From Candidatus Heimdallarchaeota archaeon (GTDB taxonomy: Archaea > Asgardarchaeota > Heimdallarchaeia > Heimdallarchaeales > Heimdallarchaeaceae): a stretch of DNA of 43,319 bases. The position numbers and the translations under genes are program-made. Where the stretch lies: positions 1 through 43,319 of the forward strand of contig JAUWJS010000008.1 of the NCBI GenBank assembly GCA_030607575.1. Direction: 5' to 3'. Of the stretch, positions 1 to 43,319 are shown in pieces (position 1 is the stretch's first letter; the number at the start of each line of letters is the position of its first letter). Below the pieces are notes generated by a model. The model searched no databases. It saw only the letters and a list, made by a program, of their open reading frames with translations, and was not told where the DNA came from.

Positions 1-1201
1 AATCTCTGCCTATGGCCATCAATGCTATTGGTTTATTTGACTTATCAGTAATGATTGCAGCACTAAGTTCAATTGGAAAACTTTCACCATTCTTTTTAAG
101 CATAGTATATTCAAAAGAACCTTTCAGGCTTGAAAACATTTGTTTTCTCATTCTCTCCATAACTCTATCATGATCCTCAGGAGCAGTAAACTCCATCATT
201 GAGCACCCAATCAATTCCTCTGGCTTATCCACTCCGTGCATGACTGCAGCTTGTTGATTAGCTAATGTAATGTTACCCTTTAAGTCTGCAAGAACAATAG
301 AATCAGGGGATGTATCTACTAATTTTCGATACTTTTCTTCACTCTGTTGCAAAGCTGCTTCTATTTCCTTTCTTTGAGTAATATCGTCTCCTACTCCCAA
401 TATTTTAATCACTTTATCATTTTCATCTTTTATAGTTGTATTACGCCAAGCAATTATCCTTTTTTCTCCATTTTTTGTTTCCATTTCAATCTCAAAATAC
501 GGGGTTGGTTTTTGCATACCCACAATAACTTGTTGGAAACTGAATCTTAATTCATCTACATATTCTGATGAATAAACAGTTGTGAACCAGTTATTACCTA
601 GTAAATCCTTCTCAGTGTAACCTAATACATAGGTTACTTCTTTGTTCATTAATTCAACAATCTCATTCTCATTTACGATTACAAACATGACATTTGCTTC
701 GTTCAGATAATGTTGAGTAAGGTCCTTCTCTCTTCTTATAATTTTTTCACTTTCTGTTAGAGCTTGTTCGGCTTTTTTATGTCTGAGAACTGTACGAATT
801 TGATGCACAAGTTCAGTATATTGACTTTTTGCATCTAAACCTTTTCTGATATAATAATCTGCTCCAAGGTTAAGAGCATCAATTACAACTTCTTCTCTTC
901 CTCTACCTGTAAAGATTATGAAAGGTATTTGAAACTCTTTTTGCTTTATCTGCTTCAACAAATCTAGTCCATTCAGATTCTCCATCAGATAATCGCATAC
1001 TATGATGTCAATATTATCATCTTTTATTCTCTCAAAAACCTCCAAGGGATTCCTTAAAGACTCGACTTGTATCTCTCCTTCACTCATTTTTTCAACAAAT
1101 TCCTTTGTTAAGAAGAGAAAATCTTCTTCGTCATCAATATGCAATACTCTGATTACATCAGGTGAAAATTCATCCTTTTCAACTTTTTTAGATTTCACCA
1201 T
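1..1201 (-). CDS. Response-regulator receiver plus PAS sensor protein, C-terminus beyond window
   Basis: This frame is open from the window edge and is missing from the ORF track because its stop lies outside. The start ATG at 1201 has a strong AGGAGG ribosome binding site about 7 nt upstream. Residues ~17-135 form a receiver domain with the acidic pair in HIDDEED, the phospho-acceptor Asp in IIVCDYL and the conserved Lys in GADYYIRKG. Two PAS domains follow (about 150-270 and 285-400); the second is cut by the window edge. The FTGRGREE and GADYY stretches are typical of archaeal receiver-PAS proteins, which usually end in a histidine kinase domain. That part is not visible, so kinase activity is inferred. 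It is probably a cytoplasmic signal-transduction protein, since no membrane segment is seen in the part present. The ORFs at 347-550 and 1002-1277 are shadows of it. Confidence 0.9.
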   Translation of the reverse strand, partial: MVKSKKVEKDEFSPDVIRVLHIDDEEDFLFLTKEFVEKMSEGEIQVESLRNPLEVFERIKDDNIDIIVCDYLMENLNGLDLLKQIKQKEFQIPFIIFTGRGREEVVIDALNLGADYYIRKGLDAKSQYTELVHQIRTVLRHKKAEQALTESEKIIRREKDLTQHYLNEANVMFVIVNENEIVELMNKEVTYVLGYTEKDLLGNNWFTTVYSSEYVDELRFSFQQVIVGMQKPTPYFEIEMETKNGEKRIIAWRNTTIKDENDKVIKILGVGDDITQRKEIEAALQQSEEKYRKLVDTSPDSIVLADLKGNITLANQQAAVMHGVDKPEELIGCSMMEFTAPEDHDRVMERMRKQMFSSLKGSFEYTMLKKNGESFPIELSAAIITDKSNKPIALMAIGRD

Positions 1202-1308
1202 TCGAACAACCTCCTATTACATAAGTGCAAAGGGCTATAATTGTTTTTTCTTAAGGAAAAACAAAAATACTTCTTAGTTTTAACTTATAACATAGAAGTT
1301 GGTACTCT

Positions 1309-1632
1309 TTGAGATATAATTTTGCAGAATCTGTAGGAGAAGAAATAACTCTATCTGGGAATATATCAAAAATCCCATGGCAACATTTAATTCAATTTAT
1401 TAGTGATAGGGATAATATAAATTATTTTGATTTAGAAAACGGAGAACCAATTGTTATTTATTCTCGAGAACCAATTGTTATTTATTCTCGAGAACCAATT
1501 ACGTGCAGAGGAAAAATGAAAATTAATGGGGAAGTAATTCTTACTAAAGGAAGCTCCAAAAGACCGCAAAAAATTGATGAAACATATCAAGAATATCAGC
1601 TTCTGGTAGACTCATGGGAGTGTATAGAGTAA
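1309..1632 (+). CDS. Small OB-fold-like hypothetical protein with internal tandem repeat
   Basis: A 107-aa protein of unknown function. No ATG is available: the first usable codon is TTG at 1309, and an in-frame TAA lies at 1288. The pattern of short beta-strand-like blocks (EEITLSGNISKIPW, ITCRGKMKINGEVIL, YQLLVDSWECIE) looks like an OB fold, which is a guess from pattern only. Residues ~47-62 are an exact in-frame duplication of EPIVIYSR caused by a 24-bp DNA repeat. Removing one copy would give a normal-looking protein of about 99 aa. It lies 28 bp upstream of the HEAT-repeat gene on the same strand and may be cotranscribed with it. Confidence 0.6.
   Translation: MRYNFAESVGEEITLSGNISKIPWQHLIQFISDRDNINYFDLENGEPIVIYSREPIVIYSREPITCRGKMKINGEVILTKGSSKRPQKIDETYQEYQLLVDSWECIE
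1442..1500. repeat. 24-bp direct tandem repeat inside a gene, about 2.5 copies
   Basis: The unit begins GAGAACCAATTGTTATTTAT and ends TCTC. It occurs at 1442-1465 and exactly again at 1466-1489, followed by a partial third copy (GAGAACCAATT) from 1490. The unit is a multiple of three, so it adds eight residues per copy without breaking the frame. Perfect identity suggests a recent slippage duplication or an unstable locus. Confidence 0.95.
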
Positions 1633-1660
1633 TTAACTTTTGTCAGAGAGTGGAAAATAA

Positions 1661-2515
1661 ATGATTGAAGATGATGATGTAGATGCTTTGCTTGAAAGCT
1701 TAAAGGATGAAGATCATCATGTTCGAATTTTTACAATTAATTCCATTGTAGATAACCCAGGCATGAAACAAACAGTTCCAGTTCTTATAGAAATGCTTAA
1801 GGAAGATGTTGCACTAGTAAGGAGCCGTATAGCTTGGGCTCTGGGTAAAATAGGGGATGAAAGAACAATCAATCCTTTAATTCTTGCTTTAAATGATGAA
1901 GAACCTGATGTAAGGAAAAATGCTACCAGATCATTAGGAGATATGATGGTTTTTGATGCTATTCCTACCCTAGTGAACAAATTGGAAGATACCAGTTGGG
2001 AAGTAAGAGCTGAGTCAATTGTAGTGTTGGAACATTTGGGTTGGGTTCCTTCTAGCGAGAAAGAAGAAGCTTTATCTCTTATTGCCAAGGAAAAGTGGGA
2101 AAAGCTGTTAGAACAAGAAAATATTGATGAACAGCTTCTAGAATACTTCATAGATGATCCTGACAAGGATGTTAGATCTAAAATTGCTTGGATTCTGGGT
2201 GAAATTCGAAGTAATAGTTCTATTAAACTTCTCTTTAACCTCTTGATGAATGACAATTTTCAAGATGTAAAAGAACAAGCTGCTTCAGCTATTGCAAAGA
2301 TTGGAGGTAATGAAGGACTATCACTTCTTAAACAAGCTTTAGAGAGTGAAAATTGGTTTATCAGAAAATGTGCTACATCTGCCTTAGGGTATTCTAGGGA
2401 TATACTTGTGGTAGATATTTTAGAGAATTTACTAGAAGATGATAATAGATTCATTAGTGAGAGTGCTAAGGAAGCTCTAGAAAGAATAAAATCCAAACAT
2501 AATATCAAGTCTTGA
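1661..2515 (+). CDS. HEAT-repeat (PBS lyase-like) protein
   Basis: A 284-aa protein made almost wholly of HEAT-like repeats, each about 31 residues with the pattern L..L.D.D..VR..A...LG.IGD....  Examples are VALVRSRIAWALGKIGDER, PDVRKNATRSLGDM and KDVRSKIAWILGEI. About six or seven repeats cover residues 1-275. The family forms curved alpha solenoids used as protein-protein docking surfaces; the partner cannot be read from the sequence. There is no signal peptide or membrane segment, so it is cytoplasmic. The start is ATG 1661, just after the OB-like gene. A second, unrelated-looking HEAT protein lies at 13253-14140. Minus-strand ORFs at 1717-2508 are shadows. Confidence 0.88.
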   Translation: MIEDDDVDALLESLKDEDHHVRIFTINSIVDNPGMKQTVPVLIEMLKEDVALVRSRIAWALGKIGDERTINPLILALNDEEPDVRKNATRSLGDMMVFDAIPTLVNKLEDTSWEVRAESIVVLEHLGWVPSSEKEEALSLIAKEKWEKLLEQENIDEQLLEYFIDDPDKDVRSKIAWILGEIRSNSSIKLLFNLLMNDNFQDVKEQAASAIAKIGGNEGLSLLKQALESENWFIRKCATSALGYSRDILVVDILENLLEDDNRFISESAKEALERIKSKHNIKS

Positions 2516-2600
2516 TAGAGATATATTTAAAATTGAATACATTTTCACTAGGATAGTTAAACATGAGTGAAAATTCCTGAACCCTCATGGAGGAATATTT

Positions 2601-3884
2601 ATGGAAGATATAAGAAGTAAATTGGGCATTTCTAAAGAGAACATAGATGAGATTCAAAAATTCTTAATTGATGAAAACAACCCCTTTGTTAATGACCTTC
2701 TCCAGTTAATAGATAAATATGGAGGAGTTGATGAAATCAATAAGAAATTCAAAGAGGCAAGGAAAATTGAAACCATCTATAAAAAACTCGAAACAGTCAA
2801 TCCCGATTATATTGACGAACTTGAGTGGTTAATAAAACAGAGAGAAAATGAAGCATTCATTAGCGTTGATAACTATAGAAGAAAGATTTTAGGAAATGCA
2901 GTTGATAGAATCAAATTTGACGATTCGTTTGCTGTAACTCTGGAACTTTCAGCTTGCCAATACTTTCCATTTTTAATTAAAGGTGCAAAAAAGGCTATTT
3001 CTAATCAAGATCTTATGCCAGGAAGGATAATCCGTGTTAGGTATATGAAAGAACAAGAAAAAGATGGGGATCTCCTGGCAATGCAAGCAGCCGTTGATAT
3101 AATAGGTGCTTCTATTGTAGAAACTTTAGATACAAAAGGTACAGCTGCTGGTCCTGATGGTATGCCTGTCAATATTCATCTCGGTGGTCCAGATACAATT
3201 ACAGGATACTTTGGAGGGGTGGGTCAGCCAAATGAATTTGCATTGAAATGGGTAGATGAGCTTCTATATTACTATACCAATTATGGTGTAAAACAAGTTT
3301 TGAATATCAATCCTGGAACTGTTATCTTGGGGTATATGCTCTACAAACTTGGAGTAAACAATGAGTTTAAGATTTCAGTGTATATGGGTAATGATAATCC
3401 TTATTCTGTTCTTTGGACTCTGATGACTGCTAAACTCTTTGCTCGAGAAGATGGTACCTCACCATTGATTGGATTCAATCTTTCAAATGCTGTTAACAAC
3501 TGGACAATTGAAATGAGTTCTCAAATTAGAAACAACTTTGGTTTTGAAAACGTTGTTAGACTAGAACATCACATAATTGAAACTTGGAAATCAATTGTTA
3601 GACAACCATATGATAGAACTCAAGAATTGCTTGAAATTGCTCCCAAAGTCAGAAATATTAGTGCTAAACATGAAGGTGGTCCTGTGGATATTGACCCAAC
3701 AAGAGAGCATCCTTCTGATATACTAGATTATTTCCTTACTAAAGAACAAGTAGATGAACAAAATTTATGGCCTCATCTTGAACAAAATTATATGGATCGA
3801 CATACATCTGTGAACAATACAGCTAAAGCTCTTACAGAAAAAGGTTTGAGTTTTATTGCCGCTAGAAAACTCCATTATAGATAA
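2601..3884 (+). CDS. Unrecognised 427-aa protein, probably a metabolic enzyme, paired with an aminotransferase
   Basis: The ATG at 2601 has a clear GGAGG site 7 nt upstream. Residues 1-100 are helical and charged. Residues ~120-330 have the glycine- and proline-rich, alternating strand/helix look of an enzyme core, with stretches such as HLGGPDTITGYFGG, NINPGTVILGYM and GFNLSNAVNNW. A histidine-rich RLEHHIIETW and a KHEGGPVDIDP segment follow. There is no signal peptide, membrane helix or nucleotide-binding loop. I do not recognise the family. The aminotransferase starts within 17 bp of its stop codon, so the two are almost certainly cotranscribed and may act in one amino-acid or amine pathway. 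That link is inference from position. Confidence 0.8.
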   Translation: MEDIRSKLGISKENIDEIQKFLIDENNPFVNDLLQLIDKYGGVDEINKKFKEARKIETIYKKLETVNPDYIDELEWLIKQRENEAFISVDNYRRKILGNAVDRIKFDDSFAVTLELSACQYFPFLIKGAKKAISNQDLMPGRIIRVRYMKEQEKDGDLLAMQAAVDIIGASIVETLDTKGTAAGPDGMPVNIHLGGPDTITGYFGGVGQPNEFALKWVDELLYYYTNYGVKQVLNINPGTVILGYMLYKLGVNNEFKISVYMGNDNPYSVLWTLMTAKLFAREDGTSPLIGFNLSNAVNNWTIEMSSQIRNNFGFENVVRLEHHIIETWKSIVRQPYDRTQELLEIAPKVRNISAKHEGGPVDIDPTREHPSDILDYFLTKEQVDEQNLWPHLEQNYMDRHTSVNNTAKALTEKGLSFIAARKLHYR

Positions 3885-3900
3885 GCTCTGAGTGATAGTA

Positions 3901-5058
3901 ATGAAGGAAATGGCAAACGGAATGTACCGAATTCAAGGAGAAGGAGCCTTTGAATATCTTGCAAAAGCTCAAGCTCAAGAAAGAGAAGGAAAAGAAGTAC
4001 TTCATTTCGAAATAGGACAACCCGATTTTCCCACTCCTCAGAATATTAAGGATTCAGCTTATGAATCAATTGAGAACAATTTCACCGGCTATGTATCAGC
4101 TACTGGAATTTTAGAATTAAAGCAAGCAATTCAAGATGAAATTGAGCAAACCAGAGGATTTAGACCTTCAATTGAGCAAATTTTGATTTTACCTGGTGCT
4201 AAGCCAGGAATTTTCTTTACAATGCTCAGTTTAGTTAATCCTGGTGATGAGGTAATATATCCAGATCCAGGTTTTCCTACATATGGTTCTGTTGTTAAGT
4301 ATCTTAATGCTGGAGATGTCCCAATCCAATTGAAAGAGGAGAACGAATTTCGTTTGAATCTCAATGATATTGAAGAAAGAATCACTGATAAAACAAAGCT
4401 AATCATCCTGAATAGCCCCCAGAACCCTACAGGTTCTGTAATGACGAAAGAAGAAATAGACAGAGTTGCAGAAATTGCAGACGAAAACAATATTTTCATC
4501 TTATCTGATGAGATTTACTCCAAGATGCTCTATGAAGCTTCATTCCATTCACCTGCAGTTCGTGATGAATCAAAAGAAAGGACGATAATTCTAGATGGGT
4601 TCTCAAAATCATATGCTATGACTGGATGGCGATTAGGTTATGTAGTAGGTCCTGAAGAAATAATTGAAAGAATGGGTACATTAATGATTAATGCTTTATC
4701 TTGTACAACATCATTCGTTCAAAAAGCTGGTATAGCTGCTCTAAAAGGAACTCAAGAACCTTTGATTGAAATGATGAAAGCCTTTCTTGAAAGAAGAAAT
4801 GCAATAGTTGAAGGACTAAACAGCATACCCAACTTCACCTGTTTACATCCACAAGGTGCATTCTATGCTTTTCCAAATATCAAAGATACAGGGATGAACT
4901 CTCGAGAGATAGCAGATCATATTCTGTATAAAGCTGGTGTATGTTGTTTACCTGGATCAGCTTTTGGAGAAGGTGGAGAAGGTTATCTTAGGTTTAGTTA
5001 TGCTACATCTATAGAAACAATCCAAAAAGCTGTTCAACAAATCAAGGATTCTTTCTAG
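3901..5058 (+). CDS. PLP-dependent class I/II aminotransferase (aspartate aminotransferase-like)
   Basis: A fold-type I PLP aminotransferase of usual length (about 385 aa). Visible motifs are EIGQPDFPTP near the N-terminus, the substrate-binding NSPQNPTG, the PLP-contacting Asp/Tyr in LSDEIYS, and the Schiff-base lysine in GFSKSYAMTGWRLGYV at about residue 235. The C-terminal LRFSYAT provides the substrate-carboxylate Arg. It moves an amino group between an amino acid and a 2-oxo acid; the exact substrate cannot be told. The ORF track starts at GTG 3892, but ATG 3901 is preceded at 4 nt by GTGAT, a Shine-Dalgarno-type match like others in this window, so I prefer ATG 3901. It follows the unknown 427-aa gene in an apparent operon and converges on the broken amidohydrolase. 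Confidence 0.9.
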   Translation: MKEMANGMYRIQGEGAFEYLAKAQAQEREGKEVLHFEIGQPDFPTPQNIKDSAYESIENNFTGYVSATGILELKQAIQDEIEQTRGFRPSIEQILILPGAKPGIFFTMLSLVNPGDEVIYPDPGFPTYGSVVKYLNAGDVPIQLKEENEFRLNLNDIEERITDKTKLIILNSPQNPTGSVMTKEEIDRVAEIADENNIFILSDEIYSKMLYEASFHSPAVRDESKERTIILDGFSKSYAMTGWRLGYVVGPEEIIERMGTLMINALSCTTSFVQKAGIAALKGTQEPLIEMMKAFLERRNAIVEGLNSIPNFTCLHPQGAFYAFPNIKDTGMNSREIADHILYKAGVCCLPGSAFGEGGEGYLRFSYATSIETIQKAVQQIKDSF

Positions 5059-5066
5059 TAAGATTG

Positions 5067-5882
5067 TTACAAATTTAGTAATTTGGCAATATTCTCTCCT
5101 AAAATCTTATTTTTCTGTTTTTCTGTTAAGTCCATTTTTCTAATTGTCTCTATGTTTAGTTCAAGATTCCTATCTCCTAACGGTGAATCTGAACCAAGTA
5201 AAACTTTGTCTTCACCAAACTTTTCCATAGCAAAACGTATTCTCTTCTCAGAAATGATGAAATATGTTGAAATATCAAAATAGATGTTTTTTAGGCTCTC
5301 CCCTTTCTTGGCGATAGTTTCAAGCCCCATACAATGAGCTATGATATAATTAGCTTTTGGAAATTCTTGAGCTAGCTGTACTAATTTTTTTACTTCTTTG
5401 AAGTTATAAAGATGGATAAAAATTGGTGTGTTTTTTTCTGTAGCAAATTGGGAAATGATTTTCATCCCTTCATCTTCATTTGAGAATTTGTTTAAGCATT
5501 GATGCAGCTTAATTCCAGCAAAAGACATTTTCTCAAAGTTCTGCTCTAAAGTAGAGATTAATTCAGAATCATTAGGATTGGTCCAGAAATATTGAATCAA
5601 TCAGTTAGGATAATCTCTCACGAGTGAAAAAACATATTCATTGTCTATATTGTTCATTTTTTTATGAAAAAGACGCAAGAAGAATACGTTTCCCAATATG
5701 TGAAAATAGTAGTTATATGAAGATTTTCTATAAGCTAGTTTTGGAATTTTGAATTCATAATCTGGATAAGTACCACCTGGGCATAAAACCACTTTATCGA
5801 CACCTAAATTATCCATGAGTGGAATTAATTTCTCCATATAAGCAAATTCTCCAAAAGCATGCGCATGACCATCTATTATCAT
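5067..5882 (-). pseudogene. Amidohydrolase (TIM-barrel metal hydrolase) interrupted by one in-frame TGA
   Basis: Two track ORFs (5601-5882 and 5067-5600) are the N- and C-terminal parts of one reading frame separated only by TGA at 5603-5601. The N-part has the metal-binding HxH (DGHAHAFG). The C-part has GIKLH, IHLYN, IIAHCMG and the final metal Asp in LGSDSPLG. Together these give a 271-aa amidohydrolase of the COG2159/PF04909 kind, with all expected active-site motifs. The break falls in VRDYPN-stop-LIQYFWTNP, where relatives commonly have a basic residue, so a CGA-to-TGA change is the simplest explanation. No frameshift is present and codon use is normal on both sides, so the lesion is young, or is a sequencing error. 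TGA acts as an ordinary stop elsewhere in the window. Confidence 0.78.
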
Positions 5883-5899
5883 TCTTGCGACTTCCGAAA

Positions 5900-6487
5900 T
5901 TATATTTTTTCAGCGATATTAACCATTCTGGCTATTAATTTGAAGAAGTATTTTAATTTGTCAATAGAGGTTAACTTTGCAGATAGGGTGTTTTTATTTG
6001 CAGATATTAGAACCAAATCATTCACAAGTTGGAAGAAGTATTCACTAACATAAGAATCATCTAAAATCTTCATAGCAAGTTTATCATTGTTAGTTCTTAC
6101 GTTAACAAAGTTGATGATACTCATTCCAGTAACCGATTCAAATTCTTTGCTTTTTGAATCTTCCTTAACAGTAACATGCAGAAATAGTGGGAACTCATGG
6201 ATTAATTCAGCATCTATATGAACATCTTTGTCGCTTTCTTCTACTAATGTAATTCTTTGAGTTACATCATCTTCATGTTCAATAGGTAAATCAAATGAGT
6301 ATTTTGTCAAGTATCCTGAGGATTTTCTAATATTATATGCACCAATTTCAATTAGTTTTTGCATTATTGCTGTATCTCGATCACTTGGAGAAGAGTCTTT
6401 TACTTCACCATATTTTTCTCGATAATACTGTTCAGCTGAGGTGATGTTTCTCTTGGGTCGTTTTTTTGAGCCGAAGAATCGTGACAT
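5900..6487 (-). CDS. Unrecognised 196-aa protein
   Basis: A conserved-looking but unrecognised soluble protein. I start it at ATG 6487 (MSRFFGSKKRPKRN); the track uses a TTG three codons earlier. A basic N-terminal patch of about 12 residues is followed by an acidic, mixed alpha/beta region (for example ITLVEESDKDVHIDAELIHEF) and a helical C-terminus. No signal peptide, membrane helix or catalytic motif is seen. It is transcribed away from homoserine dehydrogenase across a 123-bp gap and lies 17 bp upstream of the broken amidohydrolase on the same strand, so the two may once have formed an operon. Confidence 0.65.
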   Translation of the reverse strand: MSRFFGSKKRPKRNITSAEQYYREKYGEVKDSSPSDRDTAIMQKLIEIGAYNIRKSSGYLTKYSFDLPIEHEDDVTQRITLVEESDKDVHIDAELIHEFPLFLHVTVKEDSKSKEFESVTGMSIINFVNVRTNNDKLAMKILDDSYVSEYFFQLVNDLVLISANKNTLSAKLTSIDKLKYFFKLIARMVNIAEKI

Positions 6488-6555
6488 GTAATTCAAATTC
6501 TATTTAGTTGACTGTTCTTTTATACCTTTTGTACTAACAAAGACTCCTTGACAAC

Positions 6556-6565
6556 AAATTTATAA
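6556..6565 (+). promoter_or_regulatory. Archaeal TATA-like box for the hom-AOR operon
   Basis: AAATTTATAA in the divergent gap between 6487 and 6611. A start about 25 nt downstream would give a leader of about 22 nt carrying GAGGG at 6600-6604, 6 nt before the ATG. Confidence 0.5.
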
Positions 6566-6610
6566 GCAATTCCACTTAAAGTAGGCGTGAAAGATTATTG
6601 AGGGCTCAAA

Positions 6611-7657
6611 ATGGAATTTAATATAGCATTTATAGGATTTGGAGTTGTTGGTCAAGGCTTAGTGGAAATCTTACTTGAACAAGAAGAATATCTTAAGAAG
6701 AATTATGATTTCCACTTCAGAGTGGTTGCAATATCTGATACAATTAAAGGTTCTTGGTATAAACGAACTGGTTTGGATTTACAAAAATTACTCAATTTAG
6801 TAAATGAAAATGGCAACTTAAAGGGCTATGGAGATGGAATTGAAGGTTGGGATTCGATTAAGACAATTGAGGAAACCAATGCTAATCTTATTCTTGAAGT
6901 TGCTTGGACTGATCTCAAAACTGGAGAACCAGCAATTACTCATGTTAAAACTGCTTTGAAAAATAAGAAACATGTAGTTTTAACAAATAAAGGACCTATT
7001 GCTCTAGCTGTCAGAGAATTACTAGATTTAGCTAAAGAGAATAGCGTAGAAATGAGATATGAAGGAACTGTTCTTAGTGGAACTCCAGCATTGAATCTTG
7101 GATTAAACAATCTTGCTGGGGCTGGGATAACTAAAGCGATGGGTATTGTAAATGGTACAACTAACTACATTTTAACCGAGATGGAGAAAGGACTTAGCTA
7201 TGAAAATGCACTGAAACAAGCACAAGAATTGGGATATGCAGAAGCAGATCCTACAGCTGATGTTGAAGGTTATGATGCATTAGGAAAAATCGTTATTTTA
7301 GCAAATACCGTCATGGGAGCTAATTTGAGTAAAGATGAGCCCCCATGTGAAGGTATAACAAAAATAACAGCTGAAGATATAGTTAAAGCTAAGGAAGAAG
7401 GGTATAGATGGAAATTAATTGCAGGTGCAGAAATCAAGGATGATGGCTCCGTTGAAGCTTATGTCAGACCTGAAAAATTACCTTTAACTCACCCATTAGC
7501 TAATATAATGGGACCAACTAATGCTCTGACGTATTCTACTAAATATGTTGATGATATAACTATCGTTGGACCTGGTGCAGGAAAAACTCCTACAGGTTTC
7601 GCTTTACTTACTGACATACTTGATATTAACAGGTTACTTTCAAAGAGTTGTCTTTAA
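6611..7657 (+). CDS. hom: Homoserine dehydrogenase
   Basis: Reduces L-aspartate 4-semialdehyde to L-homoserine with NAD(P)H, on the route to threonine and methionine. The Rossmann nucleotide-binding loop is at the N-terminus (FIGFGVVGQG, residues 6-15). The family signature with the catalytic acid and lysine lies at about 204-222 (GYAEADPTADVEGYDALGK), and NGTTNYIL and TNKGP blocks are also present. At 348 aa it is the short monofunctional form: there is no fused aspartokinase and no C-terminal ACT domain, so feedback control through ACT is not expected. The start ATG 6611 sits behind GAGGG. The stop overlaps the next gene as TAATG, which implies coupled translation with the AOR. Confidence 0.93.
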   Translation: MEFNIAFIGFGVVGQGLVEILLEQEEYLKKNYDFHFRVVAISDTIKGSWYKRTGLDLQKLLNLVNENGNLKGYGDGIEGWDSIKTIEETNANLILEVAWTDLKTGEPAITHVKTALKNKKHVVLTNKGPIALAVRELLDLAKENSVEMRYEGTVLSGTPALNLGLNNLAGAGITKAMGIVNGTTNYILTEMEKGLSYENALKQAQELGYAEADPTADVEGYDALGKIVILANTVMGANLSKDEPPCEGITKITAEDIVKAKEEGYRWKLIAGAEIKDDGSVEAYVRPEKLPLTHPLANIMGPTNALTYSTKYVDDITIVGPGAGKTPTGFALLTDILDINRLLSKSCL

Positions 7658-9444
7658 TGGGTTACATGCACAAGTATCTAGATGTTGATTTAACATCTGG
7701 AAAAATTCATGAGAAAAAACTAGACCCAGAATTAGCAGAAAAGTTCATTGGAGGTAAGGGTCTAGGAGCTAAAATTCTTTATGATGAATTAAAAGCTGGA
7801 GTTGACCCATTAAGTCCAGAGAATATCATTCTCTTTATGACTGGCCCTCTAACAGGTACTTCTGTGGTAACTTCTGGTAGATGGTGTATAGTCACTAAAT
7901 CTCCCCACACCGGAATTTATCTTGATAGCCAAATCGGTGGAAACTTTGGTCATCATTTGAAAAAAGCTGGTTATGATTTCATCCTTGCTAGAGGAAAAGC
8001 AGCAAACCTATGCTATTTACTAGTTACTTCAGAGGGATCTACAATCATCTCAGCAAAAGAAGTATGGGGAAGAGGAACTTTTGCAACAGAAGAAATTCTT
8101 CAAGGAAAACATCCAAAATCTGAAGTGGCATCTATTGGAGTAGCTGGTGAGAAATTAGTTACGTATGCTAATGTGATGACAGGCAGATCTCATATGGCTG
8201 GAAGAGGAGGTTCAGGAGCTGTCATGGGTTCAAAGAATCTAAAAGCAGTCGTTGTGAGTGGTAATGAAAAAATAGACGCCGTTCATGATAATTTCAGAGA
8301 ACTCACTAGAACTTTTCGCACTAAAGTACAAAATGATGATGGAGTAAAGAACAGGAATAGAATTGGAACAATGATGTGGGTAAATATGTCCAACCAAGGG
8401 GGATTCTTACCAACAAGAAATTATCAGAGTGGAGTCTTTGAAGATGCTGATTCTATCTCAGGAGAAACAATGCTAGAAAAACACACTTATGCTAATAGAG
8501 CTTGTTATGGTTGTTTAATAGCTTGCGGAAAAGCGAACAAATTCGAAACTGGAAAATATGCAGGTTTGGATGTTGATGGACCAGAATATGAATCAACAGC
8601 TCTACTAGGTTCTAACTGTGGAATTAATGATTTAGGAGCAGTTGCAAAAGCGAGTGAAATGTGCGATGATTTAGGAATTGATACGATCACAGCAGGTGCG
8701 ACTATAAGTTTTGCAATGGAATGTGTGGAAAAAGGATATTTACAACAGACAGATGTTGATAACTTGACTTTTGGAAATGATGATGCAGTACTTGAGATGA
8801 TAAAACTAATATCACATAGAGAAAAAATAGGTGATATGTTTGCTAAAGGATCAAAAGCTGCTGCTGTGAATATTGGTCATGATTCAATGGATTTTGCTAT
8901 TCAAGTGAAAGGAAATGAATTGGCAGGTGTTGAACCAAGAGGGTCTTGGGGGATGGCATTAGCCTATTCTACTTCTGATAGAGGTGCTTGTCACCAAAGA
9001 ACATGGACTCCGAGTGCTGAATTACGTGGTGATTTACCTAGGTTCTCATTTGAAGGTGTTCCCAAGTTCGTCAAGGAATCTCAAGATGAACGCGCTGCTT
9101 GTTTTTCATTAGTAGTTTGTGATTTCTTACCCTTTAATGTCCCTGAAATGGTTGAAATATTGAATTCTGCTACAGGATTTTCATACACACCTGAAAGTTA
9201 TCTAGCAGTGGGGGAAAGGATTTGGAATCTTACAAGGATGTTTAATATTCGCGAAGGGATAACAGCTGCTGATGATGTTCTTCCAAATCGATTCTATAAG
9301 GAAAAAATGCCGAAAGGGGATGCAAAAGGGTTGGTAGTAGATAAAGATCAATTTGAGAAGGCTAAGCTAGAGTATTATAAGTTAAGAGAATGGAATGATG
9401 AAGGAATCCCAACAGATCCAAAATTAAAGAAGTTGGGATTGTAA
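7657..9444 (+). CDS. Aldehyde:ferredoxin oxidoreductase family, tungstopterin enzyme
   Basis: A full-length AOR-family protein (about 595 aa), oxidising an aldehyde to a carboxylate with ferredoxin as acceptor in known members. The N-terminal AFOR domain shows GGKGLGAKIL, LTGTSVVTSGRW and GVAGEKLV followed by GRSHMAGRGGSGAVMGSKNLKA, the pterin-binding region. Iron-sulfur ligands appear as CxxCxxxC (ACYGCLIACGK, about residues 282-289), with a fourth Cys in VVCDFLPF near 487. Paralog type (AOR, FOR, GOR or WOR) cannot be fixed from motifs alone. I take ATG 7657, which overlaps the hom stop codon, rather than the TTG at 7648 in the track. No iron-sulfur partner subunit lies beside it. Confidence 0.92.
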   Translation: MGYMHKYLDVDLTSGKIHEKKLDPELAEKFIGGKGLGAKILYDELKAGVDPLSPENIILFMTGPLTGTSVVTSGRWCIVTKSPHTGIYLDSQIGGNFGHHLKKAGYDFILARGKAANLCYLLVTSEGSTIISAKEVWGRGTFATEEILQGKHPKSEVASIGVAGEKLVTYANVMTGRSHMAGRGGSGAVMGSKNLKAVVVSGNEKIDAVHDNFRELTRTFRTKVQNDDGVKNRNRIGTMMWVNMSNQGGFLPTRNYQSGVFEDADSISGETMLEKHTYANRACYGCLIACGKANKFETGKYAGLDVDGPEYESTALLGSNCGINDLGAVAKASEMCDDLGIDTITAGATISFAMECVEKGYLQQTDVDNLTFGNDDAVLEMIKLISHREKIGDMFAKGSKAAAVNIGHDSMDFAIQVKGNELAGVEPRGSWGMALAYSTSDRGACHQRTWTPSAELRGDLPRFSFEGVPKFVKESQDERAACFSLVVCDFLPFNVPEMVEILNSATGFSYTPESYLAVGERIWNLTRMFNIREGITAADDVLPNRFYKEKMPKGDAKGLVVDKDQFEKAKLEYYKLREWNDEGIPTDPKLKKLGL

Positions 9445-9445
9445 C

Positions 9446-9453
9446 TTTTTTTT
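9446..9453 (+). terminator. Oligo-T terminator after AOR
   Basis: A run of eight T directly after the AOR stop codon, without a clear hairpin, as expected for archaeal transcription termination. The next gene has its own TATA box. Confidence 0.45.
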
Positions 9454-9506
9454 ATTGAAAACCAATGTTTTCAAGATTAGCTTATTCTTTTTAAATGCTG
9501 ATTAAG

Positions 9507-9515
9507 ATTTAAATA
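9507..9515 (+). promoter_or_regulatory. TATA box of the sensor-domain gene
   Basis: ATTTAAATA centred about 27 nt before the ATG at 9538, the position expected for a leaderless archaeal transcript. Confidence 0.6.
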
Positions 9516-9537
9516 CAACCCTTTAAAAAGAAATACT

Positions 9538-10206
9538 ATGACAGTCGAAGATTCATTACATGAATTAGAAACTGCTTCCTATTTTGGTGTTTTAAGGTAT
9601 CCAAGGAGTTATACTAATCTACTTTATGTATTTCTAACCTTCCCAATTGGGTTAACATTCTTCATTTATACTTGGGTATGCCTTCCTTTATTTATAGGGT
9701 TGTCTGTTTTTGTAATTGTCTTACCTATTCTGTATCTCTTCCTTTGGACTTTACCTCGGTTAGTGTTAGTGATAGGATATTTAACAGAACTCTTTGTAGG
9801 ACTCCCTGTGCCCATAAAGGATGATATACCAAAAGAAATAGTAGGTAGTTTCTTTACAAAAGCTTTAAACGCATTAAAAGATAAACGAATTGGAAAATCA
9901 TTAGTTTATTCTATGTTCTTGGCTTTACCATATGGAACATTTGTTTTTTCAATAATGACATTTCTCTTATCGTTATCTGGAGCTCTAATAGCAATGCCTA
10001 TTGTATTTGCAGTACAGTATACTCAAAGTATATTACCAGTAGATTGGATAGACTGGATGATAGCCCACATATCACTTGGTGGTCTTATTCCCATTATGAT
10101 AGTTGCATTTTTATTAGGTATAGGTCTATTTCCTGTTGTATTACAAATCTCTAATAAGTTAGCTATTTTCCATGCAAGAATGTTACAAAATGCTTTAGTG
10201 AAGTAA
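9538..10206 (+). CDS. Membrane sensor-domain protein (PF13796-like)
   Basis: A 222-aa integral membrane protein. After a short cytoplasmic N-terminus (YFGVLRYPRSYTNLLY) there are about four transmembrane helices in two pairs, at ~24-75 and ~120-200. A cytoplasmic linker (VGLPVPIKDDIP, KALNALKDKRIGKS) lies between them. The R-S-Y-x-N-L-L-Y opening, the FPIGLTFF helix and the GLPVPI linker match the putative sensor domain often fused to histidine kinases in other organisms. Here it stands alone with no kinase part and no partner next to it. It has its own leaderless-type promoter. Confidence 0.72.
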   Translation: MTVEDSLHELETASYFGVLRYPRSYTNLLYVFLTFPIGLTFFIYTWVCLPLFIGLSVFVIVLPILYLFLWTLPRLVLVIGYLTELFVGLPVPIKDDIPKEIVGSFFTKALNALKDKRIGKSLVYSMFLALPYGTFVFSIMTFLLSLSGALIAMPIVFAVQYTQSILPVDWIDWMIAHISLGGLIPIMIVAFLLGIGLFPVVLQISNKLAIFHARMLQNALVK

Positions 10207-10215
10207 TCTCCTTCT

Positions 10216-10233
10216 CCTTTTTTTCCTTTTTTC
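10216..10233 (+). terminator. T-rich terminator after the sensor-domain gene
   Basis: A pyrimidine tract with two T runs (CCTTTTTTTTCCTTTTTT) starts about 10 bp after the stop codon. No hairpin is seen, fitting archaeal oligo-T termination. Confidence 0.4.
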
Positions 10234-10351
10234 TAATTAGAGAATTTAAACTATTTTCTCATTTTGAAGAGATATTTTTAATCTTAAGCTGATATATCAA
10301 TTCTACAAAAGGTGAAATGAAGTCGTTTCTTATTTTAAGAGGAGGTATTTC

Positions 10352-10574
10352 GGTTTTGAATTTACATTAAAAGTATTCTGGATTCTATTGGCATTAACTG
10401 CCTGTATTTATGACTGGAAGAAAAATAGACGAAAGGATTACTTTTGGGTATTTCTAGTTGGAAGTTTTTCTACATAGGAGCGAAATTGGCATGTATTTTT
10501 CAGGAGCTAGAGTCTTCACAGATAGATTCATTTTTGGTATATATTCTTATCTGTACCTTATCTACTCAAGCTAA
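10352..10574 (+). pseudogene. Frameshifted remnant of a small membrane protein
   Basis: The only content of the 432-bp stretch between 10206 and 10639. One frame reads GFEFTLKVFWILLALTACIY, then DWKKNRRKDYFWVFLVGSFST and stops with TAG at 10475. The adjacent frame continues as SEIGMYFSGARVFTDRFIFG, then IYSYLYLIYSS and stops at 10574. Joined, these give a hydrophobic helix, a basic loop, a second helix and a plausible E-x-G-x-x-x-S-G-A-R-V block. It looks like the beginning of a multi-helix membrane protein whose frame was broken near 10475 and whose C-terminal half is gone. No good start codon in frame is visible. The family assignment is only a resemblance. Confidence 0.55.
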
Positions 10575-10638
10575 TAAAATCTAAGAAATGAAAAAGATAG
10601 CTGAAAAATGAATAAAGTCTCTTATTCACTATGTTTTT

Positions 10639-11224
10639 CTAAAATATTATTCCCCATTCATGTAATATATAATTTGAATCTTGATTTATCAACACATTTC
10701 TAGGTTGATTTAGTTGTAGATTTAGACTATTAGCTGGCATATAATAATATTTGAAAAATAATCTATTTTGTGAATATAGATTTGTTGTTGTTAACTGAAA
10801 ATTATAATCAATCCATTCTCTTGATAACTGATGCAAAATATGCATTCCATCTTCAATAAAAATATCCTGTTCAAAGAACCAGTAGCTGATAAAATCTGTA
10901 ACTTCATTTTCATATAATCCCAAATCTAGAAGTGCATAACTTAGAAATTCTAATAACTGATTTCTAGACATTGCGATTCCATTTAAAATGTAGAAGTTGT
11001 CAACCTTCTCTATAATCCACCCATATTCAATTTTTCCAAATTCTGCGCAGATTGAAGCTTCATAGAATAAATAAGAGTAGTAATTATTTCTGTATAGAAT
11101 CTTACTCTCTGGATAAACTTCAAATGAGTTCCAAGAAATATATTGCATAATAGCTTCCTATAACTAAGCCAGAGACAGTAATTAAGCTTCCAAGGATAAT
11201 TGCAAATATTTTTCCTTTAATCAT
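10639..11224 (-). pseudogene. Exported protein of unknown function, signal segment out of frame with the body
   Basis: The track ORF at 10639-11148 (169 aa) starts MQYISWNSFEVYPESKILY and has no export signal. Immediately upstream, from ATG 11224, the other frame encodes a typical signal or anchor helix, MIKGKIFAIILGSLITVSGL followed by VIGSYY, which runs out of frame by one base near 11148. Fusing the two gives an N-terminal hydrophobic segment joined to a soluble domain. The body shows SYLFYEASIC, GWIIEKVD, LLEFLSYALLDLGLYENEV and TDFISYWF, a pattern I associate with bacterial cell-surface proteins (YLF.E, LGL...E..DFI.YW), with no known activity. It is either a recently frameshifted gene or carries a one-base sequencing error. 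The shorter ORF could still be translated as a cytosolic fragment. Confidence 0.6.
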
Positions 11225-11327
11225 TGTTATAAACACTCATAAACCCTTAAAACTCTTTTCCAGCTTCATAATTGGACATTATTGTTTCAAATAATTCTAT
11301 TTTGTAGTTTGGTTGAAATAAGCAAGG

Positions 11328-11337
11328 ATATTTATAA
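11328..11337 (+). promoter_or_regulatory. TATA box of the MFS transporter gene
   Basis: ATATTTATAA, placing transcription start near 11359. This argues that the TTG start at 11282 in the ORF track is upstream of the transcript and that the real start is ATG 11369 or 11384. Confidence 0.5.
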
Positions 11338-11383
11338 TAATCAATTAAGTGTTTGGACATCAAAAACTATGTTGTGTAATTTT

Positions 11384-12877
11384 ATGACTAATCAGTTAAC
11401 TACCACTGAAGCAAGAAAACAAAGAATAACTGCTTTATCTATTATATCACTTTCCTCTTTTGTTAGTGCTTTTAGCGGATCTGCATTTTCAGTAGCTGCA
11501 CCAGTTATGACTAATCCTCTTAGTCCTCACCATGTTCCAGGACTTGATGAAGCAGGAATGGGGTGGATTATTACAATATACATTTTAGCAACTGCTATGC
11601 TTCAGATTCCTTTTGGTAAAATTTCTGATAACTATGGGAGGAAAAAAATCTACATTATTGGAACAATTATTTTTACTTCAGCAGCTTTAGTCTTAGGGTT
11701 TATGAACAGTGAAACAACGTTAGTTATTTTTCGGTTCGTTCAAGGAGCTGGGTCAGCTTTAATATTTGCCACTGGCACAGCAATACTCACATCTATTTAC
11801 CCACGGGAAGAAAGAGGAAAAGCATTTGGAATTAGCATAGGTTCAGTTTATCTAGGTTTAACCGTCGGTCCTTCTCTGGGAGGTGTTATTGTTGAACACT
11901 TAGGGTGGAGAAGTGTTTTCTTTAGTGTTGTCCCATTTGGGATCATCATCGCTTTCCTTATGGCATTTGTTTTGAAAGGAGAATGGAAAAATGAAGAAAA
12001 GGAGAAGATAGATTTTGTAGGAGCTATTATCTTTATCATAACTCTGTTTCTTCTATTATATGGTTTCAGATCTATTAATACAAGCTATGGATATTATTTG
12101 ATTGGTGCTTCAGTTTTAACTCTGATTGGTTTTATATTCTGGGAGAGAAAAGTAGAAGTACCTATATTGGAGCTAAAACTTTTCAAGAAGAACAGATTTT
12201 TCACGTTTGCTAATTTAACAGCCTTTCTTTTTTACACGGCTACATCCTCAACAGCACTCTTACTGAATTATTATCTACAAGATATCCTCTATCTTTCCGT
12301 ATCCCTAGCTGGTGTGATACTTTTAGCTAGACCAATTACACAAGCTATTTTATCTCCAATAGGTGGAAGACTTTCTGACAAAATAGAGCACAGAACTATT
12401 ACAACTATAGGTGTAGCAACAGGATTGGCTGGATTGGTTATGCTTGCTTTTGTTAATCAAAAAACACACATAGTTTTAGTGATTTTTGGATTGCTTCTTG
12501 GTGGAATCGGATTTGGATTATTTTCCTCACCTAATGCGAATTCTATTATGAGTTCTGTTCCAAAGAGAATGTATGGTGTTGCTTCTGCTTTAATAGGGAC
12601 AATGCGAACAATTGGTCAATCTATTAGTTTAGGATTTGCAACTCTACTGTTTTCAGTATTTCTTGGTCCTAATATCTCATCTGCTGCTTTTCAATTTAAA
12701 ATAAAATTTCTATTACCTTTAATTCCATCGAACTTATCAATCTCACAACATAGTCCTCTTCTATTAATGAGCATCAAAATAGCATTTTTCGTAGCTGTTG
12801 GGTTAGGTATTTTAGCTGTCATTTCCTCTTACTTAAGAGGAAAAATTAACTTTAGAAACAACAGCTCATTAAATTAA
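11384..12877 (+). CDS. MFS drug/proton antiporter-like transporter, 14-helix type
   Basis: A major facilitator superfamily exporter of about 497 aa. After a short polar N-terminus (TNQLTTTEARKQR) there are about 14 hydrophobic helices. MFS motif A is clear as FGKISDNYGRKK in the loop after helix 2, with a weaker repeat GGRLSDKIEHR mid-protein. The antiporter motif C appears as VGPSLGGVIVEHLGW in helix 5. This combination is typical of the DHA2 drug:H+ antiporter group; the substrate is unknown. I start it at ATG 11384 because the TATA box at 11328-11337 lies downstream of the TTG used in the track. ATG 11369 is the alternative. Confidence 0.9.
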   Translation: MTNQLTTTEARKQRITALSIISLSSFVSAFSGSAFSVAAPVMTNPLSPHHVPGLDEAGMGWIITIYILATAMLQIPFGKISDNYGRKKIYIIGTIIFTSAALVLGFMNSETTLVIFRFVQGAGSALIFATGTAILTSIYPREERGKAFGISIGSVYLGLTVGPSLGGVIVEHLGWRSVFFSVVPFGIIIAFLMAFVLKGEWKNEEKEKIDFVGAIIFIITLFLLLYGFRSINTSYGYYLIGASVLTLIGFIFWERKVEVPILELKLFKKNRFFTFANLTAFLFYTATSSTALLLNYYLQDILYLSVSLAGVILLARPITQAILSPIGGRLSDKIEHRTITTIGVATGLAGLVMLAFVNQKTHIVLVIFGLLLGGIGFGLFSSPNANSIMSSVPKRMYGVASALIGTMRTIGQSISLGFATLLFSVFLGPNISSAAFQFKIKFLLPLIPSNLSISQHSPLLLMSIKIAFFVAVGLGILAVISSYLRGKINFRNNSSLN

Positions 12878-12962
12878 AAAATGTAATTACACATCACAAT
12901 ATGATATAAAAGAATATTATGGAATAGAAATGTTTTAGTTAATCAAAACTAAGTAGGATAAA

Positions 12963-13193
12963 ATGACTGATTCTAGGATACAAAAATTCTGGAAAAGAAA
13001 CAGAACGCTATTTATCTTTGGATTGATTATATTCTTCATCTTATCAGTCGTAGTAGAGGTCATTTTAGGGATAGTGTTTTTGTACAGAGGAGAGATACTG
13101 GATTATGTTTATGCATTAGCATTCTTTAGTTCAGCTTTTGTGTCTGGTTGTTTTGCATTTGCTCTAATTAGAATTCGCAAAAAAACTTCGTGA
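12963..13193 (+). CDS. Small membrane protein with two transmembrane helices
   Basis: A 76-aa protein with a basic N-terminus (SRIQKFWKRNR), helix one at ~17-40 (LFIFGLIIFFILSVVVEVIL), a short loop and helix two at ~47-70 ending in RIRKKTS. The positive-inside rule places both ends in the cytoplasm. I do not recognise a family. The ATG at 12963 is the only good start. It sits alone between the MFS gene and a convergent HEAT gene, separated from the latter by a hairpin-forming sequence. Confidence 0.6.
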   Translation: MTDSRIQKFWKRNRTLFIFGLIIFFILSVVVEVILGIVFLYRGEILDYVYALAFFSSAFVSGCFAFALIRIRKKTS

Positions 13194-13221
13194 TTTTTCT
13201 TGGTGATCTCCTTAAAATGCG

Positions 13222-13240
13222 AATTAACTTTTTGTTAATT
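13222..13240. terminator. Hairpin between convergent genes
   Basis: AATTAAC, five T, GTTAATT: a perfect 7-bp inverted repeat with a 5-nt loop, placed between the stops of 12963-13193 (+) and 13253-14140 (-). It could serve as a terminator for both strands, although the stem is AT-rich and weak. Confidence 0.45.
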
Positions 13241-13252
13241 GAAAGCTTTCTA

Positions 13253-14140
13253 TTAAAAGATAGTCTGTATAATCGTCCTTATGTTTTCATCTCTCTCGGT
13301 TTTGAACAACTTTTCTAGTGAATATTTGACATCCTCATTATCAAGCTTTACAAGCTTTTTTACAATTTCCTTACGAATATCTCGATTAGATTCTTTCAAC
13401 ACATAACGAGACAATTCATATGCTATATTTTCTTCGTTTGCTTTTTGAAGTAGATAGAAAAGTAGAAGTTTTCTAGTCTCATTATCTGGTTTCGATTTAA
13501 GCAAAAGCAGAAAAGCATCTTGCATTTTATTATCATTAATTCGATCGCTTAAAGCCCGAATCAGCCAAAGTTTGACTCGTTTTGATTTCTCAAAATATTT
13601 AGCTTTATTAATAAAAACTTCTTGAATTTCAGTGTCATAGATAAAGGGTCTTAATCCCCATACAACCCACAATCTTACTTTTGGAGAACTATCATCTAAT
13701 TTCCTAATTAATAATCTTTTAACTTCAGATTTGTCATTAAGATCGGCTAACAGGGAAACAGCTTTTACTCTACAAAGAGAATAAGAATCTTTAAAAGCAA
13801 TTTCTTTGAGAAGTTCCTCTAAATCACTGTTTGGGAGGAGTTCAGCAATTTTATCAATTATCAGAACTCTGTCTTTGTTCTTTCGTGTTTTTTCATACTC
13901 ATCAAGAATCTCTTGAATTTCCTTTGATGATGTTACTATTCTTTTTTCAGCTTTAATTTCTTCAATATTAGAATCTTGAACTTCCTCTGATTCATAAGTA
14001 TCGATAATTGTTGTGTCTTTGATTTCAAGATTTTTTTTCTTATACTCACTTGATTTGACAAACTTTTCAGAATCTTCTTCTAATTCTTCTAAAAAAATTT
14101 CTACTTCATCTTCCTCTGAATTTAGAGTATGGCAAGTCAA
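13253..14140 (-). CDS. HEAT-repeat protein with acidic N-terminal region
   Basis: A 295-aa protein. Residues 1-75 are strongly acidic and low in complexity (EEDEVEIFLEELEEDSEKF), probably disordered. Residues ~80-295 are helical repeats of the HEAT type, with elements like CRVKAVSLLADLND, PKVRLWVVWGLRP, KRVKLWLIRALSDR and RDIRKEIVKKLVKLDNED. It probably works as a scaffold; its partner is unknown. The start is uncertain: no ATG is in frame near the beginning and the track uses TTG 14140. It is transcribed divergently from the MBL-fold gene with an 88-bp gap. Confidence 0.75.
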   Translation of the reverse strand: MTCHTLNSEEDEVEIFLEELEEDSEKFVKSSEYKKKNLEIKDTTIIDTYESEEVQDSNIEEIKAEKRIVTSSKEIQEILDEYEKTRKNKDRVLIIDKIAELLPNSDLEELLKEIAFKDSYSLCRVKAVSLLADLNDKSEVKRLLIRKLDDSSPKVRLWVVWGLRPFIYDTEIQEVFINKAKYFEKSKRVKLWLIRALSDRINDNKMQDAFLLLLKSKPDNETRKLLLFYLLQKANEENIAYELSRYVLKESNRDIRKEIVKKLVKLDNEDVKYSLEKLFKTERDENIRTIIQTIF

Positions 14141-14199
14141 TTTCTCTCACATTATTTATAACTTGGTGATTAAAAAAGCTATCATTTCATTGCGAAGAG

Positions 14200-14208
14200 C
14201 TTAAAAAA
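14200..14208 (+). promoter_or_regulatory. TATA-like box of the MBL-fold gene
   Basis: An A/T box (CTTAAAAAA) about 25 nt before ATG 14229, fitting a leaderless transcript. Confidence 0.35.
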
Positions 14209-14228
14209 GAGAGATAAAATAGCTGTTC

Positions 14229-14870
14229 ATGAGCAAAATAAGAATTGTAACAGAAGAAACAGGTCCTATAAAGACTAACTGTTACCTTCTCTACGATGAA
14301 GTTAAGAAAGAAGCAGCTCTATTTGATGTAGGTGGGGAGATAAACCAAATTCTATCAATTATTGAAAGAGAGCAATTGGCTGTGAAGTATTTATTCTGTA
14401 CTCATATGCATTTTGATCATGTGTTAGGTCTGGAGGACATAAGAGAGTTATTTCCTGAAGCTAAACTAGTATATAATGAAAGTGAAGAAGCAGTTCTCAA
14501 AAGCTTAGGTCCCTTTGCTAGAATGTTTGGTTTCAAATCAAAATCAATAGGCAAATGTGATATTTTTGTTAAAGATGAGGATACATTCAATGTTGGAGAT
14601 ATAGAGATCAAAGCTATTTTATCTCCTGGGCATACTCCAGGAAGTATCTGTTTCTATTTCGATGATTACTTGATTTCAGGAGATGTACTATTTAACAGGG
14701 GTATTGGAAGAACTGATTTACCTGGTGGTGATTATGATACTTTGTTTCAATCAGTTATGGGTTTATATGAACTCCCTGATGAAACGAAAGTTTATCCAGG
14801 TCATGGACCAATCACCTACATTGGCAATGAAAAACTAGAAAATCCTTTCATTTCAATAGATGATATATGA
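14229..14870 (+). CDS. Metallo-beta-lactamase-fold hydrolase (glyoxalase II-like)
   Basis: A 213-aa single-domain MBL-fold protein with the full metal site: HMHFDH (His59, His61, Asp63, His64), SPGHTPGS (His135), SGDVLF (Asp152) and YPGHGP (His192). The set matches glyoxalase II-like hydrolases, which use a two-metal site to hydrolyse thioesters or related bonds. Many relatives have unproven substrates, so a hydroxyacylglutathione assignment would go too far. There is no signal peptide, so it is cytoplasmic. Its 3' end lies 6 bp from the convergent HAD phosphatase gene. Confidence 0.9.
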   Translation: MSKIRIVTEETGPIKTNCYLLYDEVKKEAALFDVGGEINQILSIIEREQLAVKYLFCTHMHFDHVLGLEDIRELFPEAKLVYNESEEAVLKSLGPFARMFGFKSKSIGKCDIFVKDEDTFNVGDIEIKAILSPGHTPGSICFYFDDYLISGDVLFNRGIGRTDLPGGDYDTLFQSVMGLYELPDETKVYPGHGPITYIGNEKLENPFISIDDI

Positions 14871-14876
14871 TACAAA

Positions 14877-15533
14877 TTACTCATTCAGTATTTTTTCTAG
14901 AAAGTTCTGAATATCTTTAAAATTAGAAAATTCTACTAGTCTTGGATCTTCATGTAGTTTTTTAGCTAAATCTTCATTTCTTTTTGCAATAATATAATCA
15001 GCTAACTTTTCAGAAGGAAGAATGTCAGAAAGTCCATCACCTATGTAGACCACTTTATCATGTTCTTCTTTGATTTTCAATACTTGCGAGTATTTACAGT
15101 TTGCACAATCATGTTCACAATTATCAGTTAGAAACTTTAGATGAATTTTATTGTCAACTAATTCCATGTCATTGGCTTTTATTACCAGCTTTTCACTGTC
15201 AATTCCATGATTCTCAAGAATTCTGGTAATATAGGTATGAAAACCATCTGAGAGAATAATAAAAAAGATTCCATTTTTTTTAATCCAGTTGTAAAAATCT
15301 AAAAATGTGGGATCTATCTTTATTCTATCAACGATTTCAAATATTTCATCCATTGTTGTATGTTCAATCATACCCCATTGCTTGACTAAGGCTGCTCTGG
15401 TACCAATTTCACCATTTATTACTAATTTGTCATAATACTGCCAGTCTTTAGTTGTTAAAGATGTAAGCATTTCTTTTCCTGTATCCGTCAAGGTTACAGT
15501 TCCATCAAAATCACAGCAAATAGCAATGTTCAT
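14877..15533 (-). CDS. HAD-family phosphatase, phosphoserine phosphatase/MtnX-like
   Basis: A HAD phosphatase of about 218 aa. Motif I is CDFDGTVTLTDT with the nucleophile and acid/base Asp, motif II is LSDGF, and motif IV is YIGDGLSD. A helical cap lies between motifs I and II. In the second half, CEHDCANCKYSQVLK contains three closely spaced Cys and a His, as seen in MtnX-like and related archaeal phosphatases. Substrate options include 2-hydroxy-3-keto-5-methylthiopentenyl-1-phosphate and phosphoserine; the sequence does not decide. I start it at ATG 15533 (MNIAICCDFDG) rather than the TTG at 15551, because the HAD core begins there. Confidence 0.85.
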   Translation of the reverse strand: MNIAICCDFDGTVTLTDTGKEMLTSLTTKDWQYYDKLVINGEIGTRAALVKQWGMIEHTTMDEIFEIVDRIKIDPTFLDFYNWIKKNGIFFIILSDGFHTYITRILENHGIDSEKLVIKANDMELVDNKIHLKFLTDNCEHDCANCKYSQVLKIKEEHDKVVYIGDGLSDILPSEKLADYIIAKRNEDLAKKLHEDPRLVEFSNFKDIQNFLEKILNE

Positions 15534-15600
15534 TACATTAATCTTCAACAAGGATAAGAAAAGTTTTCCTATATACCTTCAAAAAATGCTATTTGATTAC

Positions 15601-15610
15601 TTATTTATAT
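15601..15610 (+). promoter_or_regulatory. TATA box of the tldD-tldE operon
   Basis: TTATTTATAT overlaps the ATG at 15609 used in the ORF track, so that ATG is unlikely to be transcribed. Transcription start about 27 nt downstream falls at about 15633, just before GTG 15636. Confidence 0.55.
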
Positions 15611-15635
15611 GTTAAAGTTATGTAACGGTATTAGG

Positions 15636-17012
15636 GTGCAATTTATCGAAACCTTAGATTCACTGATTGAAACTTCAATAAAGCAAGGAACATCCTATAC
15701 AGATGTACGTCATGGTAGAGTAGTTAACAAGAATATTATTGCTCAGAATGGTAAAATTGTAGATGAAAGAAATTGCATTAATTCTGGGTATGGGATTCGA
15801 ATGCTCTCAGAAGGTATTGTAACCTTTACTTCAACTCCGAGGATTAGATTTGCTAAGAAAGAGATAAAGAAAGCAATTAGTGTTTCTAAATTACTAACAA
15901 GTTGGAAAAAAGGAATATCAGAACTAGCAGATGCTCCAGTAGCTGATTCATCTATTGTTAAGAAACCTAAAATTAATTGGGAAGATTTAGGGAACGAAGA
16001 ATTTGAGGAGAAAATTAAAGATTTAGATTCTTTCATTAATGAGTTTTTAAGAGTGGATTGCAGTATAGAGACCGATATTCAGCTAATTAATTGGTCAGAA
16101 AAATTTAGAAATTCTGAGGGTACAAAAGTTTATCAAGAATATCCTTATGTGATTCTCACTTTAACAGGTAGATTATCTAAAAACGGAAACCAACTAAAAT
16201 ATTACAAATCCTATGGTGGAATGGGTGGATTAGAAATTCTTCCTTTCGATAAAATGGAAGAAACACTAGGTTTTATTGAAACAATTAATAATATACAAAA
16301 AGCTAAAAACGTTGAACAAGGATTGTACAACTCTGTTCTAAGTGAGGATATGGCATGGACATTGAACCACGAAGTTTTTGGACATTCATTAGAAGCTGAT
16401 AACGTTCTTTCGGGTAGATCTTTTAGTAGTGGTCTTCTAGGAATGAAAATAGCTCCGTCTATTGTAAGTGTTATAGATGACCCCTATATAGAATCTTTAG
16501 GTTATTACGAATTTGATTCTGAAGGTGTTAAAGGAAGAGGAAATTTGTTAGTTGATGAAGGAATTTTAACTGATTTCTTACATAGTAGATTATCAGCAGC
16601 AGCTATGGGTACAGAATCTTCTTCTAACTACAGAGCTAGTAATTTCGAATTTTTACCACAAGTAAGAATGAGTAATTTCTTCTTTGAACCAAAAGATTAT
16701 TCTGAAGAAGAGCTTTTTGAGCATGTGAAAAATGGATTATATATCGGAGATGGACTTGGAGGTTCTTCAGAACCTCAAACAGGTGAATATAACCTTGATG
16801 CTCAATTTGGTAGAGAAATTAAAGATGGGGAATTAGGTGATTATATACTTCAATTCCAAATCAGTGGCACTATGATGGATACTCTTTCCAAGATTGAATT
16901 AATAGGTGACAAGATTATTGCTCAACCAGGTAGTTGTATTAAGAATAATCAACGTGTGTTTGTTGGCTCTATTGGACCAAAAATTACTATATCTGAGGTG
17001 AGGGTTAGCTAA
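15636..17012 (+). CDS. tldD: TldD-family zinc metalloprotease
   Basis: The active subunit of the TldD/TldE heterodimeric protease. The zinc motif is HEVFGH in LNHEVFGHSLEADNV (about His254 in track numbering), followed by GSSEPQTGEYN near the C-terminus. Known roles are modified-peptide maturation and breakdown of unfolded peptides threaded into the dimer; no precursor peptide is seen nearby. The track starts at ATG 15609, but that codon sits inside the TATA box, so I choose GTG 15636 (VQFIETLDSLIETSIKQG), which resembles usual TldD starts. It ends with TAATG overlapping tldE, giving coupled translation and stoichiometric subunits. Confidence 0.92.
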   Translation: MQFIETLDSLIETSIKQGTSYTDVRHGRVVNKNIIAQNGKIVDERNCINSGYGIRMLSEGIVTFTSTPRIRFAKKEIKKAISVSKLLTSWKKGISELADAPVADSSIVKKPKINWEDLGNEEFEEKIKDLDSFINEFLRVDCSIETDIQLINWSEKFRNSEGTKVYQEYPYVILTLTGRLSKNGNQLKYYKSYGGMGGLEILPFDKMEETLGFIETINNIQKAKNVEQGLYNSVLSEDMAWTLNHEVFGHSLEADNVLSGRSFSSGLLGMKIAPSIVSVIDDPYIESLGYYEFDSEGVKGRGNLLVDEGILTDFLHSRLSAAAMGTESSSNYRASNFEFLPQVRMSNFFFEPKDYSEEELFEHVKNGLYIGDGLGGSSEPQTGEYNLDAQFGREIKDGELGDYILQFQISGTMMDTLSKIELIGDKIIAQPGSCIKNNQRVFVGSIGPKITISEVRVS

Positions 17013-18367
17013 TGGATACTGATGAAGAATTAAAAGATTTAAGCATCAGAGTGCTGCATAAACTTGATCAAAAGTTCAGTTTTAAGGAAGCAGAAGTATA
17101 TATCCAATCACTTTCGCATATGATGGGTGGAACTGAATATAGAACTCCAAAAGTTTTTCAATCTATCAATAGAGAAGGTTGTGCTATTAGATTCTTTAAA
17201 GATGATAGGCTCTATTTTGCATGTTTTCCTCTCAAATCTGTTTTATCTGATATAGATAAAATAAATACAATTGTATCTTTTCCAATCGATTCTCCTAAGT
17301 TTGAGTTTCCTGAAATTAAGATATCTCAAGATGAGATTGACAAGATTTATGACAAAAGAATAGCAGCTATGAACGAAGAAGAAATTTATTCACTGTCATA
17401 TTCCTTAAATGATTTAGAAGATAAAATGAAAGATATTATTCTAGATGGTTCAATTAGATTCTCTTTAGAAAGAAAGATAATTGCTAATTCTACTCAATCA
17501 ATAGCTTTTGAAAAAAGTACTTGGAGTGATATCAGTCTTCGGGCTCTCTATCGGGGATTTGACTTGATTTCAAGTTCTGAAAAACATCTAACTAGTCGTC
17601 AAATACCAAGTTCAGTATCTAGCATCGTTGAAGATTTAGTACAGGAAGCTATCCAAAGGTCTACCCTGGATGAAAACACAATAAACCCTGAGGTTCCAGT
17701 GATTTTCTCACCAATGGCTCTATCGCAGATTTTTTCATTTACAATTATACCTCATCTGAAATTGGGTCATGCAGGAAAATTAGCAGAACAAGATTTCTCA
17801 TCAGATTTTAATTTAATTGATGACGGAACCGTTCCAGGGCTTCCCAACTCAACAGCATTTGATGATGAAGGAATAAGTCAATCAAGAACGATAATCATCA
17901 GAAACGGTTCTTTCCAAACAGCATTAAATAACTGTCAATATGAGAACGACCAAGTTGAAAGAACTGGAAATTCCTTCAGAGTAAAAATGTTTGAAGCTTT
18001 CCCAAGAAACTTTCAAGCTTATCCTGAAATCTATCCCTCTAATTTAATAATTGGTGAAGGAAGAACATCTTTAGAAGAAATGTACGATGATACTAAAGAG
18101 TGCATCTTAATTAATTCTACACAAGGATACATGACTGCAGATCATCATTCTGGTACATTTAAAATCTCCGCAAATGATGCATATAGAATTGAAAATGGTT
18201 CAATTAGTGGAGCTTTACCTACTTTTGATGTAATTGGAAATATGTTTGAAGTTTTATCTGAAGATCCACTTTTTCTAAAAGATCGAAAGGTTGTTAGGCC
18301 AATTAATACTCCATACAGCATTCTAGCCCCATATCTTTCTACAGAAAAAATTGAACTATTTCCTTGA
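17012..18367 (+). CDS. tldE: TldE/PmbA-family subunit, non-catalytic partner of TldD
   Basis: A 451-aa TldE/PmbA-like protein with the family fold but no HExxxH, as expected for the inactive partner. Recognisable parts are the TldD/PmbA middle region (NPEVPVIFSPMALSQIFSF) and the C-terminal VIGNMFEVLSED. The GYMTADHHSGTFKISANDAYRIENG stretch corresponds to the conserved C-terminal beta region of the family. Its ATG overlaps the tldD stop codon, which supports complex formation. No other gene appears to belong to this operon. Confidence 0.9.
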   Translation: MDTDEELKDLSIRVLHKLDQKFSFKEAEVYIQSLSHMMGGTEYRTPKVFQSINREGCAIRFFKDDRLYFACFPLKSVLSDIDKINTIVSFPIDSPKFEFPEIKISQDEIDKIYDKRIAAMNEEEIYSLSYSLNDLEDKMKDIILDGSIRFSLERKIIANSTQSIAFEKSTWSDISLRALYRGFDLISSSEKHLTSRQIPSSVSSIVEDLVQEAIQRSTLDENTINPEVPVIFSPMALSQIFSFTIIPHLKLGHAGKLAEQDFSSDFNLIDDGTVPGLPNSTAFDDEGISQSRTIIIRNGSFQTALNNCQYENDQVERTGNSFRVKMFEAFPRNFQAYPEIYPSNLIIGEGRTSLEEMYDDTKECILINSTQGYMTADHHSGTFKISANDAYRIENGSISGALPTFDVIGNMFEVLSEDPLFLKDRKVVRPINTPYSILAPYLSTEKIELFP

Positions 18368-18460
18368 ATAGCTTTTCTAAAAGATTTGATAAAATCAAGT
18401 TCGAAAAAGTTTAAAAATGCGAATGATTTCCGAAACCTAATAAGAACAGCCTAGCTATTT

Positions 18461-18465
18461 GGTGA
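18461..18465 (+). promoter_or_regulatory. GGTGA ribosome binding site that decides the start at 18474
   Basis: GGTGA lies 8 nt before ATG 18474. The track start TTG 18459 and the GTG at 18462 overlap this motif, so the ATG is preferred. The same motif precedes several other starts in the window. Confidence 0.5.
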
Positions 18466-18473
18466 ATTCATTG

Positions 18474-19955
18474 ATGAAAAAACGTACTGTCATACCTTTG
18501 GTACTACTTGCTCTTGTATTTAGTATGAGTCTAACCACTATTACTAGAAGTGAACAGAATAATCCTCAAAACTCTCTCCCCACATTAGATGCTGCCATTA
18601 AGCCCATTTTTAGAGGAACAGATGACAATGCTACTTTGTTAGAATCACAAAGTATCGTATTGCGTCATGGAGCAATTTACTTAACAGAACTCTATAAGAA
18701 TGTAACAATTTGGTATTCTTTTGTAGGTGGAGATAATTTATCGGCTCCAATTTTGTTTGGTGATGATGGTGTAGGGAATCTTTCTTGGAATATTGGGATT
18801 TTGATGACCTATGATTATGAAAGAACTGAATTAGAATCAGATGGTTCAGCTTATTATAATCACACATTTTTCATAATTTCTAATTTCATATCATTTATTG
18901 TAAGATATGGGGTATATGAGAATGAGTTTCGTGTTCCACATTTAATAACAATTTCACCCAGAGTACTATCTACTCTTATCCCGGATGTCTACACACAACT
19001 CAATGATATTGAGTATAATTTGACAATGTATAGGTACAATATTACAGGATATGGGCTGAGTTACCGTGAAGTAACTCCTGAACATGATACTGATTTCCAA
19101 AATGTTACAGTTTCTCTACTTGATACGGATACTTATAGAAATGTTAGTTTATCCTTTAATCACTCATTTGAAGTAGGGACAGAAGTAGAAGTGAGAGGTT
19201 TCATATTACAGAATGATAATATGACACTTCAAAATAGAATTCTACATGAGAATAGGGCCCATGTAGTAACAATAGTTGATACTACTCCCGAAATAGAATT
19301 AACAGGAGAAAAATATTCTAATTCTCTAAATTATAGTTTAATGTATGTAGCTTCAGCACCTCATTCAAATGTAACACTTATAGAAATTGATTGGGATGAT
19401 TTGTCAGGAATACAATCAATTGTTAATATATCGTATGATACTATATATCATCTTTATTCAAGTGTAGGTGAGTATAACATCACTGTTACAGCATATTCCG
19501 AAACTCTTTCAGTAACTGATTATGTGGAAATTTTAATAGAACAAATAAATCCAACTGGAATAGTAAAAGTACTAGTTGAAGGAAAATTAATTGAACCTTC
19601 AGCTGGTGAAATAGTTCCTATTAAAGTTGAAATCAAGAGTGCAACATTTCAAGTCTCAGCTAATGATACTGGAGGTAGTGGAGTATGGAAAATATCTTTA
19701 GCAACAGATGAAGGTAATCTAGTAACTGTTGAAGGAGATTCGGGTGAAATTACTTTACTATTCTTAGAATATGGAGAACATGACATCTTAATGACAGTTT
19801 ATGATAAATCTGGTAACCTTTTCACATTTACTTTCTCTGTGGACTTAAAACCTGTCGAAACTCGTAGCGATTTCCCTGTACCATTCCCATTTGGTCTGAC
19901 TACTTTAGCTGGTTTGATCGCTTTAGCTGCAATCTACTCAAAAAAGAAGAAATAA
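18474..19955 (+). CDS. Secreted, membrane-anchored surface protein with Ig/PKD-like domains
   Basis: A protein of about 493 aa with a classic Sec signal peptide (KKRTVIPLVLLALVFSMSLT) and a C-terminal anchor helix followed by a basic tail (FGLTTLAGLIALAAIYSKKKK). The extracellular part is rich in N-x-S/T sites (NATL, NVTI, NHTF, NISY), fitting N-glycosylation. Residues ~270-365 and ~370-460 look like two beta-sandwich domains of the Ig/PKD kind (DTTPEIELTG, SSVGEYNITVTAYS, LEYGEHDILMTVYDKSGN). No catalytic motif is visible. It is probably a cell-envelope or adhesion protein. A T-rich terminator follows. Confidence 0.8.
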   Translation: MKKRTVIPLVLLALVFSMSLTTITRSEQNNPQNSLPTLDAAIKPIFRGTDDNATLLESQSIVLRHGAIYLTELYKNVTIWYSFVGGDNLSAPILFGDDGVGNLSWNIGILMTYDYERTELESDGSAYYNHTFFIISNFISFIVRYGVYENEFRVPHLITISPRVLSTLIPDVYTQLNDIEYNLTMYRYNITGYGLSYREVTPEHDTDFQNVTVSLLDTDTYRNVSLSFNHSFEVGTEVEVRGFILQNDNMTLQNRILHENRAHVVTIVDTTPEIELTGEKYSNSLNYSLMYVASAPHSNVTLIEIDWDDLSGIQSIVNISYDTIYHLYSSVGEYNITVTAYSETLSVTDYVEILIEQINPTGIVKVLVEGKLIEPSAGEIVPIKVEIKSATFQVSANDTGGSGVWKISLATDEGNLVTVEGDSGEITLLFLEYGEHDILMTVYDKSGNLFTFTFSVDLKPVETRSDFPVPFPFGLTTLAGLIALAAIYSKKKK

Positions 19956-19959
19956 AAGA

Positions 19960-19994
19960 TTTTTCTTCTTAAATTTTTCATTTTCTTTTCTATA
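19960..19994 (+). terminator. T-rich terminator after the surface-protein gene
   Basis: Repeated T runs (TTTTTC, AAATTTTTC, TTTTCTTTTC) start a few bases after the TAA stop, without a hairpin. Confidence 0.35.
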
Positions 19995-20064
19995 ATTTGA
20001 AAATCTCAGTTTAATCTATCAAGATTAGCTAAGATAGAATGAGAAAAAAATACGAAAAGGAAGA

Positions 20065-20451
20065 TCACTCTTTCCACGCAGTTGCAGATATTTCCACATC
20101 TACATCCTTTGGTAACCTTTTCGCTTCAATAGCTACTCTAGCAGGAGGGCTCTCTCCAAAATATTGAGCAAAAATTTCATTCATATTTGAGAATTGTTCC
20201 ATATTCTTTAGATATACTCTACATCTTACAACATCTTGTAGTGAGTAACCTGCTTCTTCTACAATTGCTTTGATGTTTTCACATACTTGTTTTGTAGCTA
20301 CTTTTACATCACCATAGTAAATCTCTCCAGTTGCTGGATTTGCTGGAATTTGACCTGCTACAAAAAGGAAATTTCCAGCCTTGATTGCTTGAGAATAAGG
20401 TCCTACAGGTGCTGGAGCTTTATCGGTTAAAATGATTTTTTTGGGAGACAT
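20065..20451 (-). CDS. ridA: RidA/YjgF-family enamine/imine deaminase
   Basis: A 128-aa protein of the usual RidA length and pattern: [14 protein letters not shown] near the start, [25 protein letters not shown], and the substrate-binding Arg in [31 protein letters not shown] follows near the C-terminus. The family hydrolyses reactive 2-aminoacrylate and related enamines released by PLP enzymes, protecting the cell. It forms a trimer with active sites between subunits in known members. It starts at ATG 20451 under its own TATA box, 45 bp downstream of the arginase-family gene. Confidence 0.93.
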
Positions 20452-20467
20452 AACCTATATATGTGAT

Positions 20468-20477
20468 ATATAAAAAT
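20468..20477 (-). promoter_or_regulatory. TATA box of ridA
   Basis: On the minus strand TATTTTTATA, about 25 nt before ATG 20451, which suggests ridA has a leaderless transcript separate from the upstream gene. Confidence 0.45.
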
Positions 20478-20496
20478 AAAGTTTCTTCTCTATCGG

Positions 20497-21378
20497 TTAT
20501 TTTTCCCATAATTCAAGAATTTTGAAAATCAGGCCAACACCAAAATTTAATGCTATTCTATTGAGGAATGAATGTCTGAATTCTACTATGTCAACGTATT
20601 TGGTTTTAGGTAGAATAATTTCTAGCATTTCAACAACCAACTGGGGAGTTAATCCAAAAGGTTCCATAGTTGCAAGTGTGGGGACATATGCTTGATCAAA
20701 TGCATCTGCATCAATACTCACATAGATTCTATCAAAATTGGAAACAAATTCAGAGATAACCTTTAGCGAATCATCCTTATTTGAAAATATCTTCTGAGTT
20801 GGTAAATGAAGTACTTCTGTCTCATCTTGAATCTTCAAATATTCCGTAGTGGTTTGAGTATAAGCATGACCACCTATAAATAACATCTGATTCTTTTCCA
20901 GTTCCAGTTTGTCCTTTAGATTAGCGAAAACAGTACCATGAGATTGAAAGATTCCAGGTGGATATTCATCTGCTATATCTGAATGTGCATCGAACCAAAT
21001 TATGGCTGTTTTATTATCCCATGGTGCAATGGAAAGTGTATCAAAAGTTATACTATGGTCTCCTCCTAAAACTAATATTCTGGAATTCAGATCTGAAGTC
21101 TTGTCCCATAGTTTTTGGATCTTTTCCTTATCTTTAATTGGATGAAAATTTCCAATATCATAGTAGTTTATCTTATTCTGATAGATGTTAAAAGTTGTTG
21201 AAACTGCACTAAACTCAAGAGATTTCTTCCTAAGAGCATTGGGCGCTTTTTTAGAACCCCTCTTGTTATCTTTTGTTCTTTCGAATGGAATTCCAAAAAG
21301 AAAAAGTGTATTTTTTTCTTCAAGTTTGTCCAATGATTCATAAGATTGGTCAAAGAAACCTAGAAATGTGTTTTTCAT
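20497..21378 (-). CDS. Arginase/agmatinase-family ureohydrolase
   Basis: A 293-aa ureohydrolase with all six binuclear manganese ligands in place: GGDHS (His108), FDAHSD (Asp130, His132, Asp134) and SIDADAFD (Asp223, Asp225). Family members hydrolyse arginine, agmatine, guanidinobutyrate, formiminoglutamate or related guanidines. The motifs cannot separate these, although agmatinase is a common role in archaea. It is cytoplasmic, with no signal. The start ATG 21378 follows an AT-rich promoter region. RidA lies just downstream on the same strand; a link through amino-acid or polyamine nitrogen metabolism is possible but not shown. Confidence 0.88.
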   Translation of the reverse strand: MKNTFLGFFDQSYESLDKLEEKNTLFLFGIPFERTKDNKRGSKKAPNALRKKSLEFSAVSTTFNIYQNKINYYDIGNFHPIKDKEKIQKLWDKTSDLNSRILVLGGDHSITFDTLSIAPWDNKTAIIWFDAHSDIADEYPPGIFQSHGTVFANLKDKLELEKNQMLFIGGHAYTQTTTEYLKIQDETEVLHLPTQKIFSNKDDSLKVISEFVSNFDRIYVSIDADAFDQAYVPTLATMEPFGLTPQLVVEMLEIILPKTKYVDIVEFRHSFLNRIALNFGVGLIFKILELWEK

Positions 21379-21421
21379 TGTCTGAATTATATTATCTCTT
21401 TAGAATAAAATTATTTTGATA

Positions 21422-24022
21422 TCATTGTTCCTTTAAGTAATAATCAGGAGATGTTACAAATCTATTTTCATCTTCAGCATCTCCTACTTCAAAGTCAGTG
21501 TAAATTTCTTCCATAATCTCCTTATCACTTATATCCGCCAATATTTTGCGCTTATCAACTGAAATAATTCTGCTTAATTCTATGGTTTTTGGGTTGAATT
21601 TTTCCATCGTTTCTTTCATTTGGGTGAGATTTTCGATTTTACCTATGAGATTCATAAAGGTCATTACAATATCAGGTCTGAGTGCAACTTGTGGAGCTAT
21701 ACTCAATTGTTTGCCTATAGAAATAGCTAAGTTATCAATGAAATTCTGATCTTTTTCAAATAGTGAAGCTGGACGATCACTGATGAAAGATGCAATTAAT
21801 AATAAATCAATTGATGTCCATAAATAGAGGAAGGGTTTTTCCATTAGTTGTAAATTATATACAATACCTATTTCTGTGCCTTTTACATTTTCAACTACTT
21901 TACCTTCTAAATCAAAAATTTCATTTAACTCAAATGAAGGAGCACCGTAACTAACCTGAATCATATTACCAATTTGTCTAACATTGCCCATTGAATATAA
22001 CGAAAATTTAGAATTTTCTACTCTTTCAGGAAGAATTCCTGATTTTTTCTCAATCAAAATCCTTTTCAACATTTCAATGTCATCTATTTCATCCTCAGTT
22101 CTGTCGTATTCTTGTGCAAAATCTTCTAGAATCTTTTTCTTTTTATCTCGAAGAGATATCTTAGATCGAGTAATGAGGGGCTGGTTGAAAACATCATAAA
22201 AGAAATCATAAATTATTCCGAAAAGACCAGCAGATACTTTTTTCTTCTCTACAACAAGGAAGTATCCTTTCATAGGATGATATATGACAGAATGAGCTTT
22301 ACCGATTGCTTTTCCAAAAACATTTCTTGCAGAAACATCTTTATTTTCAGTAATTTCATCATTGATTATGTTGCTTTCTGCTGGATTGAAATAAGGAAGT
22401 ACATCACCATTTTGGATAATGTCTTGACTTTTTATTCTCATTTCTCTTGCCTTTTTCTCTATTTTCTCGATGGGAACAAATAGATAATTTTGAGATTGAA
22501 GAATTATTTCAATTATTTCATCAGTTAATACTAAACCCTTAATCTTGCAGTATTCTATAATCGCTTCTGGTATTAAATATGTAAAAGGCATTTGTGGTAT
22601 ATTTTTAGGTAGCTCATTTAGCAAAAATTCTTTTTTCTCTTTTTCATTTTCCAGTTCATATTCTCCACTAATTGGCATTACGATATTGTCGTAAATTCTT
22701 CTGACCATAGAGAGAGATAGCTCTTGTTGTTGTCTTAAAATTATACCAAATTTCTCATTCAGTTGTCCAGGACCGACCACAAAACCAACTAAATCTTTAT
22801 GTTCATCAATAACAGGTTTACCAGAATATCTCCAAAGTGCTTTAAGTTCTGATAACAGCTGATAATCTATTTCCCTACTTGATGCACTAGTTGCAACTGT
22901 TAGTTGATTGCGAAATTGTAGAGCACTAATAATTTCACTATATTTTTGAATACGATTTTCTGTCTCAAGTGTTAGATCTTTGAAGTAAGGAGTTATTATT
23001 TCTTGAAACTGTAGATGATCTCCATAAATTACATCCAAGGCATCCAAATCTGTTGCGTAATCGTTAATATCTTCATCTAATAGCTCTTCATAAATTTCGA
23101 GCTGTTTGATTTTTCTGATTAATTCATTAATTTGAGTTTCAGAAATTTCATCTATGTTGTTCTCCTTGAAAATTCTAAAATTCTCCTTTTCCTGTTGAAT
23201 AATAACCTTCCATCTTAGAGTATCTTGAGCTGCTTTTCGGAGAATGGGTCGATGTCTTAACACTCTTTCATTAATATCATAAATTATTCCCTTCAATTCC
23301 TTTTTATCAGTAACAAGACGTCTTAACCTATTGATGTTTTCACTCAATTCATTGTTAAAAAGGAGAAAATTATTGTGAGTGTTTTTGTATAAATGTTCTG
23401 TGCTAACAGAAAATAATAGCTCAGATAATTTGTAAAAGTGTTGAAAGATTTTATTTTGCTTAGCTTCAACTTCATTCTTTTTTCCCATATATTCCTGGTC
23501 ATTAATTATACCAGACACATAATCTTGCTCTAAGATCATTTCCTCTTCAAATATTTTTGTGGCGGCTTTAATAGCCATACTCATAACATATCTTACTTTT
23601 AATTCTTCAATTTCAATGGGAGGAATTTCTTCAAGCTCAATAATGGGAATCTCAATCGCTTTAGTGATTTCAACTTCAGTTGGTACAAACACTTCTTCTG
23701 TCTTAATTTGAGGTTCACCAGTTACTGTTTCAGTTTCAGTTTCAGTTACTGCTTCAGTTTCAGCTGGTATTGATAATTCCCCTATCTGAATTTGATGTAT
23801 GTCTTGTTCAACTTCAGGTAATTTTTGTTTAGTTTCTTCTAGCTCTTTCTTTTCTTCATCTGCAGTAATAGTTTTTGGAAGATTTGCTAGAAGTTCCTTA
23901 TATTTGTTTTTTAAAGTTTGATAGGTTCTTCTATCAATTGAGCCACGGATGTAACGTAAATCTAAATCTCTAATAAATCGGAGAATTCGTCTTCTCTTAA
24001 CGTTTAATTCATCGTCTAACAT
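21422..24022 (-). CDS. Large 866-aa protein with coiled coils and PRC-barrel-like segments
   Basis: I do not recognise a named family. The layout is as follows. Residues 1-50 are basic and helical (RRRILRFIRDLDLRYIRGSI). Residues ~55-150 are acidic and low in complexity, with a TETETETV run. Residues ~150-400 are mostly long helices likely to form coiled coils. After that come three separate segments that look like PRC-barrel beta motifs: about 405 (GKPVIDEHKDLVGFVVGP), 566 (NVFGKAIGKAHSVIYHP) and 702 (FDLEGKVVENVKGTEIGIV). There is no signal peptide; a short hydrophobic stretch (YLWTSIDLLLIASFI) is probably buried rather than a membrane span. It diverges from the profilin-like gene across 153 bp. 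It may be a structural or scaffold protein, which is inference. Confidence 0.75.
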   Translation of the reverse strand: MLDDELNVKRRRILRFIRDLDLRYIRGSIDRRTYQTLKNKYKELLANLPKTITADEEKKELEETKQKLPEVEQDIHQIQIGELSIPAETEAVTETETETVTGEPQIKTEEVFVPTEVEITKAIEIPIIELEEIPPIEIEELKVRYVMSMAIKAATKIFEEEMILEQDYVSGIINDQEYMGKKNEVEAKQNKIFQHFYKLSELLFSVSTEHLYKNTHNNFLLFNNELSENINRLRRLVTDKKELKGIIYDINERVLRHRPILRKAAQDTLRWKVIIQQEKENFRIFKENNIDEISETQINELIRKIKQLEIYEELLDEDINDYATDLDALDVIYGDHLQFQEIITPYFKDLTLETENRIQKYSEIISALQFRNQLTVATSASSREIDYQLLSELKALWRYSGKPVIDEHKDLVGFVVGPGQLNEKFGIILRQQQELSLSMVRRIYDNIVMPISGEYELENEKEKKEFLLNELPKNIPQMPFTYLIPEAIIEYCKIKGLVLTDEIIEIILQSQNYLFVPIEKIEKKAREMRIKSQDIIQNGDVLPYFNPAESNIINDEITENKDVSARNVFGKAIGKAHSVIYHPMKGYFLVVEKKKVSAGLFGIIYDFFYDVFNQPLITRSKISLRDKKKKILEDFAQEYDRTEDEIDDIEMLKRILIEKKSGILPERVENSKFSLYSMGNVRQIGNMIQVSYGAPSFELNEIFDLEGKVVENVKGTEIGIVYNLQLMEKPFLYLWTSIDLLLIASFISDRPASLFEKDQNFIDNLAISIGKQLSIAPQVALRPDIVMTFMNLIGKIENLTQMKETMEKFNPKTIELSRIISVDKRKILADISDKEIMEEIYTDFEVGDAEDENRFVTSPDYYLKEQ

Positions 24023-24163
24023 TCTTAATAGAATTAAAGATTGTACGTATTCAAATATGTTCCTAAATTACCCATTTGAAAAGTATTTAAAATACTAGGT
24101 ATGAACTAATCTACCAGTAAGAAAAAATATTTAATACTATAAGGAATAGATTGATTTAGAAAT

Positions 24164-24168
24164 GGTGA
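24164..24168 (+). promoter_or_regulatory. GGTGA ribosome binding site of the profilin-like gene
   Basis: GGTGA 7 nt before ATG 24176; it fixes the start of the 119-aa protein. Confidence 0.5.
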
Positions 24169-24175
24169 AAGAATC

Positions 24176-24535
24176 ATGAGTTTTCAAGACGATGTTGCAG
24201 TAGCTGCTCAAGAAGGAACCGTTGGAGTGGTTTGGTTAATTGGGGATGATTTGAAATGTTATTATCAATATGGGGACTGGGCAGTTGATCCCACAATACC
24301 TTTCGATTCTTGGAAAAATCAAAAACCAAGCGTTGATTTTGGTGGAGGTTTGAAATTTACAGTGATTACAATGTCTCCTGAGAGATTAATCTCAACCAAC
24401 ATGGGTGGTCAAGGACATTTAATTGTTGCCCGGTGTCCAAAATGGGCGGGTTGTGTAATTTCTTGGTGTCCATCCACTATACAGAAAGATATAGCTTATG
24501 CTACTACAGCAAGACTTGCAGCCAAAGTAGCTTGA
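24176..24535 (+). CDS. Profilin-like protein (candidate Asgard profilin)
   Basis: A 119-aa protein of the right length for profilin, an actin-monomer-binding regulator of filament growth. The match by eye runs the full length. MSFQDDV resembles the MSWQ-type N-terminal helix. TVGVVWLIGDDLKCYYQYGDW fits strands 1-2, which carry a G-D-x-x-W-type turn in eukaryotic profilins. A helix containing IPFDSW comes next, then GGLKFTVI like the profilin GxKFM block. The loop and strands GGQGHLIVARCP and GCVISWCPST follow, and finally IQKDIAYATTARLAAKVA like the C-terminal helix preceded by P-T-V-Q. Roadblock/LC7 folds share a beta-beta-alpha ending and are the main alternative. Actin binding is inferred; no actin gene is in the window. 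The gene has a GGTGA site and diverges from the 866-aa gene. Confidence 0.68.
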   Translation: MSFQDDVAVAAQEGTVGVVWLIGDDLKCYYQYGDWAVDPTIPFDSWKNQKPSVDFGGGLKFTVITMSPERLISTNMGGQGHLIVARCPKWAGCVISWCPSTIQKDIAYATTARLAAKVA

Positions 24536-24557
24536 TAAGGATACAATTGGTGTTTTT

Positions 24558-24860
24558 TTGTTTTCACATCCATCTATTGAAATTAGGAACGATAAACTCT
24601 TTTTATCAGTTAGAGTTCATCCCAAATCTTCAGTAAATAGGATTGATGTTTCTGATTTTTCTATAGATGTCTATGTTAAGGAAATAGCAGATAAAGGTAA
24701 AGCAAATAGATCAGTATTAAGTTATTTAGCTAAAACATACAAAATTCCCTCCTCTTCTATTTCTATCTCTCGAGGGTTAAAGTCAAGAAATAAAATAGTT
24801 GTAATAAAGGATCAGAATAATGACTTACTTCTGAAAAAAATAATTGGAAAGCATATTTAG
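24558..24860 (+). CDS. DUF167 (YggU/UPF0235) family protein
   Basis: A 100-aa protein with the DUF167 pattern: a strand block LFLSVRVHPKSSVNRI, then IDVYVKEIADKGKANRSVLSYLAKTYKI, where GKAN is the family hallmark, then SISISRGLKSRNKIVVI. The function of this widespread small family is not established. No ATG is available; the first usable codon is TTG 24558, just after the profilin-like stop, so it is probably cotranscribed with that gene. Its last 4 bp overlap the convergent gene at 24857. Confidence 0.85.
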   Translation: MFSHPSIEIRNDKLFLSVRVHPKSSVNRIDVSDFSIDVYVKEIADKGKANRSVLSYLAKTYKIPSSSISISRGLKSRNKIVVIKDQNNDLLLKKIIGKHI

Positions 24861-25423
24861 AGTTTCATCTTTTCAAATGCTCGGAGCAATTCATTTCTTT
24901 CATTAAACCGATTTTGTACGCTGCTACTCAGATTCATAAGAGCTGTGATATTATTTTCTACTGTATCCAACATCATCTCTTCTAGGTTGACTTTTACATC
25001 TACTATTTTGTCTTTAAATTCTTCAGCATTATCCAAAATATCTATTTCTAGCAAGTAGAGGATAGACAAATCAATTCCATGTTCTCCTTCAACTTCTTTT
25101 ACATCAAAAAATGTGCTATACCTATAATCTGTATTTGCTGTTTCTTTTCTCATATCTGAAACGATTTTCATAACTATTCCTGCTGGACCCCAACTTGTTA
25201 ATAGTTGTGAATGGATTAGAAGTTCATGCACTTGACTCATCATATCTCCAGTTTCCCTCATTAGTTTAAGTAATTTTGTTCTGAAAGCTACATCAGAATC
25301 TCTTCTTACTTCTAATTCCTTGTATCCATGATAATTTTCAATGTTTGCACTAAGAATTTTTAGAGCCTCACTGGGTCTCTTTGAAATTTCTTCTTCAGTC
25401 AAATTCTTTTTCTTGCCGAACAT
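24857..25423 (-). CDS. Small mostly helical protein of unknown function, MFGKKK start
   Basis: A 188-aa protein, almost entirely helical by pattern, starting MFGKKKNLTEEEI. It has amphipathic stretches (VAFRTKLLKLMRETGDMMSQVHELL; VNLEEMMLDTVENNITALMNL) and an N-terminal basic patch. I do not recognise the family. It does not show the basic N-terminal helix pair and MIM ending expected for ESCRT-III/CdvB proteins, so I do not call it one. It is the last gene of a three-gene minus-strand operon, 22 bp after the DNA ligase. Confidence 0.65.
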   Translation of the reverse strand: MFGKKKNLTEEEISKRPSEALKILSANIENYHGYKELEVRRDSDVAFRTKLLKLMRETGDMMSQVHELLIHSQLLTSWGPAGIVMKIVSDMRKETANTDYRYSTFFDVKEVEGEHGIDLSILYLLEIDILDNAEEFKDKIVDVKVNLEEMMLDTVENNITALMNLSSSVQNRFNERNELLRAFEKMKL

Positions 25424-25445
25424 ATACTTTCACATGTAGTTTACT

Positions 25446-27209
25446 CTATTGCTTTAAATATATTGTGCGTATTTCATCATTTGTAGTGGCTTGTTCTGGA
25501 GCTTTGTCATATACAGTCCTTCCTGTAAATCTAGGAAATCTTAACGCCAAACCGTCCATGTCATTTTCTAATAACCCTCTTGAACATGTGTGCATTTGAC
25601 TTCTGGTTATTTCATCTCCTGTTACCTCAATAACTATCTTAGGGTCAAACCAGATACTGCTTTCAATGTCACTTTGATATTCTTTAGGTTTCCCACTTTC
25701 AAGAGGTTTGAGTTCTTTAAAGAAAAATGCAAGATCCTCATCAGAGAATCCTGTTCCAATTTTAGTAAACGTTTGATAGACGCCCTCAATCTGATCATAA
25801 CACCCTAGTAGGAATGTTCCATATTTTCCTGCACGTTTTCCCTTTCCATATTCTGCTCCAAGTATCACTAAATCAAAAGAATCAGATAATTTTGCATCGT
25901 ATCCTGCCTTATATTTTACCCAATTCCAACCCCGAGCTCCAGCTTGATACACCGAATCTTTTCCAATACTTTTCCCCATAATTCCTTCACAACTATCTTG
26001 GAGTGCTTGATGGAAGAAATTATCTATTTCATCTGAGTTGTCAGCAATTGTTTGATGGGAAAACTTGACGTTATTAGTTTCTCTAACCATATTCTGTAGA
26101 TTCTCTCTCCTTTCAATATAACTAAAGTCTAATCTAGAAGTGTTATTACTGAAGAGAACATCAAAAAGAATAACTCTAACAGGAATTTCTCGTATCTTTT
26201 GATCTATATCATGTTTTCTTTTTCTCTGGGAAACATACTGAAAAGGTAAAATAGCTTCTTTTTCGTGGTCATATGCAACTATTTCTCCTTCTATAATAAA
26301 CTCCTTTTCTAGAGAAGCATTGTTAATGAAATCAATTACATCAGGAAATTGTTTTGTTATATTTTCAGTACTTCTTGAAAACAATTTCACTTTATTCTCT
26401 TTTTTGTGAATTTGAACTCTTAAGCCATCATATTTATACTCTAGAGCGCATTTTCCATTGAACCTTTCAAGTAATTCTTCTGAGCTTGATACTCTTTGTG
26501 CTAGCATTACTTTAATAGGACTGAATACCTTAACTTCAATTTCCTTGACAGCATCAAGACCCTCTTTATACAGAACAGATGAAACATAATCTATATCTGA
26601 ACATTTGTTGTAAGCTCTTTCCAAAAACAGCTTATTTTCTCTTGATCCAGTTTTCGCCTTTGAAAGCGCTTCAAGCAATAATTGTACTGCAACACCTGTT
26701 CTCAAATTTCCTGCAACCAATCTAGAGATGTATCTTGCTTCCAGAGATGTAACTTTAGATAATAAACCAGATAGGATTCTAATTTTCTTATCTACTGAAC
26801 CTTCACCAGAAGTTTGAGAAATTGTATCAAGAATTTTCCAAACATCCACCACATCATATTCTTCAGTCTCTGGAAGATTTGTGAAAGCTAATAGTGTCGA
26901 TTGTGATTTACTATCTAGAAGCTTGTGTGCTGTTTTGCCTAAATCTCCTATTTCTTCAAAAAAACTTAGAATATTTTTCTCACTCTTACCGGTTGCTAAA
27001 GCTAGAGCTTTGATTGCCATTTTTTCTGCAAGCATTAATTCGATTCCAACAAAATCTGGATAAAGCTTACCTAGAGTTAAGAGAGAAATTTTACCTATTT
27101 CACCCCCATCTGATTTGGATAAAGTATTAGCTAAGATATCAACCATTTCTAGTTTCTTTTGTGTATTCTCTAATTTAAAATAACACTCACATAAATCTTT
27201 AAACCTCAC
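25446..27209 (-). CDS. lig: ATP-dependent DNA ligase, archaeal LIG1-like
   Basis: Seals nicks in replication and repair by an AMP-lysine intermediate. At 587 aa it has the usual archaeal size. An N-terminal DNA-binding domain spans ~1-225. The nucleotidyltransferase domain carries motif I EYKYDGLRVQ (Lys259), EFIIEGEIVAYD (motif III), EGIMGKSIGKDSVY (motif IV region) and WVKYKAGY (motif V). The OB domain follows with FDLVILGAEYGKGKRAG. It starts with GTG 27209 (VRFKDLCECYFKLE), fitting the M-R-[YF] opening of archaeal relatives; no in-frame ATG is near. It sits 16 bp after the GIFT-like gene and is followed by a small helical protein, so it is the middle gene of an operon. Confidence 0.95.
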   Translation of the reverse strand: MRFKDLCECYFKLENTQKKLEMVDILANTLSKSDGGEIGKISLLTLGKLYPDFVGIELMLAEKMAIKALALATGKSEKNILSFFEEIGDLGKTAHKLLDSKSQSTLLAFTNLPETEEYDVVDVWKILDTISQTSGEGSVDKKIRILSGLLSKVTSLEARYISRLVAGNLRTGVAVQLLLEALSKAKTGSRENKLFLERAYNKCSDIDYVSSVLYKEGLDAVKEIEVKVFSPIKVMLAQRVSSSEELLERFNGKCALEYKYDGLRVQIHKKENKVKLFSRSTENITKQFPDVIDFINNASLEKEFIIEGEIVAYDHEKEAILPFQYVSQRKRKHDIDQKIREIPVRVILFDVLFSNNTSRLDFSYIERRENLQNMVRETNNVKFSHQTIADNSDEIDNFFHQALQDSCEGIMGKSIGKDSVYQAGARGWNWVKYKAGYDAKLSDSFDLVILGAEYGKGKRAGKYGTFLLGCYDQIEGVYQTFTKIGTGFSDEDLAFFFKELKPLESGKPKEYQSDIESSIWFDPKIVIEVTGDEITRSQMHTCSRGLLENDMDGLALRFPRFTGRTVYDKAPEQATTNDEIRTIYLKQ

Positions 27210-27225
27210 CTTTATCAGACCTAAG

Positions 27226-28617
27226 TTATCTTTTCTTGCCTTTTTGCTCTTTCATTTCCAGAACAATTTCACTAATCAAATGAATAAGATTTGCACTTAA
27301 AACATCAAGACTATTTTTAAGTTCTCGAACAGCTTGAGTAAGATCATCAATCTTTTGCATTTGTTCTGCAGGTTGAACTTTCTGCACTTCTGTATCTACT
27401 TGTAACTCTTGATCAAAAATCATGAGATCTTTCTCAAATTGATCCATTTCAGGAGTTCTAGGTTCTGGTATTGAAGTAATGTCACCTTTAATTACAGATT
27501 TAGCAGTTTTCTTGCGTTTTTCCTTCTTACTTTTATCGCGTTCTTCTTTTTCACGAATTCTTTCCAAATAAGGTAGGATTTGTGCGTAATCAACTCCTTC
27601 TCTGCGAGCCATATCTGTCAAGAGAATGTCACGATATCCAGGATCTTCGATTTTCAATTCATCTATATCTTTCTCTAATTCCTGAATTATTGCAATTGCT
27701 TCGTAAACATTTTTGTGAGGAGTTTTTACTTCTGGTTCTCTTTCAACAGTTTTTGTGTCTCTAACTTCTTCTTTTAATGATTTCATAGCTTTTATAACTT
27801 CAGCCTTGACTGTATCGGTTTCTCCTTCAGAGAGAACTTCCTTAACCATATCAAGTTTACTCACAGATTCAAAAGATTTTTCTATAGTTTTTTCTTTGAT
27901 ATCTATATCTTCTTCAGCTTCTTCTGCAAGTTCTTCATCTTGTTTTGTAAATGTTGGGGGAACTGATACATATTTAAATAGGTTTTTAGCAAAATTGGAA
28001 TTATCTCTTAATTCAATTCCTGATTTGGAATCAGATAACAAAAGGTATGAACCACATACAAAAACTGTTCCTAAACCATAAGAAGATATACACATAACAG
28101 CAGAACTAGGTGGATCGCTTGTTTTTTTTGTCCTAACTAGTTCCTCTACTCCTTCTTTGAGATGCAAGGAGCAACTGGAAACCATTGTTATTTCACTAAG
28201 ACCTTCAGTAATTGGGTGATTATAGAATTTTGAAACAATTACATTGCTTTCTAATTCTAAATCAAAGCTATGGTAATCAAAAATTTGATTAGCTACAATT
28301 TCTACATTAAAATGTTTGAGCAGTGTGTTCAGATTAGTATTTAATCCCTTATCTCCTCCTGCATTAGAGAAAATTGCTAGTGCTCCACCCTCATCAACAA
28401 ATCTTAGCAATGCTTTAACTTCATGCCCCATAATCTTTGAACCATCAGGACACAAGAAGACAAAGATGTCAAATTTGGAAATGTTTGAATATTTTATAGG
28501 ATATGAATCATGTTTACTTATTTCATGTCCTTCTCCTTCAAGTATGTTTGCTAGTTTCTGAAAATTCTCAAAAATTTTTCCTCTCTCTTTTTGAGTTTCA
28601 TCGAAAAGTATTTTCAT
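27226..28617 (-). CDS. GIFT-domain-like protein (IFT52/GldG-type N-terminus) with charged C-terminal region
   Basis: A 463-aa soluble protein. Residues 1-~225 resemble the GIFT domain found in the intraflagellar-transport protein IFT52 and in bacterial GldG-like proteins: ILFDETQKERG at the start, ALLRFVDEGGALAIFSNAGG, LNTNLNTLLKHFNVEI, and GTVFVCGSYLLLSD before the domain end. IFT52 has a matching D-x-GG, then DTNINFLLEEYGI, then a G-S-x-x-x-x-S-D segment. The remainder (~230-463) is acidic and basic, with long helices (IQELEKDIDELKIEDPGYRD, LPYLERIREKEERDKSKKEKR) and a C-terminal helix ending in KGKKR. The start is ATG 28617. It leads an operon with DNA ligase and a small helical protein. 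Identity by eye only; a related class I glutaminase-like fold is the alternative. Confidence 0.6.
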   Translation of the reverse strand: MKILFDETQKERGKIFENFQKLANILEGEGHEISKHDSYPIKYSNISKFDIFVFLCPDGSKIMGHEVKALLRFVDEGGALAIFSNAGGDKGLNTNLNTLLKHFNVEIVANQIFDYHSFDLELESNVIVSKFYNHPITEGLSEITMVSSCSLHLKEGVEELVRTKKTSDPPSSAVMCISSYGLGTVFVCGSYLLLSDSKSGIELRDNSNFAKNLFKYVSVPPTFTKQDEELAEEAEEDIDIKEKTIEKSFESVSKLDMVKEVLSEGETDTVKAEVIKAMKSLKEEVRDTKTVEREPEVKTPHKNVYEAIAIIQELEKDIDELKIEDPGYRDILLTDMARREGVDYAQILPYLERIREKEERDKSKKEKRKKTAKSVIKGDITSIPEPRTPEMDQFEKDLMIFDQELQVDTEVQKVQPAEQMQKIDDLTQAVRELKNSLDVLSANLIHLISEIVLEMKEQKGKKR

Positions 28618-28818
28618 TTATTCACCCAATTTATTCTTATTGCCTTAGAGACGTATCTGAGTACATTAACCTTATTTAACTATATTTACTGCTTAATAAA
28701 TAAAAGGTTGCTGTTGGTATTTTTATGCGAAAAAAAAATATTTGTTTAGTGAAAAATTGTCTTTTTATGCAGTAAAGGATAAAAAGGACTAAAAAAATAA
28801 TACCTATCCGGTGAATTT
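28618..28818. promoter_or_regulatory. AT-rich divergent promoter region
   Basis: A 201-bp gap between two divergent operons (GIFT-like/ligase and the MinD-like gene). It is very AT-rich with several A/T boxes, so both promoters are probably here, but I cannot choose one box. GGTGA at 28810-28814 is the ribosome binding site of the plus-strand gene. No RNA gene or ORF of note is seen. Confidence 0.4.
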
Positions 28819-29673
28819 ATGTCTAGTAGTGATTTTGGAAAACTTAAGGAAATGGCTTCAGCCAGATTGGACATAGTAATTCTTCATTCTCAAAAAGGTG
28901 GACCAGGTAAAACAACTCTATCATGTAATATGGCACATGAACTTGCTAAAAGAGGGAATAAAACCATTTTAATAGACTTAGATATAGCACAACCAACAAT
29001 TCAGCACATCTTTAAAATTCCAGATAAGAAGATCAAACATACCATAAATGATATTCTTATGGGAAAAAAGAAAGTCAGTGAAGATGTAGTTCTTAAGACA
29101 AAGTATCCTAATTTGCATCTAATTGTTGCAAAGGAAAATGTCGAGTATGGTGAAGGTTTGCTTTCACTTCTTGAAGACATTCAACAGTATTCTTTCTTTG
29201 CTCTACATGAAATGACCAAATTTCTCAAAAGAATGGGATTTAGATACGTTGTTTATGATTTAGCTCCTGGTTACAGAATGGAGTCAGTTAATGCTGCGGC
29301 TATAGCAGATGCTAGAATTTTTGTAATCAGACCTTCCACTTTCAGCTTTGAAGGAGCAAAACAGATGTTAAGAGACATCTACAAAAAATTAGACATAAGA
29401 TCTCTTAGCTTCTTCGTATTTAATCAATTACCCCCAAAATTGAAAGATGAAAGTCAGAAATTATTGGAAGATTGGAAAGACGAACTTATAAAAATCTATA
29501 AACCAGATAAAATCACTTTTCTAGATTTCTTGCCAATATCATTCGATGTCATGGAACAGGGGATAAAAGGAGAGTATATCTTTCCTGAAGATTCAATTCT
29601 TTATGAAAAGCTATCTGAAATGGTAGACAAAGTAATTCAAAATATAGACGAAATGAAGAAAAATAGGGCTTAA
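28819..29673 (+). CDS. MinD/ParA-family P-loop ATPase
   Basis: A 284-aa deviant-Walker ATPase. The P-loop is HSQKGGPGKTTLS, with signature Lys26 and Lys31. Switch regions are LIDLDIAQPT and VVYDLAPGYRMESVNAAAIADARIFV. A C-terminal helix (IFPEDSILYEKLSEMVDKVIQ) could be membrane- or partner-binding but is not a clear MinD membrane-targeting sequence. Members position proteins or DNA, or load metal clusters. No ParB, MinC or iron-sulfur scaffold lies next to it, so the role is open. The ATG is preceded by GGTGA at 4 nt. The next two genes on the strand encode paired zinc-ribbon membrane proteins. Confidence 0.88.
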   Translation: MSSSDFGKLKEMASARLDIVILHSQKGGPGKTTLSCNMAHELAKRGNKTILIDLDIAQPTIQHIFKIPDKKIKHTINDILMGKKKVSEDVVLKTKYPNLHLIVAKENVEYGEGLLSLLEDIQQYSFFALHEMTKFLKRMGFRYVVYDLAPGYRMESVNAAAIADARIFVIRPSTFSFEGAKQMLRDIYKKLDIRSLSFFVFNQLPPKLKDESQKLLEDWKDELIKIYKPDKITFLDFLPISFDVMEQGIKGEYIFPEDSILYEKLSEMVDKVIQNIDEMKKNRA

Positions 29674-29745
29674 TCTTGAGAAAATATCTAAAATTTCGCG
29701 ATTCTTATATGAAATTTTATAATAGCTAAAGTAAACTGTAGTATT

Positions 29746-30729
29746 ATGAGCCTAATCAAGAAATTTCAATGTCCTCATTGCAATGCTCCGATGGATGTTA
29801 ATCCTGAGGACGCAATCTTTAACTGTGTATCTTGTGGACAAGCAGTTCTAGCGGATGGATCTAAATTTGATAATCATCACATCCTAAGGAATACGCTCAA
29901 CCAGAAAAAAATACACAATATTGTGAAGGAGTTTATTAGGAAAAAAGGGTTCATGAGGGGAATTAAAGGTTACAAGATTACAAACATTACCCCAACATTG
30001 ATGCCTTTTTGGGTTGTAACTTCTGATGCGTATACCCATTTTGTAGGATACCTCAGATATACAGAAACAAGAACTAGAACAGTAGGTACTGGAAAAAATA
30101 GACGAACGGTAACTGAAAGCGTTACAGTCTACAGACCAATCGACAGAGAAATAAGAGAAAAGCGTGCAGATGTTTTACTTGGGAGGAGAGGAAGTTCTAT
30201 TTTTGGATATGATAGAATAAAAGATATCGTGAGAGCAGAGTTTCCAAATGCAGTTCCATTTAACCATGATCAATTACTGGCTGATGAGAAAGAATTTAAC
30301 TATCTTTCATCAGAAATAGATTTAGAAGCAGCAAATCAGCTAGGTAAAACTATTGTTTTTGACAATCATAGAGCTCAAGCAGAGAGAGCGTGCACTAAAG
30401 TTTTCGACTGCGCTACACAATTAACTTACACTGGTACTTATTTCTTACATGCTCCAGTTTGGCAGATAGAATATGAGTTCAAAGGAGAAACCTACAGAAT
30501 GGCTATTTTAGGTAGTTCTGGGAAAATAATAATAGGAGAAATTCCCGTTACAACAGTTTTCAGAATTATTTTTCTCTCGCTAACTGTACTAATTCTAGGA
30601 GGAGCTGGAGTTTTGAGTTACTTCTTCCAAACTTTAGTTTATGTGCCAATAATAGCGGGAATTGTTGCAGCAGCGGTAGGATTCTTCACGCTTAAGAATA
30701 CCTTCAAACCTAAATCGGTGGTTGACTAA
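29746..30729 (+). CDS. Zinc-ribbon membrane protein, first of a paralogous pair
   Basis: A 327-aa protein. Residues 9-32 form a rubredoxin-like zinc ribbon (CPHCNAP and CVSCGQA). A soluble middle domain of about 230 residues contains LMPFWVVTSDAY, TETRTRTVGTGKNRR, and DREIREKRADVLLGRRGSSIFGYDRI. Two transmembrane helices close the protein (~268-290 and ~295-317). The same layout recurs in the next gene, so the two are paralogs. The R/T-rich hairpin after a W-V-V-T-S-D-A-Y strand resembles bacterial zinc-ribbon proteins of unknown role. The start is ATG 29746, 72 bp after the MinD-like gene. Confidence 0.7.
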   Translation: MSLIKKFQCPHCNAPMDVNPEDAIFNCVSCGQAVLADGSKFDNHHILRNTLNQKKIHNIVKEFIRKKGFMRGIKGYKITNITPTLMPFWVVTSDAYTHFVGYLRYTETRTRTVGTGKNRRTVTESVTVYRPIDREIREKRADVLLGRRGSSIFGYDRIKDIVRAEFPNAVPFNHDQLLADEKEFNYLSSEIDLEAANQLGKTIVFDNHRAQAERACTKVFDCATQLTYTGTYFLHAPVWQIEYEFKGETYRMAILGSSGKIIIGEIPVTTVFRIIFLSLTVLILGGAGVLSYFFQTLVYVPIIAGIVAAAVGFFTLKNTFKPKSVVD

Positions 30730-30730
30730 A

Positions 30731-31717
30731 ATGAATGTAAGATCAATAATGTGCCCAAATTGTGCTGCTCCTTTAGAATTAGAAGCTACACAATCTCATG
30801 TTACATGTCCATATTGTTCTGTAACAAGTGAACTGAAGAAAGTAACTGATCTGATTGAACATTATATGTTACCTGTTGTTTATGATGTTGAGCAAATTAG
30901 AACTGAACTTGTAGGTGACATACTTAAATATCCAGGTGCTCCTGAAGATTTGCATAAATCATTAAAAATTACTAAATTGGACTTAAAATTTTACCCCTAT
31001 TTCATTGTAACCGTTCACCTTCGAACAGAATACAAAGGAAATGGTGAATATGCTACATTTAGCAATCGATACAAATCCGGATATAGACATATCAGTACTC
31101 ATCTGAAACCTGAACAAGGAGTATTTGATGATACTAGAGAGTTCATAATATATGCAGCTGAAGATGCAATACATGATTTAATCAACTTTGAAATATCCAC
31201 AAGAGGTAAAAGGTACTTCCAAGCACTCGAGGCGGAGAAAGTTAAGGCAGATGTAGTTCCTAGTATTTTCGATTTAGATCAAGCTAAGAATGAAGCTACA
31301 CACTCAATGAGAGAAATCCATAAAGGACTGATGCTCAAAGAATTAGCTCAAATTCTTGAAGTTAGAGATCAACCAGAAATAAAAGGTGTATATTTGTTAC
31401 ACATTCCATTTTATTTCATTGAATTTGAAGCAGCGGGAAATAAGCATAATGCTATATTAGATGGAGCAACAGGTAGGACTGTACTAACAGATGTACCTCG
31501 CGAAACATCCTACTGGATACAAGTTGGATTTCTAACTACTATCTTTGCAGCTGTAGGATTAGCAGGAATTTATTTAGCTGTTCAGAGTATTCTATTTTAT
31601 TTTGGAATTTTCGGTGCAATCGCTGGTCTCATTCTTGCTGGTAGAACATTACAACTTGGGCTTAAATCTAGACATAGAGAAACACAAAGGTCAAAGAAAA
31701 GGAGATTCAAGAGATAA
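30731..31717 (+). CDS. Zinc-ribbon membrane protein, second of a paralogous pair
   Basis: About 328 aa, with a layout parallel to the preceding gene: N-terminal zinc ribbon (CPNCAAP and CPYCSV), a middle domain with DLKFYPYFIVTVHLRTEY, VYLLHIPFYFIEFEAAG and NAILDGATGRT, then two transmembrane helices and a strongly basic tail ending RSKKRRFKR. The paired YLLHIPFYFIEFE here and YFLHAPVWQIEYEF in the first protein show the duplication best. The track starts at TTG 30722, but ATG 30731 one base after the upstream stop codon is more natural and implies translational coupling. They probably form a heteromeric membrane complex (inference). Confidence 0.72.
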   Translation: MNVRSIMCPNCAAPLELEATQSHVTCPYCSVTSELKKVTDLIEHYMLPVVYDVEQIRTELVGDILKYPGAPEDLHKSLKITKLDLKFYPYFIVTVHLRTEYKGNGEYATFSNRYKSGYRHISTHLKPEQGVFDDTREFIIYAAEDAIHDLINFEISTRGKRYFQALEAEKVKADVVPSIFDLDQAKNEATHSMREIHKGLMLKELAQILEVRDQPEIKGVYLLHIPFYFIEFEAAGNKHNAILDGATGRTVLTDVPRETSYWIQVGFLTTIFAAVGLAGIYLAVQSILFYFGIFGAIAGLILAGRTLQLGLKSRHRETQRSKKRRFKR

Positions 31718-31767
31718 TTTTTCTCTTTTACCTTTTTATTTAAAAGGGGATAGAATATTTAAAAATC

Positions 31768-32508
31768 ATGAGCGATTCCATTCCTATTTTTTTCGATTTT
31801 GGAGGAACTTTAGTTGATACTCTAGAAGTAACTCGTCAAGTTTTCAAAGAAGCTTTAGGAAAAGATTTCCCTAGCACCAAAATTAGACAGATGTACAAAG
31901 ATGTATCGAGAAAAGGACAAAGTATGTCAATGTTTTTCAAATATCCAGTAAATCCTGTTAAACTCTTGATTAAGAAAAATAAATTGGCCTCTCTTCAGAA
32001 AAAAAAATTTATGGAAATAGTTGAATTGTACCCTGAAATGCAAGAAACCTTGTTAAAGATCAAAGAATTAGATGAAAATATTTTACTCATTTTAGTCACA
32101 CAGAATCCACTGATGGAAGACGAAACTGCTTCTAATGTCTTGATGGAGAAACTTTTTGGTAAAGATAATCCCTTTGACCAGCTCTTAGCTGGAGAAGATA
32201 AATTTGAGTTGATTGTTCACAACTTCGACCCAGATGCCATTGCTAGAGGAATTTTTGTTGGTGATTTACCAAATGATGTTTATGTTTCTAAGATGTTAAA
32301 GATTCCTTGTTTTGGGGTAACTTGGGGATATTCAGAAGAAGGGGAGTTAGACACACCATTTATCGTTGATGAAATATTAGAACTCATAGAAATGGTAGAA
32401 GATCACCTAGAAGATTTAAAAGAGGAATTATCAGAAGAGATAGAAGAGGTTGAATTTGAAGAAATAGAATTTGATGAGACTGATGATTTTGAACTAGTTG
32501 ATGAGTAA
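31768..32508 (+). CDS. HAD-superfamily hydrolase with altered motif I and acidic tail
   Basis: A 246-aa HAD-fold protein. Motif I reads FFDFGGTLVDT, so the nucleophile Asp is present but the usual second Asp (D-x-D) is Gly. Motif II is ILVTQNP, and motif IV is FVGDLPNDV with the metal Asp. The D-x-G-G-T form occurs in some natural HAD proteins and can weaken or change phosphatase chemistry. Residues ~205-246 are almost entirely acidic (EELSEEIEEVEFEEIEF), probably disordered. The start is ATG 31768. The gene is followed 7 bp later by the convergent ATP synthase subunit H gene. Confidence 0.82.
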   Translation: MSDSIPIFFDFGGTLVDTLEVTRQVFKEALGKDFPSTKIRQMYKDVSRKGQSMSMFFKYPVNPVKLLIKKNKLASLQKKKFMEIVELYPEMQETLLKIKELDENILLILVTQNPLMEDETASNVLMEKLFGKDNPFDQLLAGEDKFELIVHNFDPDAIARGIFVGDLPNDVYVSKMLKIPCFGVTWGYSEEGELDTPFIVDEILELIEMVEDHLEDLKEELSEEIEEVEFEEIEFDETDDFELVDE

Positions 32509-32515
32509 AAGGAAA

Positions 32516-32848
32516 TTATTCATTGATGTCCAGTATGAATTTTGCAACTTCTTTAGCTACTCTTGAAATTTTATCCTTATTAGTATCTATTAATTCTGCA
32601 GATTCTTTTTCAGCTTTTATTATTAACATCTCGAACTGTTTTGTATCTCTCGCTTCCTCGATTTTCTTTTTGAGTATCTCTCTCGCTTCATGTTTTGCCT
32701 GCTCCAACCTTCTTACTCTATCACTTTGAGCTTTTTCAATTAGAAAAGATGATTCATTATTAGCTTCTGATACAATTTGGTCTGCTTGTCGTTCAGCAAT
32801 CTTTATTTGTTCTATAATCTCTTGTTCTTTTGATGGCAAATATCTCAC
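32516..32848 (-). CDS. atpH: A-type ATP synthase subunit H (peripheral stalk)
   Basis: A 110-aa, almost continuously helical protein with the heptad pattern of the archaeal H/G stalk subunit (IIEQIKIAERQADQIVSEA, RRLEQAKHEAREILKKKIEEA). It pairs with subunit E to form the peripheral stalks that hold the A3B3 head against subunit I. The track start is GTG 32848. However GGTGA at 32849-32845 would serve as a ribosome binding site for TTG 32839 (MPSKEQEII), so the protein may be three residues shorter. Its start overlaps the start of atpC on the other strand, and it is detached from the main ATP synthase operon. Confidence 0.85.
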   Translation of the reverse strand: MRYLPSKEQEIIEQIKIAERQADQIVSEANNESSFLIEKAQSDRVRRLEQAKHEAREILKKKIEEARDTKQFEMLIIKAEKESAELIDTNKDKISRVAKEVAKFILDINE

Positions 32849-33888
32849 CGGACATATCTTTTCTCACTAGTTATGTAAGAGGGCAACATGCTAAACTTCT
32901 TTCTAATGAAGACTTTGAAAACTTAATAAATAAACCTTATGAAGCCTTCATAAATCATTTGACTTCTTTTGAAATTGGAGAGATTCTTAGGTTAGAGCCA
33001 TCTTATCAATCTCATGAGATAGAGCGTATTTTAACAAGACAATTGTTAGATCAATATGATTTCATACTTCAAAACATGCCTAAATGGGGAAAAGAATTTC
33101 TTGAAGCATATATGATTAAATTCGAGGTAATGAATCTTCAGAGGATTATTAGATACCTTTATTCAAAAGCTGAAGTCAATTTAAGAGATGTAATTAATTT
33201 ACGAGCTCAAGAGATGCTTGGGAGAACTTCTTTTATAGCAAAGCTTCTCCAGAGTGAAGATTTAGGTGTTTTTCTTGAAACAATAAAACTAACAGAGTAT
33301 AAGACGGTAATCGAAACATCTGAAATACTTTATAGCAAAGTGGGAGATATCTGGCCACTTGAGTTTGCTTTAAATGTACACTATTTGAATTTGATGTTAG
33401 AAAAAGCTCAAAAACTTCCTAGAAATCAAAGAAGTGGAGCAATAAGCTTTGTTCATCAAGAGCTGATTACAAGTGTTCTCCTTGTTATACTAAAAGCCGA
33501 TTTTGTAAATGTTGATGTAAAGGATGCTTTAGAGTTAATCTCATTACCAAAAGATATACCATTCAGACGACAGATTGTAGCTCTTGCTGATGAACGAAGT
33601 TTAAATATTGATTTAGAAATTCTCAAATCCTTAAATCAAGCTAAACTAACTGAAGGTATAGAGCGATATGAGAAAGATAAAATGTTTTTACACATAGAAA
33701 TTGCTTTGAGAGCGAGAGAATTAGAATTTATAAGAAAGGTTTACTATAATGACTTTGGACTTTTAAGTATCCTATGTTATCTTAAACAATACGAAGCTCA
33801 GATTCAGGATTTGAACAAACTGTTATATCTCAAGGAGTATAAGTTCCCTGTTGAAAAAACCAGGGAATTAATTGTAAGCCTTGTTTAG
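32833..33888 (+). CDS. atpC: A-type ATP synthase subunit C
   Basis: A 351-aa protein of the V-ATPase d/C family, the funnel-shaped socket that links the central stalk (D-F) to the K ring. The N-terminal FLTSYVRGQHAKLLSNEDFENL and the internal MIKFEVMNLQRIIRYLY are family-typical; the rest is all-helical as expected. I use ATG 32833; the track's TTG 32830 is one codon earlier. The gene runs opposite to the rest of the ATP synthase genes, converging on atpK 10 bp downstream. Its 5' end overlaps atpH, so its promoter must lie inside atpH, or it is read from the upstream HAD gene. Confidence 0.88.
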   Translation: MANISPDISFLTSYVRGQHAKLLSNEDFENLINKPYEAFINHLTSFEIGEILRLEPSYQSHEIERILTRQLLDQYDFILQNMPKWGKEFLEAYMIKFEVMNLQRIIRYLYSKAEVNLRDVINLRAQEMLGRTSFIAKLLQSEDLGVFLETIKLTEYKTVIETSEILYSKVGDIWPLEFALNVHYLNLMLEKAQKLPRNQRSGAISFVHQELITSVLLVILKADFVNVDVKDALELISLPKDIPFRRQIVALADERSLNIDLEILKSLNQAKLTEGIERYEKDKMFLHIEIALRARELEFIRKVYYNDFGLLSILCYLKQYEAQIQDLNKLLYLKEYKFPVEKTRELIVSLV

Positions 33889-33898
33889 ATGAACCTCG

Positions 33899-34378
33899 TC
33901 AAACAACGATATTTAGGAGTATGAATGCAATTAGTAGACCATAGATTGCTAACGCTTCACCAAGACCTAGATAAATCAGATTTGGTGTGAACACTTCTGA
34001 ATTTGCTGTTATTGAACCAATAGCAGCTGGTTCTCCTTTTGCTAATGTAATTGCCGCTCCTAGATTAGATACAACCATAATGAACATAGCTGCAATGTAA
34101 ATCCAACCGTAAGTTAGACTAAAATCTGCTAATTGCAAAGTACCATCAAGATAGGGTTGAATCTTCGTATACATTACAAATGCTATTAAGAGCCCATATA
34201 TAGCTAAGGCCTCCGCTAAAGCTAAATAGATTAATATGAAGATATTTAATCTCTGCTTTTCTGCAACGGCTGCAGCAGCTGCTTGAACTCCTTTTGCTAG
34301 CGGAATACCAGCTCCTAAAATCGTTAGCATAGTTCCTGCGATTCCAATTATTCCTAATACATATCCTTCAATTGCCAT
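33899..34378 (-). CDS. atpK: A-type ATP synthase proteolipid subunit K (duplicated, four helices)
   Basis: The rotor-ring subunit. The 159-aa protein has two hairpins made by internal duplication. Helices 2 and 4 share the identical string EALAIYGLLIAF, each with a carboxylate (Glu56 and Glu141) for ion transport, so both hairpins keep a working site. The Na+-binding pattern of well-studied sodium rings (Thr/Gln next to the Glu) is not seen here (E-A-L-A), which hints at proton use but does not prove it. The start ATG 34378 lies inside the 3' end of the subunit I gene (11-nt overlap), so the two are translationally coupled. It is the last gene of the main operon. Confidence 0.93.
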   Translation of the reverse strand: MAIEGYVLGIIGIAGTMLTILGAGIPLAKGVQAAAAAVAEKQRLNIFILIYLALAEALAIYGLLIAFVMYTKIQPYLDGTLQLADFSLTYGWIYIAAMFIMVVSNLGAAITLAKGEPAAIGSITANSEVFTPNLIYLGLGEALAIYGLLIAFILLNIVV

Positions 34379-36422
34379 ATTTACTCAAATCCATTTCTTT
34401 ATTGAATACAAAAACTGGTTTATGTTGAATTCCACTTCCTTCATAGAATTTGCTGAAGAATTCATAAAAATGTAATCTTAAAGTTTGAACAAAAACTAAT
34501 AAACCTTCTAGAATTAGTACAAAAATATTACCAAGTACTAAAATTAGTATTTTAAAGAGAATAAATCCAACTTGCTCTGCTAATGCATTAATAACACTCA
34601 GGAAAACCGCATGAGCAATGAGCATTGCAAGCATTCTTCCATAAGAAATAGTGTTACTTATGAAAGAACTGAATGATTCTAGAAGGTGTATTAATCCCAT
34701 TCCCATTCCACTAAGAAAACTACGAAATATATTTTTTCTCTTCTTTTTAAACAAGATGGCCACAATCCCATGACCAAGCAGCGTTAATCCTACTCCAATA
34801 ATGACAGAGACAAGCCCAACTAAAAGAAAACCTCTACCTGCTGGATCAATTCCAATGTTTAAAATTCCCAGACTTGAGAGAAAATATATAATTGCTGCGT
34901 AAAGAAAAACTTGAGGAGTTGTTTGTTCTAATATTTCTGAATACTCCTTGTGTTTTATCTGATTTACTACTCTAAGAACTATTCCTAATATGATATGAAG
35001 AGCTCCTATGATCAAAGTTAAGTTGAAAATTTCTACTAAATCCTTAATTGGACTTATAAAGGGGTATTCTAATCCAAATAGATATACTGGGTTAGTATAC
35101 CCATGTTCTCTAATCCCTAATATCTCAACAATATGAAAACCAAAGGCTTCACCAAAAATGAATCCCATAATTGACGAAGTAATACCCATTACTAGTACAA
35201 GTAGAAACATTTGTCTTATACTTTTTTTCAACCCCCTAGCTAATACTCCTGTTAAACCAATTACAAGAAAAATTAGACCATGACCTACATCGCCAAACAT
35301 AATTCCAAAGAAAATACTAAATGTAAAAATTAAGAAAATCGTAGGATCGACCTCATTGGATGCAGGAAGTCCATAAAGAGCCACAATATTCTGAAATGCG
35401 CTCTTAAGAGGATTCTTTGCTGGAGCTACAGGGATGTTTTTCATCCCTTCCGAAGGTTCATCATATTCCAGTATTACCTCTGGAAACTCAACTAAAGTTT
35501 CCTCAAGTATCCCAATTTCCTTTTCTGATACCCATCCTTGAAAAACTACTATTTTCTTGGTTTGCTTTGCAGAGACGTATATATTTAAGAAGTGACTATA
35601 GCTTTCGATTGACAATTTTATAGCAACAATATCCTCTTTATGTCTTATTGCAAATTGGTGTAGGCCATTTTCAATTTTAGATACTTCTTCACTTAAGTTA
35701 TTAAATTCATTTAGAATTTCTTCCTCAAGTTCAGTTTTATCTAAATGAATCGGACCTTGATAGTTGTATCTATACCATCTTACAATAGATAGCTCTTTGA
35801 TAAGTTTGGATATTTCTCCTTTTTTTCCTTTAACGTAAACAAAATATCTATCTTTAATTAAGGAAATTACTTCGTGTTTCTTAAAATGGGAAACAAAGCT
35901 TTCTGCATCTTCAATTCTAGATGTTGTTAATACTCCTATTAATGCTCTCTCATCAGAATCTACATTATACGGTCGTTCTTCTTCAATAAGTCTAAAACCC
36001 TTAGCAATTAGTTGGTCATTTTCTTTTAATTCAGTAAGTTCTTCCAATTTATCCTTTAAATTCTTAATTTCACTATTAAAGTTAGTAATCTGATTTTCTA
36101 GTTTTATTTCTATTTCTTCTAAATTCTCCCAGTTCTCAAAAATAGGTGATATCGTTTTCTGTTTTTTATATGCTCTAGCTAATTTTTGTCTAAATTTCTC
36201 CTTAGGCTCAGGAATTTGAACTATAAGATCTTTATAAGCCGATTCTAAGTGTCTAATTTTTTCCATTTTGGATGATGGATAAAAGTCTTCCAATCCTTCT
36301 ATCGATATATTGTGCTTTACCATCAAACTTTCAGTTTCAGCCATTCTAATAACTACTTGAGGAAACACCTCTTTCGGTGTTATTATCGTTGCTTCAAACA
36401 TTTTATCTGGAAATAAACCCAT
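34368..36422 (-). CDS. atpI: A-type ATP synthase subunit I (membrane a-type subunit)
   Basis: About 684 aa. The cytoplasmic half (~1-360) has two coiled-coil stretches and two small alpha/beta lobes that bind the stalks (IRHLESAYKDLIVQIPEPKEK; VVFQGWVSEKEIGILEETL). The membrane half (~365-650) has seven or eight helices forming the ion half-channels next to the K ring, with FGIMFGDVGHGLIF and ISYGRMLAMLIAHAVFL as family blocks; the latter carries the essential Arg. The track starts at GTG 36431. That codon is part of a GGTGA ribosome binding site placed 5 nt before ATG 36422, so I choose the ATG. Confidence 0.92.
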   Translation of the reverse strand: MGLFPDKMFEATIITPKEVFPQVVIRMAETESLMVKHNISIEGLEDFYPSSKMEKIRHLESAYKDLIVQIPEPKEKFRQKLARAYKKQKTISPIFENWENLEEIEIKLENQITNFNSEIKNLKDKLEELTELKENDQLIAKGFRLIEEERPYNVDSDERALIGVLTTSRIEDAESFVSHFKKHEVISLIKDRYFVYVKGKKGEISKLIKELSIVRWYRYNYQGPIHLDKTELEEEILNEFNNLSEEVSKIENGLHQFAIRHKEDIVAIKLSIESYSHFLNIYVSAKQTKKIVVFQGWVSEKEIGILEETLVEFPEVILEYDEPSEGMKNIPVAPAKNPLKSAFQNIVALYGLPASNEVDPTIFLIFTFSIFFGIMFGDVGHGLIFLVIGLTGVLARGLKKSIRQMFLLVLVMGITSSIMGFIFGEAFGFHIVEILGIREHGYTNPVYLFGLEYPFISPIKDLVEIFNLTLIIGALHIILGIVLRVVNQIKHKEYSEILEQTTPQVFLYAAIIYFLSSLGILNIGIDPAGRGFLLVGLVSVIIGVGLTLLGHGIVAILFKKKRKNIFRSFLSGMGMGLIHLLESFSSFISNTISYGRMLAMLIAHAVFLSVINALAEQVGFILFKILILVLGNIFVLILEGLLVFVQTLRLHFYEFFSKFYEGSGIQHKPVFVFNKEMDLSKYGN

Positions 36423-36427
36423 TTTCT

Positions 36428-36432
36428 TCACC
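36428..36432 (-). promoter_or_regulatory. GGTGA ribosome binding site overlapping the atpE stop
   Basis: TAGGTGA: the atpE stop codon merges with the Shine-Dalgarno-type GGTGA for atpI ATG 36422, linking termination of E with initiation of I. Confidence 0.5.
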
Positions 36433-37073
36433 TATGCAAACAGAATCTCATTTATTTTAGTCCTAATTTTATCTCTACTGGATTTCAATGTGTTTTCAAT
36501 CGTATAATCTATCCTAATTCTCCCATAATCATCTGTGAGAATGAACCCACCTTGTGTCTTCAAAGACGAAACATCTACTTTAAAGTTTATCTTTTCCTTT
36601 TGAGCGATATTTGATGTGATTTTATTTAATATCTCCTTATCCTTTTTATCTGCAATGATATTCATCCCTTGTGCTGTGATGTTCCTTATCGTATAAATGA
36701 GAAGATTTTCTAAATATTTTGAATATCCTTTATTATCTCTCAATACAAGCATTTTCTTTTTAACTTGTTCAAAGACCTGATCAATCATACTTTCTCTAGC
36801 TTGAATAATAATTTTCTTGGCTTTTTGTTCAAATTCAGTTTCTGTTCTTTTTCTAATAAAATCTATTCTAGAGGTTTCTTTATCTAACTCTTGTTTTTTA
36901 ACTTCATCAACAAGTTTTTTGGTTCCCTTTTCTATCTCTTCTAATTTTTGCTTAGCTTCCCTATTTATTATTATAGCTTCTTCTTCTGCAGCATTCTTGA
37001 TTTTTGTAATCAGTCTTGTTAAAGAACTGCTTTCAGTGTCTTTTTCGGGGAGCTCTTCACTTTTCATTTTCAT
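36432..37073 (-). CDS. atpE: A-type ATP synthase subunit E (peripheral stalk)
   Basis: About 213 aa. A long N-terminal helix (LITKIKNAAEEEAIIINREAKQKLEEIEKG and onward to about residue 105) is followed by a globular alpha/beta C-terminal domain with GGFILTDDYGRIRIDYTIENTL, the standard subunit E signature. It pairs with H to form the peripheral stalks and contacts the B subunit. The track starts with GTG 37076; ATG 37073 next to it, or ATG 37067, is likelier. Only 4 bp separate it from the Usp-like gene, so the cluster D-Usp-E-I-K is one transcription unit. Confidence 0.9.
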   Translation of the reverse strand: MKMKSEELPEKDTESSSLTRLITKIKNAAEEEAIIINREAKQKLEEIEKGTKKLVDEVKKQELDKETSRIDFIRKRTETEFEQKAKKIIIQARESMIDQVFEQVKKKMLVLRDNKGYSKYLENLLIYTIRNITAQGMNIIADKKDKEILNKITSNIAQKEKINFKVDVSSLKTQGGFILTDDYGRIRIDYTIENTLKSSRDKIRTKINEILFA

Positions 37074-37077
37074 CACT

Positions 37078-37506
37078 TTATACTGGAAATAATAAGACAG
37101 GAATTTCTGACAATTCGACTACATATCTAACATAGTTTTTCAATAGTCTTTTTGTATAAATCTCCTTCCTTGTTCCCATAACTATGAAATCAACCTTTTC
37201 ATTTTTGGAGGTTTCAATTATCCTTTCAGCGACTAATCCTTGGTCTAGTTCAGAAGTCATTAATAAATGAGTATCTGAAAAAGCAAGCTTGAGTTTTTCA
37301 AGAATGTTATTATACTGACTTTGATATTCTTCTAGAATCTGTTCGATAGTAGCGTTTCTATAACTAGCTAGATGTTCTACATTTTCTCTATCAATTACAT
37401 ACAACAGATGTATTTCTGTAACCCAATCAAAGAAGAAATCAAGAATTTGAGAGATTAGATTTTTACCGCTTTCAAAATCTCCTATTGCAATAAGTGCTTT
37501 TTTCAT
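37078..37506 (-). CDS. Universal-stress-protein-like domain inside the ATP synthase operon
   Basis: A 142-aa Usp-fold protein: [15 protein letters not shown] opening strand, IHLLYVID, VAERIIETSKNEKVDFIVMGT and VPVLLFPV-type end (IPVLLFPV). The usual ATP loop G-x2-G-x9-G-S/T is not kept: the sequence reads MGTRKE, then LLKNYVR where active relatives have LLGSVA. It is therefore probably a non-ATP-binding Usp variant. It sits between subunits D and E, overlapping the D stop by ATGA and ending 4 bp before the E start. Such tight coupling suggests a role with the ATP synthase, possibly regulatory; this is inference. Confidence 0.78.
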   Translation of the reverse strand: MKKALIAIGDFESGKNLISQILDFFFDWVTEIHLLYVIDRENVEHLASYRNATIEQILEEYQSQYNNILEKLKLAFSDTHLLMTSELDQGLVAERIIETSKNEKVDFIVMGTRKEIYTKRLLKNYVRYVVELSEIPVLLFPV

Positions 37507-38150
37507 TGATTTCTCCTCTTTATTTTATTTTTTAACTCTATTTTTTGTTTAAGTTTCTTGATAGTGTAGATACTCTCCAATTCATAAGATTCTAACACTT
37601 CCTCAATATATTTGACTATATTTCCAAATCTCACTCGGTATACTTTATCCAAAGCATTAAGACTTAATTGTGTAGATTGAAGACTACGAATTACTTTGTA
37701 TGCAAAATTCTCAACTTCTGCTAATTCAACAATTAAATCAAATATGTCACGAAATCTTTTTGCAGTTATCCACAGTGAACTAGAAATCCCAAAGAATCCA
37801 TATGAAGGATCAGGGAGATTGACTAACTGTAAATCAGAGTAAGACACGCCCATATATTCAAGAGGGATAGAATCAATTGAAACCTCTTTTGGGATTGTTT
37901 CACTAAAAATATTAATCATATCTTTTCCTAATTCTGATTCAGTTTTGATATATTCATAATAAGCCTCACTAAGATTTGCCTTCATTTTCTCTCTCATTGT
38001 TATTGCTTGTCCTGAGATGATATGTAATTTCATTAGTAATGCTTCATATTTTTCTCTTAGTAAATCGTATGCTCTTTCAACTAATTGGAGCTTTTTCTTA
38101 TATTTTAGCAAGTTATCCTTCGTTGGAGGAATATTAATTACGTCTCTCAA
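37503..38150 (-). CDS. atpD: A-type ATP synthase subunit D (central stalk)
   Basis: A 215-aa protein. The long N- and C-terminal helices form the rotating coiled-coil shaft inside the A3B3 head. The family opening [31 protein letters not shown] is clear, and the second half carries the returning helix ([19 protein letters not shown]). The start is TTG 38150, overlapping the atpB stop as TTGA, which is unusual but fits the tight operon. The stop overlaps the Usp-like start by ATGA. Confidence 0.9.
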
Positions 38151-39541
38151 TCAGAATCAGCTCCTTTATTATGGATATGTTTCAGAATTAGATCTTCAGA
38201 TACTTTAGTTAATTCAGTTTCTGGAAGATTGGATAATAATGACCATCCAAGATCTAAAGAATCTTCAATTGATCGGTAGTCATCCCCTTGGTTCACAAAA
38301 TTATCTTCAAATTTATCTGCAAACTCATATAAAATCTGATCTCGACGGTTTAGTTCCTTTTTTCCAATTACTTCTGCAAGTCTTCTTTTGTCTAATCCTT
38401 CAGCATAAGAAGCATAAAGTTGATTGCTTAAAGAAGGATGATCCTTTCTTGTATAGCCTTCGCCAATTCCATCTTTCATTAAACGAGAAAGCGACCCTAA
38501 GACATCAATAGGTGGATAAATTCCTCTATTATGTAAAGAACGATCGAGAATAATTTGACCTTCTGTAATATAACCTGTCAGGTCAGGAATGGGATGTGTG
38601 ATATCATCATTTGGCATTGTCAGATTTGCAATTAGAGTAATGCTTCCTTGTGAACCTTCTATTATTCCCGCTCTTTCGTATATTGAAGCTAAATCTGAAT
38701 ACATGTAACCAGGATAACCCTTTCTAGATGGTACAGTTTCTAGAGCAACTGAAATTTCTCTTAAAGCCTGACAATAATTAGTTATATCAGATAGTATTGC
38801 TAGAACATGGTAGCCCTTATCAAAAGCTAGATACTCAGCAGTTGTTAATGCAACTCGAGGAGTTATAAGTCTCTCAGCTGCTGAATCACTTGCCAAATTA
38901 GTAAACATTACAACTTTGTTTAGCGTTCCTGTTTCTTCAAATAAACGCTGGAAATAGATGTAATCATCCATTGTCAAACCCATAGCACCAAAAACAATGG
39001 CAAATTTATCTGTACCTTCTGCTCCTGCAATTCTTGCTTGTTTCACTATTTGACCTATCAGCTGGTTATTTGGTAATCCTGCTCCTGTAAAGATAGGTAA
39101 TTTTTGACCTCTTACTAAGGTGTTCATTGAATCTATTGAAGAAATTCCTGTTTCGATGTAATTTCTTGGATAAACTCTTGATGTTGGGTTGATTGGAGAT
39201 CCATTAATGTCCCTGTATTCATCTGAGTAGATGCTTGGTAATCCATCCAGAGGTTCTCCTTGAGAGTTAAATACTCTGCCAATCATATCTTCAGCTACAA
39301 ACAGCTGCATGGTTCTTCCAAAAAATTCAGTTTCAATTTCATCCTTTTCTATTTCATATGTACCTTGATAAAGTAGTATGATGACTCTTTCCTCTTCAAT
39401 TGCTAGAACTCTTCCTTTTCTAGAAGGTTTGTTTGGCAGCTTTACTTCTAAATATTCTCCCATTCGGATACCTGTAACACCTTCTATGATAATGATTGGT
39501 CCTCGAATTTCTGATACTCCTCTAACTGTTATACGAGCCAT
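38147..39541 (-). CDS. atpB: A-type ATP synthase subunit B (non-catalytic)
   Basis: A 464-aa regulatory head subunit that alternates with A in the hexamer. It has the ATPase-family core, with [15 protein letters not shown] where A has its P-loop, so ATP is not hydrolysed here. Other blocks are [70 protein letters not shown] and [23 protein letters not shown]. The start ATG 39541 lies 3 bp after the atpA stop codon. Its length and motifs are normal. Confidence 0.96.
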
Positions 39542-39544
39542 TCA

Positions 39545-41347
39545 TCACACCTTATATCCGTATTTAGAACCTAGTTCCTCCATATCCGTATGGATGTAAT
39601 CTTCTATTTTGTTCATTCGGATTATATTATCGTTCGGAACATCTTCTTTCATTCGTTTTAGTATCTTAACTGTTTTTAGACTAATGATTAGAGAGATCGG
39701 GCATCCATTCTTTATTAGAACTTCAGCTCTATTATAAAATAGAAGCATAAGTTTCATCATTTTCATTTGTTTTTCAATAGGACAGAAAGAATCAATCTTA
39801 TCAAAGGCATTTTGCTGGAGAAATCCTTCTTTAATTATTTCTGCTACTAATATGATTAACTGTTCATCAGCAGGTAATGCCTTTGAACCAATTAGCTCAG
39901 CAATGTGTTGAAGTTCATCATCTTTTTGTAAAATTGTAAACATTTCTTGTCGATAACGACCCCAATCTTCCAGGCCTGACTCCAAAGCCCATTCTTCTAT
40001 TACTTTTATATATCCTGAATAACTGTTTAGCCAGTTAATTGAAGGGAAGTGTTTTCTATTGGCTAAATTGGGATCTAGCCCCCAAAAAGTCTTTACAAAA
40101 CGTTTTGTGTTTGCAGTAACTGGTTCACTGAAATCACCACCAGGAGGAGAAACAGCTGCAGTTATGTTAATTGACCCCTCTCTATAAGGAGAACCTAATG
40201 TAATAACTTGACCAGCTCTTTCATAGAAATTAGCTAATCTTGCACCTAAATAAGCTGGATAACCTTCTTCTACTGGCATCTCTTCTAATTGTCCAGCAAT
40301 TTCTCTCAAGGCCTCTGCCCAACGACTTGTACTATCTGCGGTAAGTAGAACGTTGAATCCCTGGTCTCTATAGAATTCAGCCATAGTTATTCCCATGTAA
40401 ATTGAGGCTTCTCTAGCTGCAACAGGCATATTAGAAACATTAGCTATTAGCAGTGTTCTATCCATGAGTGGGTTTTGAGTGTGTGGATCTACAAGTTTAG
40501 GAAATTCTCTCAAAACATCAGTCATTTCATTTCCCCTCTCTCCACAACCAATGTATATAACAACATCAGCATCACTCCATTTGGATAACTGATGCTGAAG
40601 GATAGTTTTACCTGTTCCAAATCCTCCTGGAATTGCAGCAGTTCCACCTTTGGCTATCGGGAAGAACATATCTATTATTCTTTGACCTGTTACAAGAGGT
40701 TCATGTACAGGTAATTTTTTTAAGAATGGTCTGGCAATTCTTACAGGCCATTCGTGCATCAAAGTTAATTCTTCCTTCTTTTTATCTGATCCCTTTAATT
40801 CAGCTATGGGATCTGTGATCTTAAATTCTCCCTCTTCCTGAATGGACAGTAATTCCCCAGTTGTATTTGGAGGAACAATAATATTACACCTTATAGTCTC
40901 TGTCTCTTGAACAGAGCCTAGCACATCACCTCCTTTCACCAAATGACCTTTTGTTAAATCTTTATTTGGTTCAAACTGCCATTTTTTGTATCTATCTAAA
41001 GCATTGATATGAATTCCTCTTTGGATAAATGGTGAAGATGATATCTTCTTTATTTGTTCTAATGGTCTTTGAATTCCATCAAAAATATTAGATAATAATC
41101 CTGGACCAAGTTCAGCTGAAAGAGATTTTCCTGTAAGATAAACAGGATCATTTATCTTCAATCCCTCAAGAGGTTCATAAACCTGAACTGTAGCAAAATC
41201 TCGTTCAATTTCGATAACTTCACCCATGAGTTTCTCTTCACCAACATAGGTTATTTCTCCCATCCTATATGACAAAAGACCTCTAACTTCAACAGTAGAA
41301 CCTTTTATTGTAACGATTCTGGCTCTTTCTTCAGCTGAATGAGGCAT
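39545..41347 (-). CDS. atpA: A-type ATP synthase subunit A (catalytic)
   Basis: The catalytic head subunit, 600 aa, which makes or hydrolyses ATP. The N-terminal barrel spans ~1-75, the A-type bulge domain ~110-190, and the P-loop is GGFGTGKT at 241-248. The latter is a small variation of the usual G-x-F-G-A/S-GKT. YIGCGERGNEMTDVL, LTADSTSRWAEALREIAG, EEGYPAYLGARLANFYERAG and SPPGGDFSEPVT are standard family blocks. No intein is inserted at the P-loop, a common site for one. The start is ATG 41347. It is the first gene of the minus-strand operon, with a TATA-like box just upstream. Confidence 0.97.
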   Translation of the reverse strand: MPHSAEERARIVTIKGSTVEVRGLLSYRMGEITYVGEEKLMGEVIEIERDFATVQVYEPLEGLKINDPVYLTGKSLSAELGPGLLSNIFDGIQRPLEQIKKISSSPFIQRGIHINALDRYKKWQFEPNKDLTKGHLVKGGDVLGSVQETETIRCNIIVPPNTTGELLSIQEEGEFKITDPIAELKGSDKKKEELTLMHEWPVRIARPFLKKLPVHEPLVTGQRIIDMFFPIAKGGTAAIPGGFGTGKTILQHQLSKWSDADVVIYIGCGERGNEMTDVLREFPKLVDPHTQNPLMDRTLLIANVSNMPVAAREASIYMGITMAEFYRDQGFNVLLTADSTSRWAEALREIAGQLEEMPVEEGYPAYLGARLANFYERAGQVITLGSPYREGSINITAAVSPPGGDFSEPVTANTKRFVKTFWGLDPNLANRKHFPSINWLNSYSGYIKVIEEWALESGLEDWGRYRQEMFTILQKDDELQHIAELIGSKALPADEQLIILVAEIIKEGFLQQNAFDKIDSFCPIEKQMKMMKLMLLFYNRAEVLIKNGCPISLIISLKTVKILKRMKEDVPNDNIIRMNKIEDYIHTDMEELGSKYGYKV

Positions 41348-41360
41348 TTGTGCAATTAGA

Positions 41361-41375
41361 AATTTATATAATAAA
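41361..41375 (-). promoter_or_regulatory. TATA-like box of the ATP synthase operon (atpA)
   Basis: On the minus strand TTTATTATATAAATT about 14-28 nt before the atpA ATG, in the 92-bp gap between divergent atpA and atpF. It is compatible with a leaderless transcript. Confidence 0.5.
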
Positions 41376-41408
41376 TAGTTTACTCACTGACCATATTTAT
41401 AGCACAAA

Positions 41409-41418
41409 GCTTTAAACA
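41409..41418 (+). promoter_or_regulatory. TATA-like box of atpF
   Basis: GCTTTAAACA centred about 27 nt before ATG 41440, giving a leaderless transcript divergent from atpA. Confidence 0.45.
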
Positions 41419-41439
41419 AATAAACAGATTATATTTTCA

Positions 41440-41751
41440 ATGTCAAATCTGGAGTCATCAAAGAAAGCTTTTGTTATTGGAGCTAGAGAAACTGTAAGAG
41501 GTTTTAATTTAATAGGTGTTCCAGGTCAGGAAGTATTTACACCTGAAGAAACGCTTGAAAAACTAGAAGAAGCTTTGCAAAAAAACTATTCTTTGATTAT
41601 TCTTTCTGCTTCTGCGATAATTGGAATCGAGGATACTCTTGAACATATTAGATTAGAAAATGCTACACCAATAATTGTTCTTTCGGATATTAATGTGAAA
41701 ATTAATCCTAGAGAATTAGAAACAAAATTTAGAAAGTTTATGGGTTACTAG
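41440..41751 (+). CDS. atpF: A-type ATP synthase subunit F (central stalk)
   Basis: A 103-aa alpha/beta protein of the F/G family: KAFVIGARETVRGFNLIGVPG at the start, NYSLIILSASAIIGI in the middle and a C-terminal helix. It binds subunit D on the rotor axis and helps regulate activity. In most archaeal clusters atpF lies between C and A on the same strand. Here it is on the opposite strand, divergent from atpA and with its own promoter. Its stop is 10 bp from the convergent GNAT gene. Confidence 0.88.
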   Translation: MSNLESSKKAFVIGARETVRGFNLIGVPGQEVFTPEETLEKLEEALQKNYSLIILSASAIIGIEDTLEHIRLENATPIIVLSDINVKINPRELETKFRKFMGY

Positions 41752-41761
41752 AACATATTTC

Positions 41762-42493
41762 TCACTTTTTCACGCAGTCTACTCCATGCACTTTTTCAAC
41801 TATTTTGAATCGAAGTTTCTGATAGATTCGTACTGCTGGTAAATTTGTTTCCTCAACCCAAAGAGTTATTTTTTCAATGCCTTTATCAAAAACAACTTCA
41901 CACATTTTTGAGCTTAAATCATAGCCCATACCTCGGTTACGATTTTGTTCACTAACCCAAACTCCTCTTATTATTGCAAAAGAGAATCGGTCATTTTGAA
42001 CATAATGCGGAGTGAAAGCACATCCAATTAATTCATTGTTTTCTATTATTCCTACTCCTCCTAATCCTTGGGAAAAGAGAATTCTATGTTTTAATCCAAG
42101 AAGTTTGGCATCTTCTAGGAGCAATTTTCTAGATTGATATACCTTTTGTGGGATAAAATTTTCTCTATCTAGTTCCATGCAAACAAATGTATTGATATCT
42201 TTATTCTGTACAGATTTATCCATAGGAGCAAACTTTGTGAAATAGTCTATAATGAGTTCCCTCCATTCTATATCAAAAGAAAGACTAATTTGTCCCTTTG
42301 GGTTGAAATTTTCTAAGATTTCTTTATTAGGCGGTCCAAAAACTGTTGTATGCAAGTCATAAGAACATCTGAAGGAAGCACCAAGGTTGTCTATGATTAT
42401 TATTTCTGGACAGGTATAAATATCCCATATCATATATCCTAATCTAGCAATTCTAGTTCCAGCTGCCTTAAAAAAATCCTCAAACTCTTCCAT
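41762..42493 (-). CDS. GNAT-family N-acetyltransferase
   Basis: A 243-aa protein. The GNAT domain lies in the C-terminal half (~110-235). The acetyl-CoA loop is VSEQNRNRGMGYDLSSKM, followed by ITLWVEETNLPAVRIYQKLRFKIVE, the typical N-x-x-A-x-x-x-Y-x-x-x-G/R-F ending. The N-terminal 105 residues (FFKAAGTRIARLGYMIWDIY; FRCSYDLHTTVFGPPNKEIL) look like a degenerate GNAT-like or substrate domain, so it may be a two-lobe member. The acceptor is unknown. It starts at ATG 42493. It is next to the ATP synthase genes but there is no evidence of a link. Confidence 0.85.
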   Translation of the reverse strand: MEEFEDFFKAAGTRIARLGYMIWDIYTCPEIIIIDNLGASFRCSYDLHTTVFGPPNKEILENFNPKGQISLSFDIEWRELIIDYFTKFAPMDKSVQNKDINTFVCMELDRENFIPQKVYQSRKLLLEDAKLLGLKHRILFSQGLGGVGIIENNELIGCAFTPHYVQNDRFSFAIIRGVWVSEQNRNRGMGYDLSSKMCEVVFDKGIEKITLWVEETNLPAVRIYQKLRFKIVEKVHGVDCVKK

Positions 42494-42544
42494 TATATTT
42501 TAGATATTTGAAGGGGGGTATAAATCTTCTTCTCAAAATCAATG

Positions 42545-43319
42545 TTAAACATATTTTGGTCCATACAGTTCTTCATCAAGTTTATTTAGATAATCTTTGT
42601 ATTCTTGATTATTAGCGATTTTAAAGGCTTTCTTTACTCTAACCGTTCCCTCATATTTTTGACCCATTTTAATTAGAGCTTGACCAGAAATAAATAACGC
42701 TTCGTCATTTTCTTTTGACAAAGTTAATAACTCATTGCAGAGATTGAATGCTTTTTGCATATTACCTTCAGCTAGATATAGTCTTGATAATTTATTATAG
42801 ATAGACGCGTTCACAGGTCTTGTTTTTTCTTCTACTTGTAATGCTTGGAGATATTTCTCCTTAGCTATATCATAATGGCCCATGAAGTGATAGAGATCAC
42901 CGAGTTCTTCATAAAGATCCTGATTAGTAGGTTCAAGCTCAATAGCTTCATTGTAAGCATCAGTTGCGGAAACGAAATTTTCAAGCTCTTTGTAGCTTTT
43001 TCCTAATAACCTCCAAACCATAATGTCTTCTCTCTTAGTTCTCAAATATGTTTCAAAACTTAGTACAGCTACTTGATACTCTCCCCGAGCCATTGCCAGT
43101 TTTCCTCTTCCAAGCCAAGATTGGGTTGCTCTCGAGTTCAGAGATGTAGACTTAAAATAATAATTTTCAGCAATCTCAGTTTGATTACGAATTCTATAGA
43201 TCTCTCCTAGAAGTTCATAAGCTTCCCAATAATCAGAATCTTCAGCGATAACACTGGACAATTCAGTGATTGAATCATCGAATTTACCCATTAAATAATA
43301 GACTTTTCCTTTAAGATAT
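42545..43319 (-). CDS. TPR-repeat protein, N-terminus beyond window
   Basis: The track starts it at ATG 43291, but the frame stays open to the window edge and those extra codons (YLKGKVYYLMGKFDDSI) complete a TPR motif, so the gene extends off the window. The visible part has about seven tetratricopeptide repeats with the usual W/L-G-x-x-Y-x-x-A-x-x-x-Y-x-x-A-x-x-x-x-P spacing, for example SWLGRGKLAMARGEYQVAV and DLYEELGDLYHFMGHYDIAK. TPR proteins form curved scaffolds for protein binding. The protein is cytoplasmic as far as seen; its role is unknown. Confidence 0.88.
   Translation of the reverse strand, partial: YLKGKVYYLMGKFDDSITELSSVIAEDSDYWEAYELLGEIYRIRNQTEIAENYYFKSTSLNSRATQSWLGRGKLAMARGEYQVAVLSFETYLRTKREDIMVWRLLGKSYKELENFVSATDAYNEAIELEPTNQDLYEELGDLYHFMGHYDIAKEKYLQALQVEEKTRPVNASIYNKLSRLYLAEGNMQKAFNLCNELLTLSKENDEALFISGQALIKMGQKYEGTVRVKKAFKIANNQEYKDYLNKLDEELYGPKYV

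Follow-up and report, generated by a model that had tools for sequence, protein, structure and literature searches.

A single-copy profilin gene in a heimdallarchaeal Asgard archaeon, its product predicted by homology to bind the organism's own eukaryote-type actin

The profilin gene and its neighbourhood

The window, by which we mean the whole 43,319-nucleotide stretch of heimdallarchaeal DNA that was analysed, carries on its plus strand an open reading frame at 24176..24535 that opens with ATG, closes with TGA and encodes a protein of 119 amino acids. Its extent is exactly that given in a preliminary description of the DNA, which had proposed that it encodes an Asgard profilin. Stop codons interrupt the opposite strand when it is read in this register. 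Upstream of the ATG the frame stays open for only seven further codons, with no other ATG among them, which leaves too little space for any long extension at the N terminus. A possible ribosome-binding site, GGTGA (24164..24168, plus strand), lies 7 bases ahead of the start codon. The frame is intact across relatives from 98% down to ~20% identity, with insertions and deletions in-frame only and no internal stops, a pattern of conservation that marks the open reading frame as a real gene.

The closest named loci come from metagenome bins labelled 'Candidatus Heimdallarchaeota archaeon', with protein identities of up to 98%. Of the 228 Asgard genomes, 174 have a relative that passes a threshold of E<=0.001; within the genus the gene is present in 19 of 21. 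We set aside a true loss in one genus member (G009), whose contig ends 35 bases past the neighbouring gene, where the profilin would be expected. A profile search of the gene's own genome returned no second copy, and a scan for close relatives in viral contigs found none.

Throughout the genus the gene order is conserved, running from an 866-aa protein (minus strand) through the profilin (plus), a DUF167/YggU protein (plus), a 188-aa protein (minus) and DNA ligase (minus) to an IFT52_GIFT-like protein (minus) and a ParA-like ATPase (plus). The 866-aa protein (window 21422-24022, minus) matches no known family; its gene is divergent from the profilin gene and adjacent to it through the genus and the family. 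A 463-aa protein (window 27226-28617, minus) matches the IFT52 GIFT domain over residues 3-111 (1.4e-9); the domain takes its name from a protein of transport in eukaryotic cilia.

The 188-aa neighbour (window 24857-25423, minus) is a single-copy gene in 55 of the 59 genomes of the class. Among the 21 genomes of its own family in which both genes were detected, 20 have it within ~1 kb of the profilin gene, and it is similarly close (~1 kb) in 6/6 genomes of a second family (f4), its orientation being changed in some genomes. The protein matches no known family, its sequence matches in the PDB are at chance level only, and its model, a confidently predicted all-helical bundle, gave no significant fold match. 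We consider the case for this protein as a dedicated profilin partner weak, because the two genes lie apart in three further families of the class (f5-f7).

Profile and structure searches identify a profilin

When searched singly against the PDB, the 119-aa sequence matched Odin profilin best (5zza, 2.4e-11), followed by the Thor (7pbh, 2.8e-5), Loki profilin 1 (5yed, 9.9e-4) and Heimdall LC3 (6yrr, 5.7e-3) proteins; Loki profilin 2 (5zzb) was matched as well. We then used a profile built from 35 Asgard sequences, in which the other members are 84% to 18% identical to the 119-aa protein. This profile matched the same five Asgard profilin chains in the PDB at 1.8e-38 to 1.9e-25 and, after them, 15 eukaryotic profilins at 2.5e-5 to 0.037; beyond the profilins, only chance matches were returned, and no other family. 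The sequence profile hence ties the protein to experimentally solved profilins ahead of other families. As to PF00235, against which the preliminary description had suggested a search, 22 of the 35 profile members match this family (best 1.8e-7), whereas the 119-aa protein alone matches nothing in Pfam or NCBIfam, PF00235 included, so that its link to PF00235 runs through its relatives only.

All of the sequence features from which a profilin had originally been proposed are present. These are the MSFQ opening (residues 1-4), a GLKF block (58-61) that follows the helix at 40-47, a glycine-rich MGGQG turn (76-80; 24401..24415, plus) ahead of the strands at 80-86 and 92-99, and PSTIQ (99-103) immediately before the C-terminal helix, in which A107 and L114 stand in A-x6-L spacing. 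Such loose motifs are insufficient on their own to assign a family; together, the profile and structure searches prove it far beyond chance.

The AlphaFold2 model (pLDDT 93.4, pTM 0.85) shows, by DSSP, a helix, two strands, the helix at 40-47, strands at 52-56, 59-66, 70-75, 80-86 and 92-99, and a final helix. This is the topology of a profilin, with the N-terminal (residues 3-13; 24182..24214, plus) and C-terminal (residues 104-116; 24485..24523, plus) helices packed on the sheet and a three-strand motif (residues 52-75; 24329..24400, plus) in place of half of the central helix. It is this replacement that separates profilins from roadblock proteins, and the motif is the part that binds actin (PMC10933270). 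In a Foldseek search of the PDB, the top rank was taken by the Odin profilin-actin complex (E 4.4e-9, TM 0.85, rmsd 2.0), with Loki, Thor and Heimdall profilins next; profilins from human and plants came after these, along with a profilin homologue from a poxvirus. All of ranks 1-13 are profilins or this viral homologue, at rmsd 2.0-4.6 Å.

The preliminary description had named two outcomes that would refute the profilin reading, a best match to roadblock/LC7 or another fold and the lack of any profilin hit in a sensitive profile search; neither occurred, and profilins lead both searches. That the protein is instead a roadblock/LC7 protein, a small-GTPase regulator sharing its core fold with profilin, is refuted to the point of carrying almost no probability: roadblock chains (Ragulator MP1/p14, Asgard Roadblock3) do appear from Foldseek rank 14 at TM ~0.6, and Robl_LC7 is matched marginally by 2 of the 35 profile members (best 0.027), but 13 profilins or profilin homologues outrank these chains, whose rmsd is mostly 5-9 Å. 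In the model, moreover, three additional strands follow a short central helix, the arrangement by which profilin is defined, and there is no long roadblock-type central helix for dimerisation; nor is any roadblock chain matched by the sequence profile.

Actin regulation and comparison with characterised profilins

The same genome encodes one eukaryote-type actin, which scores 445 bits against PF00022; its nearest PDB match is 'HC1 actin', with eukaryotic actins following at >500 bits. Actin was found in 21/21 genomes of the genus. An intact gelsolin of 208 aa and two domains is encoded as well, its nearest match being Heimdall 2DGel (7whf, 3e-54), so both kinds of gene named for a search in the preliminary description are present. 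At a second gelsolin-domain locus (L095:745-1200 plus upstream sequence; contig C117:2855-3370), the frame is interrupted by a TAG, which may mean that the gene is broken or that an error was made in sequencing.

Published work has shown that Odin, Loki, Thor and Heimdall profilins bind actin monomers and inhibit nucleation, and that phospholipids relieve this inhibition. We are highly confident that the gene encodes the single profilin of this heimdallarchaeal archaeon, which by homology would bind the organism's own actin. Actin binding is very likely in view of the solved profilin-actin complexes of its closest relatives, and is to be expected of a profilin of the Odin type. The protein would bind actin monomers through the face of the three-strand motif, the strands that follow it and the GGQG turn; once bound, it would block spontaneous nucleation and control growth at the barbed end. 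By analogy with its relatives, phospholipids would release it from actin.

Aligning the protein with Heimdall LC3 profilin, we mapped four LC3 positions mutated in the literature, and only one of them is kept: G104 (G80 here), whose alanine mutant inhibits filament elongation more weakly. At the other three, F95 is replaced by L71, G63 by P39 and L134 by D105. Residue N36 of the LC3 paper mismatches the LC3 chain in our alignment, where position 36 is S.

These replacements at three of four tested actin-interface positions are what could be expected if the protein had kept the profilin fold, lost actin binding and taken up another role, such as binding lipids or a neighbouring protein. An LC3 profilin deprived of its N-terminal extension, a form resembling the 119-aa protein, left rabbit actin unslowed, but its binding to its own actin persisted (PMC8410842). 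Odin profilin likewise has no extension; this nearest of the solved relatives crystallised in complex with actin (5zza). Within the class, W35, G80, W90 and W97 are invariant in 24 aligned members, G80 being invariant across all 66 aligned rows, and actin itself is retained throughout the genus. On this balance we regard a loss of actin binding as improbable and retain the reading of an actin-binding profilin.

Odin profilin is the best match in both sequence and structure. The two proteins are alike in length, in fold (TM 0.85) and in having neither an N-terminal extension nor a long Loki-loop, but they are 28% identical, and C87, W90 and W97, located in the last strands of the 119-aa protein, differ in Odin. 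The LC3 profilin (6yrr, PMC8410842) shares with it a Heimdallarchaeota origin, the profilin fold, the glycine at G104 and an aromatic pair (Y52/W53, here Y29/Y30); in contrast, LC3 has a 23-residue N-terminal extension and residues forming an additional helix, H123-S129, both absent here, besides the change at F95. The Thor (7pbh) and Loki 1 and 2 (5yed, 5zzb) profilins have the same fold and clear sequence similarity, but the extended N-terminus of the former and the Loki-loop insertion of the latter are both missing from the 119-aa protein. Eukaryotic profilins (Acanthamoeba, plant, human) share the fold at TM ~0.65-0.73, with weak but significant profile similarity, yet structural alignments give 10-15% identity, and the polyproline site is at best partly kept here.

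Among Asgard profilins the protein is typical, and its lineage carries the basic machinery of actin. Characterisation of these profilins dates back to 2018, with Loki, Odin, Thor and Heimdall representatives already described, and because the family is known already, as are its regulation of actin and how widely Asgards carry it, the gene alone changes little. What it adds is a clear single-copy profilin, along with its actin and a gelsolin, from a lineage of heimdallarchaea, which are more often than other groups placed closest to eukaryotes. The presence of all three makes this lineage a good candidate for reconstitution in vitro.

A proline-rich protein as a candidate ligand

Proline-rich partners may also bind the 119-aa profilin, but this is uncertain: judged from the alignment to LC3, its polyproline site is only partly kept, and among characterised Asgard profilins polyproline binding is absent in Loki and Odin and weak in LC3 and Thor (PMC8410842). 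We scanned the genome for five consecutive proline codons and found two sites. One lies in a 302-aa membrane-anchored proline-rich protein (L097:877-1782, equal to G000:C152:51162-52067), in which a hydrophobic segment at the N terminus is followed by what is probably a coiled coil, then by a proline-rich stretch and lastly by 34 near-invariant C-terminal residues. The proline-rich stretch spans ~110 residues, roughly one third of them proline, and includes AAPPPPPG; the C-terminal motif reads FAKSTSIAALRKEMLKELDRLKKFM.

The 302-aa protein matched no known family. It has matches in 30 of the 36 genomes of the order, and its proline-rich part was seen in each of the 12 genus sequences examined, as well as in three sequences belonging to other genera or families. 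Weak matches to the C-terminal motif occur in Odin and other Asgards, so the motif is not specific to lineages with polyproline-binding profilins. As a hypothesis that we think unlikely to hold, the profilin might work with this protein throughout the order, bringing profilin-actin to the membrane; if so, the pair would be a simple counterpart of formin or Ena/VASP. The other five-proline site (L096, contig C99:3434-3447) lies in an open frame of 394 codons with PPPPP at its end (KKLIKNIPPPPP).

Follow-up and report, generated by a model that had tools for sequence, protein, structure and literature searches.

The window, a stretch of 43,319 nucleotides of DNA from a Candidatus Heimdallarchaeota archaeon of the family Heimdallarchaeaceae (contig JAUWJS010000008.1), contains a gene for a GIFT-domain protein which, in this lineage, heads a tight same-strand block whose other members encode an ATP-dependent DNA ligase and p188, a small helical protein (Table 1). 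The open reading frame had been reported in a first-pass annotation made from the sequence alone, and is real at the coordinates given there, lying on the minus strand, which that annotation had left unstated. The spacing to the ligase had been given as 16 bp and this agrees with the measured gap of 16 nt between the end of the GIFT gene and the ligase start, a GTG at position 27209. The ~240 C-terminal residues of the GIFT protein consist of a linker and helices that are absent from IFT52, and homolog comparison showed that this tail varies among the Asgard classes.

p188 keeps its place next to the ligase also in genomes that lack the GIFT gene there, and has an invariant W78 together with a conserved Y-x-x-S/T-T-F-F-like motif. 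Pfam and PDB sequence searches with p188 gave no meaningful match, and a fold search gave no match under 0.001. The 866-aa protein is found family-wide in the same block and is without a Pfam or NCBIfam match. On the other side, the ParA/MinD-type ATPase gene is divergent from the GIFT gene and is kept there in two of the three genera of the family, but is not beside the GIFT gene in Heimdallarchaeum. Beyond it, the two proteins with zinc-ribbon-like N-termini are related to each other and are conserved beside the GIFT block.

Table 1. Positions of the features discussed, numbered from the first letter of the window except where L063 is given.
Feature	Position	Strand	Remarks
GIFT-domain protein, cytosolic, 463 aa	27226..28617	(-)	By eye, lacks a signal peptide and transmembrane segments
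GIFT domain, residues 1-220	27958..28617	(-)	AlphaFold confidence ~96 pLDDT
Linker, residues 221-300, mostly disordered, low-confidence	27718..27957	(-)	pLDDT block means mostly 39-74
Helical module, residues 301-376	27490..27717	(-)	Conservation confined to Heimdallarchaeaceae (AlphaFold model, homolog comparison)
Long C-terminal helix, residues 416-462	27232..27372	(-)	AlphaFold model
ATP-dependent DNA ligase	25446..27209	(-)	Pfam finds the N-terminal, adenylation and C-terminal domains
p188, predicted four-helix protein, 188 aa	24857..25423	(-)	Starts 22 nt after ligase
Profilin-like gene and small DUF167-like gene	24176-24860		Both by eye; profilin-like gene 24176-24535
866-aa protein	21422-24022		
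ParA/MinD-type ATPase	28819-29673		
Two mutually related proteins	29746-31717		By eye, with membrane helices and N-termini resembling zinc ribbons
Second GIFT protein of the source genome (G000:C40), 678 aa	L063 5760-7796		By eye, has a signal peptide and a membrane helix at the C-terminus

Relationship of the domain to IFT52

The GIFT domain was defined by Beatson and Ponting in 2004 from GldG, IFT52 and Wbp1, as cited in a passage of PMC7226087. The motifs by which the domain had been recognised in the window protein, D-x-G-G, (N/D)TN(L/I)N-x-LL and G-S-x-x-x-x-S-D, are present as D75-E-G-G78, N93-T-N-L-N-T-L-L100 and G189-S-Y-L-L-L-S-D196, and the extent first estimated, ~225 residues, is right for the domain, which takes up residues 1-220. 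The protein matched the Pfam family IFT52_GIFT (PF23355) over residues 3-111 with 37.8 bits (E=1.4e-9), the curated cut-off being 27.2 bits, and so did all 41 of the aligned diverse Asgard members (best E=1.3e-28). By this score and by its fold the window protein belongs to the GIFT superfamily. Matches to the GldG-type family ABC_transp_aux (PF09822, 23.6 bits) and to ThuA (PF06283, 22.5 bits) were weak and below their cut-offs, both falling well under the IFT52_GIFT score.

Since the Pfam model might include archaeal seeds, a profile (A2) was built from 36 Asgard homolog sequences only and run against the PDB. It matched Chlamydomonas IFT52 (1.1e-26 and 5.2e-26) and its mouse homolog (3.7e-22) across the domain, and nothing besides IFT52 was found below 0.1, the next match having E=0.11. 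A Foldseek search of the PDB with the AlphaFold model also placed the N-domain of IFT52 first (E=1.9e-19, TM to target 0.81-0.90), with ThuA-like (1.2e-10) and OST48 (2.3e-10) structures as runners-up and GH42 beta-galactosidase domains also present after IFT52 and OST48. An assignment to GATase1/ThuA was rejected since it ranks under IFT52 in Pfam and in searches of the PDB by sequence and by fold, and neither of the rivals named in the first-pass annotation, a GATase or a Rossmann family, gave a better match than IFT52. Among solved structures, the closest detectable relationship of the window GIFT domain is with that of IFT52, and we regard it as nearly certain that the two are homologous. 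The Pfam score, the PDB sequence match and the fold together give the original GIFT/IFT52 assignment strong support.

When IFT52 was aligned to the Asgard profile, the residues common to both were E11, P57, K61, E66, GG77-78, GG87-88, N95, P169, G183, GS189-190 and F/L194. A further set, D6, R12, C56, D114, H134, C149 and Y191, is near-invariant in the Asgard orthologs and is not kept by IFT52, while Asgard D89 is E in IFT52. Of these residues D6, D89, D114, H134 and C149 are common in the Asgard paralogs too. In Rossmann-like folds the ligand pockets follow the core strands. The core strands of the AlphaFold model are residues 2-6, 51-55, 79-83, 143-146 and 183-188, and the near-invariant polar residues come after them. 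From this conservation and the position at strand ends, we infer that the near-invariant residues mark a putative ligand pocket that would be mostly lost in IFT52.

Distribution

GIFT domains of the IFT52_GIFT kind are nearly pan-Asgard, being matched in 188 of 196 Asgard genomes, often several times in each, and in none of 14 control genomes. Strict orthologs of the window protein, defined by a score of over 250 bits, were found in 31 of 55 sampled Asgard genomes, nearly always as a single copy; two genomes (G145 and G186) have two copies each, and none was found in the sampled members of f3, f4 and f5, which are families of the window protein's own class. Outside the Asgard archaea the coverage consisted of the 14 control genomes and a scan of 84,980 GTDB species for the N-terminal pattern FDx[TS][QH][KN]ERG[RKN], which gave 74 confirmed loci. 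The organisms named for these loci are all Asgard (Heimdall-, Wukong-, Sif-, Thor-, Hel-, Jord-, Frey-, Sigyn- and Lokiarchaea), with one locus titled "Asgard group archaeon" and two only "archaeon". Since the signature favours lineages with that N-terminus, the GTDB locus counts represent an uneven sample of the Asgard archaea. A search of plasmids for GIFT relatives found none.

Gene context

The ligase gene directly adjoins the GIFT gene in all 21 intact Heimdall, Wukong and Sif loci from GTDB and is on the same strand in 20 of them, with start-minus-end distances of 4-136 nt; in Sifarchaeum the two genes are head-to-head. The lineages concerned are Heimdallarchaeaceae, a second Heimdall family (f6), Wukongarchaeum and Sifarchaeum, and in the tree the orthologs with this linkage group together in a single clade with support of 95/88. 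Furthermore, a diverged GIFT gene adjoins the ligase and p188 genes in two f2 genomes (G037 and G021). The linkage noted in the first-pass annotation is thus conserved in Heimdall-, Wukong- and Sifarchaea but does not extend to other Asgard classes, where PolB or a sugar nucleotidyltransferase is found instead. In families f3 and f4 the ligase-p188 pair is kept without the GIFT gene, which means that the ligase does not need the GIFT protein. A divergent GIFT gene in family f22 (L198, G025:C87) lies one gene from a second, divergent DNA ligase, and this arrangement is possibly an independent GIFT-ligase pairing.

In 41 GTDB loci a gene for a family-B DNA polymerase (PolB), usually with a PCC-domain gene, is found within 2-3 genes of the ortholog; these lineages are Thor, Jord, Frey, Sigyn and f11. 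An NDP-sugar pyrophosphorylase adjoins the ortholog in Loki (f8), f10 and f23, putative glycosyltransferases are near the Thor orthologs (all of these named by eye), and the neighbours of the Hel orthologs are small-GTPase or coiled-coil genes. Across the loci examined, the gene is mostly found among DNA-replication neighbours. There are accordingly two kinds of replication context (ligase and PolB) alongside one sugar context (NDP-sugar pyrophosphorylase), and since the context is not uniform, with sugar genes in Loki, f10 and f23 and GTPase or coiled-coil genes in Hel, a role with DNA may not be ancestral. Within the conserved Heimdall block none of the genes was recognised as a sugar gene, and no DNA-binding domain was detected in the GIFT protein. 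At three loci from Hel and some other Asgard (L102, L191 and L088) the ortholog adjoins, by eye, a small GTPase gene and possible roadblock-like genes, which may be due to chance because such genes abound in these genomes.

Discussion

The components of intraflagellar transport (IFT) are usually seen as eukaryotic inventions. The window protein resembles the N-terminal GIFT domain of IFT52 (PDB 5fmr, 5fms and 8bd7) in sequence (1e-26 to 4e-22) and in fold (1.9e-19), and both proteins are cytosolic. IFT52 differs in having its own C-terminal domain and the partner IFT46, neither of which was found in Asgard. The IFT52 C-terminal domain (PF21178, Itf52_C), which pairs with IFT46, had no Pfam match in the window protein, and across 196 Asgard genomes no match to it passed the cut-off; IFT46 (PF12317) was likewise over its cut-off in none of the 196. 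With both absent, the window protein was ruled out as an IFT subunit. In the tree, IFT52 joined divergent, long-branched paralogs in a weak placement (80-87 bootstrap), and its grouping with the orthologs was not rejected (p-AU 0.32); for both results IFT52 was represented by just two sequences, which came from PDB alignments and one of which has a gap. Of the bearing on IFT origin that had been claimed for this protein, the GIFT domain and its nearness to IFT52 therefore stand, but the rest does not, given the missing IFT parts and the unreliable placement of IFT52. It could still be argued that Asgard archaea have a primitive transport train, IFT-like or cytoskeletal, of which the protein is a part, since a GIFT domain followed by a disordered linker and a C-terminal helical part recalls the layout of IFT52 and a profilin-like gene (by eye) is nearby. 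We consider this very unlikely: neither IFT46 nor the IFT52 C-terminal domain is matched, the tails are unlike between Asgard classes, and GIFT domains are present in nearly all Asgard genomes whereas only ~1% are reported to have tubulins (PMC13394414).

The fold in common with the GIFT domain of OST48/WBP1 (OST48_N, 2.3e-10) raises the question of whether the protein is the archaeal WBP1/OST48 subunit of oligosaccharyltransferase, itself a GIFT carrier. Weak matches to OST48_N in 11 of 41 homologs would be in keeping with this, as would the report of WBP1/Ost48 in Heimdallarchaeia by Eme et al. 2023, which does not mention IFT (PMC10307638). OST48 is, however, secreted and membrane-anchored, whereas the window protein lacks an OST48_N match at E<1 and, by eye, any signal peptide or membrane anchor, and its relatives carry separate secreted, membrane-anchored OST48_N proteins. 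This identity is hardly credible and was rejected. The source genome has a second GIFT copy, G000:C40, which unlike the window protein looks secreted and membrane-anchored, and which has other neighbours.

The main rival to a role with DNA is that the protein binds or modifies a sugar or nucleotide-sugar, the ligase and PolB neighbours being incidental housekeeping synteny. GIFT was first proposed as a sugar-binding domain, ThuA-like and GH42 beta-galactosidase domains follow IFT52 and OST48 among the fold matches, and there are the NDP-sugar pyrophosphorylase beside the Loki, f10 and f23 orthologs and the glycosyltransferases near those of Thor. This reading is plausible but on balance unlikely, since the GIFT gene directly adjoins the ligase in every intact Heimdall, Wukong and Sif locus, PolB is close by in Thor, Jord, Frey, Sigyn and f11, and the conserved Heimdall block is without a recognised sugar gene. 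We tentatively prefer a ligand-binding GIFT scaffold or adaptor whose linker and helical tail recruit partners and which is used in replication or repair in the window lineage, although this could well prove wrong. On this proposal, the cytosolic Asgard protein would consist of a GIFT domain, probably ligand-binding, joined through a flexible linker to a helical tail that varies with lineage. The GIFT domain would bind a small ligand, a sugar or nucleotide-like compound, or else a modified partner, while the tail would recruit other proteins so that the whole may act as an adaptor or scaffold. In Heimdallarchaeia, going by gene context, it would serve DNA replication or repair together with the ligase. 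IFT52 may have been derived from a GIFT domain of this Asgard type, retaining the fold as a scaffold and losing the pocket.

In the open-access literature we found no report of a GIFT/IFT52-like family in Asgard archaea, subscription papers and preprints being largely outside the scope of that search. A near-universal Asgard family nearest to the GIFT domain of IFT52, with its pocket apparently intact, provides a testable ancestor for one part of IFT. Since the other IFT parts tested are absent and the neighbours are mostly replication genes, the family may show what this domain did before cilia, and the conserved replication-enzyme neighbours make it a concrete candidate for an unrecognised replication-associated Asgard protein. 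It seems improbable to us that IFT52 inherited its GIFT domain from this cytosolic Asgard family and that the family originally served in DNA replication or repair; if true, ciliary transport would owe one of its core scaffolds to a ligand-binding protein linked to replication.

The profilin-like gene and the small DUF167-like gene adjoin p188 and the ligase in the window. At E<1 the former is without a Pfam match; a profilin-like gene is also found near the ligase in genomes of Jordarchaeia, f11 and f10, so that the ligase-profilin neighbourhood may be old in Asgard.
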